Shown here piece after piece: positions 1 through 64,000 of a stretch of 64,000 bases of DNA. The stretch's first letter is position 1. Every line of letters begins with the position of its first letter. The stretch is from Phycomyces nitens (Eukaryota; Mucoromycota; Mucoromycetes; Mucorales; Phycomycetaceae). The position numbers were made by a program, and so were the translations under genes. Under the pieces are notes generated by a model, which was not told the DNA's origin, did not search any database, and saw only the letters and a list, made by a program, of their open reading frames with translations. The DNA lies in NCBI GenBank assembly GCA_022702545.1, contig JAHRBC010000003.1:7254001-7318000 (forward strand), given 5' to 3'.

Positions 1-317
1 CTCTGTTATGGCCTCCTCTGCCTCTACACTCCGCTTTACATCGCTTGACCTTTACTTTCAAGGTGGTGTCCATCAACCACCACGCACACCGTCTCACTAG
101 TGTGAGAAATCGCAAAGTGTGTGTGTTTTATATTTGGTACCAATACTCTTCTATAATCTTAAATATCGCAAGTCAGTATTCCGGTGTGTTTAGCGGAGAT
201 TCAATTAAACACGTGATATTCCGGCTGGGAACAGAGAGTGTTCCGGGAGGGGGGCAGGCACACTCCTCACGAAGCGAACCCAGCAAGCCTTTCGTTCCAC
301 CTCTAACATACTATCAA
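1..317. other. 5' flank of the eL36 gene
   Basis: No gene is visible. This is the upstream/leader region of the eL36 gene. It contains pyrimidine-rich patches and ends in an A-rich context just before the ATG. I did not identify a specific factor site. Confidence 0.5.
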
Positions 318-814
318 ATGGCTCCTCAGCAAAAGTCTGGTCTTGCCGTTGGTCTCAACAAGGGCCACATCGTCACTCGTCGTGAGTTGAAGATTACCCC
401 TTCATACACAAAGGGAGTAAGTTATTTGGATATCCCATAAAAAAGAGATGGATGGATGGATGGATTTTGGGCTGCGTCGAGTGAAATTATGGGTGACTGA
501 TAGAGTTTTTTGGTATTTTATTTTATTTCATTTTTAGGCTGCCTCCAAGCGCACCACCTTTGTTCGCAGCATCGTCCGTGAGGTCGTTGGCTTTGCTCCC
601 TATGAACGTCGTGTCATGGAATTGATCAAGAACTCCAAGGACAAGCGTGCCAAGAAGCTCACCAAGAAGAGAGTACGTTTTTTTTTGCAATTGTTATGTT
701 AATCTAGATGATTTGGCTGACAACTTTATGAAACAATAGCTCGGTACTTTCCTCCGTGCCAAGAAGAAGATTGAAGAGTTGTCGGCTGTTATTGCCGAGT
801 CCCGCCGCCATTAA
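318..814 (+). CDS. RPL36: 60S ribosomal protein eL36 (three exons)
   Basis: Structural protein of the large cytosolic ribosomal subunit. Exons 318-416, 538-672 and 740-814 join in frame to 102 codons, the usual eL36 length. The start [17 protein letters not shown], the basic [27 protein letters not shown] centre (exon 2) and the C-terminal [18 protein letters not shown] are family hallmarks. Both introns have GTAAGT/GTACGT donors and AG acceptors. Intron 1 carries a short GGAT microsatellite (about 447-465). The gene is convergent with the unknown gene downstream. The call is essentially certain; only the UTRs are unknown. Confidence 0.97.
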
Positions 815-1077
815 GTTGGAGAGGTGGACTTCTTTCTCTTATTAAATATTTATACATATTTACAAAACTGTACTTGTCTGCATTTTTTCTATTGAAAAAA
901 AAAGGAATTCTTTCTTTTATGTCTATACATGAGAAGAAATGTATATTGAATTAAAACTACAAGAGAGAAAGATGGGCATAGAGAGAGAGAGAGAGCGTGT
1001 GTGTGTTTGGGCCAAAGAGTGAAGGATTCATATATATACAATACACTGCAACAAAAGAACCAAGGTGAAAAAAAATA

Positions 1078-2087
1078 TCATCTTGGTACTACTCTGATTG
1101 TTGCTGCCAGCCTTGTCGCCTGTGGTGGGAACGCAAGGGACGACCACAGCAATGAAAGATTGATTTTCTTACATTCATCCACAAACTGTCAAACCATCCA
1201 CCTGGCATGCAACATGGACAGCATTTCCAACCATAGCCCCACCACCCGGGACTCAACTCGAGACTCTTGACGGACATTGCAGAATTAGGGAATTCAACCA
1301 GACCTCGCTCGGCATAATAATGATACGAATCAACACTGGCGTCATCATCAATTATCCTTTCTTCGTCTGTAATGTCTGGCTTTGGCTCTATTTCTGCTGG
1401 TTTTGTGGCATGTGCAATATTCTGGTGGTGGAACAAGAGACCCGAGAATACCAAGAATGATGCAAGTGGGTCGAGAAGGATATTTTCGACGGGTGAGCTG
1501 GTCGTCATTGCTGGCATAGATAAGCGCTGGGTGGGCAGGGACCTGAACGGGTTGGTGACTGGGCCACTGCTCACAGGACGCACGGGTGGAGTTGACCACA
1601 AGACGAAACGTGAAGCATTCTCTGTGAGTTCAGCCATCAGGGTCTGTCGCTCGACATGGTAGCACCGAAAGTCGAAACGTGCAGGTGAGTTGGGTTGTGA
1701 GAGTGGTATGACCCTCCATTGGTATGTCTGGCCATGGAATTCAAACGTGAGATTCGAAATGGAGAGGTGGATGGTGTTGTGGGCCGAGCCAAAAACCATT
1801 GTCTGCCAATCTTGGGCAGTAAGGGACCATATTGGCTGATGGTGCTGATCTTGGAGGATCAATGAGGATGCAATTGGGTGGTAAAACACAGGGTGCGAGT
1901 CTCCTTGGACAAAGCAGACACTGCCGTTATTTAAAGAGTGTTTTATGTCTAGTAAAAGGAGAGCTGGGTGGTAGAGCGACATGGGGGGAATTGCAGGGTA
2001 AGTGGGGGAAGGTGGAAGGATTGAGAGGTCAGGGATGGCCTGAGAGCCAGCATTCTGCTGATTGATTACTAGAGTGGGTAATGCCAT
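1078..2087 (-). CDS. Conserved-looking unknown protein, Cys-rich C-terminus
   Basis: Not recognised as a named family. The preferred start is the Met at 2087, because the 39 codons open upstream of it are low-complexity (a Pro run) and look like leader. A canonical intron (GTAAGA donor at 1172, CAG acceptor at 1120) gives exons 1173-2087 and 1078-1119, in all 318 aa ending ATRLAATIRVVPR. Reading through it instead gives a basic, unlike-looking tail that stops at 1089. The first part has alternating beta-strand-like hydrophobics with a YQW motif, resembling the tubby/LURP-one-like scramblase fold seen in uncharacterised fungal proteins; this is only an impression. A WWGYGWKCCPCCMPGGWFD patch lies near the C-terminus: five Cys and several Trp/Gly, suggesting metal or lipid contact. 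Acidic residues precede it. Confidence 0.6.
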
Positions 2088-2329
2088 GAGGAAACCAGCA
2101 AAGTTTATTGTTTTTTGGTTCCTCTGCAATACCGGAGAGGCAAAGGGGGGGGGAGGGGGAATTGTCTGTGTAACAAATTGGTAACGAAAAGCAAGTGTAT
2201 ACAAATCAAGCTACGTTGATTTATTGGCATTTTTAGTGTTTTTTTTTGGTTGGTGTTGTTCTCTTTACAAGCTTAAAATGATCGATCGTACGTATGCATT
2301 TCGATGGGTGACAATGTCATTAGGGGGGT

Positions 2330-3245
2330 TTAGATGGAGTCTATTGGCAGACATATTAGTATCAAACCATTAAAATAAAATAAAAAAAGGATTCCCAAGC
2401 TTACCAGTAACCAACTTGTTGAGCTTGGCAAGTCTGGTAGAGACAGTCAAGTCAATGCTCTTGTCACCAATCTCGACAAGGAGACCGCCGAGGATATCAG
2501 CCTTGACCTTGTTGGAGACAAGGAGCTTCTTTCCCTCAGCAAGACCGCTCTTCTGGAGAGAGTCGGCAATCTTGTTCAAGGTAGCCTTGTCCAATTCCTA
2601 ACCGCTAATTGAGTCTCTCTAATCCTAAACCGATTGGATTCTAATCTGCTTATATCCAAAGTATGTGTACCTTGGTGGAGGTGATGACGAGAGCGAGCTC
2701 GTTGCGGTGAGCGCTCATCAACTCGGCAAAGGAGGAGATGACCTTGGTGGTCTGGTCAAGACGACCGTTCTCAGAGAGAGTCTCGAAAAGGTTCTTGGTG
2801 ACTTCGCTGGGCTTACCGGCCTTGGACAACAAGGCGTTGATGCCATCAAGCTTGACTCTGCGGTTGATGGTAGGGTTCTCGAGGAAGGCCTGGACGGTCT
2901 TGTCCTTGGCGACAAGGGTGTCGAGGGCCTTGAGGTCCTTCTCAACAGCATCGAGGGCGTTCTGGCGAGCGGCAGCAGAGTAGAGAGCAGTGGCGTAACG
3001 ACCGTTAAGACCAAAGAGGGTGACGGGGACCTATTGGGGACAAAAAGGTAAATATATTTGTTTATTTTTGTTTGCAATGTCGCGTCAAGGACATCCATTA
3101 GCGGGCTTACCTTGGGAGCCTTGGCAGCAGCAGCATAACCGCGGGCCAACTATGGAAGAATAAAACTGTTGGAATAGGTTGCTAGGAAGGGTTTTGGTTG
3201 TACCTGGGGGACGACGGTAGTCAAGCGAGTGAATCGGGAAGCCAT
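2330..3245 (-). CDS. ATP5: ATP synthase subunit 5 / OSCP, mitochondrial
   Basis: Oligomycin-sensitivity-conferring protein of the peripheral stalk of F1Fo-ATP synthase, on the matrix side of the inner mitochondrial membrane. Five exons: 3204-3245, 3111-3149, 2671-3030, 2405-2597 and 2330-2340, phases consistent, 214 aa (yeast Atp5 is about the same). The start MASRFTRLTTVVPQ is an Arg/Ser-rich presequence. The core VPVTLFGLNGRYATALYSAA and the C-terminal GDKSIDLTVSTRLAKLNKLV are diagnostic of the OSCP/delta family. The last intron splits the final codons; the tail exon supplies only DSI and the stop. Without that intron the frame runs on into an unrelated Gly-Asn-Pro-Phe tail, which I reject. 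Confidence 0.95.
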
Positions 3246-3447
3246 TTGCAATGTTAAAACCTGAAAGGGAATTATACTCTGAGAGAGAAGAAACTAGGCA
3301 GGGGGAAGGGCGCACCGAGGCATAGAAAAAATTCTTTTTGCCCATTGGGCCCCGCCTTGTTTTGCTCACAGGGATAACCCCAGCCAGCGCGAAATCGATA
3401 TGACGTAGGGCAAATAAGCCAATCAAATAAAAATGTGTATTTTATAA

Positions 3448-4912
3448 TTATTTTGTACGCTTGTAAATCTTATCCATAAACTCAATAAATACGGCCTTCT
3501 TGACACCAACACTCTCGTCAAGCTGGCTAATCAATCCAGAGATCTCCTTGTGGGACTTGTCTTCATAGTCCTTGTAGATCTTTTCAATTCCCAACTCCAA
3601 GAAGATCTTCTTGACCTTGGCCTCTGCTTCGGAATTCTTTTGTCCATAATTGGCCTTTTTTAATAAATAAATAAATATAAATGATTAGATTTAGTTGAAT
3701 GACAATAAACAATCAAATTACCTCCAAGACAGCACGCTGCTCAGGGTTGGCCTTGAACAGGGCCTGGTTGATCAACCAAGAGCACTTGTTGTCCATAATA
3801 TCTGTGCCAATCTTGCCAATGACCTCAGGGGCACCATAGCAGTCAAGATAATCATCTTGGATCTGGAAGTATTCTCCAAGGGGAATCAAGATATCTCTAG
3901 ACTTGCTGTAGGCATCCTCATTCTTGACACCAGCCTATATATATAAAAGAAAGTATTAAAAAAAATAAGATATATTATATATATCGGAGGACTTACCATG
4001 TGCATGGCCAGAGCAACCGGGAGATAGAAGGAGTAGAATGCGGTCTTGTAGATAACAATGAATTTGTGCCTATTTTACGCCCTTTATCAGTACTTTCTCT
4101 CAAGCGCCTGCAATCATCCTACTTTGCAATGGAGAACTTTCCAAGGTCGACTTGGTCTTCAGGAGCAGTAATGAGATCACAGAGCTGGCCAAGCTCGGTC
4201 TGGAAGGATACCTATTGATAATACAGGAAATCTTAACAAGATTCCAATGTTTCACAAGAGCGCCCACATACCTCGTGAAAGAGTTCGAGGAGTTCGACAT
4301 AGTAGTCGGTCTTCTTAAAGTACTTCTTCAACAAGACATAGATTGCACCCTCGAGGATAAAGGCGTCATTGATAGCAATCATTCCAACACCGTTCTTGCG
4401 GTACCAGCAGGGCTGGCCACGACGGGTGATTGAAGCATCCATAATATCATCCGAGACCAAGAAAAAGGCTTGGAGCTGAGACACGAAAATCACAACTTAA
4501 TCTAGCCGCTCCGTTTTCTTCTGATTTGCAACTTACAAGCTCAACCAACCAACCGAGAATAGAGGCGTTGAAGATCTCTTCCTCGGTAATAGAGTCGCCC
4601 TTGAGGATACGAAGGGTGTCAACCACAGACAAACCACGGTTGAGCTTGCCTAGAACAAAATAATTTAATGTTTGCAACTCATTCATCATCTCATCAACTT
4701 ACCACCAGGAACATTGTACTCGAGATTCTGCAGTGGATGATTAGATTACAAAAGTCTGCGCGTGTTTTCTTCTTCTTCTTTACCTCTTCGGTCCACTTGT
4801 AAGCATCCTCAGGCATGTTGTTCTTGCGGAGCTCGTTGAGAATATCAGTCTTGAGGACCTTGAAGACATCCAAGAATGCCTGACGGTTCTCTTCCTTCTT
4901 TGTGATAGCCAT
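3448..4912 (-). CDS. ERG20: Farnesyl diphosphate synthase
   Basis: Condenses isopentenyl diphosphate with dimethylallyl and geranyl diphosphate to give farnesyl diphosphate for sterols, ubiquinone, prenylation and, in mucoralean fungi, carotenoid/trisporoid precursors. Eight exons (4784-4912, 4703-4727, 4537-4649, 4272-4475, 4123-4211, 3997-4069, 3722-3934, 3448-3654) give 350 aa, the normal size. The first Asp-rich motif DDIMD (exon 4, just after FFLVS) and the second DDYLD (exon 7) are intact, as are RRGQPCWY and [15 protein letters not shown]. The C-terminus YKRTK fits the short basic tail of the family. The intron between exons 5 and 6 must use a GTAGGA donor to restore AKHKF. No terpene cyclase lies nearby, so a housekeeping role is likely. 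Confidence 0.97.
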
Positions 4913-5344
4913 ATTATTGATTTTTAAAAGGGTGGTGGGTCTAGTTTCAAAGCGTCAATCAAAGGCTCTCTAGTCTTTTGCTACCAGGATTTACCTTTTT
5001 TTTTTTAAAGAAAATCGAAAAGAAATAAAGAAAGGTCAATTGAAGCCAAGGGGTTTCTATACTTCTTGTAATTTTCCAAAAAATAAAAAAATAAAAAAAG
5101 ATGATTGGCTGAATCTGAATTTAGAGATACATATTATTTCGAAACAAGGTCAATCCTGATGAGCATCATAATTCAAAGCATAATATAGTGAGTTGATGAC
5201 AATGATATTTATTAGGCAAATTGGAAAATAAGATCATTTAGAATAAAAGTATAAAAAAATTAATAACGAGCATGCAATTTTACAGATAGATAGGAGAGTT
5301 TGGGGGAAGATGTTCTTGTTGGAGTATTTTTTGGATTTTTGGAT
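4913..5344. other. Intergenic between GDH2 3' end and ERG20 5' end
   Basis: AT-rich spacer with A/T homopolymers. It holds the ERG20 promoter side (near 4913-5050) and the GDH2 3' UTR. No further gene or repeat is seen. Confidence 0.5.
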
Positions 5345-8300
5345 TTACTCGTCGGCGTAGTAGCCCTCGCGCATGAATTCGAAAAAGGCAAAGTTATCGG
5401 GGTGAGGACCATACTTGTAGATGAACATGGAAGCAAGGTGAGCACCAAAGATAGCCTTGACGTAGTTCTCAGGAACACGCTCGAGGAGGGTATCAAGACC
5501 AAGAGTGTCGAGAAGGAGCTTGGGGAAAGCTCTGTTCAAAACAGTCTCGCGAAGGGAAGCATTGTGCCAGAGACTGGTGGTCTGGAGCTGGTCGTTAAGC
5601 TGGACAATGGCAACAGAAAGGTCGTCAGAGAGGATGGAAATTGGGACCTTTGACTTCTTGTGCTCGCGCCACAGGGCCTCAAACTCGGCAGCAGCATTAC
5701 GCTCAATGATATCCTGGACCTGCTTAACATATTCCTCGTAGAATGGTGGAGCAACACCGTCCTTGACACACATGTGCTCAGCAAACTCGGCATCGTTGAA
5801 AGCAAGAGCAGCCAAGACTTCAAGGGAAGATGAAGTTACACCACCCTTGTTAGCAGAAGCATCCTTGAAGATCACAACACCAGCCTTCTCGAGACGGAGA
5901 CGGGCCTCTTGGGTAAAGAACAGGTTTGCACCTTCGACAATGTACTTGAAGCGCAGGGTGCCGTCATCAGCAACCAGATGCTTGACATTGTTGAGATCAA
6001 TAGATTCAGGACGACCACCACAGGGAACAAAGATTGTAGCAGTAGCCAAGGGGTTAACATGGAAAGTGTTGCGGAACAAGAGACCATTTTCAACAACTTC
6101 ACCATTGGGAAGAGTGACATTTGTCTCGTCAACCAAGACACGGAAACCGTTGGGGGACAAAAGGCTAATGTCAAAGTTGTTGATCATCTTACGGGCCTGG
6201 GCAAGGCGGGTCATCTCCTCACGGTTGATGCCATGGGGATCGTACAGTACACCAGAGCCATCGACAATAGCCATGGTCTTGTCCTTGGAGATCAAGATCT
6301 CGTTGGAACCAAGATCACCATCAGGACCACCAGTCTGGAGTTTGGTGCACTCCTCCTCATCAAGGCCGAATGAGCGGTAGATACCCAAGACATATTGGTG
6401 AACAGAGCGAGTGGTCATGCCGTACACGTCGTGGGGAATGCCACCAAGAGACTGACTCTTGCCGGTAGTAAAGGCCTTCCAGAAGCTGGCAGTGCGCTTG
6501 CGAGCATGCTGCGAAGCCCAGTCCATGTACTCAGCAGTACCCTCATCAGGACCAAAGAACAGAATCTCATTCTTACCAAGACGATCAACCAGGGGCTCCT
6601 TGATGCCGGGGGTGTGGCCGATGATCAGGAGATCGAGAACAGAGTCAACGTACTTTTCAAAGGCAACCAAAGGAACATCTTGAGAGTCAATGTTCAACAG
6701 AATGGTACCCTTTGATCCACCTTCGGGGATATCCTTGTTCTTGCGGTGCTGAGTGGCAGCAAGAGCGTAGTTCTCGTCAAACAAGGTGCGCAGGTTGATG
6801 GAGTAGGCTTCACGGTTACGCGACCGAATGATACGGATACCACCGCGGGCAACGTCCTGGAAGCGCAAGTGGAAACCTCTGAACTCGGAACCAATGACCA
6901 AGAACATACCATAGAGCTTGGAGGGGTACTCAATCTCGGGCAAGAAGCTGGGGTCGAGACGGAACGAGAGAGCAACCTTGGTAGACTGGTAAAAGTTGGT
7001 CTTGAGAACGTGCTTGTTAAAGGTCAAAAATGCCTCAAACACGAGCTGTTCATGGGCATTTGAGGTGACACTCTTGATCTTCTTGACCAACTGCTCTTCG
7101 GTCAGGTTCTCAACAGTGGACAGACGCTGATAGGACATGGTGGGCTGCAGAGAGGCTTCACGCTGGTTGACATAGTGGACCTTTGCAAAGTTGGCATACA
7201 GCAGCTTGATAAGCTCGGGATAGAGCTGGATGATGTCAAGAATGTATTCACGGGTAAAGGTGTCCTGACGGAGACGCTTCTTCATCTTGCCAAGCACCTC
7301 TTCATGGACAGGGTTGGAGCGGTCGAGAATGGTGTTGAGGCTCATGAATTCCTTGCCGAGACGGTTGAGGAAGTGCTGAGAGAAAATCCATCCCACATAG
7401 CCATAGACGGTCTCCTGGACAGAGAGCTGGTTGGTCTTGAAGAACTGCTGGAAGGGAGTCTTTGGCAAGCAGTAGAGGAGAGAGGTCTCCTTCATGACCT
7501 GATGGATAGAGTGCTCAATGGGGGCAGCCTTTGAGTTGGGCAGAGGGTTGAGGTAGATGCCCATGATGGTCACACCGTTGGAGAATTGCTCTATCAGACG
7601 ATTACATATTAATACCAGCTCTTGTATTATTATTTTTTTACCCCTGAACTCTCTTTATGAAGAAGAAGGGAAAAAATGCACTTTTAGACTTACCGACATA
7701 CTTGCGGACCGAGTAGAGATTGTAGTAATGATAAAGATCAGACATGGCAGAGAAGAATCCCTGGGTGCTTCTTTGGCGGTAACCAATAATCAGGCGACGT
7801 TCACGGCTGCCCTGGACTTCGTACATCTCGATAACAGGTCCAGTACGCTGGAGGACATTGCGCATGACACCCTCATAAACCTTCTTTGTGTGCTCGGTAG
7901 CCTTCTTGAGGAATGCCTGATCGGCAACCTGCTCAATATCGGTCTCTTCTTCGGAAGTTGGCTCAGGGTTGACAAACTGACATTTGGTGACAAAGTAGGA
8001 GCGGATCTGGGAAGTCAAGTCCGATGAAACTGTAGCTGAAGAGCGATAAGACTCAACACGGTAGCTCTGGGCAGGAACAGAGGTATCAAGATACTTTTCA
8101 TCGATTCTGTTGGGCAAAGGTTAGGACAATTCCATTGAAGTCTAGCAACTTACGTTCTCTCACACTGGGGGCCCTGGAGCTGGGAAACACCGGGCTGGGA
8201 AGAGTGAATGTAGACCGAAGAGTCTTCGGATTCCTTCTCGAGGTTGATCTCGAGGGAGTTCTCGTGCTTGGTGTACGAGAGGATCTTGGCACCATAGAGG

Positions 8301-8599
8301 GCCATGATGTGGTTTGCGATTGTCTCGACTGGCTCGAGGGCAAAGTAGTAGTCATCGATACCAAGGTTGCTATTACAGGGTCAGAATTGCGCGATTGAGA
8401 CGCGAGATATTATTACTTACTTGTAGAACCAGGACACCTCGTTCTCTACCAAATCCTTGGGAAGGAAGCCTGTCTCATTGAGGTGAGCACACACCTGGAC
8501 CATCTGCTCGGATTTGCCAGCAAAAACATTGGCATTGTAGCCGCAGCCATCATCGACCGAGGAGTTGTCAGAGAAAGGTGGCGCAAGGGTGGCCGTCAT
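5345..8599 (-). CDS. GDH2: NAD-specific glutamate dehydrogenase
   Basis: Catabolic enzyme that deaminates glutamate to 2-oxoglutarate with NAD+; large fungal (about 115 kDa) class. Four exons (8421-8599, 8154-8369, 7694-8106, 5345-7590) give 1017 aa, close to yeast and Neurospora enzymes. The long last exon contains the catalytic core: GGIRIIRSRNREAY, KDIPEGGSKGTILLN (lysine/glycine region binding glutamate), GPDEGTAEYMDW and the nucleotide-binding GGPDGDLGSNEILIS. The N-terminal half is the less conserved regulatory part of this class. Start chosen at 8599, where MTATLAPPFSDNSS begins in a frame that splices without stops. Long antisense open frames inside the last exon reflect codon bias and are not separate genes. 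Confidence 0.96.
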
Positions 8600-8947
8600 T
8601 GTTTGATATTAAGAAGAGAGGGAGAGAAGTGTGGATGATTAGAGACAAAAAGACTTGAGTATTTATATGATCTCGACTGGTAATAATTTCCCAAAAGGAA
8701 AATATATTTTTGTTCTTTTTGTATGTAATGTGTCAGTCTTGTAGCTCTTTTGGCCTAAAAGGGCTCCTAACACAGATGCAGCAAAAACAGCCGAGTCACA
8801 GTGAGACTATATTTAGTACCGAGAAACAAAATAATGAAAAAGAGACACAAATGAATGAATCTGATTGGTTTAGGCGTGAGAAAAAAATTCTGGAATCAAG
8901 GGGGGAGGGGGGAGGGGTGGAGTCTGTAGGGTAATTTTGGGCGGAGA

Positions 8948-8977
8948 ACGCGTGGGGTGACGGCCAATAGAACGCGT
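8948..8977. promoter_or_regulatory. Paired ACGCGT (MCB-like) boxes flanking a CCAAT box
   Basis: Two palindromic ACGCGT hexamers at 8948-8953 and 8972-8977 with GGCCAAT between them, about 350 bases upstream of the GDH2 start codon. ACGCGT is the MluI cell-cycle box bound by MBF in yeasts; CCAAT binds the HAP/NF-Y complex. Further CCAAT/ATTGG motifs lie near 8860 and 9042. Function here is inferred from motif identity only. Confidence 0.4.
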
Positions 8978-9210
8978 TGAGAATGAATAGCACTCTTACT
9001 GGTCAAAGCTGCTCGTGTTTATGAAATATTGAGCCGGCCAGCGTCCAATCAGCCACCGGGGATTTGGGTCTGTCTTGATCGATTTCTATTCCCTGGAGGT
9101 TTTCCGCGGGATAAATCCACGGTGTCGCTAATAACGAAAGCAAAAGCCCTCTTGATTCCATTTGGTTTCTAGGTTTTCCCGCTCTCTGGGTGCGTGGAGC
9201 TAATGCTGTC

Positions 9211-9230
9211 ATCCTGAGATATTTCAGGAT
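9211..9230. other. Short perfect hairpin
   Basis: ATCCTGA and TCAGGAT form a 7-bp stem around a 6-base loop, inside an otherwise unassigned GC-richer patch (about 9030-9270). It may be chance; no RNA family recognised. Confidence 0.3.
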
Positions 9231-11220
9231 CATCCTTACCTCCCGCGCCTGTGGGATGGCAGAAACGTAAAACACAATACAAAAGCCACTTGGATGTGGG
9301 GTAGCGGCGTTTCAGTTAATGCTCAGATTATTGAGCTTTCCCCACGTTATGGTTTCAAATAGAGAGAATAATGGATTTACAACAAGATACACCAAGGGCC
9401 CATATTTCCCACGCCAACATCGCACACACTCAAGAGCAGGCCAGTGCCATCAGGAACGGCATTTATTGTTCAACAGAACAGACGGAAATCCTCCAACTCA
9501 AGGCCAAGGAACCCGGCTTGTTCTTGGGGCCGGGCTAGACAAAAAACAAGCCCACAAAAATGTCCAGGGGTGTAGAATATGGGCCAATTCTGTCCAAGTG
9601 TTTTCAATATTCCCATTGGGTGGGAACTATGACTCTTCAAAAACACTCGCTCTTCTTTTTCTCAAAGTTCCGGTTGGGTTTGTGTAGAGAGAAAGACCCT
9701 GCCCTGTCGAGATCTCCAGACCAATCTTCTCCGTTATCGCGGTGAGCCGAAACATAGAGAGTAGCTGTTATCTGCCCAAAAGAAGTATATCTATACTTGC
9801 ACAAATCCAATAGATCCCTACATCTCATTGAACGATTAGTTTCTGTACCTTTCATATAAAATCTTGCCAGACCTACTCTGCAGTCTTCTTTCATTCTTTA
9901 CTCTTTGGCCATTTTCCTCTAGACTCTTGTAGTTTGACAGAGTATATTGGCCAGGGTGTTTTCTATATATGTACCATCATTTAGGTTTATTTTCACTAGA
10001 TCCTAGGCCAGACCATCTCAAATACATGGGAGGGGTGTGGGTAGCTACCAGCCCATCCAATCGAAACCGAGATATTCTTTCAAAAGAACATTCAGTAAGA
10101 CAAGGTTATTTTATATACACCAAAAATATTTTGTCTGGACACTCAATAGTCCAATGCTATTATTATTATAACTATAATAATTATAATTATAATAACTACT
10201 ATAACCCAGGGCATATAATTTATCCAAGTACTCTGCAATCTGATAATACACAATCATACCAAGACTTCTTGACTCCATTTAGCATAATCTATACATGAAT
10301 CTATTTCCCACCACGAGTATTAAGATCAATCGAATAATTGGTCGTGATACAGGCTCTCTAAATTAAAAAAAATCAATGATATACGCGAGTAATTCTTTGT
10401 ATCCCCAAGAAAATGTAAGCATGGGCCGAGTGCATATGGTCGAAGCGTTTACCCGAATGAATCCCATATATCTCAAGTATCCTGTGGTGTGGGCTCATTC
10501 TACGAATAATGACGAAAATATACTAATAAAACTCAACCATACCAGTAACATTTAGAGGAGATCCAGACTGGTACTGACGCAATTGACCAAGTGTATTTCG
10601 TGAGAAAAGCACGTCTGCCTTGATTAAAGGATAACCTTTGTGTTTGGTGGTAAAAAAGCAATGGTCCTTTACCTTGTAGTATATCTCTGTACAATCGATT
10701 TCAAGATCTTTCTCGAAAGGAATTGATTGGCTCGAAAGATCAAATGGTAGCACGATTAAATGTTTCTGAACATTTGTTTGTTAAATGTGGGTACGGTTCC
10801 ACTATTGTATCCTGGGAGGACAAAGAGGACAAATACAGAAAATACAGAGAATACAATCAGAATTTCCAAACAGGACTTGTGATTTCTAGTTTTGGAATGA
10901 GGGAAATTCCACTCAATTTAAGCATTTTTGACTTTAATATTGAAACCACAAGGCATTGTTTTGCTGCAAAGCAATGTCAACTTGCATACCTATAGTACAA
11001 TTTAGATACAACCCATCTGTAAACATTCGACAGTAAAGCTTATATATTTATATACCTTGATAGTATTAAGCAAGTTTCAATTTAAATAATAACGCACACA
11101 AACATTTCTGGGGGACGGCCCAAAGAAGTCCCTCGATTTCGTCGTTTTCTTTGTAATATCATTAATCTGAGCAAAGCCAACTGCGCCTGCGCTTTATTTC
11201 TCTTGATTGTTTCCAAATAT

Positions 11221-11291
11221 TATTATTATTATTATTTATTTTATATAAAGAGAGAGAGAGAGAGAGAGGCTAAATGTGTGTGTGTGTGTGT
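11221..11291. repeat. Compound microsatellite (TTA, GA, GT)
   Basis: Consecutive TTA, AG and TG simple repeats lie just downstream of the tRNA methyltransferase stop codon, in its 3' flank. Confidence 0.8.
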
Positions 11292-11358
11292 TTGTATGTA
11301 TATACTAAAATTCGTACATGGAATACAGGCATAAATGTATGTTTGATAGTTTAAATGA

Positions 11359-12592
11359 TCAGAGTTTTCTGAATTTCCCTTGGAGCCAGACACGGTACAT
11401 CTTTAACTTTCGGCTTCGGTTCACAATCATACGTCGGTCAACCGCATTCTGCTCCACTTCAAATCTAGGACCAGTTCCTTCAGAAGCCTTGGATGTGAAT
11501 AGGCCAGCTACTTCCTCGGGTGTGAAAAAGTAAACTCGAGTTCCATCTCCTCGGATATAAAAGTTTTCTTTCAACAAACGCTTTTCCTTGAAACGTAGTT
11601 GAGCAAGATCATGTCGGCCATAATCACGAAACAAGACAAGTCCTCCTGGTTTCAGCATCTATAATACAAACTATTTGAATATCCAAACACAACTTGGGCT
11701 TTATCCAGATCTCAAATCCTTATCTTTCGCATTCTTATCTGTAAATATTACCTTGTACATATTTGTGATGGCCTGTTCCCATTGTTCGGGTGTCAATGCT
11801 GACAATACGAATATCAAGACAATAATATCAAGGGAGCCAGGTTGGATATGCTCAGGAATGTCTGGACTAGCCAAATCCCATACAAAGGCAAGAGAACGAG
11901 AGGTGTCATAACTAGGATTGTTTTGAACAACCTGAACAGCTGTACTCGAGAAGTCAGCGGCATAGACGAACAGGTTGGGGTTTTTGCTTTCTTGAAGAAG
12001 AGGAAACATGGTATTTCCAGCACCACAGCCCACCTCAAAGACAGTCTTCTTTCCAGCCTAGATCAGCAAAATAGCATCAATATCGAGTACTTTGTAGATC
12101 ATATCGATTTACATCAGCATCAGCCGTCAGAAAAAGTTCTGGGAACTCGAGTCTCAGCCAGTTACGATCCTTGAAGAATCTGTTTTCGTTTTTTTGATAA
12201 AAATTGTTCCAGTAATGTGCAGGCTGTGCATAGTATTGCTCTATAGAAAATCAGCAAAGGTATGTATTCTTGACTGTACTAATCCATTCTTACCCTGTTC
12301 TTCTTCAGGTACTGGGCTAGAAAGATGTTTTTGAATTCTCTCTTGAGCATATCTGTCCTGCTCCTCATCCCATTCAACATGATCCCTTTTTTTTTTAATA
12401 GAAAAGTGTCAATAGATGCACCATTAGTCAAGATGATCAGATTAATACAACCAGTCTTTATTACCAAGCATTCTGACTAAAGACAGCTTCTTCATCCTGT
12501 AAGAGTCTGGATCCAAACTTTGCAGCCGCATCTGCTGCATCAGCAACATCAATAGCTGAAGAGCTGGTTTTCTTGTCTTGTACGTCGGCCAT
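11359..12592 (-). CDS. tRNA N3-methylcytidine methyltransferase (METTL2/Trm140 family)
   Basis: SAM-dependent enzyme making m3C32 in the anticodon loop of tRNA-Thr/Ser. Five exons (12465-12592, 12294-12385, 12113-12240, 11752-12057, 11359-11658) give 317 aa. The N-terminal [10 protein letters not shown] and the [21 protein letters not shown] motif are signatures of METTL2/METTL6/Trm140/Trm141. The SAM-binding motif I reads [17 protein letters not shown] (exon 4). Later motifs [13 protein letters not shown] and [22 protein letters not shown] (exons 4-5) complete the Rossmann fold. [18 protein letters not shown] near the C-terminus is also family-typical. There is no N-terminal actin-binding extension as in yeast Abp140. 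METTL2 and METTL6 types cannot be separated by eye; the [10 protein letters not shown] block favours METTL2. Confidence 0.93.
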
Positions 12593-12860
12593 GAGATTCT
12601 CTTACTTGGCAGATGAGAACACATCTTTAGGAAGCCGTAGCTGGTTGATATGTAAAAGCAGTCACGTGGCTTAACACACTGTATGCAAATGATTGTAAAA
12701 GTTGAAACTCGACAATGATCATATAATAAAGACCTCGCTATAGTTTACAGAGGCATCTACTCTGCTTATATCAAAAGAAATATAAAGCGATTGTTTAACC
12801 TCTTACCTAACCCTTACCAAAAAAACAAAAACAAAAACTCAAATGCCCATATTTTAGGAC

Positions 12861-13273
12861 AACATTTACAAACTGATCAATTTTTAAAACGCAAAAACTT
12901 AGGGGCACGACGTTTCTGGATGGGGCACGACGTTTTTGAGTGGGTCATTTCAATTGTGACTTGCTATCCGGTGTCAAACAAAGAGATCTGGTCCCTAAGG
13001 CTTCGACATCTCTTCTATAAATGTCATGCTTTAAAGAGAATTTTAATGTATAATGGAAGCGGTATATTAACTATAATTTGTATTTTCAAGTGTATTTTAA
13101 TCCCACTAAGTGTAGATTGTAATATTATACTCTACAACAATGTCCAAACACCATGATATCTAAAAATATTATACCATATCAGAAACGTTGTGCCCGTTTA
13201 AAACGTCGTGTCCAGAGAAACGTCGTGCCCCATCTGAAAATGTCGTGCCCTGAAGATCGCTGGTCAAAATGTT
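12861..13273. mobile_element. MITE-like element with terminal and subterminal inverted repeats
   Basis: About 413 bp bounded by AACATTTACAAACTGATC on the left and, inverted on the right, AACATTTTGACCAGCGATC. Inside each end is a cluster of the motif GGGCACGACGTTT: two copies at 12902-12936 and four diverged copies in opposite orientation at 13183-13250. The centre is AT-rich and non-coding. The right end matches a lone copy at 18157-18198 beside the MULE transposase relic. The element is therefore plausibly a non-autonomous MULE derivative, or the left end of a larger one. I found no clear target-site duplication. Confidence 0.5.
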
Positions 13274-13344
13274 AGAATTCTTTTGACGTGATTTAAACTG
13301 AATTAAGACGACCATGCAAGCAAACATCAAAGATACTATATAAT

Positions 13345-13760
13345 ATAAAAACATCGTTAGTATTGCAAACTAGGTTGTATAAGATAAACTTGCCTTATAT
13401 AAATGGGACTGCTCCAATAAGACCAAACATCAATAGTATACAAAAAGAAAGCATTGTTAGCAGTGCAGACAAGTTTGGGTTGGACTTACCTGCTAAACTA
13501 CTCGGACAGCTAAACTACTCGGACGGCTATGCTACTATACAAAGTGGAGTCATTGTTAGCAGTGCTTGTCAAGTTTGATTGGAATGGACTTACCTGCTAA
13601 GCTACTCGGACAGCTAAACTACTTGGACGGCTACGCTACTATATAGAGTGGAGTCATTGTTAGCATTGCTGTCAATTTTGATTGAGATCGACTTACCTTT
13701 CTACTCTACTCGGACGGCTACTCTAAGCAATATCTACACTACAATTTCTAATCTATTTTC
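13345..13760. repeat. Four diverged tandem copies of a ~100-bp unit
   Basis: The phrase CATTGTTAGCAGTGC recurs at about 13352, 13452, 13551 and 13655 (spacing 99-104). It is followed in each unit by GACTTACC and blocks of CTACTCGGACAGC/CGGACGGCTA. In each unit the minus strand carries an AG|GTAAGT-like splice donor, yet the intervening stretch has stops in all frames. The array follows the inverted-repeat element directly. Confidence 0.7.
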
Positions 13761-13765
13761 TAGCT

Positions 13766-14160
13766 AACTTGGAGCCCACCACCATCCCCGATTCTTCCCA
13801 ACCAAACGCAACGACTGACTAGGACTGGACAAACGGATGAACCACTGGTAATCTATCTAGAACTAAAAAACAAAACGGCTTAATAGCATCACACTCATAC
13901 TTAGCTGCAACCCTCCACCAACCCCGTCTTGAACCATCCAAATCGTCGGCCTCGTCTGGACATGCCCGTGAAACTGGAACTGGAGCTAGAACTAGAAAAC
14001 ATAAAAAGACTTAATAGCAACACACTCAAACTTAGCTGCAACCCTCCACCAACCCCGTCTTGAACCATCTAAATCGTCGGCCTGGCTTGGACATGCGGAT
14101 GAATACTGACTACTAAACCTACAAATGTACAAAAGAAAAATTATTAGTCTTAACACATAT
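13766..14160. repeat. Three tandem copies of a ~131-bp unit
   Basis: Units begin near 13766, 13899 and 14030. The last two share CTGCAACCCTCCACCAACCC and long flanking identity; the first is more diverged. On the minus strand copies 2 and 3 keep the same open frame around ADDLDGSRRGWWRVAAK, with one of the base changes silent. The repeat could descend from duplicated coding exons. No start codon, product or family is recognised. Confidence 0.7.
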
Positions 14161-14229
14161 GTATTTGCGTCGAAGTCTCCCATCTACCTGAAAACTTTCA
14201 CCACATAGTCTCTACTGGCAGGCCAACAG

Positions 14230-15000
14230 CTAGATCCTCAGAAATAAATCGGCTTCTTTATATTGGACGCTTGTCCTCAAAGAGTCGCGACCATTTTATG
14301 ATGAAGCCCGGCGGCTTGAAGGGAAGGTATTGGTTTTCAGATGCTGTCACCGGATCACTAGTGGTTGAACAACTGTTCGGCATCTTTAATATATATTTAT
14401 ATGTCAAAGAGCCTTAAGTCATATTGATCAATTCTAGCAGTCTAGTATCATGAATTCTGGACTTGCATGTTGGCACCACAACATGTGCGGCTGAAAACCA
14501 TTTCAGACTCTTCATAACAGGTGTTTGTCCTCGAAAGAGTTAGAAAAGGTTTTCATCAAGGATGGCCGCCGTTGTTGTCTTAGCACCGAAAGACTAGCAA
14601 TTGAAAAATAGGTTTGCGCCCTTTAGTGGAATTTCACCCACTAAAGAGCTTGGACCATCTTTCATCAAGCTGAGCTTTCCGATGTCAAGGCTGTGGTGTT
14701 TCCATGCTAGGTCCAGGGGGGTGGCCGCGGAAATCGTTCTTCATCAAGGGTGGTAGCTGCTGTAAGAATTATGCCAACGCCTTATTGATGCCAGAGAACG
14801 AGCTATCGAAAGAAGGCTCTGGGGTCTTAAAGTGGACCTTTGCCCATATAAGAGTCAGAACCATCTTTCATCAAGCCCAGCTGTCTGACATCAAGACTTT
14901 GACATACTCATGTTGGAGTCAGCAAACCACCGGTAGAAAGAGCAGTTGGCTTCTTTGCAGTGAAGACTTGTATTGAAAAGGAATGGAGTCACTTTTCATC
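14230..15000. repeat. Degenerate ~200-bp repeats
   Basis: Loosely repeated phrases (TTTGTCC..GAAAGAGT, GACCATCTTTCATCAAG, TCTGACATCAAG) recur near 14265, 14520, 14650 and 14850. They suggest three to five old copies of a longer unit. No complete reading frame spans a unit. Confidence 0.45.
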
Positions 15001-15208
15001 TTGACTTGCAATCTAATGCCATTGACTTGCAATTCTCATCTTGACATGGCCTTGAAAAATGTTTCAATTTTTTGAAAAGCTCCTTGTTGAAGGACAATAG
15101 GTGGATGGCTGTTGAGCACAAAGCGGACCTTCGGAACATGACTATAAGACCATTTGGACTTGCTCAGGCAGTGGTAGATGTTAAGTGGACCCATGTACTT
15201 GACTTTCT

Positions 15209-15307
15209 GATGGATGGATGTCTAATAATACAAAAAATAAGAAGAAGAAAATGTGAATTTTTGTGGCAAAAATACAGTGATCCAAACGTGAAAAACATCC
15301 ATCCATC
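15209..15307. repeat. 13-bp inverted repeat around a 73-base spacer
   Basis: GATGGATGGATGT (15209-15221) is matched by its complement at 15295-15307. It could form a hairpin or be a small element. The spacer is AG-rich and non-coding. Confidence 0.5.
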
Positions 15308-16189
15308 ATCAATAACGCGTCTTTATTGTTATAAAGGGCGTGTAGTATGAGATGGAATATGGATGAAGAGGAGATGGAAAGATATTTGTACTTACCTGGA
15401 TCCAAATATTGGTTTGCGGCGATGAAATGGAAAGAGAGAGGTAAAGGGAAAAAAACAAATCCTTGCCCCCAGGGTGCTAAGATATAGAAAAATTTTCAGG
15501 TGATGAAGTCATCAAAGTGTGGGAATGTATTGGTTTGCTATATATGGAAGCGCATATTTGTATGTAAATAAGTTTGATTGAACTAATGGTAATACTACTT
15601 CTTTTTCAATAGAAACAAGTAAACAAGTAAAGAACTTTTAAATCGTATAGTATCAGTTTGAAAGAAGGTGGTGTTCATCGGTGTGGGAATATCTTTAAAG
15701 ACAGTTGTACTTCTTTGAACGGCGATTAGTTTCTGTACGTTACTCTGAGATGGCCCGTGCGCTTTTTATTCAGGAATGAAATGGCTTCAAAATTACATGA
15801 AGGCAAGACATACAATATTTACGTCAGGGTTACTGCTACAATATATATATATTTACTCCAGTGAAAGTTGTATACAAGCTTTAGAGATTTTATGTCAAAT
15901 GGTCTTGACATGCCATTTCAATGTATCTTGTCATTGCCATGATGAGCTAATCAAATGTCGAAATCATAGTCAAAGAACTTTTGTCCTTTTTTGTAGCACC
16001 TTGGCCATGATAACCTTTACAAACATAATAATATTAGCATTGCCATTGAACAGCATGTACAGTGGATGACTATAGAATGGTCTAGATAAATATTTATAAT
16101 TGATGTTCTTTGTTAATTGAAAGTACAGGTGATATATGATGTTTGATATATATCTGCTGCTTTTGTATTATTACAGTGAGATGTATGTG
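15308..16189. other. AT-rich spacer, nothing identified
   Basis: No coding potential with homology is seen; the open frame at 15776-16069 looks random. It lies between the degenerate repeats and the dispersed repeat next to the MULE relic. Confidence 0.4.
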
Positions 16190-16446
16190 AGGTATATGGT
16201 TTGCTATTATCTTGTAAGGGGAATAAGAATACTGTGAGAGTGTTATTTATTAAAGAAAGAATATTATGATTGCTTATATACTATTACTCAAATTCCCTTG
16301 TAATTAAAGTCCCCGTCGTGTAATGGTTGGTTATCACCGTAGCAGTATGAAGTGTACGTGTGCCTGGTGTGTAACTGTTCCTGAGATGTTAACTTGCCAG
16401 GGTCATTAGCAAGTAGTAACCGGTGATCGGCTGTGGAGTCTGTATT
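16190..16446. repeat. Dispersed repeat, copy A
   Basis: Closely resembles 52017-52215 over about 200 bases. Shared blocks include AATACTGTGA, TTATTAA(A/G)GAAAGAAT, AAATTCCCTTGT and GTCGTGTAA(T/C)GGTTGGTTATC. The last block looks like a tRNA A-box, similar to the 5' half of tRNA-Glu/Val, but no B-box or cloverleaf follows, so it is not an intact tRNA gene. The shared segment starts about 120 bases before that block. It abuts the 3' end of the MULE transposase relic and may be the MULE's terminal region. Confidence 0.6.
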
Positions 16447-17933
16447 TCACTCAACTGTGGTGTGTATACCACAGTAGCCAGCCACAACAGTCCTGATCTT
16501 CTCCAAAAGTTCATGGACTTGTTGGCCACCTTCACATAAACGAAAGAGGCTCTCCAGTTGAACTACTTCTTTTATCCATGGCTCCGCATTTTCAAAAGCC
16601 GGACTAGTCGCCTTGATTCCATTGGAAGACGTATCTAGTGTACCTGGATTTATAATCCATTTCTCTGGAATATCAGAGATTTGAAGATCTCTTCCAACAG
16701 GCAATCCATGACGACAGGGTAAATAATACTGGATCTTTGTCTTGCATTGACAATCTCTGTCATTATTATCCTGCAAGCGAATTTCTTGATCCATCACAAG
16801 TAAGGCTCGCTTGTTTACTTTCATGAAGAGCTGGGTCAGCAATTGGTTTCTTCCAACAAGAGCATCAATCCTGTTGGCTTCTCTTATCTTAGTGGCCCGG
16901 AAATCCATTTCTAACCGCTCAACATATTTGACTATGTTTTCAAAAGCCAACTCAAGAGAAGAGATTGAGGATATGGCCTTTTTTAAAACTTGATGGCCAC
17001 TTTCCACTCGCTGAGTAGTGGTACATCCAAAGTGTATATACTGAGATGTCAGATAGCCCGCCCACTTCTCTCGGAATCTGACCCACCTGTTGGTAAATTA
17101 TGCCGACACTGCAACATTCTCTTTCCCATCTTTAATATCCACGCCAGCAGAAATATTGTCAAACTTTCTGTGCATCAGGTCAAAGTCCTTTTTTGCTGTA
17201 CTATGGATCATGTTGTTGAAATGATCCATTAGCACTTATTTGGTCTTTATAGACTCGATCTTTCTAGAGATCGCCTTCACAAGTCTTGTTCCAGCATTCT
17301 CAACAATGGGGGTAGAAACCCAAGAAAATGCAGCCTTCAAGTTGTCAATGTCACTTATATACAACTTGTGACCAGGTTCATGACATCATTGATTGCTCTA
17401 GATTTCGCGAGATGTTGTATTTGCTCCAATAAGCTTCAGAATATTTCTGGCATTGTCTACAGTCACTTTTGACAATCTGCCTTTCAGTGTCTATTCAAGA
17501 CACTCATCGTCAAGAGGATGATTGTGATATGCCTCAATATCATGAGTGGCTTTCAAAGGAAGATACCCTTTGATCCCCTTCTTGTAGGAAACCTTTAAAT
17601 GTAAGGGCAGCCAGTCATTCTACTCGATGGAATCCTTATTCTGTCTTTGTTTTTGATTACACAAATGTTCTTTTACTGTCCACCCTTGGAACACTTCAAG
17701 TAAATTCAAGTTGGCTTACGGCCTTTGATTGTCAGGCTAAAATTATTGGCAACGGCATACTCTTGCATCTTTCCGATTGCCATGGCCATGTCATGGTAGC
17801 CATTAGCAGGTGGGGTTGGGAGGGCTTGCTGAACAGGATAGTATTCCTTTCCGTTGATAAAAATAGTTTCTTTATTGATAGGGTTCATAATGAAGCGCGT
17901 TCTATAAAATATCTGTAATTTCAAGTTGGCCAT
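16447..17933 (-). pseudogene. Broken MULE-type transposase (SWIM zinc finger)
   Basis: The last 186 codons are open and contain the SWIM signature CQC...YYLPCRHGLP, plus the MULE hallmark TTTQRVESGHQVLK just before them. Upstream the same frame continues as FTNRWVRFREKWAGYLTSQY and DHFNNMIHSTAKKDF but is cut by stops at about 17098-17100 and 17236-17238. A probable N-terminal fragment (FSLTIKGRKP, 17706-17933) is separated by disrupted sequence. In intact Mutator-like transposases this protein carries out cut-and-paste transposition; this copy cannot encode a full one. A terminal-repeat-like sequence lies at 18157. Confidence 0.85.
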
Positions 17934-18156
17934 GAGAAAAGCGGTATTGTTGTAATCTCCGGGTAAATGACTAATTGATGCAATATACGATTAGTTCTTA
18001 CAAGATGAGTATACGAAAGAAAAGAAAGTTTTATATATAAAGTCTTTGAGTATCTTTTTTTCTTTTTAGGACACAGCATTTTATTCCATAAACTGGGAAC
18101 AAGCACTAGATGCTGAACAACAGGTCACTTTCAAGAAAAGTCTGTTAAAGCAGAAC

Positions 18157-18198
18157 TGTCGTGCCCTTGAGATCGCTAAACCTTTTGGCCAAAATGTA
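18157..18198 (+). repeat. Solo terminal-repeat-like sequence near the MULE relic
   Basis: TGTCGTGCCC..GAGATCGCT.....GGCCAAAATG matches the right end of the 12861-13273 element in the same orientation, with small indels. It sits about 220 bases beyond the 5' end of the transposase relic, where a MULE terminus would be expected. The 17934-18410 spacer around it also includes the NAA15 promoter. Confidence 0.5.
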
Positions 18199-18410
18199 TA
18201 CATTTTGCTACTATCAATTAAATAAAATTATTTCTTTATTTTATAAACCAACAATTAAAAAATAAAATAAAAGGCAACGATTTGTGTAAATAGCCCTCTT
18301 GTCACCAACCAAATCGACACGTCACGTATTTTTGTGTTAAGAGGGTGGCGCACTTCAGGTCCAGAACTGCTGTTTTTTTTCCTACCTGCATACATAAAAA
18401 GACGTTCAGG

Positions 18411-21036
18411 ATGAACGCAAAGAGAGAGCTTCCAGCCAGAGAGAGCGCTATTTTCAAGAACATCTTGGTACGAATTTGCGAGAGAATCACAAACTGCCAG
18501 AATTCCACCCACCTTTTTCTCACCAAACGTTCTTGTTTAGAGAAACTATGAGCACAAGCAGTACAAAAAGGGCCTCAAGTTGGCCGACTCGATCCTCAAA
18601 CGCTTTCCCGAGCATGGAGGTAATGATAACAGGACAAACATTTGGTCCAGCACATTCCAGGCTTGCTAACCCTGGAAATCCAGAAACATTGGCAATGAAG
18701 GGTTTGTTTTTGAACAATCTCGAAAAGAAGGAGGAGGGCTATGAGTATGTCAAAAAAGGTCTTCGGTACGACCTGACGTCCCATATCTGTAGGTGCAATA
18801 AGATGGCATGATGAAAAACGAGTCGACACATCCCTAAGCTGACACGATCTTCTCTTCAAGGTTGGCACGTCTATGGTCTTCTTCATCGGGCTGACAAAAA
18901 CTATGAGGAAGCCGCAAAGTGCTATACCCATGCTCTCAAATACAACAAGAACGACAGTAGCATCCTTCGCGACTTTGCCTTGTTGCAGATTCAGATGCGT
19001 CACTATGATGCATTGGTGGTAAGCAAGATCTGTTGGATCTGGGATGGGGAATCCAAACAAGAAAAAAAGGAGCTTGACAATAAAGAGGGATCCCTTGTTG
19101 ATCCGTAGGAAACCCGCTCTGAGCTTGTCCAGCAAAAGCCCAACAACCCTCCCTTCTGGATCGGTTTGGCCATTGCTTACCAGCTCGTTGGTGAATACGA
19201 TACTGCAATTGCCATCCTAAAGGCACACGAGGAAAACCTAAAGGTACTTTATTTTGAACAGGATCTTGCGTATGGACATATGTTGAGCAGGGAGATATAG
19301 ATGGACGGACCTGTGATCTTTGAGATGTCCGAGTTGTTGATGTACCACAACCTTCTTCTCGAAGAAAGTGGCAATTACCAGGGTGCCTTTGATCACTTGG
19401 TTGAGATTGAGCCCAAGGTGACCGACAAGAGTGGGTGGAAGGAAAAGCGCGCCTTGTTCTTGTCAAAACTAGGCAAGGTCGAAGAGGCCGATACTGCTTA
19501 CCGTCTGTTGATCAGTGAGAACCCTCACAATGGCCAGTATGTCAAGGGACTCTTGATTTCCAAGGGTCTTGATGGTGAAGACAAAAAGGTTGAGGCCAAC
19601 AAGATTCTTTCAGAGCTGAGAAGCCAATATCCTCGTTCAAAGGCTATTGAGGATCTTGTATTAAAGTATGCTTTGGGTGATTCTTTCAAAGTCAAGGTTG
19701 ATTCTGTCCTTCAGGGATCCTTGAGAAAGGGTGTCCCCTCGCTCTTCAACAGCATGAAAAAGTACTACAACGATGCCGAGAAACTGGGTGCTATCGAAGG
19801 ACTTGTTCTGGGCTACTCAGAGTCGCTTTCCAAGAACGGTACCTTTAGCGCAAACGGCGAAACTGCTCGCGAGCCTCCTACTGCTTACCTGTGGACCCTT
19901 TATTACCTTGCTCAGCACTATGACTATCATCGCCAAAGTGACAAGGCTCTTGAGACCATCGAAAAGGCCATTCAGCACACACCTACTGTTGTCGAACTCT
20001 ATATGACCAAGGGTAGAATCTTGAAACATGCCGGAAAGGCTGAAGAGGCTTCCAAGGTTGTGGATGAGGGTCGCAAATTGGATCTCCAGGATCGCTTTAT
20101 CAACTCCAAGTGTGCCAAATACATGCTGAGAGCTGGCCATATTGTCGAAGCTGAAAAGACAGTTGGACTTTTCACCAGACGTGATATTGCACCTCTTCAG
20201 GACTTGATCGATATGCAGTGCCAATGGTTCTCTACCGAAGAAGGCAATGCTTATGCTGCCAAGAAGGAATACGGCAAGGCATTGAAGCGATTCCACACTG
20301 TCGAGAAGTTCTACTCGGACATCTTTGATGATCAGTTTGATTTCCATACCTACTGTCTCCGTAAGAACACTCTTCGCTCATATCTCAACATGTTGCGTTG
20401 TGAAGACACACTTCGCAGCCACCCTTATTATATCAAGGCTGCAAAGGGCGCTGTCCAGGTTTACCTTGCTCTTGCTGACAAGCCTAGTCAATCGACCAAC
20501 GGAATTGATGAGACTGGCATGACTGAAGCAGAAAAGAAAAAGGCACGCAACAAGGCACGCAAGGCTGAGATCAAGGCACAGCACGATAAAGAAGCCAAGA
20601 AGGCTGCCCAGTTAAAGGAAGAAGCTGTTAAGCAAAAGCATGATCCCAAAAAACCTGTTGATCAGGATCCCTTTGGTGAAAAGTATCTCAACACCACCAC
20701 ACCCCTTGAGGATGCTCTCCATTTCGTTAAGCCTCTTCAGCAGCTGTCACCCAACCTGGTCGATACTCATATACTCGGCTTTGAGATCTATATTCGCCAG
20801 AGCAAATGGCTGTTGGCTTTGAGATGCCTTGTAAAGACAGCTCAGATCAACAAGTCTCATCCTAGCTTCAAGGTCAACCTTGAGCGTTTCCAAAAAGCCG
20901 GTGAGTGTCTTCTTTTGATTAAAGGTATCAAATAAACTAATCTGTGTTTTTTTTTCTAGTCGGATCTGCTGCTACCTTGGATCCCACTGTCCGTAAGGTG
21001 GTTGACCATCAGCTCCAATCACTCACCAAAGTCTAA
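18411..21036 (+). CDS. NAA15: NatA N-alpha-acetyltransferase auxiliary (ribosome-anchor) subunit
   Basis: TPR scaffold (yeast Nat1) that binds the catalytic subunit Naa10 and the ribosome for co-translational N-terminal acetylation. Seven exons (18411-18467, 18541-18619, 18684-18788, 18861-19018, 19109-19243, 19301-20900, 20960-21036) give 736 aa, like the fission yeast protein. Diagnostic stretches: [56 protein letters not shown] and, in exon 6, [17 protein letters not shown] [14 protein letters not shown] Lys/Ala/Glu-rich helix ([20 protein letters not shown]) lies near residue 580 as in all Naa15 proteins. The exon 3 donor is GTAGGT, inside TCT|GT, restoring SHICWHV. TPR motifs fill most of the protein. 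Confidence 0.95.
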
Positions 21037-21349
21037 AAAAGAACAACGTTGCTCACTATACATAAAAGCATCACTACTCCTATTACTTGTAGCCGATTAT
21101 TTTAAAATCAAAAAGAAAAAGCTAGATTTGATATTTGACCAATTTCATATATATATATGTGTGTGTGTGTTGTGTGTGTTTAAAAAGAAAAAGAAAAAGA
21201 AAGAAAGAGATCTTTATTATGGAGACGAATATTCTCAGAGAAAATGTACAAAATACCAAATGCAAAGAAAGATTTATATTTTACACTAGCAATGGCAACA
21301 ACAATAGAGAAAAATGTCTTTGTGGAATACCAAAAAAAAGATAAAGGTT

Positions 21350-22248
21350 TTACATGACTGAACAAGCATTCTTTTCTTCAGAAGGAGGGTTGTTTGCCTT
21401 TTCGATAGAGGCAATAAGCATATCAAAGATCTTGGCTGTGGGGTTGGAAAATGCAAAAAAGAAAAGTAAGCTTCAAATTCCAAGGTCTTGGTCTTGGTCT
21501 TCACTACTCACCAACATTCTCATTGTGCTTTGCAGAGGTTTCAATGTGAGGACATGCCCACTGTTGAGCAAGGTCTTTTCCTTCTTGCAATGTTACCTGT
21601 CTGTTTGATGCCCTAGTTAGTTTGCTGTCAAGTATCATGTGATTTGCTTTTACCTCTGGATGTTCAAATCAGATTTGTTGCCGACAATAATACATGGAAC
21701 GGTTTCCAGACCAGTAAAGTCGAGAATCTTGTCTCGAATAATCTTGATCATATCAAAACTAGAACGGGAAGCAATAGAGTACACAAGGACATAGCCATTC
21801 ACACTCGAGGCATGATGAGACGACAGAATCGAGTATTCATCCTAAATCAGCCTCTTGTCAGTACAGTAAAATAATCTTTATGCAGCAAGTTTGATTTTAC
21901 CTGGCCAGCTGTGTCCATAATCTCAACAACGTATTCTAGAGAGAAAATAAGGGTTCAGATTAGGTCGAGATTAAAAAACAAAGTAATTGTTTTTTATTGC
22001 TATTAAATAGAGATTGCAATCCGGCTTACCATGGCCTCTGTATTTAATAGTCTTTGTAAAAGTGTTTTCGATGGTTGGGTAATAGCTGTCGACAAAATGA
22101 TTATCGCAAAACTGAATCACAAGTGATGATTTGCCTATATCCCGCATCAGTTGGTCTCCATCATCTGTAGATAGTTTTTGTTGCTTGTTTTACCAACAGC
22201 TCTTGAACCGAGAACGGCGATTCTTCTTGCTTTGGCTTGATTTGACAT
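21350..22248 (-). CDS. rhb1: Rheb-family small GTPase (TORC1 activator)
   Basis: Ras-superfamily GTPase that, when GTP-bound, activates TORC1 at vacuole/lysosome membranes. Six exons (22194-22248, 22030-22134, 21901-21935, 21654-21841, 21512-21600, 21350-21435) give 185 aa, the Rheb length. The P-loop GSRAVGKSS has Arg at the Ras Gly12 position, a Rheb signature. Switch I is SYYPTIENTFTK and switch II DTAGQDEYSI; NKSD and ETSAK bind guanine. The C-terminal CSVM is a CaaX farnesylation signal, identical to human Rheb. It is convergent with NAA15 and directly followed, on the same strand upstream, by the S6 kinase gene. Confidence 0.96.
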
Positions 22249-22631
22249 GCTGAAACGTGAGGAAAGATGATGCCAAGACTAAAACCGCAGCTTGGACTGT
22301 CCAAGTGCTGGATAACGTCATCATTCGTGGGTGAATAATGACCCATTTACTACAGAGACAATTTGCAATTCAAGCCTGCCTATAAGAACCAGATCTCTCT
22401 ATATTTATGTTTTGGTAAAGAAGTACAGGTATATATCACACTTAAAATCCAAACAATTGTACACACTGTTTTGCCTTTTAGGAATTGGTTATCTGTATAT
22501 GATGTAAAATTGAGGCAAAAAAGTCTAACTGCAATATTGATAAAATGGTAATTTTGATATGGACTAAAAGGGTCCTCTAGAGATCTAGTTAAAAAGATAA
22601 AATGGGTCAAGAAAAGCATTGGATCCCAAAG
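22249..22631. other. Spacer between S6 kinase 3' end and Rheb 5' end
   Basis: 383 bases containing the Rheb promoter and the S6K 3' UTR. The sequence is AT-rich with no other feature seen. Confidence 0.4.
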
Positions 22632-24224
<1,593 letters not shown>

Positions 24225-25187
24225 TTGAAATTGAGTGTGATGATTGATTAACCTGTTAATGGACAAGATCGGGTTTGGAGCAAGGAATTGAGGCTATAAT
24301 ATAGCAAATTACAGTTTAGGTTCCAAAGGTATAAATATACATGTATCTAAAGGCTTGGACCTACATTTTTATATATATATGAATATATATGAATATATCT
24401 ATATATATTATTAACAATTGTTTTGTTTTGTTTTATTTGTTCAAAACAAATAAACAAAGAGTATATGTACAAAACAAATTCGGATCGAATCCAAAGAAAT
24501 AAAGAAAGGGAAAGAACGGACCCTCAAGTGGAGCTTAGCACGTCACTTGGTGACACTGCACTCCTTGATCTCTTGGTAATCCTTGTTACCATATGGATCA
24601 AGTACGACCGTATTCTAGAACATACAACGATTTAAACTAAAATCATAATAAAGACTTGATTTCCCAATATTCAACAAGGCCTGAAAATTTGTACAAACCA
24701 AAACGTACAATGTTGCAAGATGACCAGCCACTTTGGAAACAGGCCAAACAATCGATTCTAGCCTTTGGTCACTTTTTTCTTTTGTCATTCTTTATGGTGG
24801 CTCATAAATACACCCCACAATCATACATACGGCAACAATACACAACATGGCTATTATGGCCAACAATGCAAGGCCTTATTATTATCTAGTGGCATTTATA
24901 ACATCCCTTTTCTTTCGTCAGTGTTTCAAACTTGATTGGATGGTGGGGATTCAACGAGGCAGTACGTCACATCTGTCGCGTACAGGTGCATTTAGCCTGT
25001 CCACGTGAGCTTGAACTTTGGCTTACTGGGCGCCTCTTTTTTTTATATATTTTTCTATCCAGACCACACCACGACCGTATTCTCAAGCGAGACTACTCTT
25101 ACGTACAAAGAACAAGACATTACTTATAGAGAACGCTCTTAGATTTCTTGCTATCCCTTTATCGCAACAGCAAAAGAATAATACACG
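24225..25187. other. Divergent promoter region (S6K / PP2A scaffold)
   Basis: About 960 bases between two divergently transcribed signalling genes. There is an AT-rich tract (24370-24415) and a pyrimidine-rich patch near 25030-25070. Short open frames here have no recognisable homology. Confidence 0.45.
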
Positions 25188-27954
25188 ATGGAAGTTGATA
25201 CACACGCCGTGACGCCTACAGAATACATGGATGAAGACCCCGTTAACATGACCCAGCCAGCCCAGGATGAACTCTACTCAGTGGCTGTTCTGATTGATGA
25301 GTTGAAGCATGAAGATATTCAGTTGCGCCTGAATGCCATGAAGAAGTTACCCATCATCGCAGATGCTCTTGGTCAAGAAAGAACAAGAAACGAACTAATT
25401 CCTTTCTTGCAAGGTGAGCATATTATTCTTCTACTTTAGATTCCATCTGTCTAGAGTTCATCATAAATGAACAAAGACCGAGATGACGCTTGTATGAGTT
25501 AGAGTCATATGACGTAAACCTGAAAGAGGGGGAGGGGAGGGGAGGGGGGCCAGATTATGTCGGCTCTTCTTGGGTTTACGTGTATGTGTGTGTGTATATA
25601 GTGCGAGTGTGGATATACAGATAGATGTCTGTGGATTTGTGAATTCAATAAGCAGTCTACAAAACATGGAATTCAACGCGAACCCTTTTTTTTCCCTTCT
25701 TTGCTTTGTTGTTAGAGTCCATTGACGATGATGACGAGGTGCTTCTGGCTTTGGCTGAGGAACTTGGAAAGCTTACGGATGCAGTTGGTGGTCCTGAATA
25801 CGCGCATTACCTGTTGGTTCCCCTTGAAAATATTGCGGCTGTGGAAGAAGCAACGGTCAGAGACAGGGTAAATAAATCGAAAAACTTGCTTCCGATCACC
25901 TTTGGATATTAAGCAGAAGAAAATGTGCCGATGTATCTAATGCTCCAGTCCGTGTCTTGCTTTATAGGCCGTCGGCTCACTCTGCACATTGGCTGATGTC
26001 CTTCCTCAAAGACAACTCAATGAATATTTTGTACCCCTTTTGAAGCGATTGAGCATGGGCGAATGGTTCACAAGTCGGACTTCGGCTACTGGTCTGTACG
26101 CTGCTGTCTACAGAAAGAGCTCAAAGGAGCTCCAGGCTGAATTGACTAGGTAAAACAACCAAACTGGCTGTGATTACACCTCTGGTATTTACCCCCCAAG
26201 TATCTAGCATGTTCTCTCAGTTGGTACAGGACGATAGTCCAATGGTCAGAAGAGCAGCTGCAAAGGCTCTGGCTGTAAGTGGACCATATATATATATATT
26301 ATATATATAAAACAGACCCGAGACGTCAGAATTCATGGTTGTCTATATTGTGTATTACAGCAACTCGCTGGACAGGTGGCGCCTGAAGATATTTTCGAAA
26401 CCAGCGTAAACTGGTTCCACAAGCTTGCCCAAGATGACCAAGACTCCGTTCGTCTCTTGACTGTGGAGAGTCTGGCTGCCCTGGCCAAGCTCCTCACACC
26501 TGAGCAGAACATGGAGCACTTGCTCCCTAGCTTCAAATCTTTGGCTGATGATAAATCCTGGCGTGTTCGCTATATGGTTGCCTCTAAATATGTCGAGGTA
26601 AGGCCAAGAAGCATGAAAGAAACCTGAGCGAATTGGTACAATGCTAAGAATGAAATACTAAATTATATCTATTCACAATAGATTTCTCAAGCATTTGGAG
26701 AGACAATCGTCAGAGAGCATTTTACAGCTGCTTTTATCAACCTTCTTAGAGACCCCGAGGGTGAAGTCAGAACCGCTGCTGCTGGCCAGGTTCCTGGTAT
26801 GCTTGGACTCTTTTTTTTTTGAATATTGTATAATCTTAACAATCTTGTTTCTTCAAGGTTATGCCAAGTTGGTGGAGAAGACCGTAATTCTCGAGAATCT
26901 TTTGCCTTGTGTACGTGAGTTGGTTACCGATGAGAACCAGCACGCGCGTGCTGCTTTGGCAAAGGAGATCAGTGGCCTGGCGCCTATTGTTGGACAGGAA
27001 GCGTAAGTAGGCAGGACCAGGTTACGAAAAAGGCATTAATGAATGTAAATATTAGAACCATGGAGTTCTTGCTTCCTACATTCTTGCAACAGTTGACAGA
27101 TGAGTTCCCTGATGTGCGACTCAATGTCATCTCCAACCTGGAGGTGATTAATCAAGGTATTTAAGCAAACCTAATATCTTGCTTTCTGGATCATTAATTT
27201 ATCCTTTTTGGATTCTGTGAACAGCCATCGGTATCGACCGTCTCTCACAGGCACTTCTTCCTGCCATTGTTGAGCTCTCTGAAGACAAACAATGGCGTAT
27301 CAGATTGGCAATTATTGAATATATTCCATTGTTGGCCAAGCAATTTGGTGCAAAGTTCTTTGAAGAGAAGCTTCTTAGTCTGTGTATGTCATGGCTCCGT
27401 GATTCTGTCTACTCTATTCGTGAAGCTGCTACAGTGAACCTGAAGAGATTGACAGAAGTGTTTGGTGGTGAATGGGCAAAAAAGGCTATTATTCCCCAGG
27501 TCCTAAAGATGGCCACCGAGCTGAAATATCTCTACCGAATGATTATGGTGTCTGCATTGACTGTAAGTGTATTGATGTTGATTTTCACACAAACTAATGT
27601 ATATATATATGTGTGTGTGTATTGGTTTTTCTAGACAATGGCAGAGGCATTGCCCTATGAAATAATTAATGACTCTGTATTGCCTACAATTATGAGATTG
27701 GCTGACGATCCTATCCCCAACATTCGTTTCAGCGTCGCAAAATCTCTTGAAGCATTGGTTCCTCTGTTGAAACAGACCGGAGACAAGGCTGGTTTGATTC
27801 CAAGCACAGTAAAACCTGCTCTTGTGAAGCTTAGCCTTGATGGAGATGGCGATGTCAAGTTCTTTGCAACACGAGCTTTGGAGAGTGGGCAAGTAAACAC
27901 GAAATGGTACTGTGCTAAATACTAATCCACTCAATCAACAGCACTTTGAACTAG
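25188..27954 (+). CDS. PP2A scaffold subunit A (PR65/Tpd3)
   Basis: HEAT-repeat scaffold holding the catalytic and regulatory subunits of protein phosphatase 2A. Eleven exons (25188-25413, 25716-25867, 25968-26149, 26208-26274, 26361-26597, 26682-26796, 26858-27002, 27056-27156, 27225-27562, 27635-27888, 27942-27954) give 609 aa. Characteristic PR65 stretches: [84 protein letters not shown] and [17 protein letters not shown]. About 15 HEAT repeats span the chain. The last intron has a GC donor (27889) and a TACTAAT branch site; the tail exon adds only TLN and the stop. Reading through instead gives an unrelated 12-residue tail. Confidence 0.96.
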
Positions 27955-28100
27955 TGCCAAAGATAAAATGAAATATGGACAATGACCAAGAGACAAGGGA
28001 GTAAGACAAGGAGAAAAAAAGGGAAATGCGAGAGAATGGTCTTCTCATAAAACGTTACAAGATGTATGAGAAGGTTAATTTGAGATATGGAGCTCTCGTC

Positions 28101-28325
28101 ACTTTCTTTAATCTCTGTTTTCTTCTTTTCTTTTGCTCTTTTGTTTCTCTTTTGTCTTGTATATTGTAGTTTACTTGTTATTCCATCCTCATCTGTCTGT
28201 CGTCGTGTCTTTTTTCTTTACAACCCAAACTTTGTCTTTCTTTTTCTTTTTTATCTCACTCTGTCTCTCTCTATCTCTCTCTCTTTACCTCTCTCACTCT
28301 ATCTCTCTATCTCTCTTCGCTTTCT
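28101..28325 (+). repeat. Polypyrimidine (CT-rich) tract
   Basis: Runs of TTTCTTTTCTTTT and TCTCTCTATCTCTCTCT. Such tracts often mark core promoters of fungal genes. It fakes an open frame of Ser/Leu repeats. Confidence 0.7.
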
Positions 28326-28670
28326 GCTACGAAACCCCTTTAAAATAAAAATAAAAAAAGATGATACGTCGCCTTTGAAATATCTTTAATTTCTTTTTGG
28401 ATCAGCAAGGACAGTAAAGACATATTCTGTTGGTTTGATTGATTATTCCTGTCGATATCAAGGAATGCTGATGAATTCAGGTGGCATTGAAAGAGAACAT
28501 TTGAACCTTTAAAGATTCCCGCGATATTTTGCTTCTCTTTCTGTTCTATTGTATTTACTGTTTGTCTATATCAAGTAACCTTGGCAGTATCAACAATTTG
28601 ATTAAATATTCCCTCCCTACTTTATTTACATAGCCTGTGTATACCCACCTACTTGCTTACATATAATTAT

Positions 28671-28718
28671 ATATAATTATATATATATATATATATATAT
28701 ATCTATATATCTATATTT
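28671..28718. repeat. AT dinucleotide microsatellite
   Basis: Nearly uninterrupted (AT)n upstream of the IQGAP start codon. Confidence 0.85.
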
Positions 28719-28764
28719 ATTTATTTGTTATCAAATATAGTACAGTAAAGCAAGAAACAGGATC

Positions 28765-31700
28765 ATGTCTCACCCTACTCCACTTATACGCCTGTCAAAT
28801 ATGGCTGGCAAAAAGGGTCTCTCTGATCTTCATATACCCACCATCACAAACGACGCTCAAGATGTTATTGGTAGAATATTATACTTTGAAACTTGGAATA
28901 ATAAGTATCTATATACATACATATATTGATTAGATATTTGAGTTTTGTAGGAATGCAAGGTGAATTATGATCTTTACAATCATAAAGTCATCGTTTATTG
29001 ATCAATTATATAGGTCGTATTCGTCTCCAGAAAGATGACCACGCCGTCCACAGCCAGTGGATGGACAAACAGAGAAATAATTTGCAGGCATATGAATATC
29101 TCTGTCACATTGGTGAAGCCAAGGAGTATGTTGCTCTTGTCTATCCACAGTTTACAAATATTTACAATGCCTTAGGTGGATTGAGGATTGCCTTGAATAC
29201 GAAATCGAACCCATTACAAAGCTAGAAGAATCTATGCGTAACGGTGTAGTGCTTGCTAAACTGGCAGATTACTTTGCTCCTGGGGTAGTGCGCAAGATCT
29301 TTATCGTAAGTTTGATCTCTAGCTAGGTTACTCCCAAACCATGACTGACTTTGGCAGAACAGGACGACAAGCTTCAATTCAAACATTCGGACAATATCAA
29401 CTTTTTCTTTTCTGCCCTCAGAGTCGTTCGTCTTCCTCAGATCTTTTGGTTCGAACTGACAGATCTCTATGACAAGAAGAACATTCCAAAAGTGATCTAC
29501 TGTATCCATGCACTCAGGTAAGAAAAAAAATCGACTTGATCTGGTTCTGATTGAATCATGGCGACATTCTTATCCACAATGATATTTTTTTTTTACTATA
29601 GTCACTTGCTGGCCAGGCGTAATATGGCACCCAACATCAAGAATCTTTTGGGCCAGCTCCAGTTCACAAGTAATGGGTCCCGAATTAGCGAATGATGAGA
29701 TTTAACTGCTTTTCTTGACTACAGATGAAGAGTTGACCGCAACACAGCGTGGGTTGGATATTGCCGGCGTTACGATGCCCAACTTTATGAATATCGGATC
29801 TTCGCTTTGCAAAGAGCTGGAAGAAGATTTTGATGATGTGAATAGCAACTACCACCTCCAACAAATGGATATAATCACATACTATTTGGAAGACAGCATG
29901 TCGGATCCCTCGACCCCAGACCTTGTAATCGAAGGAGAAGGAGACTATGACTCGGATGACACTACCTCTATGAGCAGTGAGGAAAGTAAGTAGACCATCT
30001 AGATATTTTCTAGTGAATCTAATACTCGAGTCTTGCTATATTTTCTACACTTGTAGAATTTGAAAAATATTGGAGTAGTCCAAATGCAGTATCTAGCATT
30101 TTGAAATGCCAGAATTATGCACGTACTTGGTTGGAGCATAGAAAGTTTCAAAGCACTCAGAGACAACACCGGTCGGATTTCTTTATCGCTCAAATTACCA
30201 ATGTTCAAGCTCGTGTTCGAGGGAACGTAGGTCGTCGTGATATGACTGAAAAGCGCAAGGTATTTGAATCTTCAAAAGCATGGATCATACTGGTAAGTTT
30301 TATAGTATTGAAATAACTGTCCGGCACGGTTTTGTGGAATGAAACTCTCGAAAAATATTGATTATTATTATTATTGTGTGTGTGTGTGTATTCAGATCCA
30401 GGCAGTTTGTCGAGGTGCTATTGCACGTAAAAGAAAGGAGAGTATGATGGAATATTACCGTTCAAATGTCTCTGGTATAATCACCGTCCAGAATCTGATT
30501 AGAAAAAGACAAAAAGGAAATGCCTACCATAGACTTGGTAAGTTCAAAAGACAATTGTCATGTACAAGAAATAGAGATTTATGAAATCGTGTCTGTAAAC
30601 CAGCCGCCGATAGGAATCCTTCTGTTGGCACAGTCAAGCGGTTTGTTCACATGTTGGTTGATGGCGATCTTGACTTTGAAAACGAGCAAGGTAAGTAGTG
30701 TCTTGTCAAAAGTACCAAGAGGATTTACAATCCACACAAATCATCTTATTTAGAACTCGAGGATTTACAGCAACAAATCATTGAACATATTCGTGAAAAC
30801 AAAAAACTTGATGAACATGTAAATATGGTGGACGTTCATATTTCTCTATTTTTGAAAAACGTCATTACAATTGAGGATGCCATGAAATGCTCTGGAATAT
30901 TCAAGAAGAAGAAAGAAAAAAAGAGATTAAGCGAAATGGTGGCAAAAAGCAACCCTTCCAACCTTCATTCATTGTCTACCTTTGACAAGCCCAGCAGAGA
31001 TCGGCTTGTAATTTACCAGCAGTTTGTATACTGCCTTCAAACAGAGCCAAGATATTTGGCACGATTGCTACAAATGACAAATCGTGGAATGTTGGGAAGC
31101 TTTAGTGACAATAAGATTATTGAAACTACTGTCTTGACTCTTTTTGGATATGGAACGACCTCTCGCGAGGAATATTTACTGCTAAATCTATGCAAGGCAA
31201 GTATACCTCCAAGTAAATACTTTTTTATATTATTTATGTGCTAATCAAATCTTGTGAATGATCAGTATTGTATAAAGGAAGAAATCAATCAAGTGAGGAG
31301 TCCTCAGGAGTTTATGCGTGGAAATTATACATTTATGCGGCTGATTGTACAGACAAATAGGTAATTAGATTGCATTGGTCTTTATATATTAATACTATAT
31401 TATAGAGGTGCCAAAGAACGCCACTTTTTCCGTAATTTATTGAATCCTCTTGTGGAGAGTATAATCTCCAATCAATTTATTGACTTGGAGACAAATCCCG
31501 TAAAGATCTACCAAAAGGTTATAAGCAATGAAGAAACACGCACTGGACGGAAATCAAATCGTATTGTAGCTGATAGTGCAGCAAAGGCTTTGGAAGACCC
31601 TGAAGTTAGGGAGATATTCTTTAACCACCTTCAAAACCTCCAGCAGGTCACGAGAGGATTTATGCAGGCAATAACCGAGGCAGTTGACGATGTTCCTTAT

Positions 31701-33533
31701 GGAATTCGTGTAATTGCTCTTGAGCTTAATCTACGACTGGAAAATGCTTTTCCCAAAGAGTCGCGAGAATATATCACCAAAGTCATTGGTAACTTTATCT
31801 ATTACAGATACCTCAACCCAGCTATAGTGTAAGTAGGAATAGAAAAATAGAGTGACAAACCAATAAGCAGCACATTGAAAAAAAATGAACCCCGGTATTT
31901 TGTTTGTAATATTTCAGTGCACCCGAACAATATGATGTAACCGAATCCATTATCACCCCCATGCAACGACAGAATCTTGCAGAAGTATGTAGCTCTTACA
32001 ATACACTCATTTGACCCTAATGATTGGTACAGGTATCCAAGGTTCTTCACAATATATCGAGCGGAAAACTGTATGATGTGACGGACCACCTTTCACCTTT
32101 GAACCGTTTGGTACAAGATGCTTCTCAAATGTTCTCTGCCTGGTTTTCAAGAAGTAAGCTTAATATAACATGGATTATTAAATACTGATCAATTGCATGG
32201 TTTATTTTGCTTAGTTATGGATGTAAAAGACCCAGAGACTTTCTTTGGCATTGATCAGCTTGGAGACCAAACCAGTGTTAGTAAGCCAATTGTCTGTATT
32301 ACTCCCAATGAGCTCTTTCACCTGCACCGAATCCTTCAAGACCACACAAAATACATTATACCCGAAGAACAAGGTACTTTGTATGATATCCTTCAAGACC
32401 TTGGACCTGCCCCGGATAGCCACAATTGCAGTGTGTCTGAAGGTGCTACCCTCACACTTCGCCTCACCAGCCGTTTGGATACCCTATCCAAAGACCCTGC
32501 CTCACAGCTTAAACAAATGTTGGACAATGCCAAGCGGATTATTATCCACGTATTGAGAATACAATCAGGTGTCGACTTGTTTACTATCCTTAATACGCCG
32601 GTCGAAGTTGAGCATGAATACATGTGGACTGAATATAGAGAGGCCGAATTCCCCGAGTTATTGGACAACAATTCAGGTGTTAGCAAAAGACGATACTTGA
32701 AGGTTGACGAGTCTGGTCTTGTGATGGACATTAAGAGGTATGCTGATAAAAATACAATCAATTGTGGTTAAACTAATTGGTTTTATGCCTAGTCTTACCT
32801 TTAACCAATTAAAGAATATTGCAAAGGGTTTCATAGACCTCTTGGAAAAGTCTCGTGCCTTTGAGACAGATGATAGTTGTCAGGAATTGATCAATATGAT
32901 TGCCAATGATATTACAAACAAGAATTCTCGTCGAACTAAACGAGATGAGCAGATCCAAACTATGCGCCGTACACTTGATTGTCTAGTAAAAAAACAACAA
33001 TATCTCAGAGACCAAGGAGCTCAATACGAAGGCTATCTCAACGGTTGTTTGACTGCCATGGCGGTAAAAAGAGGCAAGAAATCCCGATTCGTGTTTCCTT
33101 TTACCCGGCAATACTTCCATATCCGAGGCCTTCAGCGCCAAGGACTTGTTCCAAAGTATGGTTCATACAAGTATACCGCAAAGCAACTATTTGACAGAGG
33201 GATTATTGTTTCGTTGGGAGATATACCGGAAAAACATTTTGAGCGTGTTCCTATTATCCTATCCATGGACAGAGCAGGAATTGTGGTTATTGAGGGAAGC
33301 TATTCTGCGTGGGGTATTCATTCGGTTCAGGTGGATATGAGATACGAGGACCTGTTGCAGGCCCAGTATGATGGTGTCCAGACGACCTCTGTGCTTGATG
33401 GCGCTGGACAAGTGAATGTCAACCTTTTGATTCACCTGATCAACAAAAAGTAAGCTTCGTGATACATATACAAATGGTCAATATTTAACTTTTTTTATTT
33501 ATTTTTTATTTTATTTCTAGGTTTTACGCATAA
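28765..33533 (+). CDS. IQGAP-type RasGAP-related cytoskeletal scaffold
   Basis: Homologue of IQGAP/Rng2, which organises actin and the contractile ring and binds Rho-type GTPases. Seventeen exons join in frame to 1212 aa: 28765-28870, 29014-29125, 29176-29305, 29363-29517, 29602-29669, 29725-29985, 30057-30292, 30396-30537, 30604-30690, 30754-31196, 31266-31360, 31406-31828, 31918-31984, 32033-32153, 32215-32737, 32793-33449, 33521-33533. Order: calponin-homology domain (about 36-170; EWIEDCLEYEIEPITKLEES), an acidic linker, IQ motifs (about 285-400; IQAVCRGAIARKRK), the RasGAP-related domain (about 500-810; YLNPAIVAPEQYDV, PMQRQNLAEVSKVL) and the RasGAP C-terminal domain (about 990-1150; LTFNQLKNIAKGF). 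The exon 10 intron has a GC donor. Exon boundaries rest on phase and conservation. Confidence 0.93.
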
Positions 33534-34363
33534 CATTATTAGGACCTTGAAGACTTTATACCCTTTATTTCTATTATTTAAATATTTCTTTATGTTACTA
33601 CCCAAAGCATGCTAAATCAAATGTCGGGTACATTAGACTGGTGTGCTAGACTGTATCATGGTTTCCAGACAACTGCAAATATATTATTATTTTTTCTTGA
33701 TGAAAATGCAGTATAGTTTTGAATCTACAAATAAAAAGTGGTACAGAAAATATTCGCTGCCAAGCCAAATATTTCCAAAGGTTTACTCTAGAGGAAAGAT
33801 GGCGAGAATGATGTGTTTGAGGGCAAAAGAAAATGATATTTATTACATTGTAAAACATATTGACCATTTGTTCAAGTATAATATATATTTTTATAGTCTA
33901 ACCTTTTATGGGACCGGAGCAAGTTTGTTACCAAGGCAATAACACAAACGGAATACGGGTTACTGGAAAAGAACAAGACGGCCTGGGAGATCAGGTGATA
34001 TGTCGCCTTGGTTGTCCAATAATACCAATGGTAGTCTTGACATGCAAACCAAGTTTTCGGTTGTCATAAAAGCCAATAGAGCTGGTATCAGCCCCTCCCT
34101 CCCCCCCTCATTAAAGAGATGACAAGAGCCAAAAAGGAGAGAACATATTCATATACAGCGTGTGACGAGAACGGAGACAAACAGAGAGAAAAAGATGAGA
34201 AAGAGAGGGGGGTGGTGGTAGGACGGCTGCTGTTTCCGGGGAGCGTCCTTTCTTTTTCTTTTTCCTTTCTTTTATTTTCTTACCTATCCTTTACTCTTCT
34301 TTCGGTGCTTGGGTTTTGTAGTATTGTCACATTTCTATTCAGCAATCTTCAAAGTTCATAATA
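33534..34363. other. Intergenic, MAPK promoter
   Basis: 830 bases. 34230-34310 is a pyrimidine-rich leader just upstream of the MAP kinase start. The open frame at 33643-33942 looks random. No repeat family is recognised. Confidence 0.45.
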
Positions 34364-36160
34364 ATGGTCCTTAATGACCAGTACTATTCCGTGGCAATTG
34401 AGGGTGGTCAAGAGACATTTACTATCGATAGAAAGTATAGGATAATTAGGAAAGTAGGATCAGGTTCATACGGAACTGTCTGTAGTGCAATCCATGTCGA
34501 GACCAATGAAGGTAAGCCAACCAAAAGAAGTCATCCTTGCTTAATTGCTCCAGACTTGGCAAACAGATTACTGAATCGATTCCCTTAGTGGTTGCTATTA
34601 AAAAGTGTCTCCGGATCTTTGACCGGAAACTCGTCACCAAGCGATGTCTACGTGAGATTAAACTCTTACAACACTTGAATGGCCATCCTCGCATCATTGG
34701 ACTCCGGGCTCTTGACATTGTTGACTATTCGAATTTCAATGAGATTTACCTTTTGCAGGAATGCTGCGATACCACAATGGCCGATGTCATTCACTCCAAG
34801 CTTGGACTCGAACCAGTGCATTACCAATGGTTTATTTACCAGATATTATCGGCCCTAAAGTATATCCATAGTGCACATGTAAGCTGAATAACCCTCAAAC
34901 AAATATCAAGACCTTTCTAATAATCACCCAGGTCCTTCACCGAGACCTTAAGCCTGGTGAGATCCTAGCAAAAGCCAGACAAAAAAGAGATTTCCATATT
35001 TCTCGAGCGAATATTTAAGGATAATGATTTCTGATAAGCAAAGGTCTCTTGCCGTTTATTTCTTCTTCCTAGCCAATATCCTTGTGAACCAGAATTGCGA
35101 TATTCGGATCTGTGATTTTGGAATGGCAAGGGGCATTGTCCAGCCATCTTCCTTGCACGAAACACCCTCAATGACTCATTATGTTGTCACTCGTTGGTAC
35201 CGTGCGCCCGAGATCATGATGAGTCGCAACAGTTACGATAAAGCCAGTAAGCTGTATATAATTCAATCAAGAAAGACAAGAATCTAAAAAAAAACAAACA
35301 TATCGTATCTAGTCGATATGTGGTCCGTGGGCTGTATTTTTGCAGAACTATTGGGACGCAAGGTACTTTTCAAGGGTAATGATTATGTGGACCAGCTCCA
35401 CAAGATCGTGGGCATCCTTGGTCTTCCTGAAGACACGTCGTTTTGGGACCAAAATGCTTCAAAGTCCGTAATTGATTACATCAAAAACCTTCGCGATGTC
35501 AATGGAGAGCCCCCGCCCACAGAACCCATTGACTTTGCTGCCCACTTCCCGGAATGTCCGCCGGAAGGTATTGACCTTCTCCAACGTTTACTCCACTTGG
35601 ATCCCAAGCGCCGCATAAATGCCATTGAGGCGCTTGAACACCCCTTTGTAGCCTTGGTACGCGACCCAGTTGAAGAAATAGAATGCAGAGACATGTTTGA
35701 CTTTGAGAGTTTCGAGCGTATTCAAGACGAGGAAACTCTACGACAATGCATTATTGACACTGTCAAGAGCACAAAGCCTGGGCACACCCTCCATAGTCAC
35801 ACGGAGTCCCGGACTAACTCCCTGCAGCCACCTTCTGAGCCACATTTCCAGCCACAACGTCGATATACTGGAAGCTCCATTTCAACTCCTACCACGGCTT
35901 CAGTAACCGAGGCGCATTTGAATGCCATTGCAGCTGTACAACAGGGAATAGATTTTCCTATTCAAGAGTCTGAAAATTGTGCTGAAGGCATGCTGGTTGG
36001 CTCAAACCAATTTGTAGGCGAGCCTGAAGATATGGATGAAGACGACATTAAGCTTATGGACAGTGATGACAGTCTGCGTGTTGACAGCTGTCGTCATTTG
36101 GTTGGTCCTTATGGAGCAGATGTTCAGGCAATAGAAAGACAACTTAGCTACGATTGGTAA
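34364..36160 (+). CDS. MAP kinase, Slt2/ERK-like, with THY activation motif
   Basis: Ser/Thr MAP kinase of 494 aa from five exons (34364-34511, 34589-34878, 34932-34956, 35073-35246, 35313-36160). The kinase domain spans about residues 21-360: P-loop [15 protein letters not shown] lysine, [41 protein letters not shown]. The activation loop reads [15 protein letters not shown], so the dual-phosphorylation motif is T-H-Y (codons at 35174-35182) instead of TEY or TGY. The MAPK insert and [15 protein letters not shown] resemble cell-wall-integrity (Slt2) kinases. The C-terminal 130 residues are Ser/Thr- and acid-rich. All catalytic residues are present, so it is probably active. It is a divergent paralogue, not the canonical Slt2. 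Confidence 0.92.
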
Positions 36161-37079
36161 AACTGAACAATATCCTTGAATGAATATAAGCTCAATAATT
36201 ATTTGCATTATTTGCACCTAAATACCATTTACGTTCCAAAGAGAAACCCCAAGCCACACGTTTCTATTGATTTTACATGTTTACTGAATTGTGCCTTTTT
36301 GTTGTTGTTGTGGAGACTTGACCAGAGTATATCGAGTCAAAAATGTGTATTATTCGACAAGAGGTTTCCTGTGGGTATAATGTTTAATAAATACTCCGTG
36401 AGCCAAAGTCCGAGAGTAGGTATGGCAGGGATATCTTCCAAAAGCTGGAATTTGAAGACGGGGAGTTTTAGCCAATGTACGGCACTACCGGAGCCTTTCT
36501 TGTGCCTTTTCCTCTGTCTCAGAGGAAGGGGGGGGGGGGGTATTTCTCCTCGCTGGTTTGCCCAACCAAAAATAAATAAATACTAGAGTGAGCAAGATGA
36601 GCTTGACAGTATCTATAAGAAGTTATCTACAGAGTGCTTCAAACCATATTTATTTGTTAATTTAATAAATTGGAAAAAAAAACAAATATGATTTGCATTC
36701 GCCACAAATGTACGTGTCATTTTGTTTTCAAGAAAACAGAAAAATGACTCTGTAAATGGGAGAATTCTTGTCGATTTTCAACATTTATATACATCTATTG
36801 AGTATGTCTGCAGCCACATATGATGGCTTGAGTTTGCCATCTAAAAAAAGTAAAGGCTTGTGAACATAAAGATATTTACAATGATTAACGCAATTTATTG
36901 GTATTCATATTGCCAAACTTTACAGATGATATAGGTTAGCCTACAATCAAATCCGATCGAACACTCAAATGTAGTACTTGAGAATTCGATTAATTATGAT
37001 TATATTATGTTGATTGTATCTAGCTTAATACTAAAAAAAAAGTATTGATAAACACAAATGACCTACTACTACTACTACT

Positions 37080-37110
<31 letters not shown>

Positions 37111-38704
37111 ATCACTCGAATTCTTCGTTAGAAAGGTATGCAGATAAAAGTCAATAATAAAAGAGAATGTGGTTTCTATCTTGACTGTATAATTTGCTGA
37201 TTTCTGGTGTTGGTGATAATGTACAACACAATCTATCGAGCGGCCATGCCAACTTTCTATTAACTTTAATTTGTATTTGGCGTCAAGAACTCTATAAGGC
37301 AACATGCTTGTACTTCTTTAATAACATGGGGCAACCCGCATTGCATGCTGCAAGCCAACTGATAGGAATACCCAAGAAATAAATAAGAAAAAGTTTTGTG
37401 CCCTGCACTTGGTGTAAACAAGTATAAGGTCTTATTATTATTAAACCTTTGCATGATCAAGACTACTATCTTGAAAAACAGCTTTTTTATTTAATTCTTG
37501 ATTTTGTTGCCTATAAATATGAGTACAATTCTGACATACTTTCTATACATTTTCTGTATATTCAAGATAGAACCAAAGGAGTTGATAGCCAAAGCAAAGT
37601 GTTTGTGTGCTTGGACGGCTATATAATTATGCCAAACTATATGTTTTGTTTTGGTCTCACTACAGAAATTATTCTATTTTTAATTTTACGCTATCAACAA
37701 GACTATGGAGATTATTCAGTCAGATCGGTAGCCATGGCAACTCGATAGTCGTCTAAATATTTTTTGATCTAGGATCATCTGGTCTACTTGGAGTGTTTAT
37801 AGCCCCAATTTCCTCAAAGATGTAGTAGATTGTTGCTTGACTGGTATCGATAGCTAAAAGGAGATCTCTTTATTTTTGGCTTGTCTATTAATACACATAT
37901 GTAAAGACACGCTTATTCCAGAATCAAATAAATGGGTTTTACAAAGACATTTGATGCGTAAAGAGGACCTCTTATTTAAAAAAAAAAGACTAGCAAAGGG
38001 CTGTAAATAAATAAATAAATGATACCCTGGTAGAGATACAAGTATTTTAGATCAATTGACTAGAAATTGGCTGTGGACATTAGGTTGCACACAAGTATTG
38101 ACAAGAAAAATTCAATCTTGTTTAAAAATAGGCATGTATAAATACATAGTCATTCAGTGGCGTTTCTTTGTCGCTTTTAAGTTATCATTAGGCTTAATCT
38201 TGATCAAGATCGTGGCTGTTGGTGTGTAGGATTGTTATAAACACGCAGAATATTATGTGCTGAACAGCCCTGGTTTGCCACCCGTCTGTGCGTAGAGATC
38301 ATTATTTTTTTATATTATTATTATTTTGTACAAATTTTGAAAATGAGGGATATTTTGTGAATAGAATAAGAAGAATTTACGATAATAAAATTAGAGAAGG
38401 GGGGACTGAGGGATTTATCCTTAATAGATTTTGTTAAACACAAACTAAATGAGGCTTGGTGATTATGATTATAAGAGTCCAATGATTTCATATAGTGGAA
38501 AGCTATGCTTATTTGGGGCAAGTAACCAAAGTTCCGCCTTACTCGGGCTGTCCTGGTCTTCTGCCAATGAAATGAAAGAGAAAGAGGGTGTTATCTTTTT
38601 TATATATATATAGATTTTTCAAAATACACGGCTCTGTTCTCTTCACCTCGACGTTCTTCTCTTCGCCTAGCAACCTTTTTCTTCAACTTATCTCGACGGT
38701 TTTA
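36161..38704. other. AT-rich intergenic region
   Basis: 2.5 kb with homopolymers (a G-run near 36527-36540), a compound microsatellite at 37065-37110 and short random-looking open frames such as 37449-37748. No gene, transposase motif or RNA is recognised. The last 100 bases are the leader of the SLC41 gene. Confidence 0.45.
37065..37110. repeat. Compound microsatellite (CTA)n(CA)n(GA)n
   Basis: Three adjoining simple repeats without coding context. Confidence 0.85.
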
Positions 38705-40642
38705 ATGAAAGACGATAATGAATACATTGAACTCTCCAAAACCGGAAGCGATGATGAGCAAGATGAACCACCTGATATCTGTCACAAAAGCTGTTGTCAT
38801 GGCGACGAGCATCTCACACAACTTAATCATGGTCAACTAATGTCCTTGACCAATGACGGCTCAAGCACTTCTACTCTCTTGGAAAGTGCTTTCCCGAGAG
38901 ACTATGACACTGGAGAGAACGAAAGAAAGAAGACCAAAGGCGAAATAGCAAAAGGCCTGGCATGCCAGGTACATATTATATAACTCTTGAATATACCAGG
39001 GCATCTAATGAGATATGGAACAAGGCCTTGCCTTCTCTTATCATTTCAGTAGTTGGGTTTATTATTGCAGGTGTCTTTATGGACCAATTTCAGGTACAGA
39101 CATTCTTTTTATACGGACTTTGGCAATGTACGAATTGATCATTTAATGCGATTCGATAGCACTGGGATGTGTTTCTCAAGACAACTGAGCTCTTTATCCT
39201 TGTCCCCATTCTACTAAATCTCAAAGGAAATCTAGAAATGAACTTGGCTGCCAGGCTATCGACATCGGTAAGGATGTACATATTTTTGTGTAGATGAGGA
39301 ATGAAAGATATTAAGACTATGGTGCTTATTAAATTTGATTATATATTTAGGCTAATTTGGGCGACCTGGACCCAGGGCCGATTCGCTGGCCATTAATGTT
39401 TGGAAACCTTGCATTGCTACAAGTCCAAGCCTTGGTGGCGGGTGCAATTGCAGGCATAGCTTCATTTGGTCTTGGCCTTATTACCAAACCAGGGAGCAGC
39501 ACAAGCTATTACGAAAGCATGTACATGACCTCAAGCTCAATGATCTCGGCCTCCTTTTCTGGCACTATTCTTGGTGTCTTTATGTGCGGTCTCATTTTGA
39601 TGTGTAGGAAATTTGATATTGACCCTGGTAAGCCAGCATAGGAAATAAAAGTGGGCTATACTGACAAATGGACTTAGATAACATTGCTTGCCCACTGGTG
39701 TCTTCTCTTGGAGACATTGTCACTCTTGTGCTCTTGTCGGGATGTGCAGTTCTCTTGGAAAAACATATGAGTAAGAGATACCTGAATGGTATGAGTTTAA
39801 TTTGCTCATTAAACTAACCCAATAATTTACAGACACTCTCCTGAATACATTTATATTCTTTCTTATGCTTTTATTCCTACCCGTGTTTGGGTATCTTGTC
39901 TGGCGAAACAAACATGTAAAGGACCTCCTATTCACAGGCTGGAGTCCGATCATTTTTGCAATGTTGATTTCAAGGTAATGATTTGTTTCTATGGCCTGGG
40001 TTAGATTATATGTCTATTTTACTTAAACTTTTTTTTTTAAAAAATAACTTTGGTATTTTAGCTTGGCAGGCATTCTATTGGAGAAATATGTCGAGGAATA
40101 CAAGGGTGTGGCACTTTTAACGCCTGTTTTGATCGGGTTGGCCGGAAATTTGGGTTCCATCTATGCATCACGGATCAGTACCTGTCTACACAGTGATACG
40201 ACCGAGAGTTATCGAATAGTCGAATGGACGCTGTTGGGGATGAATATGCCAGTCCAGGCAGTGTTTCTGCTGATTATCTGGGCGTTTGGGATGGGCCAAC
40301 TGCACTACAATGCTTGGTTCTTCTTTAGCTATTTTTGCATATCAATGTGCTGTGTAAGTGCCTTGGTTTTGGTTACATGGCAACTAATCACAATGTTAGA
40401 CCTGGACGTGCCTCAAGATTGGCAAATTCATGACACTTGCATTCTGGAAGATGGGATATGATCCTGACAACTACGTTATTCCTTACTTGTAAGTCATTGT
40501 AGAATTGACTTTAATACTTACACTTACTTTATGTAGAACTGCGTCTATTGATGTGATTGGAACCGTCTTGCTTGTATTAACCTTTTCATGGCTAACATCG
40601 TCTGGTGCAAATGACATGAAGACCACTCCAGTCCAACCATAG
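38705..40642 (+). CDS. SLC41-family Mg2+/divalent cation transporter
   Basis: Integral membrane protein with two MgtE-like halves. Nine exons (38705-38968, 39013-39093, 39160-39267, 39351-39627, 39678-39770, 39833-39974, 40062-40353, 40400-40488, 40537-40642) give 483 aa. After an acidic soluble N-terminus (about 90 aa), half 1 carries [44 protein letters not shown] and [15 protein letters not shown]. Half 2 repeats the pattern: [23 protein letters not shown], then [28 protein letters not shown] and LAGNLGS are the duplicated ion-pathway motifs of SLC41/MgtE. The first intron is uncertain: phase allows a 44-nt intron ending at ATGAG (39012), while the nearer AG gives a stop. The membrane (plasma or organelle) cannot be told. 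Confidence 0.92.
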
Positions 40643-41279
40643 TTATATCTTACATTACCTGAGAAGCAGGCCTTCGATGTTTTTATTGATTCATTTGCAT
40701 CGTTCTTAGTCTTTCCTAATACCTTATCTACCAAAATAAGAAAGGCAATAAGAACACACAATTACAGCCTCTCATTCATACTTTATTAAAAATCAATTTA
40801 TATGCATCTAAAGTGCATTGTTCGAGACATCAATAACTAGTCATGATAACATTTCAGATCGGCATGGTTACCGGTCTAAATTATATAGACCCACGATGGA
40901 AAACTGCATTTGTATTTCCTGCATATCACGCCAATGTCCATTTTATTATTATCCTGTTTACAAAGGAGATTTTCATTTAGCCTCTAATTATTACTCTATA
41001 ATTGCATGATATTCTAGTGTTGATTGTGCTCGATATCATTTTTATTCTTTAATGCCATTTCAATTAAACTCTTCAATTGTCAAAAAGAAAGAAAATAAAG
41101 GAACAACCAGGGGATTTTTACTCGTTTTAGAAGGTTTGCATAACTAAAGGAGTTGTTGTAAAGGCCATTTGTATAAATATTTTATGCTATTTTTATTACA
41201 GAGCAAGAATGGAATTTCAGAAAGTTACAAGTAATGAATGGTGATGAATAAAAGTGGGATGAAGTATGTACAGTATAAA
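40643..41279. other. Intergenic between convergent genes
   Basis: 637 AT-rich bases between the SLC41 stop and the end of the unknown minus-strand gene. No feature is recognised. Confidence 0.4.
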
Positions 41280-41969
41280 TTAGAGTGCTTGGTTGACAGG
41301 ATTGAACTTTAATGAGCCCAATGGAACGTCGTCGTCGTCTTCACTGTCATTGTTGTTCATATGAGGGACCCAGAGCGGGTGCACACGAACCATGTCCGTG
41401 TCTTGGTCGACGGTGTAGGCCACCGTTGTTAGGGCGTAATTTGCCCTTCGTCCGTACCGTTTTCTAGAGCATGAAGACCCGTATGCAAGTCGCTCAATGT
41501 TCATGAACAGGCGTGGGTGGGATGGTGGGGCATCAGAGGTCTGGACTGTTTGAGGAGGTTGGATTAATTGCTGTTGAAGGGTTCCAAGCAGGTGTCTCAA
41601 ATGAAGAATTGCCCAAAGAGGCAGGGACTTTTGACGGAGCTTTTGGTAAGTGGTACGGCAAAGAGCTGTTCTTTGCCACACATTCGGAAAATGAGAGCGA
41701 GAATCCAAAATCTTTTCTTCTTTTTCTTCAATAACATCTTGTCGTGTTCGAATATCAGTTTCTCGTGGCTCTGATGGTTTAATTCGTCGTTCCTCTTCGG
41801 TGTCTCCGGGAGTTGCCTTTCGTTTCTTGCCACTTTTTCCGTGGGATGGAGACATGAGGATAATTCTGGCCCAGCTGGCGAACTGACCAAGAAGGCTAGA
41901 CGAGAGGGGTATATTTGGTTTCTGGTAGGACACCAGACTAGAATCTCTACGATTAGGGCGACGAACCAT
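41280..41969 (-). CDS. Unknown basic protein, one exon
   Basis: 229 aa, not recognised. It starts MVRRPNRRDSSLVSYQ, has a Lys/Arg-rich, Ser-rich segment (SPSHGKSGKKRKATPG, nuclear-signal-like, about 40-57) and a charged EEK region. A more ordered central part (LPLWAILHLRHLLGTLQQQ, LFMNIERLAYG) follows, then an acidic tail NNDSEDDDDVPLG. The composition suggests a nuclear or regulatory protein. It is supported by length, the single open frame and protein-like composition only. A real start further inside is possible. Confidence 0.55.
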   Translation of the reverse strand: MVRRPNRRDSSLVSYQKPNIPLSSSLLGQFASWARIILMSPSHGKSGKKRKATPGDTEEERRIKPSEPRETDIRTRQDVIEEKEEKILDSRSHFPNVWQRTALCRTTYQKLRQKSLPLWAILHLRHLLGTLQQQLIQPPQTVQTSDAPPSHPRLFMNIERLAYGSSCSRKRYGRRANYALTTVAYTVDQDTDMVRVHPLWVPHMNNNDSEDDDDVPLGSLKFNPVNQAL

Positions 41970-43299
41970 TTTGAAGACAATGAAGAAAAAGAAAGAGGAA
42001 GAAGATGTTTGATAAAGAGTGAAGTATACACAAATATATATATATGTATGTATTTATATGTCTATATATACTTGTGTATATTTATATCTCTATACATATA
42101 TTATCTGTACATAAATATATATATATATTACATAACAGTGAATTCAGCCGATTGTATAGCCAATCACAATCCATCTTGCCGTCTCCGCAACCAAATCGTT
42201 CACAAAAAAATAATTACACCACTTATAATATATTTATACAGACAGTTGCCCTGAATGCAACAATGTCGACCACTGACTGACAGGAACCCATACCGAGTTA
42301 GCTAATATAAATCGGTGGAACCAGCTTTCTACAAGAACTGCACCAGAATATCATTCTCTTGTCACTCAAATACATCACTATAGTTACGCACTTTTTTAAA
42401 TTGTATATATATAACTTGTGGATTTAATTTTGCAAGATCAATCTCGAGTCTAAATATCATTCCAATTCCCAAACACCGGCAGCTATGATCATTAGATTCT
42501 TGAATAAAATTGTAATATTTCTTTTTAAAAAAAGGTGGTTTTGGGCACCAAGTAGGGTATATTCGGAATGATACCTGACGGGATCACCATTAAGAACTAA
42601 ACGATCTTGACATTGTCCGGAATCTCAAAGGGCAATCCTCTCTTGAATTAACCTTTAGATCCCTTGTGCCGCACAAACACAGACCTTAAACCTCCGATTG
42701 AGGAGGCTTTTTACCCCTTTGACAAAAGCTATTTTGACCCGGTTGTCACACCATTAACAAGCTTTTTTTTTTTTGGAGAAAAAATCCATCGTTTCGATAT
42801 ATAGCTTCCATCGTAATACATAATCCCCAACAAGTTTCAAGAGACAACCAAATCTTGTACCTTTGGAATACGGCCAAGATAGATAGACTTTTAATACTGC
42901 AAATATTGTCGTAATAAAGGTCATTTTGTGGCCAAAGGATAACTCGATTTAAACCTGCCAAAGGTGTTGTAGCCGTTGCAATGCTGGGTACATTACCAAA
43001 GATTGTCTATTCATGTACAAAATAAAATTAGCTAAACGACTAGCCACGATCAATAAGAAGATAAACATCTTTACTGGTTGCCGCTAATCAAAAGGGTGTT
43101 AATATTCACATAGTCGACAGTAGCCATGACTCTATTAATGAAACAATAAGTCCCATTGTTGGCAGCAATTATGGATTCAATCGACAATAAGAAAGAAGCC
43201 AAAGGTTTGCAGGCAACCGAGAGAATAAGAATAAAGGCGAATGGCAACGATTGATCGATGAATAGCAAGATAGCCTAGTACTTCTCAATCCTCTTCTCG
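41970..43299. other. AT-rich intergenic, possibly decayed mobile DNA
   Basis: 42030-42130 is an AT/TATG microsatellite-like tract. From about 42540 onward the GC content rises and the sequence has fragments of plausible coding on the plus strand, leading into the LINE relic. Nothing is intact. Confidence 0.4.
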
Positions 43300-44320
43300 G
43301 TCGTATATACACACTTTACCTGATAGCAGAGTTTTCATCATTAATGTCTATTGCCAAACAAATCTATTTACACTGATATTTTACCGTTTAACCCAATAGT
43401 ATAACCATTCGTACTTATACTCAAACCTCATTACGGATCTGTCATGTCGCTTTGGTAGGCTTACCATTATTATCGGAGACCTCTACTGTACTTTTAATAT
43501 CTATTCATCATAACCTCTTGGCTGAATACCTTTAACGTTGTCAATGCAATTGCTCTTCGTTATTCCGTTGTCGTACCAGCCTTTTTTCAATGGACAACAA
43601 TTGTCTATAATAAATGTTATTTTTTACCCCACAAGGCAGGTGAATCCTGGAGGTCGATACAAGATGTGTGTATATATAAAGTAATCTATTCGACAATATT
43701 ATGATGATTGGCTTTCAGAATGACTAGAAATATCTCGAAAACTGTAGATATCAATAGCATTATTCATTAAGTATGTGAATCCTGTCCACACTCTAATTAC
43801 CAATTATTTAGTCATTAAGAAAAAATCAAAATCGTTTCATTCTCTTTTGGACCAGGCTCTAGAACGCTTCATGTTTGTATCAAATGCAGACTCATCAATA
43901 AACAAAGCAGAAAGTTTGTTGGCTTTTTTTTCATTTACAAGCCCAATTCCACTCCTCCTCAAGCGTTTTCCAAACTGTTTGTTTCAACAAAGGGTTGTTT
44001 GCTTTAGCAACTGCAGTAGAGGAATTGTAATCAATACAGTTTATCATGGCCGTCTTTTATGCTCTTAAAGATACTACTTGGAACCAACTTTACTAATGTT
44101 CTTGGAGATATCATCAGAATACGCATCGTGCTGTAACCAATCTCTGGAACGGTTCAATGTGAATAGTCAACTGCCTTGCTGCAGCTCAGACACTCATACA
44201 CTTTTTACAATCCTTGGATCAAAAGGTCTACATTTAGCCTAGACAGTATAACGTGCATAATCCCGTCTTGTATTTGCCTCCTGCATACCTATATATCGTT
44301 ATATCTTGGCCTTTTTTTTT
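43300..44320 (+). pseudogene. Non-LTR retrotransposon (LINE) relic
   Basis: Frame-broken plus-strand fragments look like a LINE ORF2. An endonuclease-like stretch FIINVYCQTN (about 43331) is followed by IIIGDLYCTF (about 43465-43500), corresponding to the usual NVYAP...GDFNC of apurinic-type LINE endonucleases. Further on are LERFMFVSNADSSINKAES (about 43858), like the reverse-transcriptase segment after the YADD box, and GIVINTVYHGRLL (about 44020), like the GRATVLNSL motif. Many stops intervene and the catalytic YADD box itself is not found. The call rests on motif order only. Confidence 0.4.
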
Positions 44321-45062
44321 TAACAAGTCAGAAAATACTCGCCAGAAAATATACTTTCAAGTAGATACCAATAAAAATTGTGTTTTTCTTCTTCTTACAA
44401 TAGATTTATTCTGATCAGCAGTACCCTCTCTGCCAATCGCTAAAGACAAAGACTTGTAAATCAAAAAATCAAAAACAAAAACACTATGTTTTCGAGTGCC
44501 AAGAATTACAGCATGGCTCAAAGATATGATATTTGATCTTGATTACCTAAAGACTAATTCTGATTGGCTGCAACATTGCTAGTTGGCACTACATAAATCC
44601 AAGCATATGTTGCATTACTGATTGTCAACAGAAAGTTATTTCTGGAATTCCACATTGCCGGGTTTGATTGCCACTGTAGTCCAGTAAGAAATCTGGTTCC
44701 ATGCCACCTATTCCCTCAATTGCCGTCTCTACATGCCTCCCTTTATATGTTGTACATGGAACAAAAGTTTCATCAAGCCCCAACCTAAAAGTACGGAAAA
44801 AGCTAAAGAGAACAAATTTAATCTTTTGGCCGAGTTTCGTGATTTCCGGCTTTATAGACAAAAATGAATCACATATGAAGGAAAAGGTGGTACCCGATTG
44901 TACAGCCTGAACTGAACTTGATCTCCTTTGATAATAAAGGAAGGTTACACATATTCAGGTGTAGCAGTCCTTGATTTGAAAGTCACCCACACCTCCGCTA
45001 AACACCAATCAAGCCTGTCTCAAGAACAGGCAACAACAACAAACCCAACCCCATCCCAACTC
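44321..45062. other. Intergenic, Pet117 promoter side
   Basis: AT-rich; no gene is recognised. The last 100 bases form a C/A-rich leader before the Pet117 ATG. Confidence 0.4.
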
Positions 45063-45368
45063 ATGTCTACTCCGGCCAAGATCACTCTCGGAGCCTCTGT
45101 AGCCTTTTGCTGTGCAACAGTCTGGGGTGTCCATTACCTTCAGACCTACGAGAAAGAGGTAATCTCATTGGAATCTAAATCAAGTCTCATGAGTCATTAG
45201 TTATTGCGCAAAGGACTTGAGAAAGAACAAGACAGACGTGACAAGAAAGAGCAACAGAGAATCAATATGCTCGAATTAGAAGAGCAGCGAGCTCTTCATG
45301 AAGCTCTCTTGAAAACACAAAAAGTGTCTTCATTACCCTCAAACGAACCAGCCCCAGAACGCGATTAA
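45063..45368 (+). CDS. PET117: Cytochrome c oxidase assembly factor Pet117
   Basis: Small mitochondrial inner-membrane protein needed for cytochrome oxidase (complex IV) biogenesis, linked to heme A synthase. Two exons (45063-45158, 45201-45368) give 87 aa. The N-terminus MSTPAKITLGASVAFCCATV is the Pet117 signature plus a single membrane segment, followed by GVHYLQTYEKE, then a charged helix LLRKGLEKEQDRRDKKEQQR as in the family. The chosen ATG is the one that starts the conserved motif; an in-frame upstream Met exists but adds unconserved sequence. The gene is convergent with the eS31 gene. Confidence 0.88.
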
Positions 45369-45566
45369 AAAAGAAATGAAAAAAAGATACAAATATAGAT
45401 TTTGCCACATGCAAAAAGAACAGCAAGACCATCCACGTTTTATTATTATTGAAGAAAGAGAAAGATCATTGTAGAGGAAATAATAATAAGAACAAGTATT
45501 ATCTACGACCCTGAATAATTCCTTTTATCAACCAAAGACGGGTTCCTTGTTGGATTTTACATTTGC

Positions 45567-46081
45567 TTATTTCTCCTCCTTCTGGAAGACATAGGTCAAG
45601 TGGCACTTGCCACAGTACTGGCGGTCAGAGTGCCAGGCCATGAAGACACCAGCACCACAGGTGGCGCTAGGGCACTCACGACGGAGACGGGTGATCTTAC
45701 CAGACTGGTCAACCTTGTAGAACTTGAGGATGGCCATCTTGACCTTCTTTCTCTTGTGCTTGATCTTCTTGGGGGTAGTGTAGGTCTTCTTCTTTCTCTT
45801 CTTGGCACCACCCAACAATTCGCAGTTGAGGTGAAGAGTAGAGTCGTCCTGAACACCATAGAGAGACAAGGCGTTCTCGTTGACAAGGGGCTTGCCAGCG
45901 AAGGAGAGGAGCTGAGCATCGGCAGGGATACCTATATATCATGTTAGTAAGTTATATAAACTCCAGCAATTTACTTACCCTCGCGGGCCTGGATCATGGC
46001 CTTGACATCAGCAACCGAGGAGGAAGCATTGGTGCCAATGACGAGGGTGTTGCCCTCGAGAGACTTTACAAAAATTTGCAT
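45567..46081 (-). CDS. Diverged ubiquitin-like domain fused to 40S ribosomal protein eS31
   Basis: Precursor that is cleaved after Gly-Gly to release ribosomal protein eS31 (S27a). Two exons (45979-46081, 45567-45931) give 155 aa. Residues 1-76 align to ubiquitin without gaps (start [10 protein letters not shown], end LLGG), but about half the positions differ, including Ile44 to Ser, Val70 to Asn, Arg72 to Glu, Arg74 to Leu and Lys63 to Asp; Lys6, Lys27 and Lys48 remain. The eS31 part [20 protein letters not shown] and its zinc-finger cysteines ([22 protein letters not shown]) are normal. The first domain probably serves as a chaperone and is not conjugated. This is the UBI3/RPS31 locus equivalent. 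Confidence 0.95.
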
Positions 46082-47351
46082 ATTGCAGATAACTCGATTT
46101 TTTTTCAACAGTAAATGATTTGCTAGTGAAAAAGAATCTAGGAGAGCATATTTTGGATCAATACAATCGGCATCAACCTTGAAATGAGCCCGTACTAACC
46201 TTCCTCACTATCTGAAAAAACGAAGAAAGAGCTTTGGCCTGCACACCTATCGTCTGCTTTTGTTGATTGTGAAAGATTTTCATTGGTCAACCAAACTCTG
46301 ACATCGATTAAAGAGTCACAATAGCAGGCACAGATGGCAAGTCTACAAGTGAGGATTCAAGGACACTCTTTAATTGCTACTCACAGTGCCACTCACAGTG
46401 CCACTCTAAAGATGATGATGTCAATGGTGTTTTAAAAAAGGGCAGAAATATCGAATTCATAGTTTTAAGGTCCATTGTAGCATATAGGCATCAAGAATTG
46501 TCTAAATTGTGGCACAATTATAGACATTTGAGATTTACACACCAAAATGTGCTCTTGTGCTCCTCAATTCGGGAAAGAAACTTTATGCACGTCAACCCTT
46601 TCAAAAGAATCCCTACTTGATAAAAAGCAATACCATTAATCTAGTCAAATTAAAGGGTCTTTTATTCCAAATAGACTCGAAGATCATCTTTTTGCAATTA
46701 TAGTCCAGTTCCGTAATCTTATTAGGGGCCTTTTGGGCTATAGTCACTTTAGGCAATGCTTGGAAATTATGAAGCACAAGGTTTGAAATTTGTGCCTTGA
46801 TCATAAAATATTGATTGCCAAATATGAAAAAGTGTTGTTCTAAGTATTTCATCTGGCCTTGGGCTCGGAAGTCTTATTTTACTTGATACATGGCAGACCT
46901 CTTTATCTTTCGAAACAAGGAGCCAATGTATTACTATATACAACCTGTTTATAAAATATTAAATATATATATTAAAAAAGGTCAATTTTTACACACTGTT
47001 TGAATACGACTCAAATTTTAAGTTGTTTCCGGTTTGGTTTATTAAACAAAAAGAAGAAGCTTTATATCGTGCCAAATCTTACAATAAGAACCGTATCATC
47101 ATGCCTGTACAATGTTCTTTCTGTTTGATGGCTGTCTTGTTTTTCTCTAGAATTCAATATATTTATATATTATATGTATGCATAATCTGTTGCTATCTAC
47201 TAGTAGCTTGCACAACAAACAATCTTAAACTGTGCTACCTCTCCTTAACTATATATATATATATCTTACAGGATACCCAGCGAATAGATAAATAAATAAA
47301 ACTTGGGATATTTGACTGCAATCCTTTCTTATATTTAAAACTTATTATTAT
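46082..47351. other. Intergenic with eS31 promoter
   Basis: 1.27 kb. The first part is the eS31 promoter. The rest is AT-rich with ATAT tracts (46960-46975, 47250-47265). No gene is recognised. Confidence 0.45.
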
Positions 47352-49253
47352 ATGCTCGTTCCCAGACTACCGTTAGAGATCATTGCTAGGATCGCTAGCT
47401 TTGTCCCGAAAGATGAAATGCCTGAATATATCTTGATTTGCAGGGCATGGAAAGAGATATTTGAAATTGCCATGATGGAAAGGGTCGTCTTGAGCCTTAA
47501 AGGATGGCATGATCTTGTCAGTCTTTCAGATAACAACCATGGCCACCACAAGAAATGGTCAAAAGGGAATTACACTAAAGAATTGGTTTTGCACCCTTAC
47601 ATGTCCGTACGCGATATCCAATACACTTCACTCCAGCGAATATTTCCAAACATCGTACATTTTGATATCAATGTCTTGGGTCCGTACCACTTTATGCAAC
47701 TGATAGCACTCGACTGGAAGACCTGGAGTAATCTAAGAGAGCTACGCATATCATTTAGTCTGGGCCTAGTTAATTACGATTCAAGCGTTATTCTCAAGGT
47801 CTTGGAATCCCTTTCTTGTCTTCGTCGACTAGTTATCCATACAAAGCCGGGAGTAAGAGCAGAGTTCATTGATCTATCCGTCCCTGACATGTACCGAGCT
47901 TCGTTCACTGTCGAAGAACTCGAAACGCTTCACGAACATCTGCCGAGACTCCAATATTTAGACTTGCAGATTGATTTTGTCAAGAATACAAATGAAATAG
48001 CCATCGATAACATAATACCAGCAAAAGACATGGACACACTTAGGGTCAATATAAACAATATCTCTCCTTCTTGGCTGTCTTATTTCGCTCAAAAGTATCC
48101 AAACATCAGGATAATGGAACTAAAGGGCGATAATCCAGCAAAGATGTCGTTTGAATATACGGATATGGTCGTCAAAAAGAACATGACAAGGTTCTATAGG
48201 CTCACAAACACTCTTGGAAAATTACGCAAATTGTCCATCAGCAAATACAACTCTGATAGAGCTATACAACACATCATCTACTGGAATAACCTCCCATCAT
48301 CCAAATCGAAACTGTGCTCCATATACTACGATCCATTGTACATCACCCCCAGTATATACGACTATAGAAGAGACATCATATTCCCACTGAGCCTCATATC
48401 CTCAAAAATCGAGCAGCTCTCTATTCGAGAAAGATATGATTGTGTATTACCATCATCAATCTTGGAAACCATTGAAATCTGTCCAAAACTCACTTATTTG
48501 GATATGAAATGCAATGGACAAGAAATACGATTGGATACGGTCTTGGATACTTGTGTAAATATAGAGAGGCTGTGTATTAAGAGTGCATCGGTTACCACAG
48601 ATAAGACACGGTCTAATGATCGGCCTATATACGGACTACAACTATTGGATATGACCAAGGTTGAAATTGAAGCAGACGTATTTTTCTATATCTCCCAACA
48701 CTGTCCAAGACTCCATAATATGAAGCTTTATAACGTGGGTATATATCGTCGGGACCTTTCCCGTACAAGAGAGTTCCGAGTCTCGATGCCGCACACAAAC
48801 TTTCAAAAGCTTTGTCTCTATGGATTACAATTTTATTATTTGGACGGTACCAACAGTTCTGGTAACATAAATTTCGTATTGATTCCCAAAAATACACAAG
48901 AAACGGACAACCAAACTATCTTCTCTGCCTCTACAAATACATCCGAGTATTCGATAAACTCGTCCGATTATTCATGGAGAAACATATGCTCGAAAATTAA
49001 GTGCTTAAATTTCCCACAGTACTATGTACGGGAAATGCAAGCTAAAGAAATCAAGCGTGCCAGCCAATTGTTTGATGGACTCTACTCTACAGACTCAAGA
49101 GATGAACTGGTCAATAAAGACCTTGATCTTGATCCAAAGATCTATGGGTGGGAAGATGATATTCACAAAGGATACGTGCTGTTCAAATGTAACCATATAA
49201 ATACTCTTGAATACAGAGGTTTCATAAAGAATCCTCCAGAATGGCATATATAA
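47352..49253 (+). CDS. F-box/leucine-rich-repeat protein
   Basis: Single-exon 633-aa protein. The N-terminal about 45 residues (LPLEIIARIASFVPKDEMPE, then ICRAWKEIFEIAMM) form an F-box, the Skp1-binding module of SCF ubiquitin ligases. The rest shows irregular leucine-rich repeats (LRELRISF, LRRLVIHT, LQYLDLQI, LTYLDMKC, IERLCIKS), typical of substrate-receptor F-box proteins. Such one-exon F-box/LRR proteins form large lineage-expanded families in mucoralean fungi. The target is unknown. Lack of introns, unlike the neighbours, fits amplification or retroposition. Confidence 0.85.
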   Translation: MLVPRLPLEIIARIASFVPKDEMPEYILICRAWKEIFEIAMMERVVLSLKGWHDLVSLSDNNHGHHKKWSKGNYTKELVLHPYMSVRDIQYTSLQRIFPNIVHFDINVLGPYHFMQLIALDWKTWSNLRELRISFSLGLVNYDSSVILKVLESLSCLRRLVIHTKPGVRAEFIDLSVPDMYRASFTVEELETLHEHLPRLQYLDLQIDFVKNTNEIAIDNIIPAKDMDTLRVNINNISPSWLSYFAQKYPNIRIMELKGDNPAKMSFEYTDMVVKKNMTRFYRLTNTLGKLRKLSISKYNSDRAIQHIIYWNNLPSSKSKLCSIYYDPLYITPSIYDYRRDIIFPLSLISSKIEQLSIRERYDCVLPSSILETIEICPKLTYLDMKCNGQEIRLDTVLDTCVNIERLCIKSASVTTDKTRSNDRPIYGLQLLDMTKVEIEADVFFYISQHCPRLHNMKLYNVGIYRRDLSRTREFRVSMPHTNFQKLCLYGLQFYYLDGTNSSGNINFVLIPKNTQETDNQTIFSASTNTSEYSINSSDYSWRNICSKIKCLNFPQYYVREMQAKEIKRASQLFDGLYSTDSRDELVNKDLDLDPKIYGWEDDIHKGYVLFKCNHINTLEYRGFIKNPPEWHI

Positions 49254-49789
49254 TCAGTGTTTTATCTATTCAAATGAAGCTATTTTATTCTTGTTGTAAT
49301 ATTTAATAAAGTGAAAATAAGAATGATACGTTGTGTTTTGATAGTAAATGCTAATTTACTTGAAAAGAGTTTTAGACATGACAAAAAATATTCAAGGAAT
49401 TAGAGACATATATCACTCTTCTTTACTAGATTTATGGGATGTTTAGCCTTGGTGATCTTAAAGATTTGTCAGTATGAGTCTATATAAGCCTCAATTGTGG
49501 ATTGTAGGATTTATTATAGCGTTAAAAACAGCTGTAAAAGTGACAGATTACTGGAGAGTATTTTACTCAATAGAAATACAGACTTATAATAAAAGCAATG
49601 TACAATTTTTAGCTCTATTATAAGGTGTGAACCAAAGAGATACTTTTTCATTGATCTTATTATTAATAGATACAAGCAATAGATCTAGTAATATATAGTC
49701 TTAAATTATATCTTTTGTTTATATAATAAAGGAAAACATTTATTAAATGTAGGATAGGCTTACTTTTATATTTTTCTAAAGCTATAATA
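49254..49789. other. AT-rich spacer
   Basis: 3' flank of the F-box gene. No feature is recognised. Confidence 0.4.
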
Positions 49790-50240
49790 TTATCCATGGA
49801 GACCCAATAATTCTCACATAATTGCTTATACTCCTCCACTCTTTGGCTAGAGCTTCTCTCAGCTGCTTTAGTGATGTAGGTTGTATTGACTGTAAGGTAT
49901 ATTATCCTTTAATACATTCAAAAATGTTATGGATTGTCCAATCCAAAACTTTCTGATGGCCACTCAAGAACATCCTATATTCGAATTTAATATATTCTCG
50001 GCATTATAGCTTTGTGGTTTGGAAAATATAAGTATATATTGGCAGTATCCATGTGAGGTCGAATGTGCTGGTGTATTGCCTTGGGAGTAAGCAGGTATAA
50101 TTGCGAGATTTATCCAATTCCAAAGGTAGCAAAAACTCCAAGGGGCCAAGAGTGGGACCGGAAAAGATTGTGGTCGATCCAGGATCTCGAGATGGAGACA
50201 CAGCCATAACCGTAAAGAAGGTCTAATCTCTGGCGAAAGA
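49790..50240 (-). pseudogene. Tc1/mariner-like transposase relic
   Basis: Minus-strand fragments in shifting frames resemble the C-terminal part of Tc1/mariner DDE transposases. A stretch LSGHQKVLDWTIHNIFECI (like EWPSQSPDLNPIENVW) is followed by a helix SLKQLREALAKEWRSISNYV, the usual tail (LKEALQEEWNKIP). Stops and a frameshift interrupt it. No terminal repeats are identified. It is inert. Confidence 0.45.
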
Positions 50241-51105
50241 GTGATTGAGGAGGCCAGATATTGTACGTATCAGGCGTTATCTCTTTGTGAGCTCTTCAAG
50301 GTGTCAGTAACAAATGGAACCCTTTGAGTAGTCGCAGGTAAAACCATCTTTTGCTTGTCTGTTTTAGCAAACAATATGCTTCAACATGTATATTTTGCGG
50401 GACTTTTTATAATTTAATGGGCATATAATGAGATATTGGTCCTCCGCAATTCTGTAATTCACCAGCTATTACCCCTTTTAAAGCCCTATAAATACTTCTT
50501 TTGTGTATTTTGTTTTTCCAATCTATTAATTATGGGTGATTCGATGTAAATGCAATATTTAACGAGGTTATCGTTTGAATTAGACTCAAAATTTATTAGT
50601 AAATACTCTTTATAAGATTTAGATACCAAAACCATTTAATAAATACAATATTATACCGTAAAAAAGAGTAATAAATGCTGTATAAACGAGTACGGATTAA
50701 AGATTCGGATAGTATGTGGTACTTGAGAAACCTCTTTTTTTAAATAGGCGATACTAAATAATAAATTCTTTAGATACGTTTGCAACTATAGCCTCTAGTT
50801 AAAGAGCTTCCTTATTTGTTAAAAGAGTGATGCTTTATATTTAAAGAGATTAATAATAAATACACTATAATATGTATTTTTTACTAGGTATTTAACAAGA
50901 GAATGTTATAGAACTCACGTGAAAGCCTACAAGCCACCGCCAAAGAAAATATTCCCACTCCGTGACTTGCGTTTTAAAATTTTATTTTATTTAAACACCG
51001 ATGAATTTGTTTATAAATAAGAGGTCGAAACTTGCCAATTCCTTTCTCTCTTTCTTTATTCACAGTGGTTGATAAATTATTGTCTTTCCACAGCTATTGC
51101 CTCCT
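50241..51105. other. AT-rich region, promoter-like 3' end
   Basis: Mostly AT-rich with no gene. The last about 120 bases switch to a promoter-like layout: a CACGTGA box near 50920, a TATAAATAAG motif near 51014 and a pyrimidine-rich stretch before the ATG at 51106. Confidence 0.4.
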
Positions 51106-51213
51106 ATGTACGGTCTGCCGAACATGTGCTTGCACTGTCATGACCCCACGAACATAAACCCCCCGCAATATGCTGATTACTGGCGAGGACATTTATCAGC
51201 CCAGCCCCAGTGA
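51106..51213 (+). CDS. Small orphan ORF or first exon with a CxxC motif
   Basis: 35 codons starting MYGLPNMCLHCHDPTNI and ending in ...SAQPQ, GC-richer than its surroundings and preceded by a TATA-like box and a pyrimidine-rich leader. MCLHCHDP could bind a metal or heme. A GTGAGT splice donor overlaps the last codon (51210), so this may be the first exon of a gene whose remainder is lost or not recognised. I know no family for it. It could also be a relic. Confidence 0.35.
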   Translation: MYGLPNMCLHCHDPTNINPPQYADYWRGHLSAQPQ

Positions 51214-52016
51214 GTTTTTTTTAAGCTTTTCTCATTGGTGGGGGAATGCTGTGGAGCACCAATATGTGTCTTAACAAACACGGTGTAAAAAAACCCCAAA
51301 TCAAAAAATAAATGAGAATGAATCAATAATACTTTATTGATATTTATTATTACTGCCTTGATACTTAGAAGGTGTCAAACACTTGCAAGATGTATTGTGT
51401 ATCTTCATTCTACCCCGTCTAAAAAGAATCTATGCATCACCAACCCCTCATTACAATAATCTACGTGTACCATCTTTATCCTTCAACGTAATCTCCCATC
51501 TTGTCTTTACATTTTCAATAATCAACTACTTGCACCAATTACAATCTCTCAACAAAACAACCTCACATTCATTCTAATCTGTCTTGCATGGTCCACAACT
51601 ATGCATCACAAACTCTTTACATCTTAACATTCACTGCATCTCTATCGTCAATCACTTTATTGACACCCACACCTTCTCACTTAATTCTTCATAATATCCA
51701 AAGAATATACACTATGAATAGTTACAGACCCAAGAACAACACTCATTCAAAGTACTGGTTGCATCTGCAATTAGATGCTTTATAAACATTAGTGTCAACA
51801 TTCGGCTTGCATTCCTTGCAAATCCCACTCGTTCTCCAAGATGTTACCACTTTACTATGCTCAAGAAGCTATATATGCTTTATTGTTATAACCTAACTAC
51901 TATAGTTTTATGGCTGTATAAGCTGTATGGTCGTAGGTCATATCAATGTTAAGCTTAAGATTGATTTATAGATTGCTTTGGTGGTTTTATTCAGTCATAG
52001 ACTTTGAAGTATATTG
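51214..52016. other. AT-rich region
   Basis: Open frames at 51383-51577 and 51588-51785 look random (Ser/Thr/Ile-rich from AC-rich DNA). No feature is recognised. Confidence 0.4.
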
Positions 52017-52215
52017 GTTTGTTAGTATCTTAAAAGGAAAATAATAATACTGTGAAAGTATCGTTTATTAAGGAAAGAATGTTGGGTGGTGTTATAATAC
52101 TATTATTCAAATTCCCTTGTGATTAAAGCACTTGTCGTGTAACGGTTGGTTATCAATGTCCAAGTGTGAATTGTACTTATGGTGTGTATACCACATCTAT
52201 AATGGCCAGTAGACG
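52017..52215. repeat. Dispersed repeat, copy B
   Basis: Second copy of the repeat at 16190-16446, same orientation, roughly 75-80% similar by eye. It includes the tRNA-A-box-like GTCGTGTAACGGTTGGTTATC and the block GGTGTGTATACCACA, which in copy A lies next to the MULE transposase stop codon. Copy B lacks the roughly 60 bases between these blocks and carries no transposase after them. It is probably a deleted element end. Confidence 0.6.
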
Positions 52216-53988
52216 ATCAAAGAAACAAAATAAATTTTTATCAAGATTACTTTTCGTTATTTCTAAAATAAAATGTTATTGCAGTAACTGTTCCCTCTCT
52301 ATTTGTTCTCTGGTATATCCAGGGGATTTTATGTATTGGTGTAATAACAAGTATCAAAATAGGTCTTAATATGAATCATTTTCATGGGTTATAAAGTTTC
52401 AATGATCAAGTATCAATCAACAATAACACAATATCAGCCCCAGATTTTATTTGGTGTTTTCTAAATACACGCAAGAGAGTGAGAAACCGCTTGGCAGATT
52501 AATCTCTTTTGAATGAAAGGCAGTATTCTTTGCAAACAGCTAATAAAAATATCAAGCTATCAAACCGGTCGATAAAGTTGACAAGATCTGCCTTTATGAG
52601 TATCTCGCATTGCGCCAATTATATAAAGATATATGCTGCGAAATAGACAAAGATCACGGCAGAAAACACGGCGTGATTGACAATGGGTTGAAAGGCCAAC
52701 ACTTTGTTCAAATCGAATTTGTTCAAGGTATCCTTGTTAAATATATTGCCAGACGTGAATATTACTTACTAGCAAGGCTGACAATATTTGGTTGCTTGTT
52801 TCGACTTTATCATATCCAGTCAATTGTTCGTATCTTTGCTCTCATCAGCAACAGTATCTGAGCAATGTGTCCCAGCTGTTGGCATCTTTGTGGGTAATAC
52901 TCCATGTACAAAAGGATGAATGGTACGTTTAGATTTAAGCATCGGCTTTTTTTTTAAAAAAAATTGTTTGATAAAACTCTACAAGCAAAAGGCCATTTGA
53001 TACTCGACATATTATAGCAATTATACTAGTCAGGTACAAGTAAATGTATAAAGATGTGCTTCACTAACTGATTTTTGCCAGCCAAGTTCCAAATAAAGAA
53101 GGGGATTGTTTCCAAGGATGGTTATAAGCTCGTGTTTGTTGTCATGACATCCTTGCCAGAGTTTAACACCATTTGTATGGTCCAAATGTTGATGATGGTT
53201 TTTGTGTATAGATGCAAAGAAAACAGAAGAACGAGCTATTATCAGTATGTAAAAGGGTATATTAAACTCATTTTTTATAATGTTTATACAATATGGAGTA
53301 CTTTAGTATAATCTTTATTGATTCTAAGCATATCACTATATTTGTAGCCAAGTTTAATAGCTTTTTTATTTAAAGTCTACAGCCATTTAAAAATAAGGTG
53401 GCTTGTATACCTAGTAAAACTGGTTATAAGGATGTATAAAGAAAGTAAAGTGTCGACTACTAAAACCTTGTTATCGAGTAATGCATACTCTTGTGGCTCG
53501 TATTCTGCCGTGTCGACTTCATTTATTAACCTGTGCACTCACCAATTAATCGATTTCGATTGGCTAAATTTCAATGTCCTTATACCTTGCGGCAAGGCTT
53601 ATATAGTTTGCCTGGCAGGTCCAGAGGACCAAGGATAGTAAAGTCTTTGGGAATTCATTGCAATTGATGTGCATTGAGTTGCTTTGATATCAATCGAATT
53701 AAGCCTAGTGAGATCAATATTTCCTGCATATAATTAACTCTGAAACTAATCTAGTAATGGTATATTCCAACAATACAGAATTAGATGTGTGACACCTCAA
53801 GGATAGAGTGTTTTAATCACGATGTGTCATTGATAGGAAGACAGTCATATTACGGCTCAATTGCTATAAAGCCCATTCCCAAATCCACTTTTTATATTCA
53901 TTAGAGATATTCTCTTTTTCTTTAACTTATACACACACAAAAAGTCATCTTTTGTATCCTGGAAATCATAATAGACTTCAAGTCGCTT
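52216..53988. other. AT-rich region with an unassigned coding-like fragment
   Basis: The plus-strand frame 52590-52861 (LRQLYKDICCEIDKDHGRKH...) has protein-like composition, and a second at 53075-53311 follows. Neither has a recognisable family and stops separate them, so they may be one decayed gene or mobile element. The end of the interval is the CPA1 promoter. Confidence 0.35.
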
Positions 53989-54117
53989 ATGTATATTCAC
54001 GCATTCGAGAAAGCCTCTGCCGACTATATCTGTGATCAAAGTAAGTCAGATAACAACTACTGATAGATTTACTCACCTTGTATATATATAGTCTGGAAAT
54101 CATCTTGCAACTGTTAA
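53989..54117 (+). CDS. Arginine attenuator peptide uORF, split by an intron
   Basis: Leader peptide upstream of the CPA1 coding sequence. Exons 53989-54040 and 54092-54117 (51-nt intron, GTAAGT...TATAG) join to 25 codons plus stop, ending 33 bases before the CPA1 ATG. The spliced core DYICDQIWK lines up with DYLSDHLWR of Neurospora arg-2 and DYISDHIWK of yeast CPA1. Asp falls at residue 12, exactly as in Neurospora, where that Asp is essential for arginine-induced ribosome stalling. In those fungi high arginine stalls ribosomes at the uORF stop and blocks CPA1 translation. Without splicing the frame ends after CDQSKSDNNY, losing the IWK half of the core. Confidence 0.88.
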
Positions 54118-54150
54118 AAGCACATCTCATATATTGACCAAACCAACAAA

Positions 54151-55434
54151 ATGTCCATCTTGAAACAAATCCAACTTACTCGCCCTGGCCTAAAAGCCGC
54201 TTGGGGTGTCCATGGTATCACTCGTACCTTTACCTCAACACCCTTTAATAAATATGCTGCCTCTTCAATTCCTGCTGCCCTCAAGCTCAAATCTGGTCAG
54301 ATATTTCAAGGAACTTCCTTTGGTGCCGAGAAATCTACTTTTGGTGAAGCCGTTTTTACTACTTCTCTTGTCGGATACCCGGAATCAATGACCGATCCCT
54401 CCTACACTGGCCAACTCTTGGTCTTTACTCAACCTTTGATTGGAAACTATGGTGTCCCTGGAGAAATCAAAGATGAATTTGGGCTCTACAAGTACTTTGA
54501 GTCAGAGGGTATCCAAGTCCAAGGCATCATTGTGAATGATTATGCCACCCAGTACTCTCACTGGACAGCTGTCGAGTCTCTTGGCGAGTGGTGCAAGCGC
54601 TACAATGTTCCTGCAATCAGTGGTGTCGACACCCGTGCCATCACCCACAGACTACGTGAGCAGGGATCCACACTTGCCCAGTTGGCCATTGGCGATAGTG
54701 CCCTAAAGAACGATATCTCTAGTCTGGATTTTCCTAATCCCAACGACGAAAATTTGGTTGCAAAGGTGTCGACCAAAATACCAATGCACTACAATCCAAA
54801 GGGAGATGTCAAGATTGCAGTCGTTGACTGTGGAGTAAAGCAGAATATTCTTCGTTGTCTAGTCAAACAAGGAGCCAGTGTTACAGTTCTTCCCTTTGAC
54901 TTTGACTTTAACCAGATTTCTGATCAGTTCGACGGCCTCTTTATCTCAAACGGACCTGGTAGTCCCACCACATGTACTGAAACAGTAAAGAACCTCCGCA
55001 CAGCTCTTGATTCTTTCGATAAGCCTATCTTTGGAATCTGCATGGGAAATCTGCTCCTAGGAATGGCTGCTGGTATGGATGTCTACAAACTTCCATTTGG
55101 AAACCGTGGCCACAACCAGCCTGCCATCAATGTCGACACTGGAAAATGCTACATCACTTCACAGAATCATGGCTATGCCCTCAAAGACGATGTTATGCCC
55201 AAGGGATGGAGACGCATGTTTGTCAATGCCAATGATGGCTCCAATGAGGGTATCCGTCACGAAACCAAGCCTATCTTTTCTGTTCAGTTTCATCCCGAAG
55301 CCAAGGGTGGGCCACAAGATACAGAGTATCTCTTTCAAGACTTTTTGCGACATGTTCGCAGTGATAAGCTCAAGCGCTCTGGTTCTCAGACAATTCTTGA
55401 AGAACAGCCCACTACTGTTTCTGCCTTTGCTTAA
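54151..55434 (+). CDS. CPA1: Carbamoyl-phosphate synthase, arginine-specific small subunit
   Basis: Glutaminase subunit of the arginine-pathway carbamoyl-phosphate synthase. Single exon, 427 aa. A basic, Ser/Thr-rich N-terminus (about 35 aa, RTFTSTPF) is a likely mitochondrial presequence. Then comes the CPSase N-terminal domain (FGEAVFTTSLVGYPESMTDP, SGVDTRAITHRLREQGS) and the class I glutamine amidotransferase domain (VVDCGVKQNILRCL, ISNGPGSP, nucleophile in GICMGNLLLGMAAG, ITSQNHGYAL, catalytic pair in VQFHPEA). The nucleophile elbow has Asn-Leu where His-Gln (GICLGHQ) is usual. The pyrimidine-specific enzyme would be a fused CAD/URA2-type protein, so this is the arginine form, confirmed by the leader peptide just upstream. 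Confidence 0.97.
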   Translation: MSILKQIQLTRPGLKAAWGVHGITRTFTSTPFNKYAASSIPAALKLKSGQIFQGTSFGAEKSTFGEAVFTTSLVGYPESMTDPSYTGQLLVFTQPLIGNYGVPGEIKDEFGLYKYFESEGIQVQGIIVNDYATQYSHWTAVESLGEWCKRYNVPAISGVDTRAITHRLREQGSTLAQLAIGDSALKNDISSLDFPNPNDENLVAKVSTKIPMHYNPKGDVKIAVVDCGVKQNILRCLVKQGASVTVLPFDFDFNQISDQFDGLFISNGPGSPTTCTETVKNLRTALDSFDKPIFGICMGNLLLGMAAGMDVYKLPFGNRGHNQPAINVDTGKCYITSQNHGYALKDDVMPKGWRRMFVNANDGSNEGIRHETKPIFSVQFHPEAKGGPQDTEYLFQDFLRHVRSDKLKRSGSQTILEEQPTTVSAFA

Positions 55435-55779
55435 AATATCTTATTTACAGATTCTCAATAAACCTTTGCGATAAAATTAATTCCTTGATATACATTGTTT
55501 GAATCAAAGAAGAATATCTTTGTTTATTTATTGTCAAAGACGACCTTAAAACAAAAGAAGGGTAATTGAATGTAAACAACATCAATTCCCAAACTTTTTC
55601 TAATCCTTTTTTGTGAGAAAAAGCGGTATCAATATAGCTAACAAAAGAGAGAGATATGGAGAGAAAAGCATTGTAGATATGCGTGTACGTGTGGGATTGA
55701 AAGAGAAATATACTCTTATCCCTCTCTTTTAAAGAAAGAAAAAATAAAATATAAAAAATGTCATTATCCACATACTTCT
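55435..55779. other. Convergent 3' flanks
   Basis: 3' UTRs of CPA1 and the dynactin gene. AT-rich; no separate feature. Confidence 0.5.
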
Positions 55780-58700
55780 TTATCGGATAAAGATGCTGTG
55801 TATACGCTCGAATTCGGCTGCACTTTGCAGTTGAATGCAATGACGTGCCTTTCCGAGGGAAGACAAGCGGGGTATTTGTATTTTTGCCAACGACTGTGAT
55901 AAAAGTGTCTGTCCTTGGTTCAAAGACTGATGCAACGTCTGTCATAGATTAGTATAAATCAATCAGACATTTAATCTTATCGGCTTACCTTGGTACTATT
56001 GGGAGCCACGTAGATGCTGTTGTCATCTTGATCTTTCTGGAGCTGATGCATTTTTGTTCTCAACTGCTCACTACGCTGCTTCAATGTGTGGATTACTGAC
56101 TGTTGAGTCTGGTACTGGTAGTCGGGAGTCTTCTTCATGCTCTGCCACTTGCCACCACGACGATCGGCTGACAATACAACGACCTTGGGTGAGGCACTGG
56201 CCACTCTCATGTCCTTGACAAGTACGCGTGTCTCAAGAGCGACCGAGCGCATTACTGCACGCATATCCTGTTCCTTAACTTCATCACCACCCTCAGTGGC
56301 CACGGCTACTTCATCTTCATCTGTGTGCTGGGCCTCCAAAGATTTAGGCTGAGGCATCTCAGGCAAACAGTCCAGACTGAGTGCCTTGATCATGTCGCAA
56401 CTCTTGAGGTGAGTATTCTCAGCGCGCAAGTATCTGATTGCAGCCTTGAGAGACTCGATCTATTACCAGTGTTATTAACATTGTCTATAACTACAAAACA
56501 TGTACACCAAAAAAAAACAATTCGCGAGGTCTTACCTGGTTGGCAATCTCATAATAGCTACCAGACTCATTTTCAGCAGGAGCACCCTCTGCCAAGTCAA
56601 ACTCGGCCTTTTTAGGTAAAGAAAGACGCTTCTCTTCCTTCTTTGCTACGGCCTTCTTGAGCTGTGCATTCTCTTGCTCAAGAGCATCATATTCAGCCTG
56701 AAGATTATCAACTGCTTCGGCATACATTGTTTCCTGAGCCTGCACCTTCTCAAGAGTCTCTTCCAGAGAACTGATCTGCTCTGCCTGCTTCTTCACAGCC
56801 TCCATACGCTTCTCCAAATGCTCGACCTTTACACCTGATTCTTGAAGGGCTTGGTCCTATATCACATAATAAAGATATGTTATACCTTTTGTATCAAACA
56901 TAAATCAATTCACATGTCTAAATACCTTGAGTTTCACATCCTTGATTAATTTTACAATCTCTTCGCTATGTTGTTGCAATTTTCGCTCCATATCATGACT
57001 AATGACGACCTCGGCCTTCATGTCAGATGCACGTTGGATCCAAGGTGCAACACCAGTAGAGACTAATAAATCAACTTTTTTAATAGCTGAGCTCAGGCTA
57101 GCTTTTACTTACTCTTATTCATCTTATTGTCATTGTCTACACGGGTAACAGTGTCGTTAAGCTCATTTGTAAGAGACTTGAGAGTCTTGAGACAACCGTC
57201 CCACATCTTGCTTTCCGCAATCTCAAGAATCTCATCAGCCTTTGAGTAGACAATCTGTTGAATATAGGCCAAGCTAATGTCTTCTTTGCTGCCACGTTTA
57301 GCGTCAACATAGGTAGCGATTTGGCGATAGACCTGTAGGTACATCTCATTAGTATAAAGATGAGATGAATATTGTCTGATTATGGGCTTGCCTCGAAGCA
57401 GAAACGACTGAGCTTGGAGCTGATTGCATACAGAGTTTTGAAGCAATGGAGATGCTCTGCCTTGAGTGTCAAGGCCTGTTCAGAAAGATCTTCAAGCTGT
57501 CTCAACAGTTTCCTATGAAATTGGTCAGAACAGATATAAATCCATGTTTTTTTTCAAGTTGTATACTAACTTTGCAATGATCTTGCTGTTCTTTGCCTGG
57601 GCAATTAGATTGTTAAGAGGATCCATGTAATCATAGTCCAGGGTCTCTAATCCCTCGGTAATGTTGATGCCATCTATGCGGGTTGCATTCGATACGGCTT
57701 GCTTGACATATGTCAGTTCAACTGTCATACGATCTGCATTCAAATCCAAGGCTCTGGTGAGACCAAAGAACTGCTCAGCATGGCTGGTCTCTCCATTCTG
57801 GACCAAGTACACCTCTGTAAGATGCTCGAGCTGAGAAATGATTCTAGTTTGATTATAAATCAATAATTATCAATAAAACACACCGTTAATCGATATGTGC
57901 TTATAAGCCTACCTCTGAAGCTCAACCAAGCATTCAGATTCATTGACCTCGTCAGTTCTCAATAATTCAACGATACCATTCAACCTATGTTTGTGTGTGA
58001 GTATAGATCATTAGGCACATTTTATCAAATAACAGTCCTATATTATATACCTTCTTTCGGTACCAACTAGGTCGTGGTAGATCTGACCCATACGGGTGAA
58101 TGTCTCTGGCTTGCAGTCCTTGATGAATGCAACAAAGCGTTTGGCCAAATCGCTCAGCCATCCTGCTCTTTGTCTCATCTACAGACGCATGAGTATAAAA
58201 GGCATATTTGAATTACTTGATTTTGTACCTCGCACACTGAAACCAAATTCTCCGTCACGGTATCCATGATCTTTTCGCTCACAGGGTGGTTCTGATCCAA
58301 ATGCTTGATAATGACCTCGGATTTGAATACCACACGCTTGAACAAAAGGAGACATGAAATGGGGTCATTCTCAGTCTTGAAAAATGAGTCTGGAAGGTAG
58401 GGCTGTTTTTGTATTGTTTGTATCAAATAGGTAATAGGTTAGTTGACTGGCCCTTAAGCTCAGGATGTATTCACTTGCCTGGATATAGCTCAAGCGATCA
58501 TTGGCCTGAGTTGCCTCTAGTTTACGCAGTTCAAGATCAATTGCCTTTGCCTGGGCCTTCATGACAGTTGACTGGAGCTGCATGTTAAGCGACATCATGG
58601 CCTGAGATTGACTGCTCAGGTTACGCTTCTCGGACATTTGGCTCTCTTCCTTGTGACGGAGCTGCTCGAGATCACTAGAAGAATACGTGTGAAATGTTAA

Positions 58701-61344
58701 CAAGATATAATTCTAACGGTTTAATTCTTACCTCTGCAGGTTAACCACAAGTTCTCTAAACTGCTGGATTGTTCCCTCATAGTCTGCATTGGTCTCCTCT
58801 GAAGAGCGCAGGCGATCGAGCTGCTCACGCAAAAGCATGTCGCGATGATCTTAATATTTTTACAGTTAATAAACTAGGCTTGTTACAATCATTATTTACC
58901 AATCTCTGCCTGGAGCTGCTTCTCGGTCTCCATGTGGTTCTCTTCAAGTTCATCAGCCAGTTCCTTGAGAGCCTCAAGATCCTCGACGTTCATTTTCATC
59001 TCTTCAAACTTCTCTGCCAGAGTCAGGTTCTTTTCGGTCAATTGTTCGACCATCTCCTCGGCTCCAAGAGCATCATCAAGACGTTGCTTCAGTTCATCAA
59101 TCAAAGACTCGGCCATCTCCAATCTCTCCTTGGTGCGAATGAATTGGACTAGATTTGGATCGCATTATAGAAACCATGAGCTCCAGACTCTATTTTCCAC
59201 CAAACTTTCAGCTGCATGCGCTTTACCTCGGACTTCATCAAATTCGTAGCTTTCCTTCTCCAAAATCTTGATCTTTCTATTGAGGTCAGCCTCGTGCTCA
59301 GTAGCAGAATCACGATAACTAAAGCCAAAATCAGTCTTTTGTAAGACAACGAGAAAAAGCTTAACCCAATTCGTTTATATCATCATTTACCGCATGAGAG
59401 CCTCCTTGAGTCTTTCGTTATGGCGTTCGAGCTGAACGACCTCAAGTGGTGTCTTTTCCTCGCCTTCTCTGGTAGACGTTCTATTGATAATATCTATCGA
59501 GAGCATAAGCACCCTATAAGCGATTAAATTCTCAACAAACCTGTCTCTTTTTTGAGGACATCCAGATCAACACTGATTTCTTCAATCTTGTCCTTGAGCA
59601 CACTGACTTCCTGCTGAAGATTTTCTGCTCTTTCTTCAGCAACCTCCTTATCAAGGGTGATCATTTCAAGAGACTCGATCACGTCGTTGTACTTGTTTTC
59701 ATAGTTTTCTTTTTCGGTTGACGTTTCCTTTAACTGACGCTTTGTCTCACGTAAATCCTTTTGTAGCTCGGCAATCTTGTCTATTTAAAATATGGCCTCG
59801 ACATTTAACAAGACCAAGAATAAAAATAACCATATCTTGTGTATTTCTCACACGTATTTTCTGTACACACCTTGAAGTTTGTTGCGAAGTGTGAGGAACT
59901 GGTCGGCTTCTTCTTTAGCCTTTTCGTGTTCTCTATAGCGTTCACGGTCTTCTTGGCGTTTGCTCTCGAGAATTTTGAGCTTCAACCGCAATTCTTCATA
60001 ATCCTTGAGTGGGATCATCTAAATAATAATAATACGGAAAAAAATGAGTTTACACATGTAGATTGGTGACACAGCACAACTGTATCTTTGCCTGTTCAGA
60101 TTTGCTCATAGGCATATTGACAGCCAAGGAACCATATGCGGGCTGCTGCTGGGGACGATTCTGAGTCTGGGATTGTGGTCTCCATTCTTTGTCTTCTGCA
60201 GGCGTCTGCACTTGACTACGATCGTCAATAGGAGATTCTGTCAATTCTTCTTCTTCGTCCGCATCATCATCGTCTTCGTTATTCTGTGATTCCTCTTCTT
60301 CCTCTTCTTCTTCTTCCTCTTCCTCTTCCTCTTCTTCAGCCTGTTTTTGCTGCAACTGTAATTGTTGTAATTGCTGCTGTTTTAATTGTTGAAGCTGGAG
60401 TAGACGTTGTTTTTGTAATTCCTGTTTCTGCAATTCCTGCTGCTGTTGTTGCTGCAACAAGAGCTTTTGTTGTCTCTGTTCCTCTTCTTCGAGTTTTTGT
60501 TGAATCAGGGCTTCTTTCTGTTGTTGGAGTCGTAGTTGCTGAAGTTGTTTCTCTCGGGCCTCTTTGGCATCCTTTTGAATGCTGGCTGAGTTTTGGGTAT
60601 TAGAGCGAGAACGAGTGGCCATCTTTCCCGACACACTCTTTCGACGGTTGACGTCTGCAGTAGGGGGGCCTCCATTGCGAGTGACGGTTGTTGGAGAGGT
60701 GAGGAGGGAGGTTGGGCGTCGAGATGTCGTAGAGGGCTGGAGGGGTACTCCAGGGCGAGTGATGCGTGATGGAGATGTTATGCGAGACGGCAAGAGAGTC
60801 GATGAGGATGGGGTGCCATGTTGTGCGGATCGAGCCGCGGCCAGATGGGGATCCTGGGCTGGTGCAAACCTTTGGGAATCCCCACCTTCAGAACGTGGTG
60901 AGGGTGGAACAGTGTCGTCCTTTTGGAATTATTATTATTATAGGCATTAAGATGGTGTATCCACAAGCACTTGTATCTACGACTCTATCATACCTCGCTT
61001 CCACTATGCTGGTTAGGCATAATTCTCACTTGGCTTGGACGGACAAACACACCATGGTTTGTGCGGCATTCAAAGTACCGTTTCCCCTGAACGACACCAC
61101 TGTTCTTTCCTTGGGGGTCATCAAGCTCAATGCCAATCCATTTTCCTGTCTGGAAGCTAGTTGTGCCTGCAAAACGAACAGTGCCTGCCTTGCCTTGGAC
61201 CTGGACGCGTGTGCCGACTCGAAGCTCGGATGAGATGTCGTTTGGGTTGTGTGAGCTAGTGCTGCTTCCGCCATGGGGGCTTCCATTACGAGATGCCCCA
61301 TAGACGGATTGACGCCTGTGTTGCTGTTGCTCGAATCCAGACAT
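55780..61344 (-). CDS. Dynactin subunit 1 (p150Glued)
   Basis: Large dynactin subunit that links dynein to microtubules and cargo; needed for nuclear and organelle movement in hyphae. Nineteen exons in consistent phase give about 1473 aa, first 60994-61344, last 55780-55938. Order: CAP-Gly domain (about 40-106; GTVRFAGTTSFQTGKWIGIELD, GKNSGVVQGKRYFEC), Ser/Pro/Arg-rich basic linker, long Q-rich then E-rich stretch, coiled coil 1 starting PLKDYEELRLKLKILE, the dynactin p150 domain (YLPDSFFKTENDPISCLL, RFCFEVYRQIATYVD), and a second coiled coil to the C-terminus. Two introns have GC donors (57391, 58478). The exon 2 3' end is uncertain (60059 or 60071), because no good GT donor exists there. 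Confidence 0.93.
60291..60545 (-). repeat. Trinucleotide-rich Glu/Gln tract in p150Glued
   Basis: 60291-60338 encodes about sixteen consecutive Glu; 60340-60545 encodes Gln-rich helix with repeats of QLQQL/ELQKQ. Low complexity and likely length-variable. Confidence 0.85.
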
Positions 61345-61524
61345 GGATCTGGTGATTAGAAACGAATGGATAGAGACAGATAATCCAAACGAAAGCGAAA
61401 TCCAGAAGATGGAAAAGAATCAAAAACAAAAAAAGCAAATGGTATGTTATAGCTCACAAGGAACGAATTAAGGGTTCCGCCAGTGACTGTGGGGCGAATT
61501 ACAGTGTATTAATTATTTGCTATA

Positions 61525-62531
61525 CTATTGGATTGAAAGCACCTTGTCCACTACGTCTACAATCGATCCAAACAGCTCGACATCCTGGCCAGCCTCGTCG
61601 CCTGGCCGATATTTTCCAGTAGAGACCAAGCAGCGTTGGATTCCAAGCTCAACCGCTCCTCCACCCAAATCACTCTGGACATCGTCTCCAACCATTGCTA
61701 CGTCCTGTGGCCGATCTTCCATGCCACTTTGACTGGATAAGTTCAAGGTACTTGATGACAAGCGACTTACATTTGTCTGAGGGCTGCCAAAAAGAACTCT
61801 CGATTGGGTTTCCCGATAACAGTAGCAGATACACCGGTAGCATACTCAATGGCTATAATTCCAGTAGGTCAGCAATCATACATTTTGTTGTTTATAGAAA
61901 CCTTGAACAAATCCACCGGGTCCAAGTGACAGATTTCCATCGGCAGTGGCCATGTATCTACCCTTGTGGATAGCATAAAAGGGCACCCCTTGATGGACTA
62001 GACGGAATGCCTTGTTGAGCTGCTCATAATTCATCTGGGAAGGTGCAAGGCCAATGACGACTGCGTTTGGGTTGCTAGTGTCTATGCCATCAAACTCTTC
62101 CAGGGCTTCGCTTTCTAATAGCAACAGAGGTCTATGAAAATGGGTGAGGATGTATACCAAACCATTTCCATTCCTGTCACTCGTGTACCTCAAGGCCTGG
62201 GACTCAATCACGTCACGGCATGCTGATAGGGAAGTAAAGACCTTGAATGATGAGAAGGAATGAGAAACCTGACTTACTTCTTTACGCGTAGTATTAAAGC
62301 CAAGCTTGTTGAGCTTATCCACAAGACGCCTAGACGACACTTGAGTGGTGTTTGTTGCAAAACTAGGACGTGTTGTTATTGGACATTCTTATTTGGATCT
62401 CTGTTAATTAATATAGTTTACCGAAACGGCACCTTACTGGCCCTCAAGCGATTGATGGCAGCCACGGCGCCTGCAATTGGCTTGGATTCAATATGGATCG
62501 TTCCACTGAGATCAATCAAAAGACCCTTCAT
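61525..62531 (-). CDS. HAD-superfamily phosphatase, HDHD2-like
   Basis: Cytosolic HAD hydrolase of the class IIA (NagD/LHPP/HDHD2) group; substrate unknown. Six exons (62422-62531, 62278-62362, 62189-62241, 61902-62131, 61771-61852, 61525-61732) give 255 aa, the HDHD2 length. Motif I is LLIDLSGTIHIE, with nucleophile Asp7 and Ser at the position where most HADs have Asp, as in HDHD2/LHPP. Other motifs: RFATNTTQ (motif II), SNPNAVVIGLAPSQMNYEQLN, IHKGRYMATADGNLSLGPGGFV, GKPNREFF (motif III Lys) and DVAMVGDDVQSDLGGG (motif IV). HDHD2 fits better than LHPP because of NTTQ and GPGGFV. Confidence 0.93.
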
Positions 62532-62688
62532 TACGAAATGGTTAAAGAAAAAGGAAAAAGAGAGAGAGATTGGAATTTATATATGATTTTATATATATTT
62601 ATATATCATAATATTATTATTTATTTATTTTGACAAAATATAAAGGATTTTAGAGCCCTTATTTTTTTAGAAGACATTAAAAAGACAT

Positions 62689-63317
62689 TTAAAGCTGACC
62701 GCTCTTGTCAATGGTGATCTTTGCCTTGGTGCGACCGTTACCGCTACCGAGCTTCTCGATAGCCTTGACGACATTCATACCATCGACAACGGAACCAAAG
62801 ACGACGTGCTTGCCATCCAACCAGGGGGTGCTGACGGTGGTGATGAAGAACTGGGAACCGTTGGTGTTGGGACCAGCGTTGGCCATGGAGAGGAGGCCGG
62901 GGGTGGTGTGCTTGAGGATGAAGTTCTCATCGGCAAACTTCTCACCGTAGATGGAGCGACCACCGGTACCGTTGTGGTTGGTGAAGTCACCACCCTGGAG
63001 CATGAAGTCGGGGATGACGCGGTGGAAGATGCTTCCAGCGTAACCGTAACCCTTCTCACCAGTGCAGAGAGCACGGAAGTTCTCGGCGGTCTTGGGAGCA
63101 ACATCGGCTCTCAACTCCATTACGATACGCTAAAAGGCAAGTCAAGTCTTAGCCATTGGACAATTTATCATCATTATTATTATCAATAGCAACACACTTA
63201 CACCAAGAGGCTTGCCGTCAACAGCGACATCGAAGAAGACCTAAAGGATAGATTGACTTGGTTAGATTACCTGGATTGATATTCACACATTTTGATACAT
63301 ACTTTAGGGTTAGACAT
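62689..63317 (-). CDS. Cyclophilin A (peptidyl-prolyl isomerase)
   Basis: Peptidyl-prolyl cis-trans isomerase, target of cyclosporin A. Three exons (63303-63317, 63202-63240, 62689-63129) give 164 aa. The order [36 protein letters not shown] (catalytic Arg and hydrophobic pocket), NGSQFFITT and [13 protein letters not shown] (Trp of the cyclosporin site) is complete. There is no signal peptide or tail, so it is the cytosolic form. It shares a 259-base upstream region with the divergent HIG1 gene. Confidence 0.97.
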
Positions 63318-63576
63318 GTTTAGATGAAATAATAAAAGAAAAAGTTTTTTTCTAGTCAAGGTCTGTCCTATTTATACACGCGACGCGATGGAAGGAATAA
63401 GAAACACGATTGACGCGCCGCCTCAATAAATTCCCTAGCCAAAATCAAGAAGCAGAAATTGTTTGCCAAAGTGAGACAGGTCATGTGACCTCTGTCCCTC
63501 TCACTTTCTCCAGGTATCCCCTCCCCCCCCCCTTTTTTTTTCTTTGTTTTATATTTTTCCTCCTTATTTTCTTTAA
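63318..63576. promoter_or_regulatory. Bidirectional promoter, cyclophilin A / HIG1 gene
   Basis: Only 259 bases separate the two divergent start codons. A TATTTATA-like box is close to the cyclophilin start (63370) and a C-run/T-run leader is close to the HIG1 start (63525-63545). A GTCATGTGACC palindromic site lies near 63479. Confidence 0.5.
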
Positions 63577-64000
63577 ATGTCAACTGCCGAAGATCGCCAA
63601 GAACTGGAGCGCATGAGAATCACCATGGAGGGTGAAAACTCGTGGGATCGCATGAAGAGAAAGGCTAGAGAAGAGCCTCTGGTCCCAGCAGGTAACAAAT
63701 AACAAATGTACACAAACTCGGGAACTAATGGCACTAATATAATATCTCTGGTTTAATGTGTAATATATATATATAGGTGTCGCAGTCACTTGCTTTGCTC
63801 TTATTGCAGCAACCGTGGGTGTAAAGACGGGCAACAAGGCATATGCAAACAATATGTTTAGACTTCGAGGTAAATTTATGGGCGTGTCTATGGGAATGAT
63901 GGGGGGGGGGGCCAGAGTAGAAAGGAGAGGGGATTTTATTATCGAGTATTAAAGAGAAAAAGGAAACTCACTTTGCGTATACTGTATTATTATTACTATT
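63577..64000 (+). CDS. HIG1-domain protein, Rcf1-like (partial at window end)
   Basis: Respiratory supercomplex factor type protein of the inner mitochondrial membrane, associated with complexes III/IV. Two exons visible (63577-63691, 63777-63869), and the gene continues past the window because a GTAAAT donor follows at 63870 with no later acceptor in view. Exon 1 has ENSWDRMKRKAREEPLVPAG and exon 2 the first membrane helix VTCFALIAATVGVKTGNKAY then ANNMFRLR. This is the HIG1 signature, in which EPLVPAG precedes helix 1 and the helix ends G.K.GN. The second helix should lie beyond the edge. Rcf1 is favoured over Rcf2 by length and order. Confidence 0.85.

Follow-up and report, generated by a model that had tools for sequence, protein, structure and literature searches.

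A spliced uORF in the CPA1 leader of Phycomyces probably encodes an arginine attenuator peptide

The window (the whole 64,000-nt stretch of DNA that was analysed) carries, on its plus strand, a gene for a carbamoyl-phosphate synthase small subunit, CPA1, preceded by a short upstream open reading frame (uORF) that is split by a predicted intron. The uORF starts at the ATG at 53989, and a GTAAGT donor at 54041, a TAG acceptor ending at 54091 and a TAA stop at 54115-54117 complete it. With 54041-54091 taken out as the intron, 53989-54040 joined to 54092-54117 reads as a 25-codon uORF, MYIHAFEKASADYICDQIWKSSCNC-stop. The features are as follows.

53865-53870, plus strand: TATA-like element (TATAAA), a candidate promoter proposed from a motif scan
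53893: second TATA-like site, from the motif scan
53989-54040, plus strand: uORF exon 1, from the ATG to the first base of codon 18 (MYIHAFEKASADYICDQ plus A); start context AAGTCGCTTATG, with C at -3
54041-54091, plus strand: uORF intron, 51 nt, phase 1, GTAAGT...ATATAG, with a branch-like CTGAT or CTCAC; predicted from the sequence and from comparison with other introns in the window
54092-54117, plus strand: uORF exon 2, the rest of codon 18 to the TAA stop at 54115-54117, reading (I)WKSSCNC and then the stop
54118-54150, plus strand: 33-nt spacer from the uORF stop to the main ATG
54151-55434, plus strand: CPA1/arg-2-type carbamoyl-phosphate synthase small subunit, 427 aa, single exon, identified by Pfam, NCBIfam and best matches

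The ATG at 53989 is the sole ATG within 53851-54150, the last 300 nt 5´ of the CPA1 ORF. A first-pass annotation, made from the letters alone, had described a 25-codon uORF that appears after removal of a 51-nt intron, and the splice signals, the reading frame and the single leader ATG all agree with that description. When alternative acceptors for the donor at 54041 were considered (five AG sites up to 54150), a core with Trp (Ile-Trp-Lys) was obtained from 54091 alone. Read through without splicing, the uORF gives MYIHAFEKASADYICDQSKSDNNY, then two stops. This intron-retained form has 24 codons and ends ...DYICDQSKSDNNY-stop, departing from the spliced peptide after Gln17 and losing Ile18-Trp19-Lys20. 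The annotation had also stated that the unspliced form ends early, which is only partly right, since 24 codons are hardly fewer than 25.

The product of 54151-55434 matched Pfam CPSase_sm_chain and GATase as well as NCBIfam CPSaseIIsmall, the last well above its cut-off, and its N-terminus resembles a mitochondrial presequence by eye. Judging from its best matches and its stand-alone form, CPA1 is probably the arginine-type small subunit. Outside the genome, its best match came from Phycomyces blakesleeanus (89%); other Mucorales came next and, lower among the best 120 of 7998 matches scored, other Mucoromycota, Zoopagomycota and chytrids. The domain and family assignments and these best matches thus confirm that the gene downstream of the uORF is CPA1. 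The host had been guessed to be a non-Dikarya fungus, and this too is borne out: both CPA1 and a second gene in the window are best matched by P. blakesleeanus, which points to a Mucorales fungus near Phycomyces. The second gene, named an F-box gene by one source (47349-49247, plus strand, 633 aa), has a single match outside the window, from P. blakesleeanus at 49% (E up to 0.001), and is therefore either fast-evolving or family-restricted. Elsewhere in the genome there are three further loci resembling the carbamoyl-phosphate synthase small subunit (G000:C5:7377421, C6:5963496 and C1:3125923), with 52-53% identity to CPA1 and open frames of 808-890 aa, from which the stand-alone CPA1 is distinct; one is on CPA1's own contig, ~68 kb away. 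These loci resemble CAD/URA2-type genes, of which the genome would then have three.

Arginine attenuator peptides (AAPs) are among the few characterised eukaryotic arrest peptides (excerpt of PMC10501990). Like them, the Phycomyces uORF sits in the leader of the small-subunit gene, and its 25 codons include the core Asp-Tyr-aliphatic-x-Asp-x-aliphatic-Trp-basic near the C-terminus, with Asp12 present. The Neurospora crassa arg-2 AAP (PDB 2xl1) is encoded before the same gene by a uORF of near-equal length (24 codons vs 25 here), and it has Asp12, Tyr13, Asp16 and Trp19 at the same positions and a basic residue at 20. The two peptides differ, however, at Ile14, Cys15, Gln17, Ile18 and Lys20 of the Phycomyces uORF, which also has Ala at 11 where Neurospora has Gln before the Asp and has its Trp six residues from the stop instead of five. 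The N-terminal parts are mostly dissimilar, only 2 of the first 11 residues being shared. The Phycomyces core is interrupted by the predicted intron. The Saccharomyces cerevisiae CPA1 leader peptide (PF08252) likewise has 25 codons and shares the core DYI.D.IWK, with Ser replaced by Cys and His by Gln going from yeast to Phycomyces, although the yeast Asp is at 13 and the Trp at 20. As described in excerpts of PMC7969011 and PMC6492140, the yeast leader also has a single uORF with an inefficient start context, and mutation of the matching Asp abolished the arginine response in yeast (excerpt of PMC7969011). Over the nine core residues, the Phycomyces uORF is identical to yeast at seven and to Neurospora at four, compared with six of nine between yeast and Neurospora. 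The earlier reading of the core as a match to the ascomycete AAP, with Asp12 as in Neurospora, therefore stands for the residues and the register. Its family label was too narrow, since an AAP is also described outside the Ascomycota, in the uORF of the CPA1/arg-2 homologue of Cryptococcus, a basidiomycete with the same gene downstream (excerpt of PMC7049704; compared here by description).

Searched against Pfam (24,736 models, E up to 10), the uORF peptide gave a single match, to Leader_CPA1 (PF08252), at 13.3 bits and E 0.054, with uORF residues 10-22 aligned in register on profile positions 10-22. The gathering cut-off of PF08252 is 18.5 bits, so by Pfam's own rule the peptide is not filed in this family. 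An arginine-sensing peptide could in principle have evolved independently of the Dikarya AAP within Mucoromycota, a reading with which the poorly shared first 11 residues agree. There is also a possible precedent in the Toxoplasma gondii ApiAT1 uORF, an arginine-responsive uORF peptide that needs an Asp and is AAP-like; it precedes an arginine transporter rather than CPA1 and is compared here by description, and its authors raise convergence as a possibility (excerpt of PMC8370653). Against such a separate origin stand the same downstream gene, the Neurospora register, the near-equal length, the agreement with yeast at seven of nine core residues and the in-register Leader_CPA1 match, and we consider it rather unlikely. 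An ancient origin of the AAP sensor is plausible and rests on one genome; as no related fungal leader was found in the viral and genome contigs searched, common descent seems reasonable rather than demonstrated.

For the intron, we used as a standard three introns of the window that have a Pfam match across the junction, of 47 nt (ubiquitin-like eS31), 51 nt (NAD-glutamate dehydrogenase) and 70 nt (protein kinase). Like the uORF intron, each of these has a GTAAGT donor, and two of the three have a TAG acceptor; the 47-nt eS31 intron ends ATATATAG, as does the uORF intron. The uORF intron contains two branch-like motifs whose penultimate bases lie 28 and 16 nt from the intron end, and when the same pattern was sought in the comparison introns, the kinase intron showed none. 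The three were kept from five joins given to Pfam, while six further open-frame joins were not given to Pfam. A 58-nt join was dropped, despite a Pfam match spanning the junction, because a rival 103-nt join is also open; a 72-nt HEAT-repeat join was dropped because no above-cut-off match was shown to cross it. Only introns supported by Pfam in this way were used, since a mechanical scan for open-frame introns did no better in total than its control (33 vs 34). By these comparisons the uORF intron appears to be one of the genome's ordinary short introns, and it is most likely constitutive.

The first-pass annotation had gone further and suggested that splicing could switch arginine control on or off, the retained 24-codon uORF being unable to sense arginine without Trp19. 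All that favours this is that the intron splits codon 18 just before Trp19 and that the retained form would be expected not to stall ribosomes. The splice signals are ordinary, the length falls within the range of the three Pfam-supported introns, nothing in these data points to regulated retention, and an intron that is always removed would leave the peptide unaffected. A regulated switch is thus unsupported and, we think, quite unlikely. The compound proposal that the arginine sensor predates the Dikarya-Mucoromycota split and that, in the Phycomyces lineage, the intron just before Trp19 puts arginine control under splicing, with its retention lifting the repression of CPA1 by arginine, seems equally improbable.

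To judge how readily such a peptide appears by chance, candidates were collected under two splice rules. Under the strict rule, the two strands of the window together held 884 candidate short ORFs, 133 of them spliced; the uORF was the sole candidate bearing the core and scored 37.5, compared with 20.0 for the runner-up. Dinucleotide shuffling of the 300-nt leader, repeated 20,000 times, never produced a score of 37.5; the best was 26.5. The permissive rule, which admitted any GT..AG intron of 35-120 nt and peptides of 12-60 aa, gave 29,090 distinct peptides in the window. These were scored with an AAP profile, an HMM based on the Neurospora and yeast AAPs, and the uORF peptide ranked first at 16.6 bits (E 0.0064), followed by a peptide at 8.7 bits. 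Of the two known AAPs as used here, the Neurospora letters matched PDB chain 2xl1, ARGININE ATTENUATOR PEPTIDE, exactly, and the yeast letters scored 58.8 bits against Pfam Leader_CPA1. Searching the PDB with the uORF peptide alone (E up to 10) returned no AAP; the matches were three chains of Squamous cell carcinoma antigen recognized by T-cells 3, which we took as chance. That an unrelated leader AUG and splice-like signals merely happen to spell the core would fit the single genome and the Pfam score under the cut-off, but it is made very unlikely by the shuffles, by a first rank with a gap of ~8 bits and by the location of the peptide before the one expected gene.

Searches for a second copy of the uORF found none. 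In the 49-Mb, 11-contig genome, where the window occupies G000:C5:7254001-7318000, the exon-1 pattern of core plus donor occurs once, at the uORF locus, and the CPA1 leader also occurs once; the core pattern in intronless form occurs nowhere, while a reversed control pattern occurs once. A six-frame Leader_CPA1 search of the genome, in which exons were searched singly rather than joined, gave no match above the cut-off, the uORF included. Because the intron splits the core, searches of unspliced genomic sequence can miss such peptides, as this search did. A weak match on contig C1 (14.4 bits, E 2.26) reads FTCIDYLSQH with no Trp after it and was judged to be chance; in the corresponding control, 1 of 14 genomes gave a sub-cut-off match. 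When proteins were searched with the uORF frame, nothing matched, as expected for so short a spliced frame.

Relatives of the leader were sought through CPA1 itself. A CPA1 protein search of viral contigs returned 12 stretches, none of them a relative, and an alignment of 23 CPA1 proteins (from the 120 listed) found 14 loci in viral contigs at 37-53% identity, none taken for fungal as judged by identity and collection. A search of a genome contig collection found two loci, titled Bacteroidales and Nitrosopumilus, and no fungal one. On the upstream stretches of 4 of these 16 loci (L007, L008, L009 and L020), the AAP profile detected no core (best 6.5 bits). An AAP-like peptide was likewise not found in the fetched upstream stretches of the three CAD-like loci under the permissive intron rule, with both strands covered for L004 (best 7.9 bits). 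Gene models in which a uORF had been fused to CPA1 were also looked for, and the core was absent from the first 120 residues in all 120 CPA1 matches listed. Joint acquisition of the uORF and CPA1 from a Dikarya fungus, which the Dikarya source of the fungal AAP reports considered might suggest, is highly improbable given that, as judged from a match list, the species-naming rows among the best 120 of 7998 CPA1 matches held non-Dikarya fungi only, Mucorales nearest, with no Dikarya name seen.

Taken with the gene context, these data make it very probable that the leader of the Phycomyces CPA1 mRNA carries a spliced 25-codon AAP uORF at whose stop codon an arginine-dependent stall blocks CPA1. 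We infer that the region is transcribed from upstream, that the uORF is spliced and translated, and that stalling on it depends on arginine. Scanning ribosomes would reach the uORF AUG first, and some would bypass it, since by the usual rule its context is weak (C at -3). When arginine is high, the nascent peptide, through Asp12, Tyr13, Asp16 and Trp19, would halt the ribosome on the uORF stop codon. The halted ribosome would keep others from scanning on to the CPA1 AUG, which lies 33 nt beyond that stop, and might leave the mRNA open to decay. At low arginine, CPA1 would be translated by ribosomes that have bypassed the uORF or completed it. Position -3 is C at the uORF start and A at the CPA1 start, which fits the leaky-scanning model of AAP control in yeast and Neurospora, as presented in excerpts of PMC6492140 and PMC11550727. 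With the exon junction 23 nt upstream of the uORF stop, a junction complex would not be expected to persist downstream of the stop.

An open-literature search, with subscription papers outside its scope, found no AAP in a non-Dikarya fungus among the papers listed, and one from Mucoromycota may already have been published. The 2007 study by Hood is reportedly the main survey of fungal AAP evolution. AAPs had previously been described in Ascomycota and in a basidiomycete, Cryptococcus (excerpt of PMC7049704). If the AAP works in Mucoromycota, the sensor is either older than Dikarya or has evolved more than once. Asp12, Tyr13, Asp16 and Trp19 would then mark a minimal core kept over that span, and Mucorales leaders, as a natural alignment of great depth, could be used to test how arginine and the ribosome tunnel are read.

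Finally, a locus on the minus strand of the window at 45570-46081 joins ribosomal protein eS31 (S27a) to a ubiquitin-like domain that has diverged strongly and ends in ELLGG. Another eS31 locus (L025, G000:C1:1764318) has a divergent domain of the same kind, and a third (L024, G000:C4:6316346) matches at 82% over its best segment and contains one in-frame TGA. Ordinary ubiquitin repeats are present elsewhere in the genome, for example at L026, which is ~50% identical to the divergent domain.
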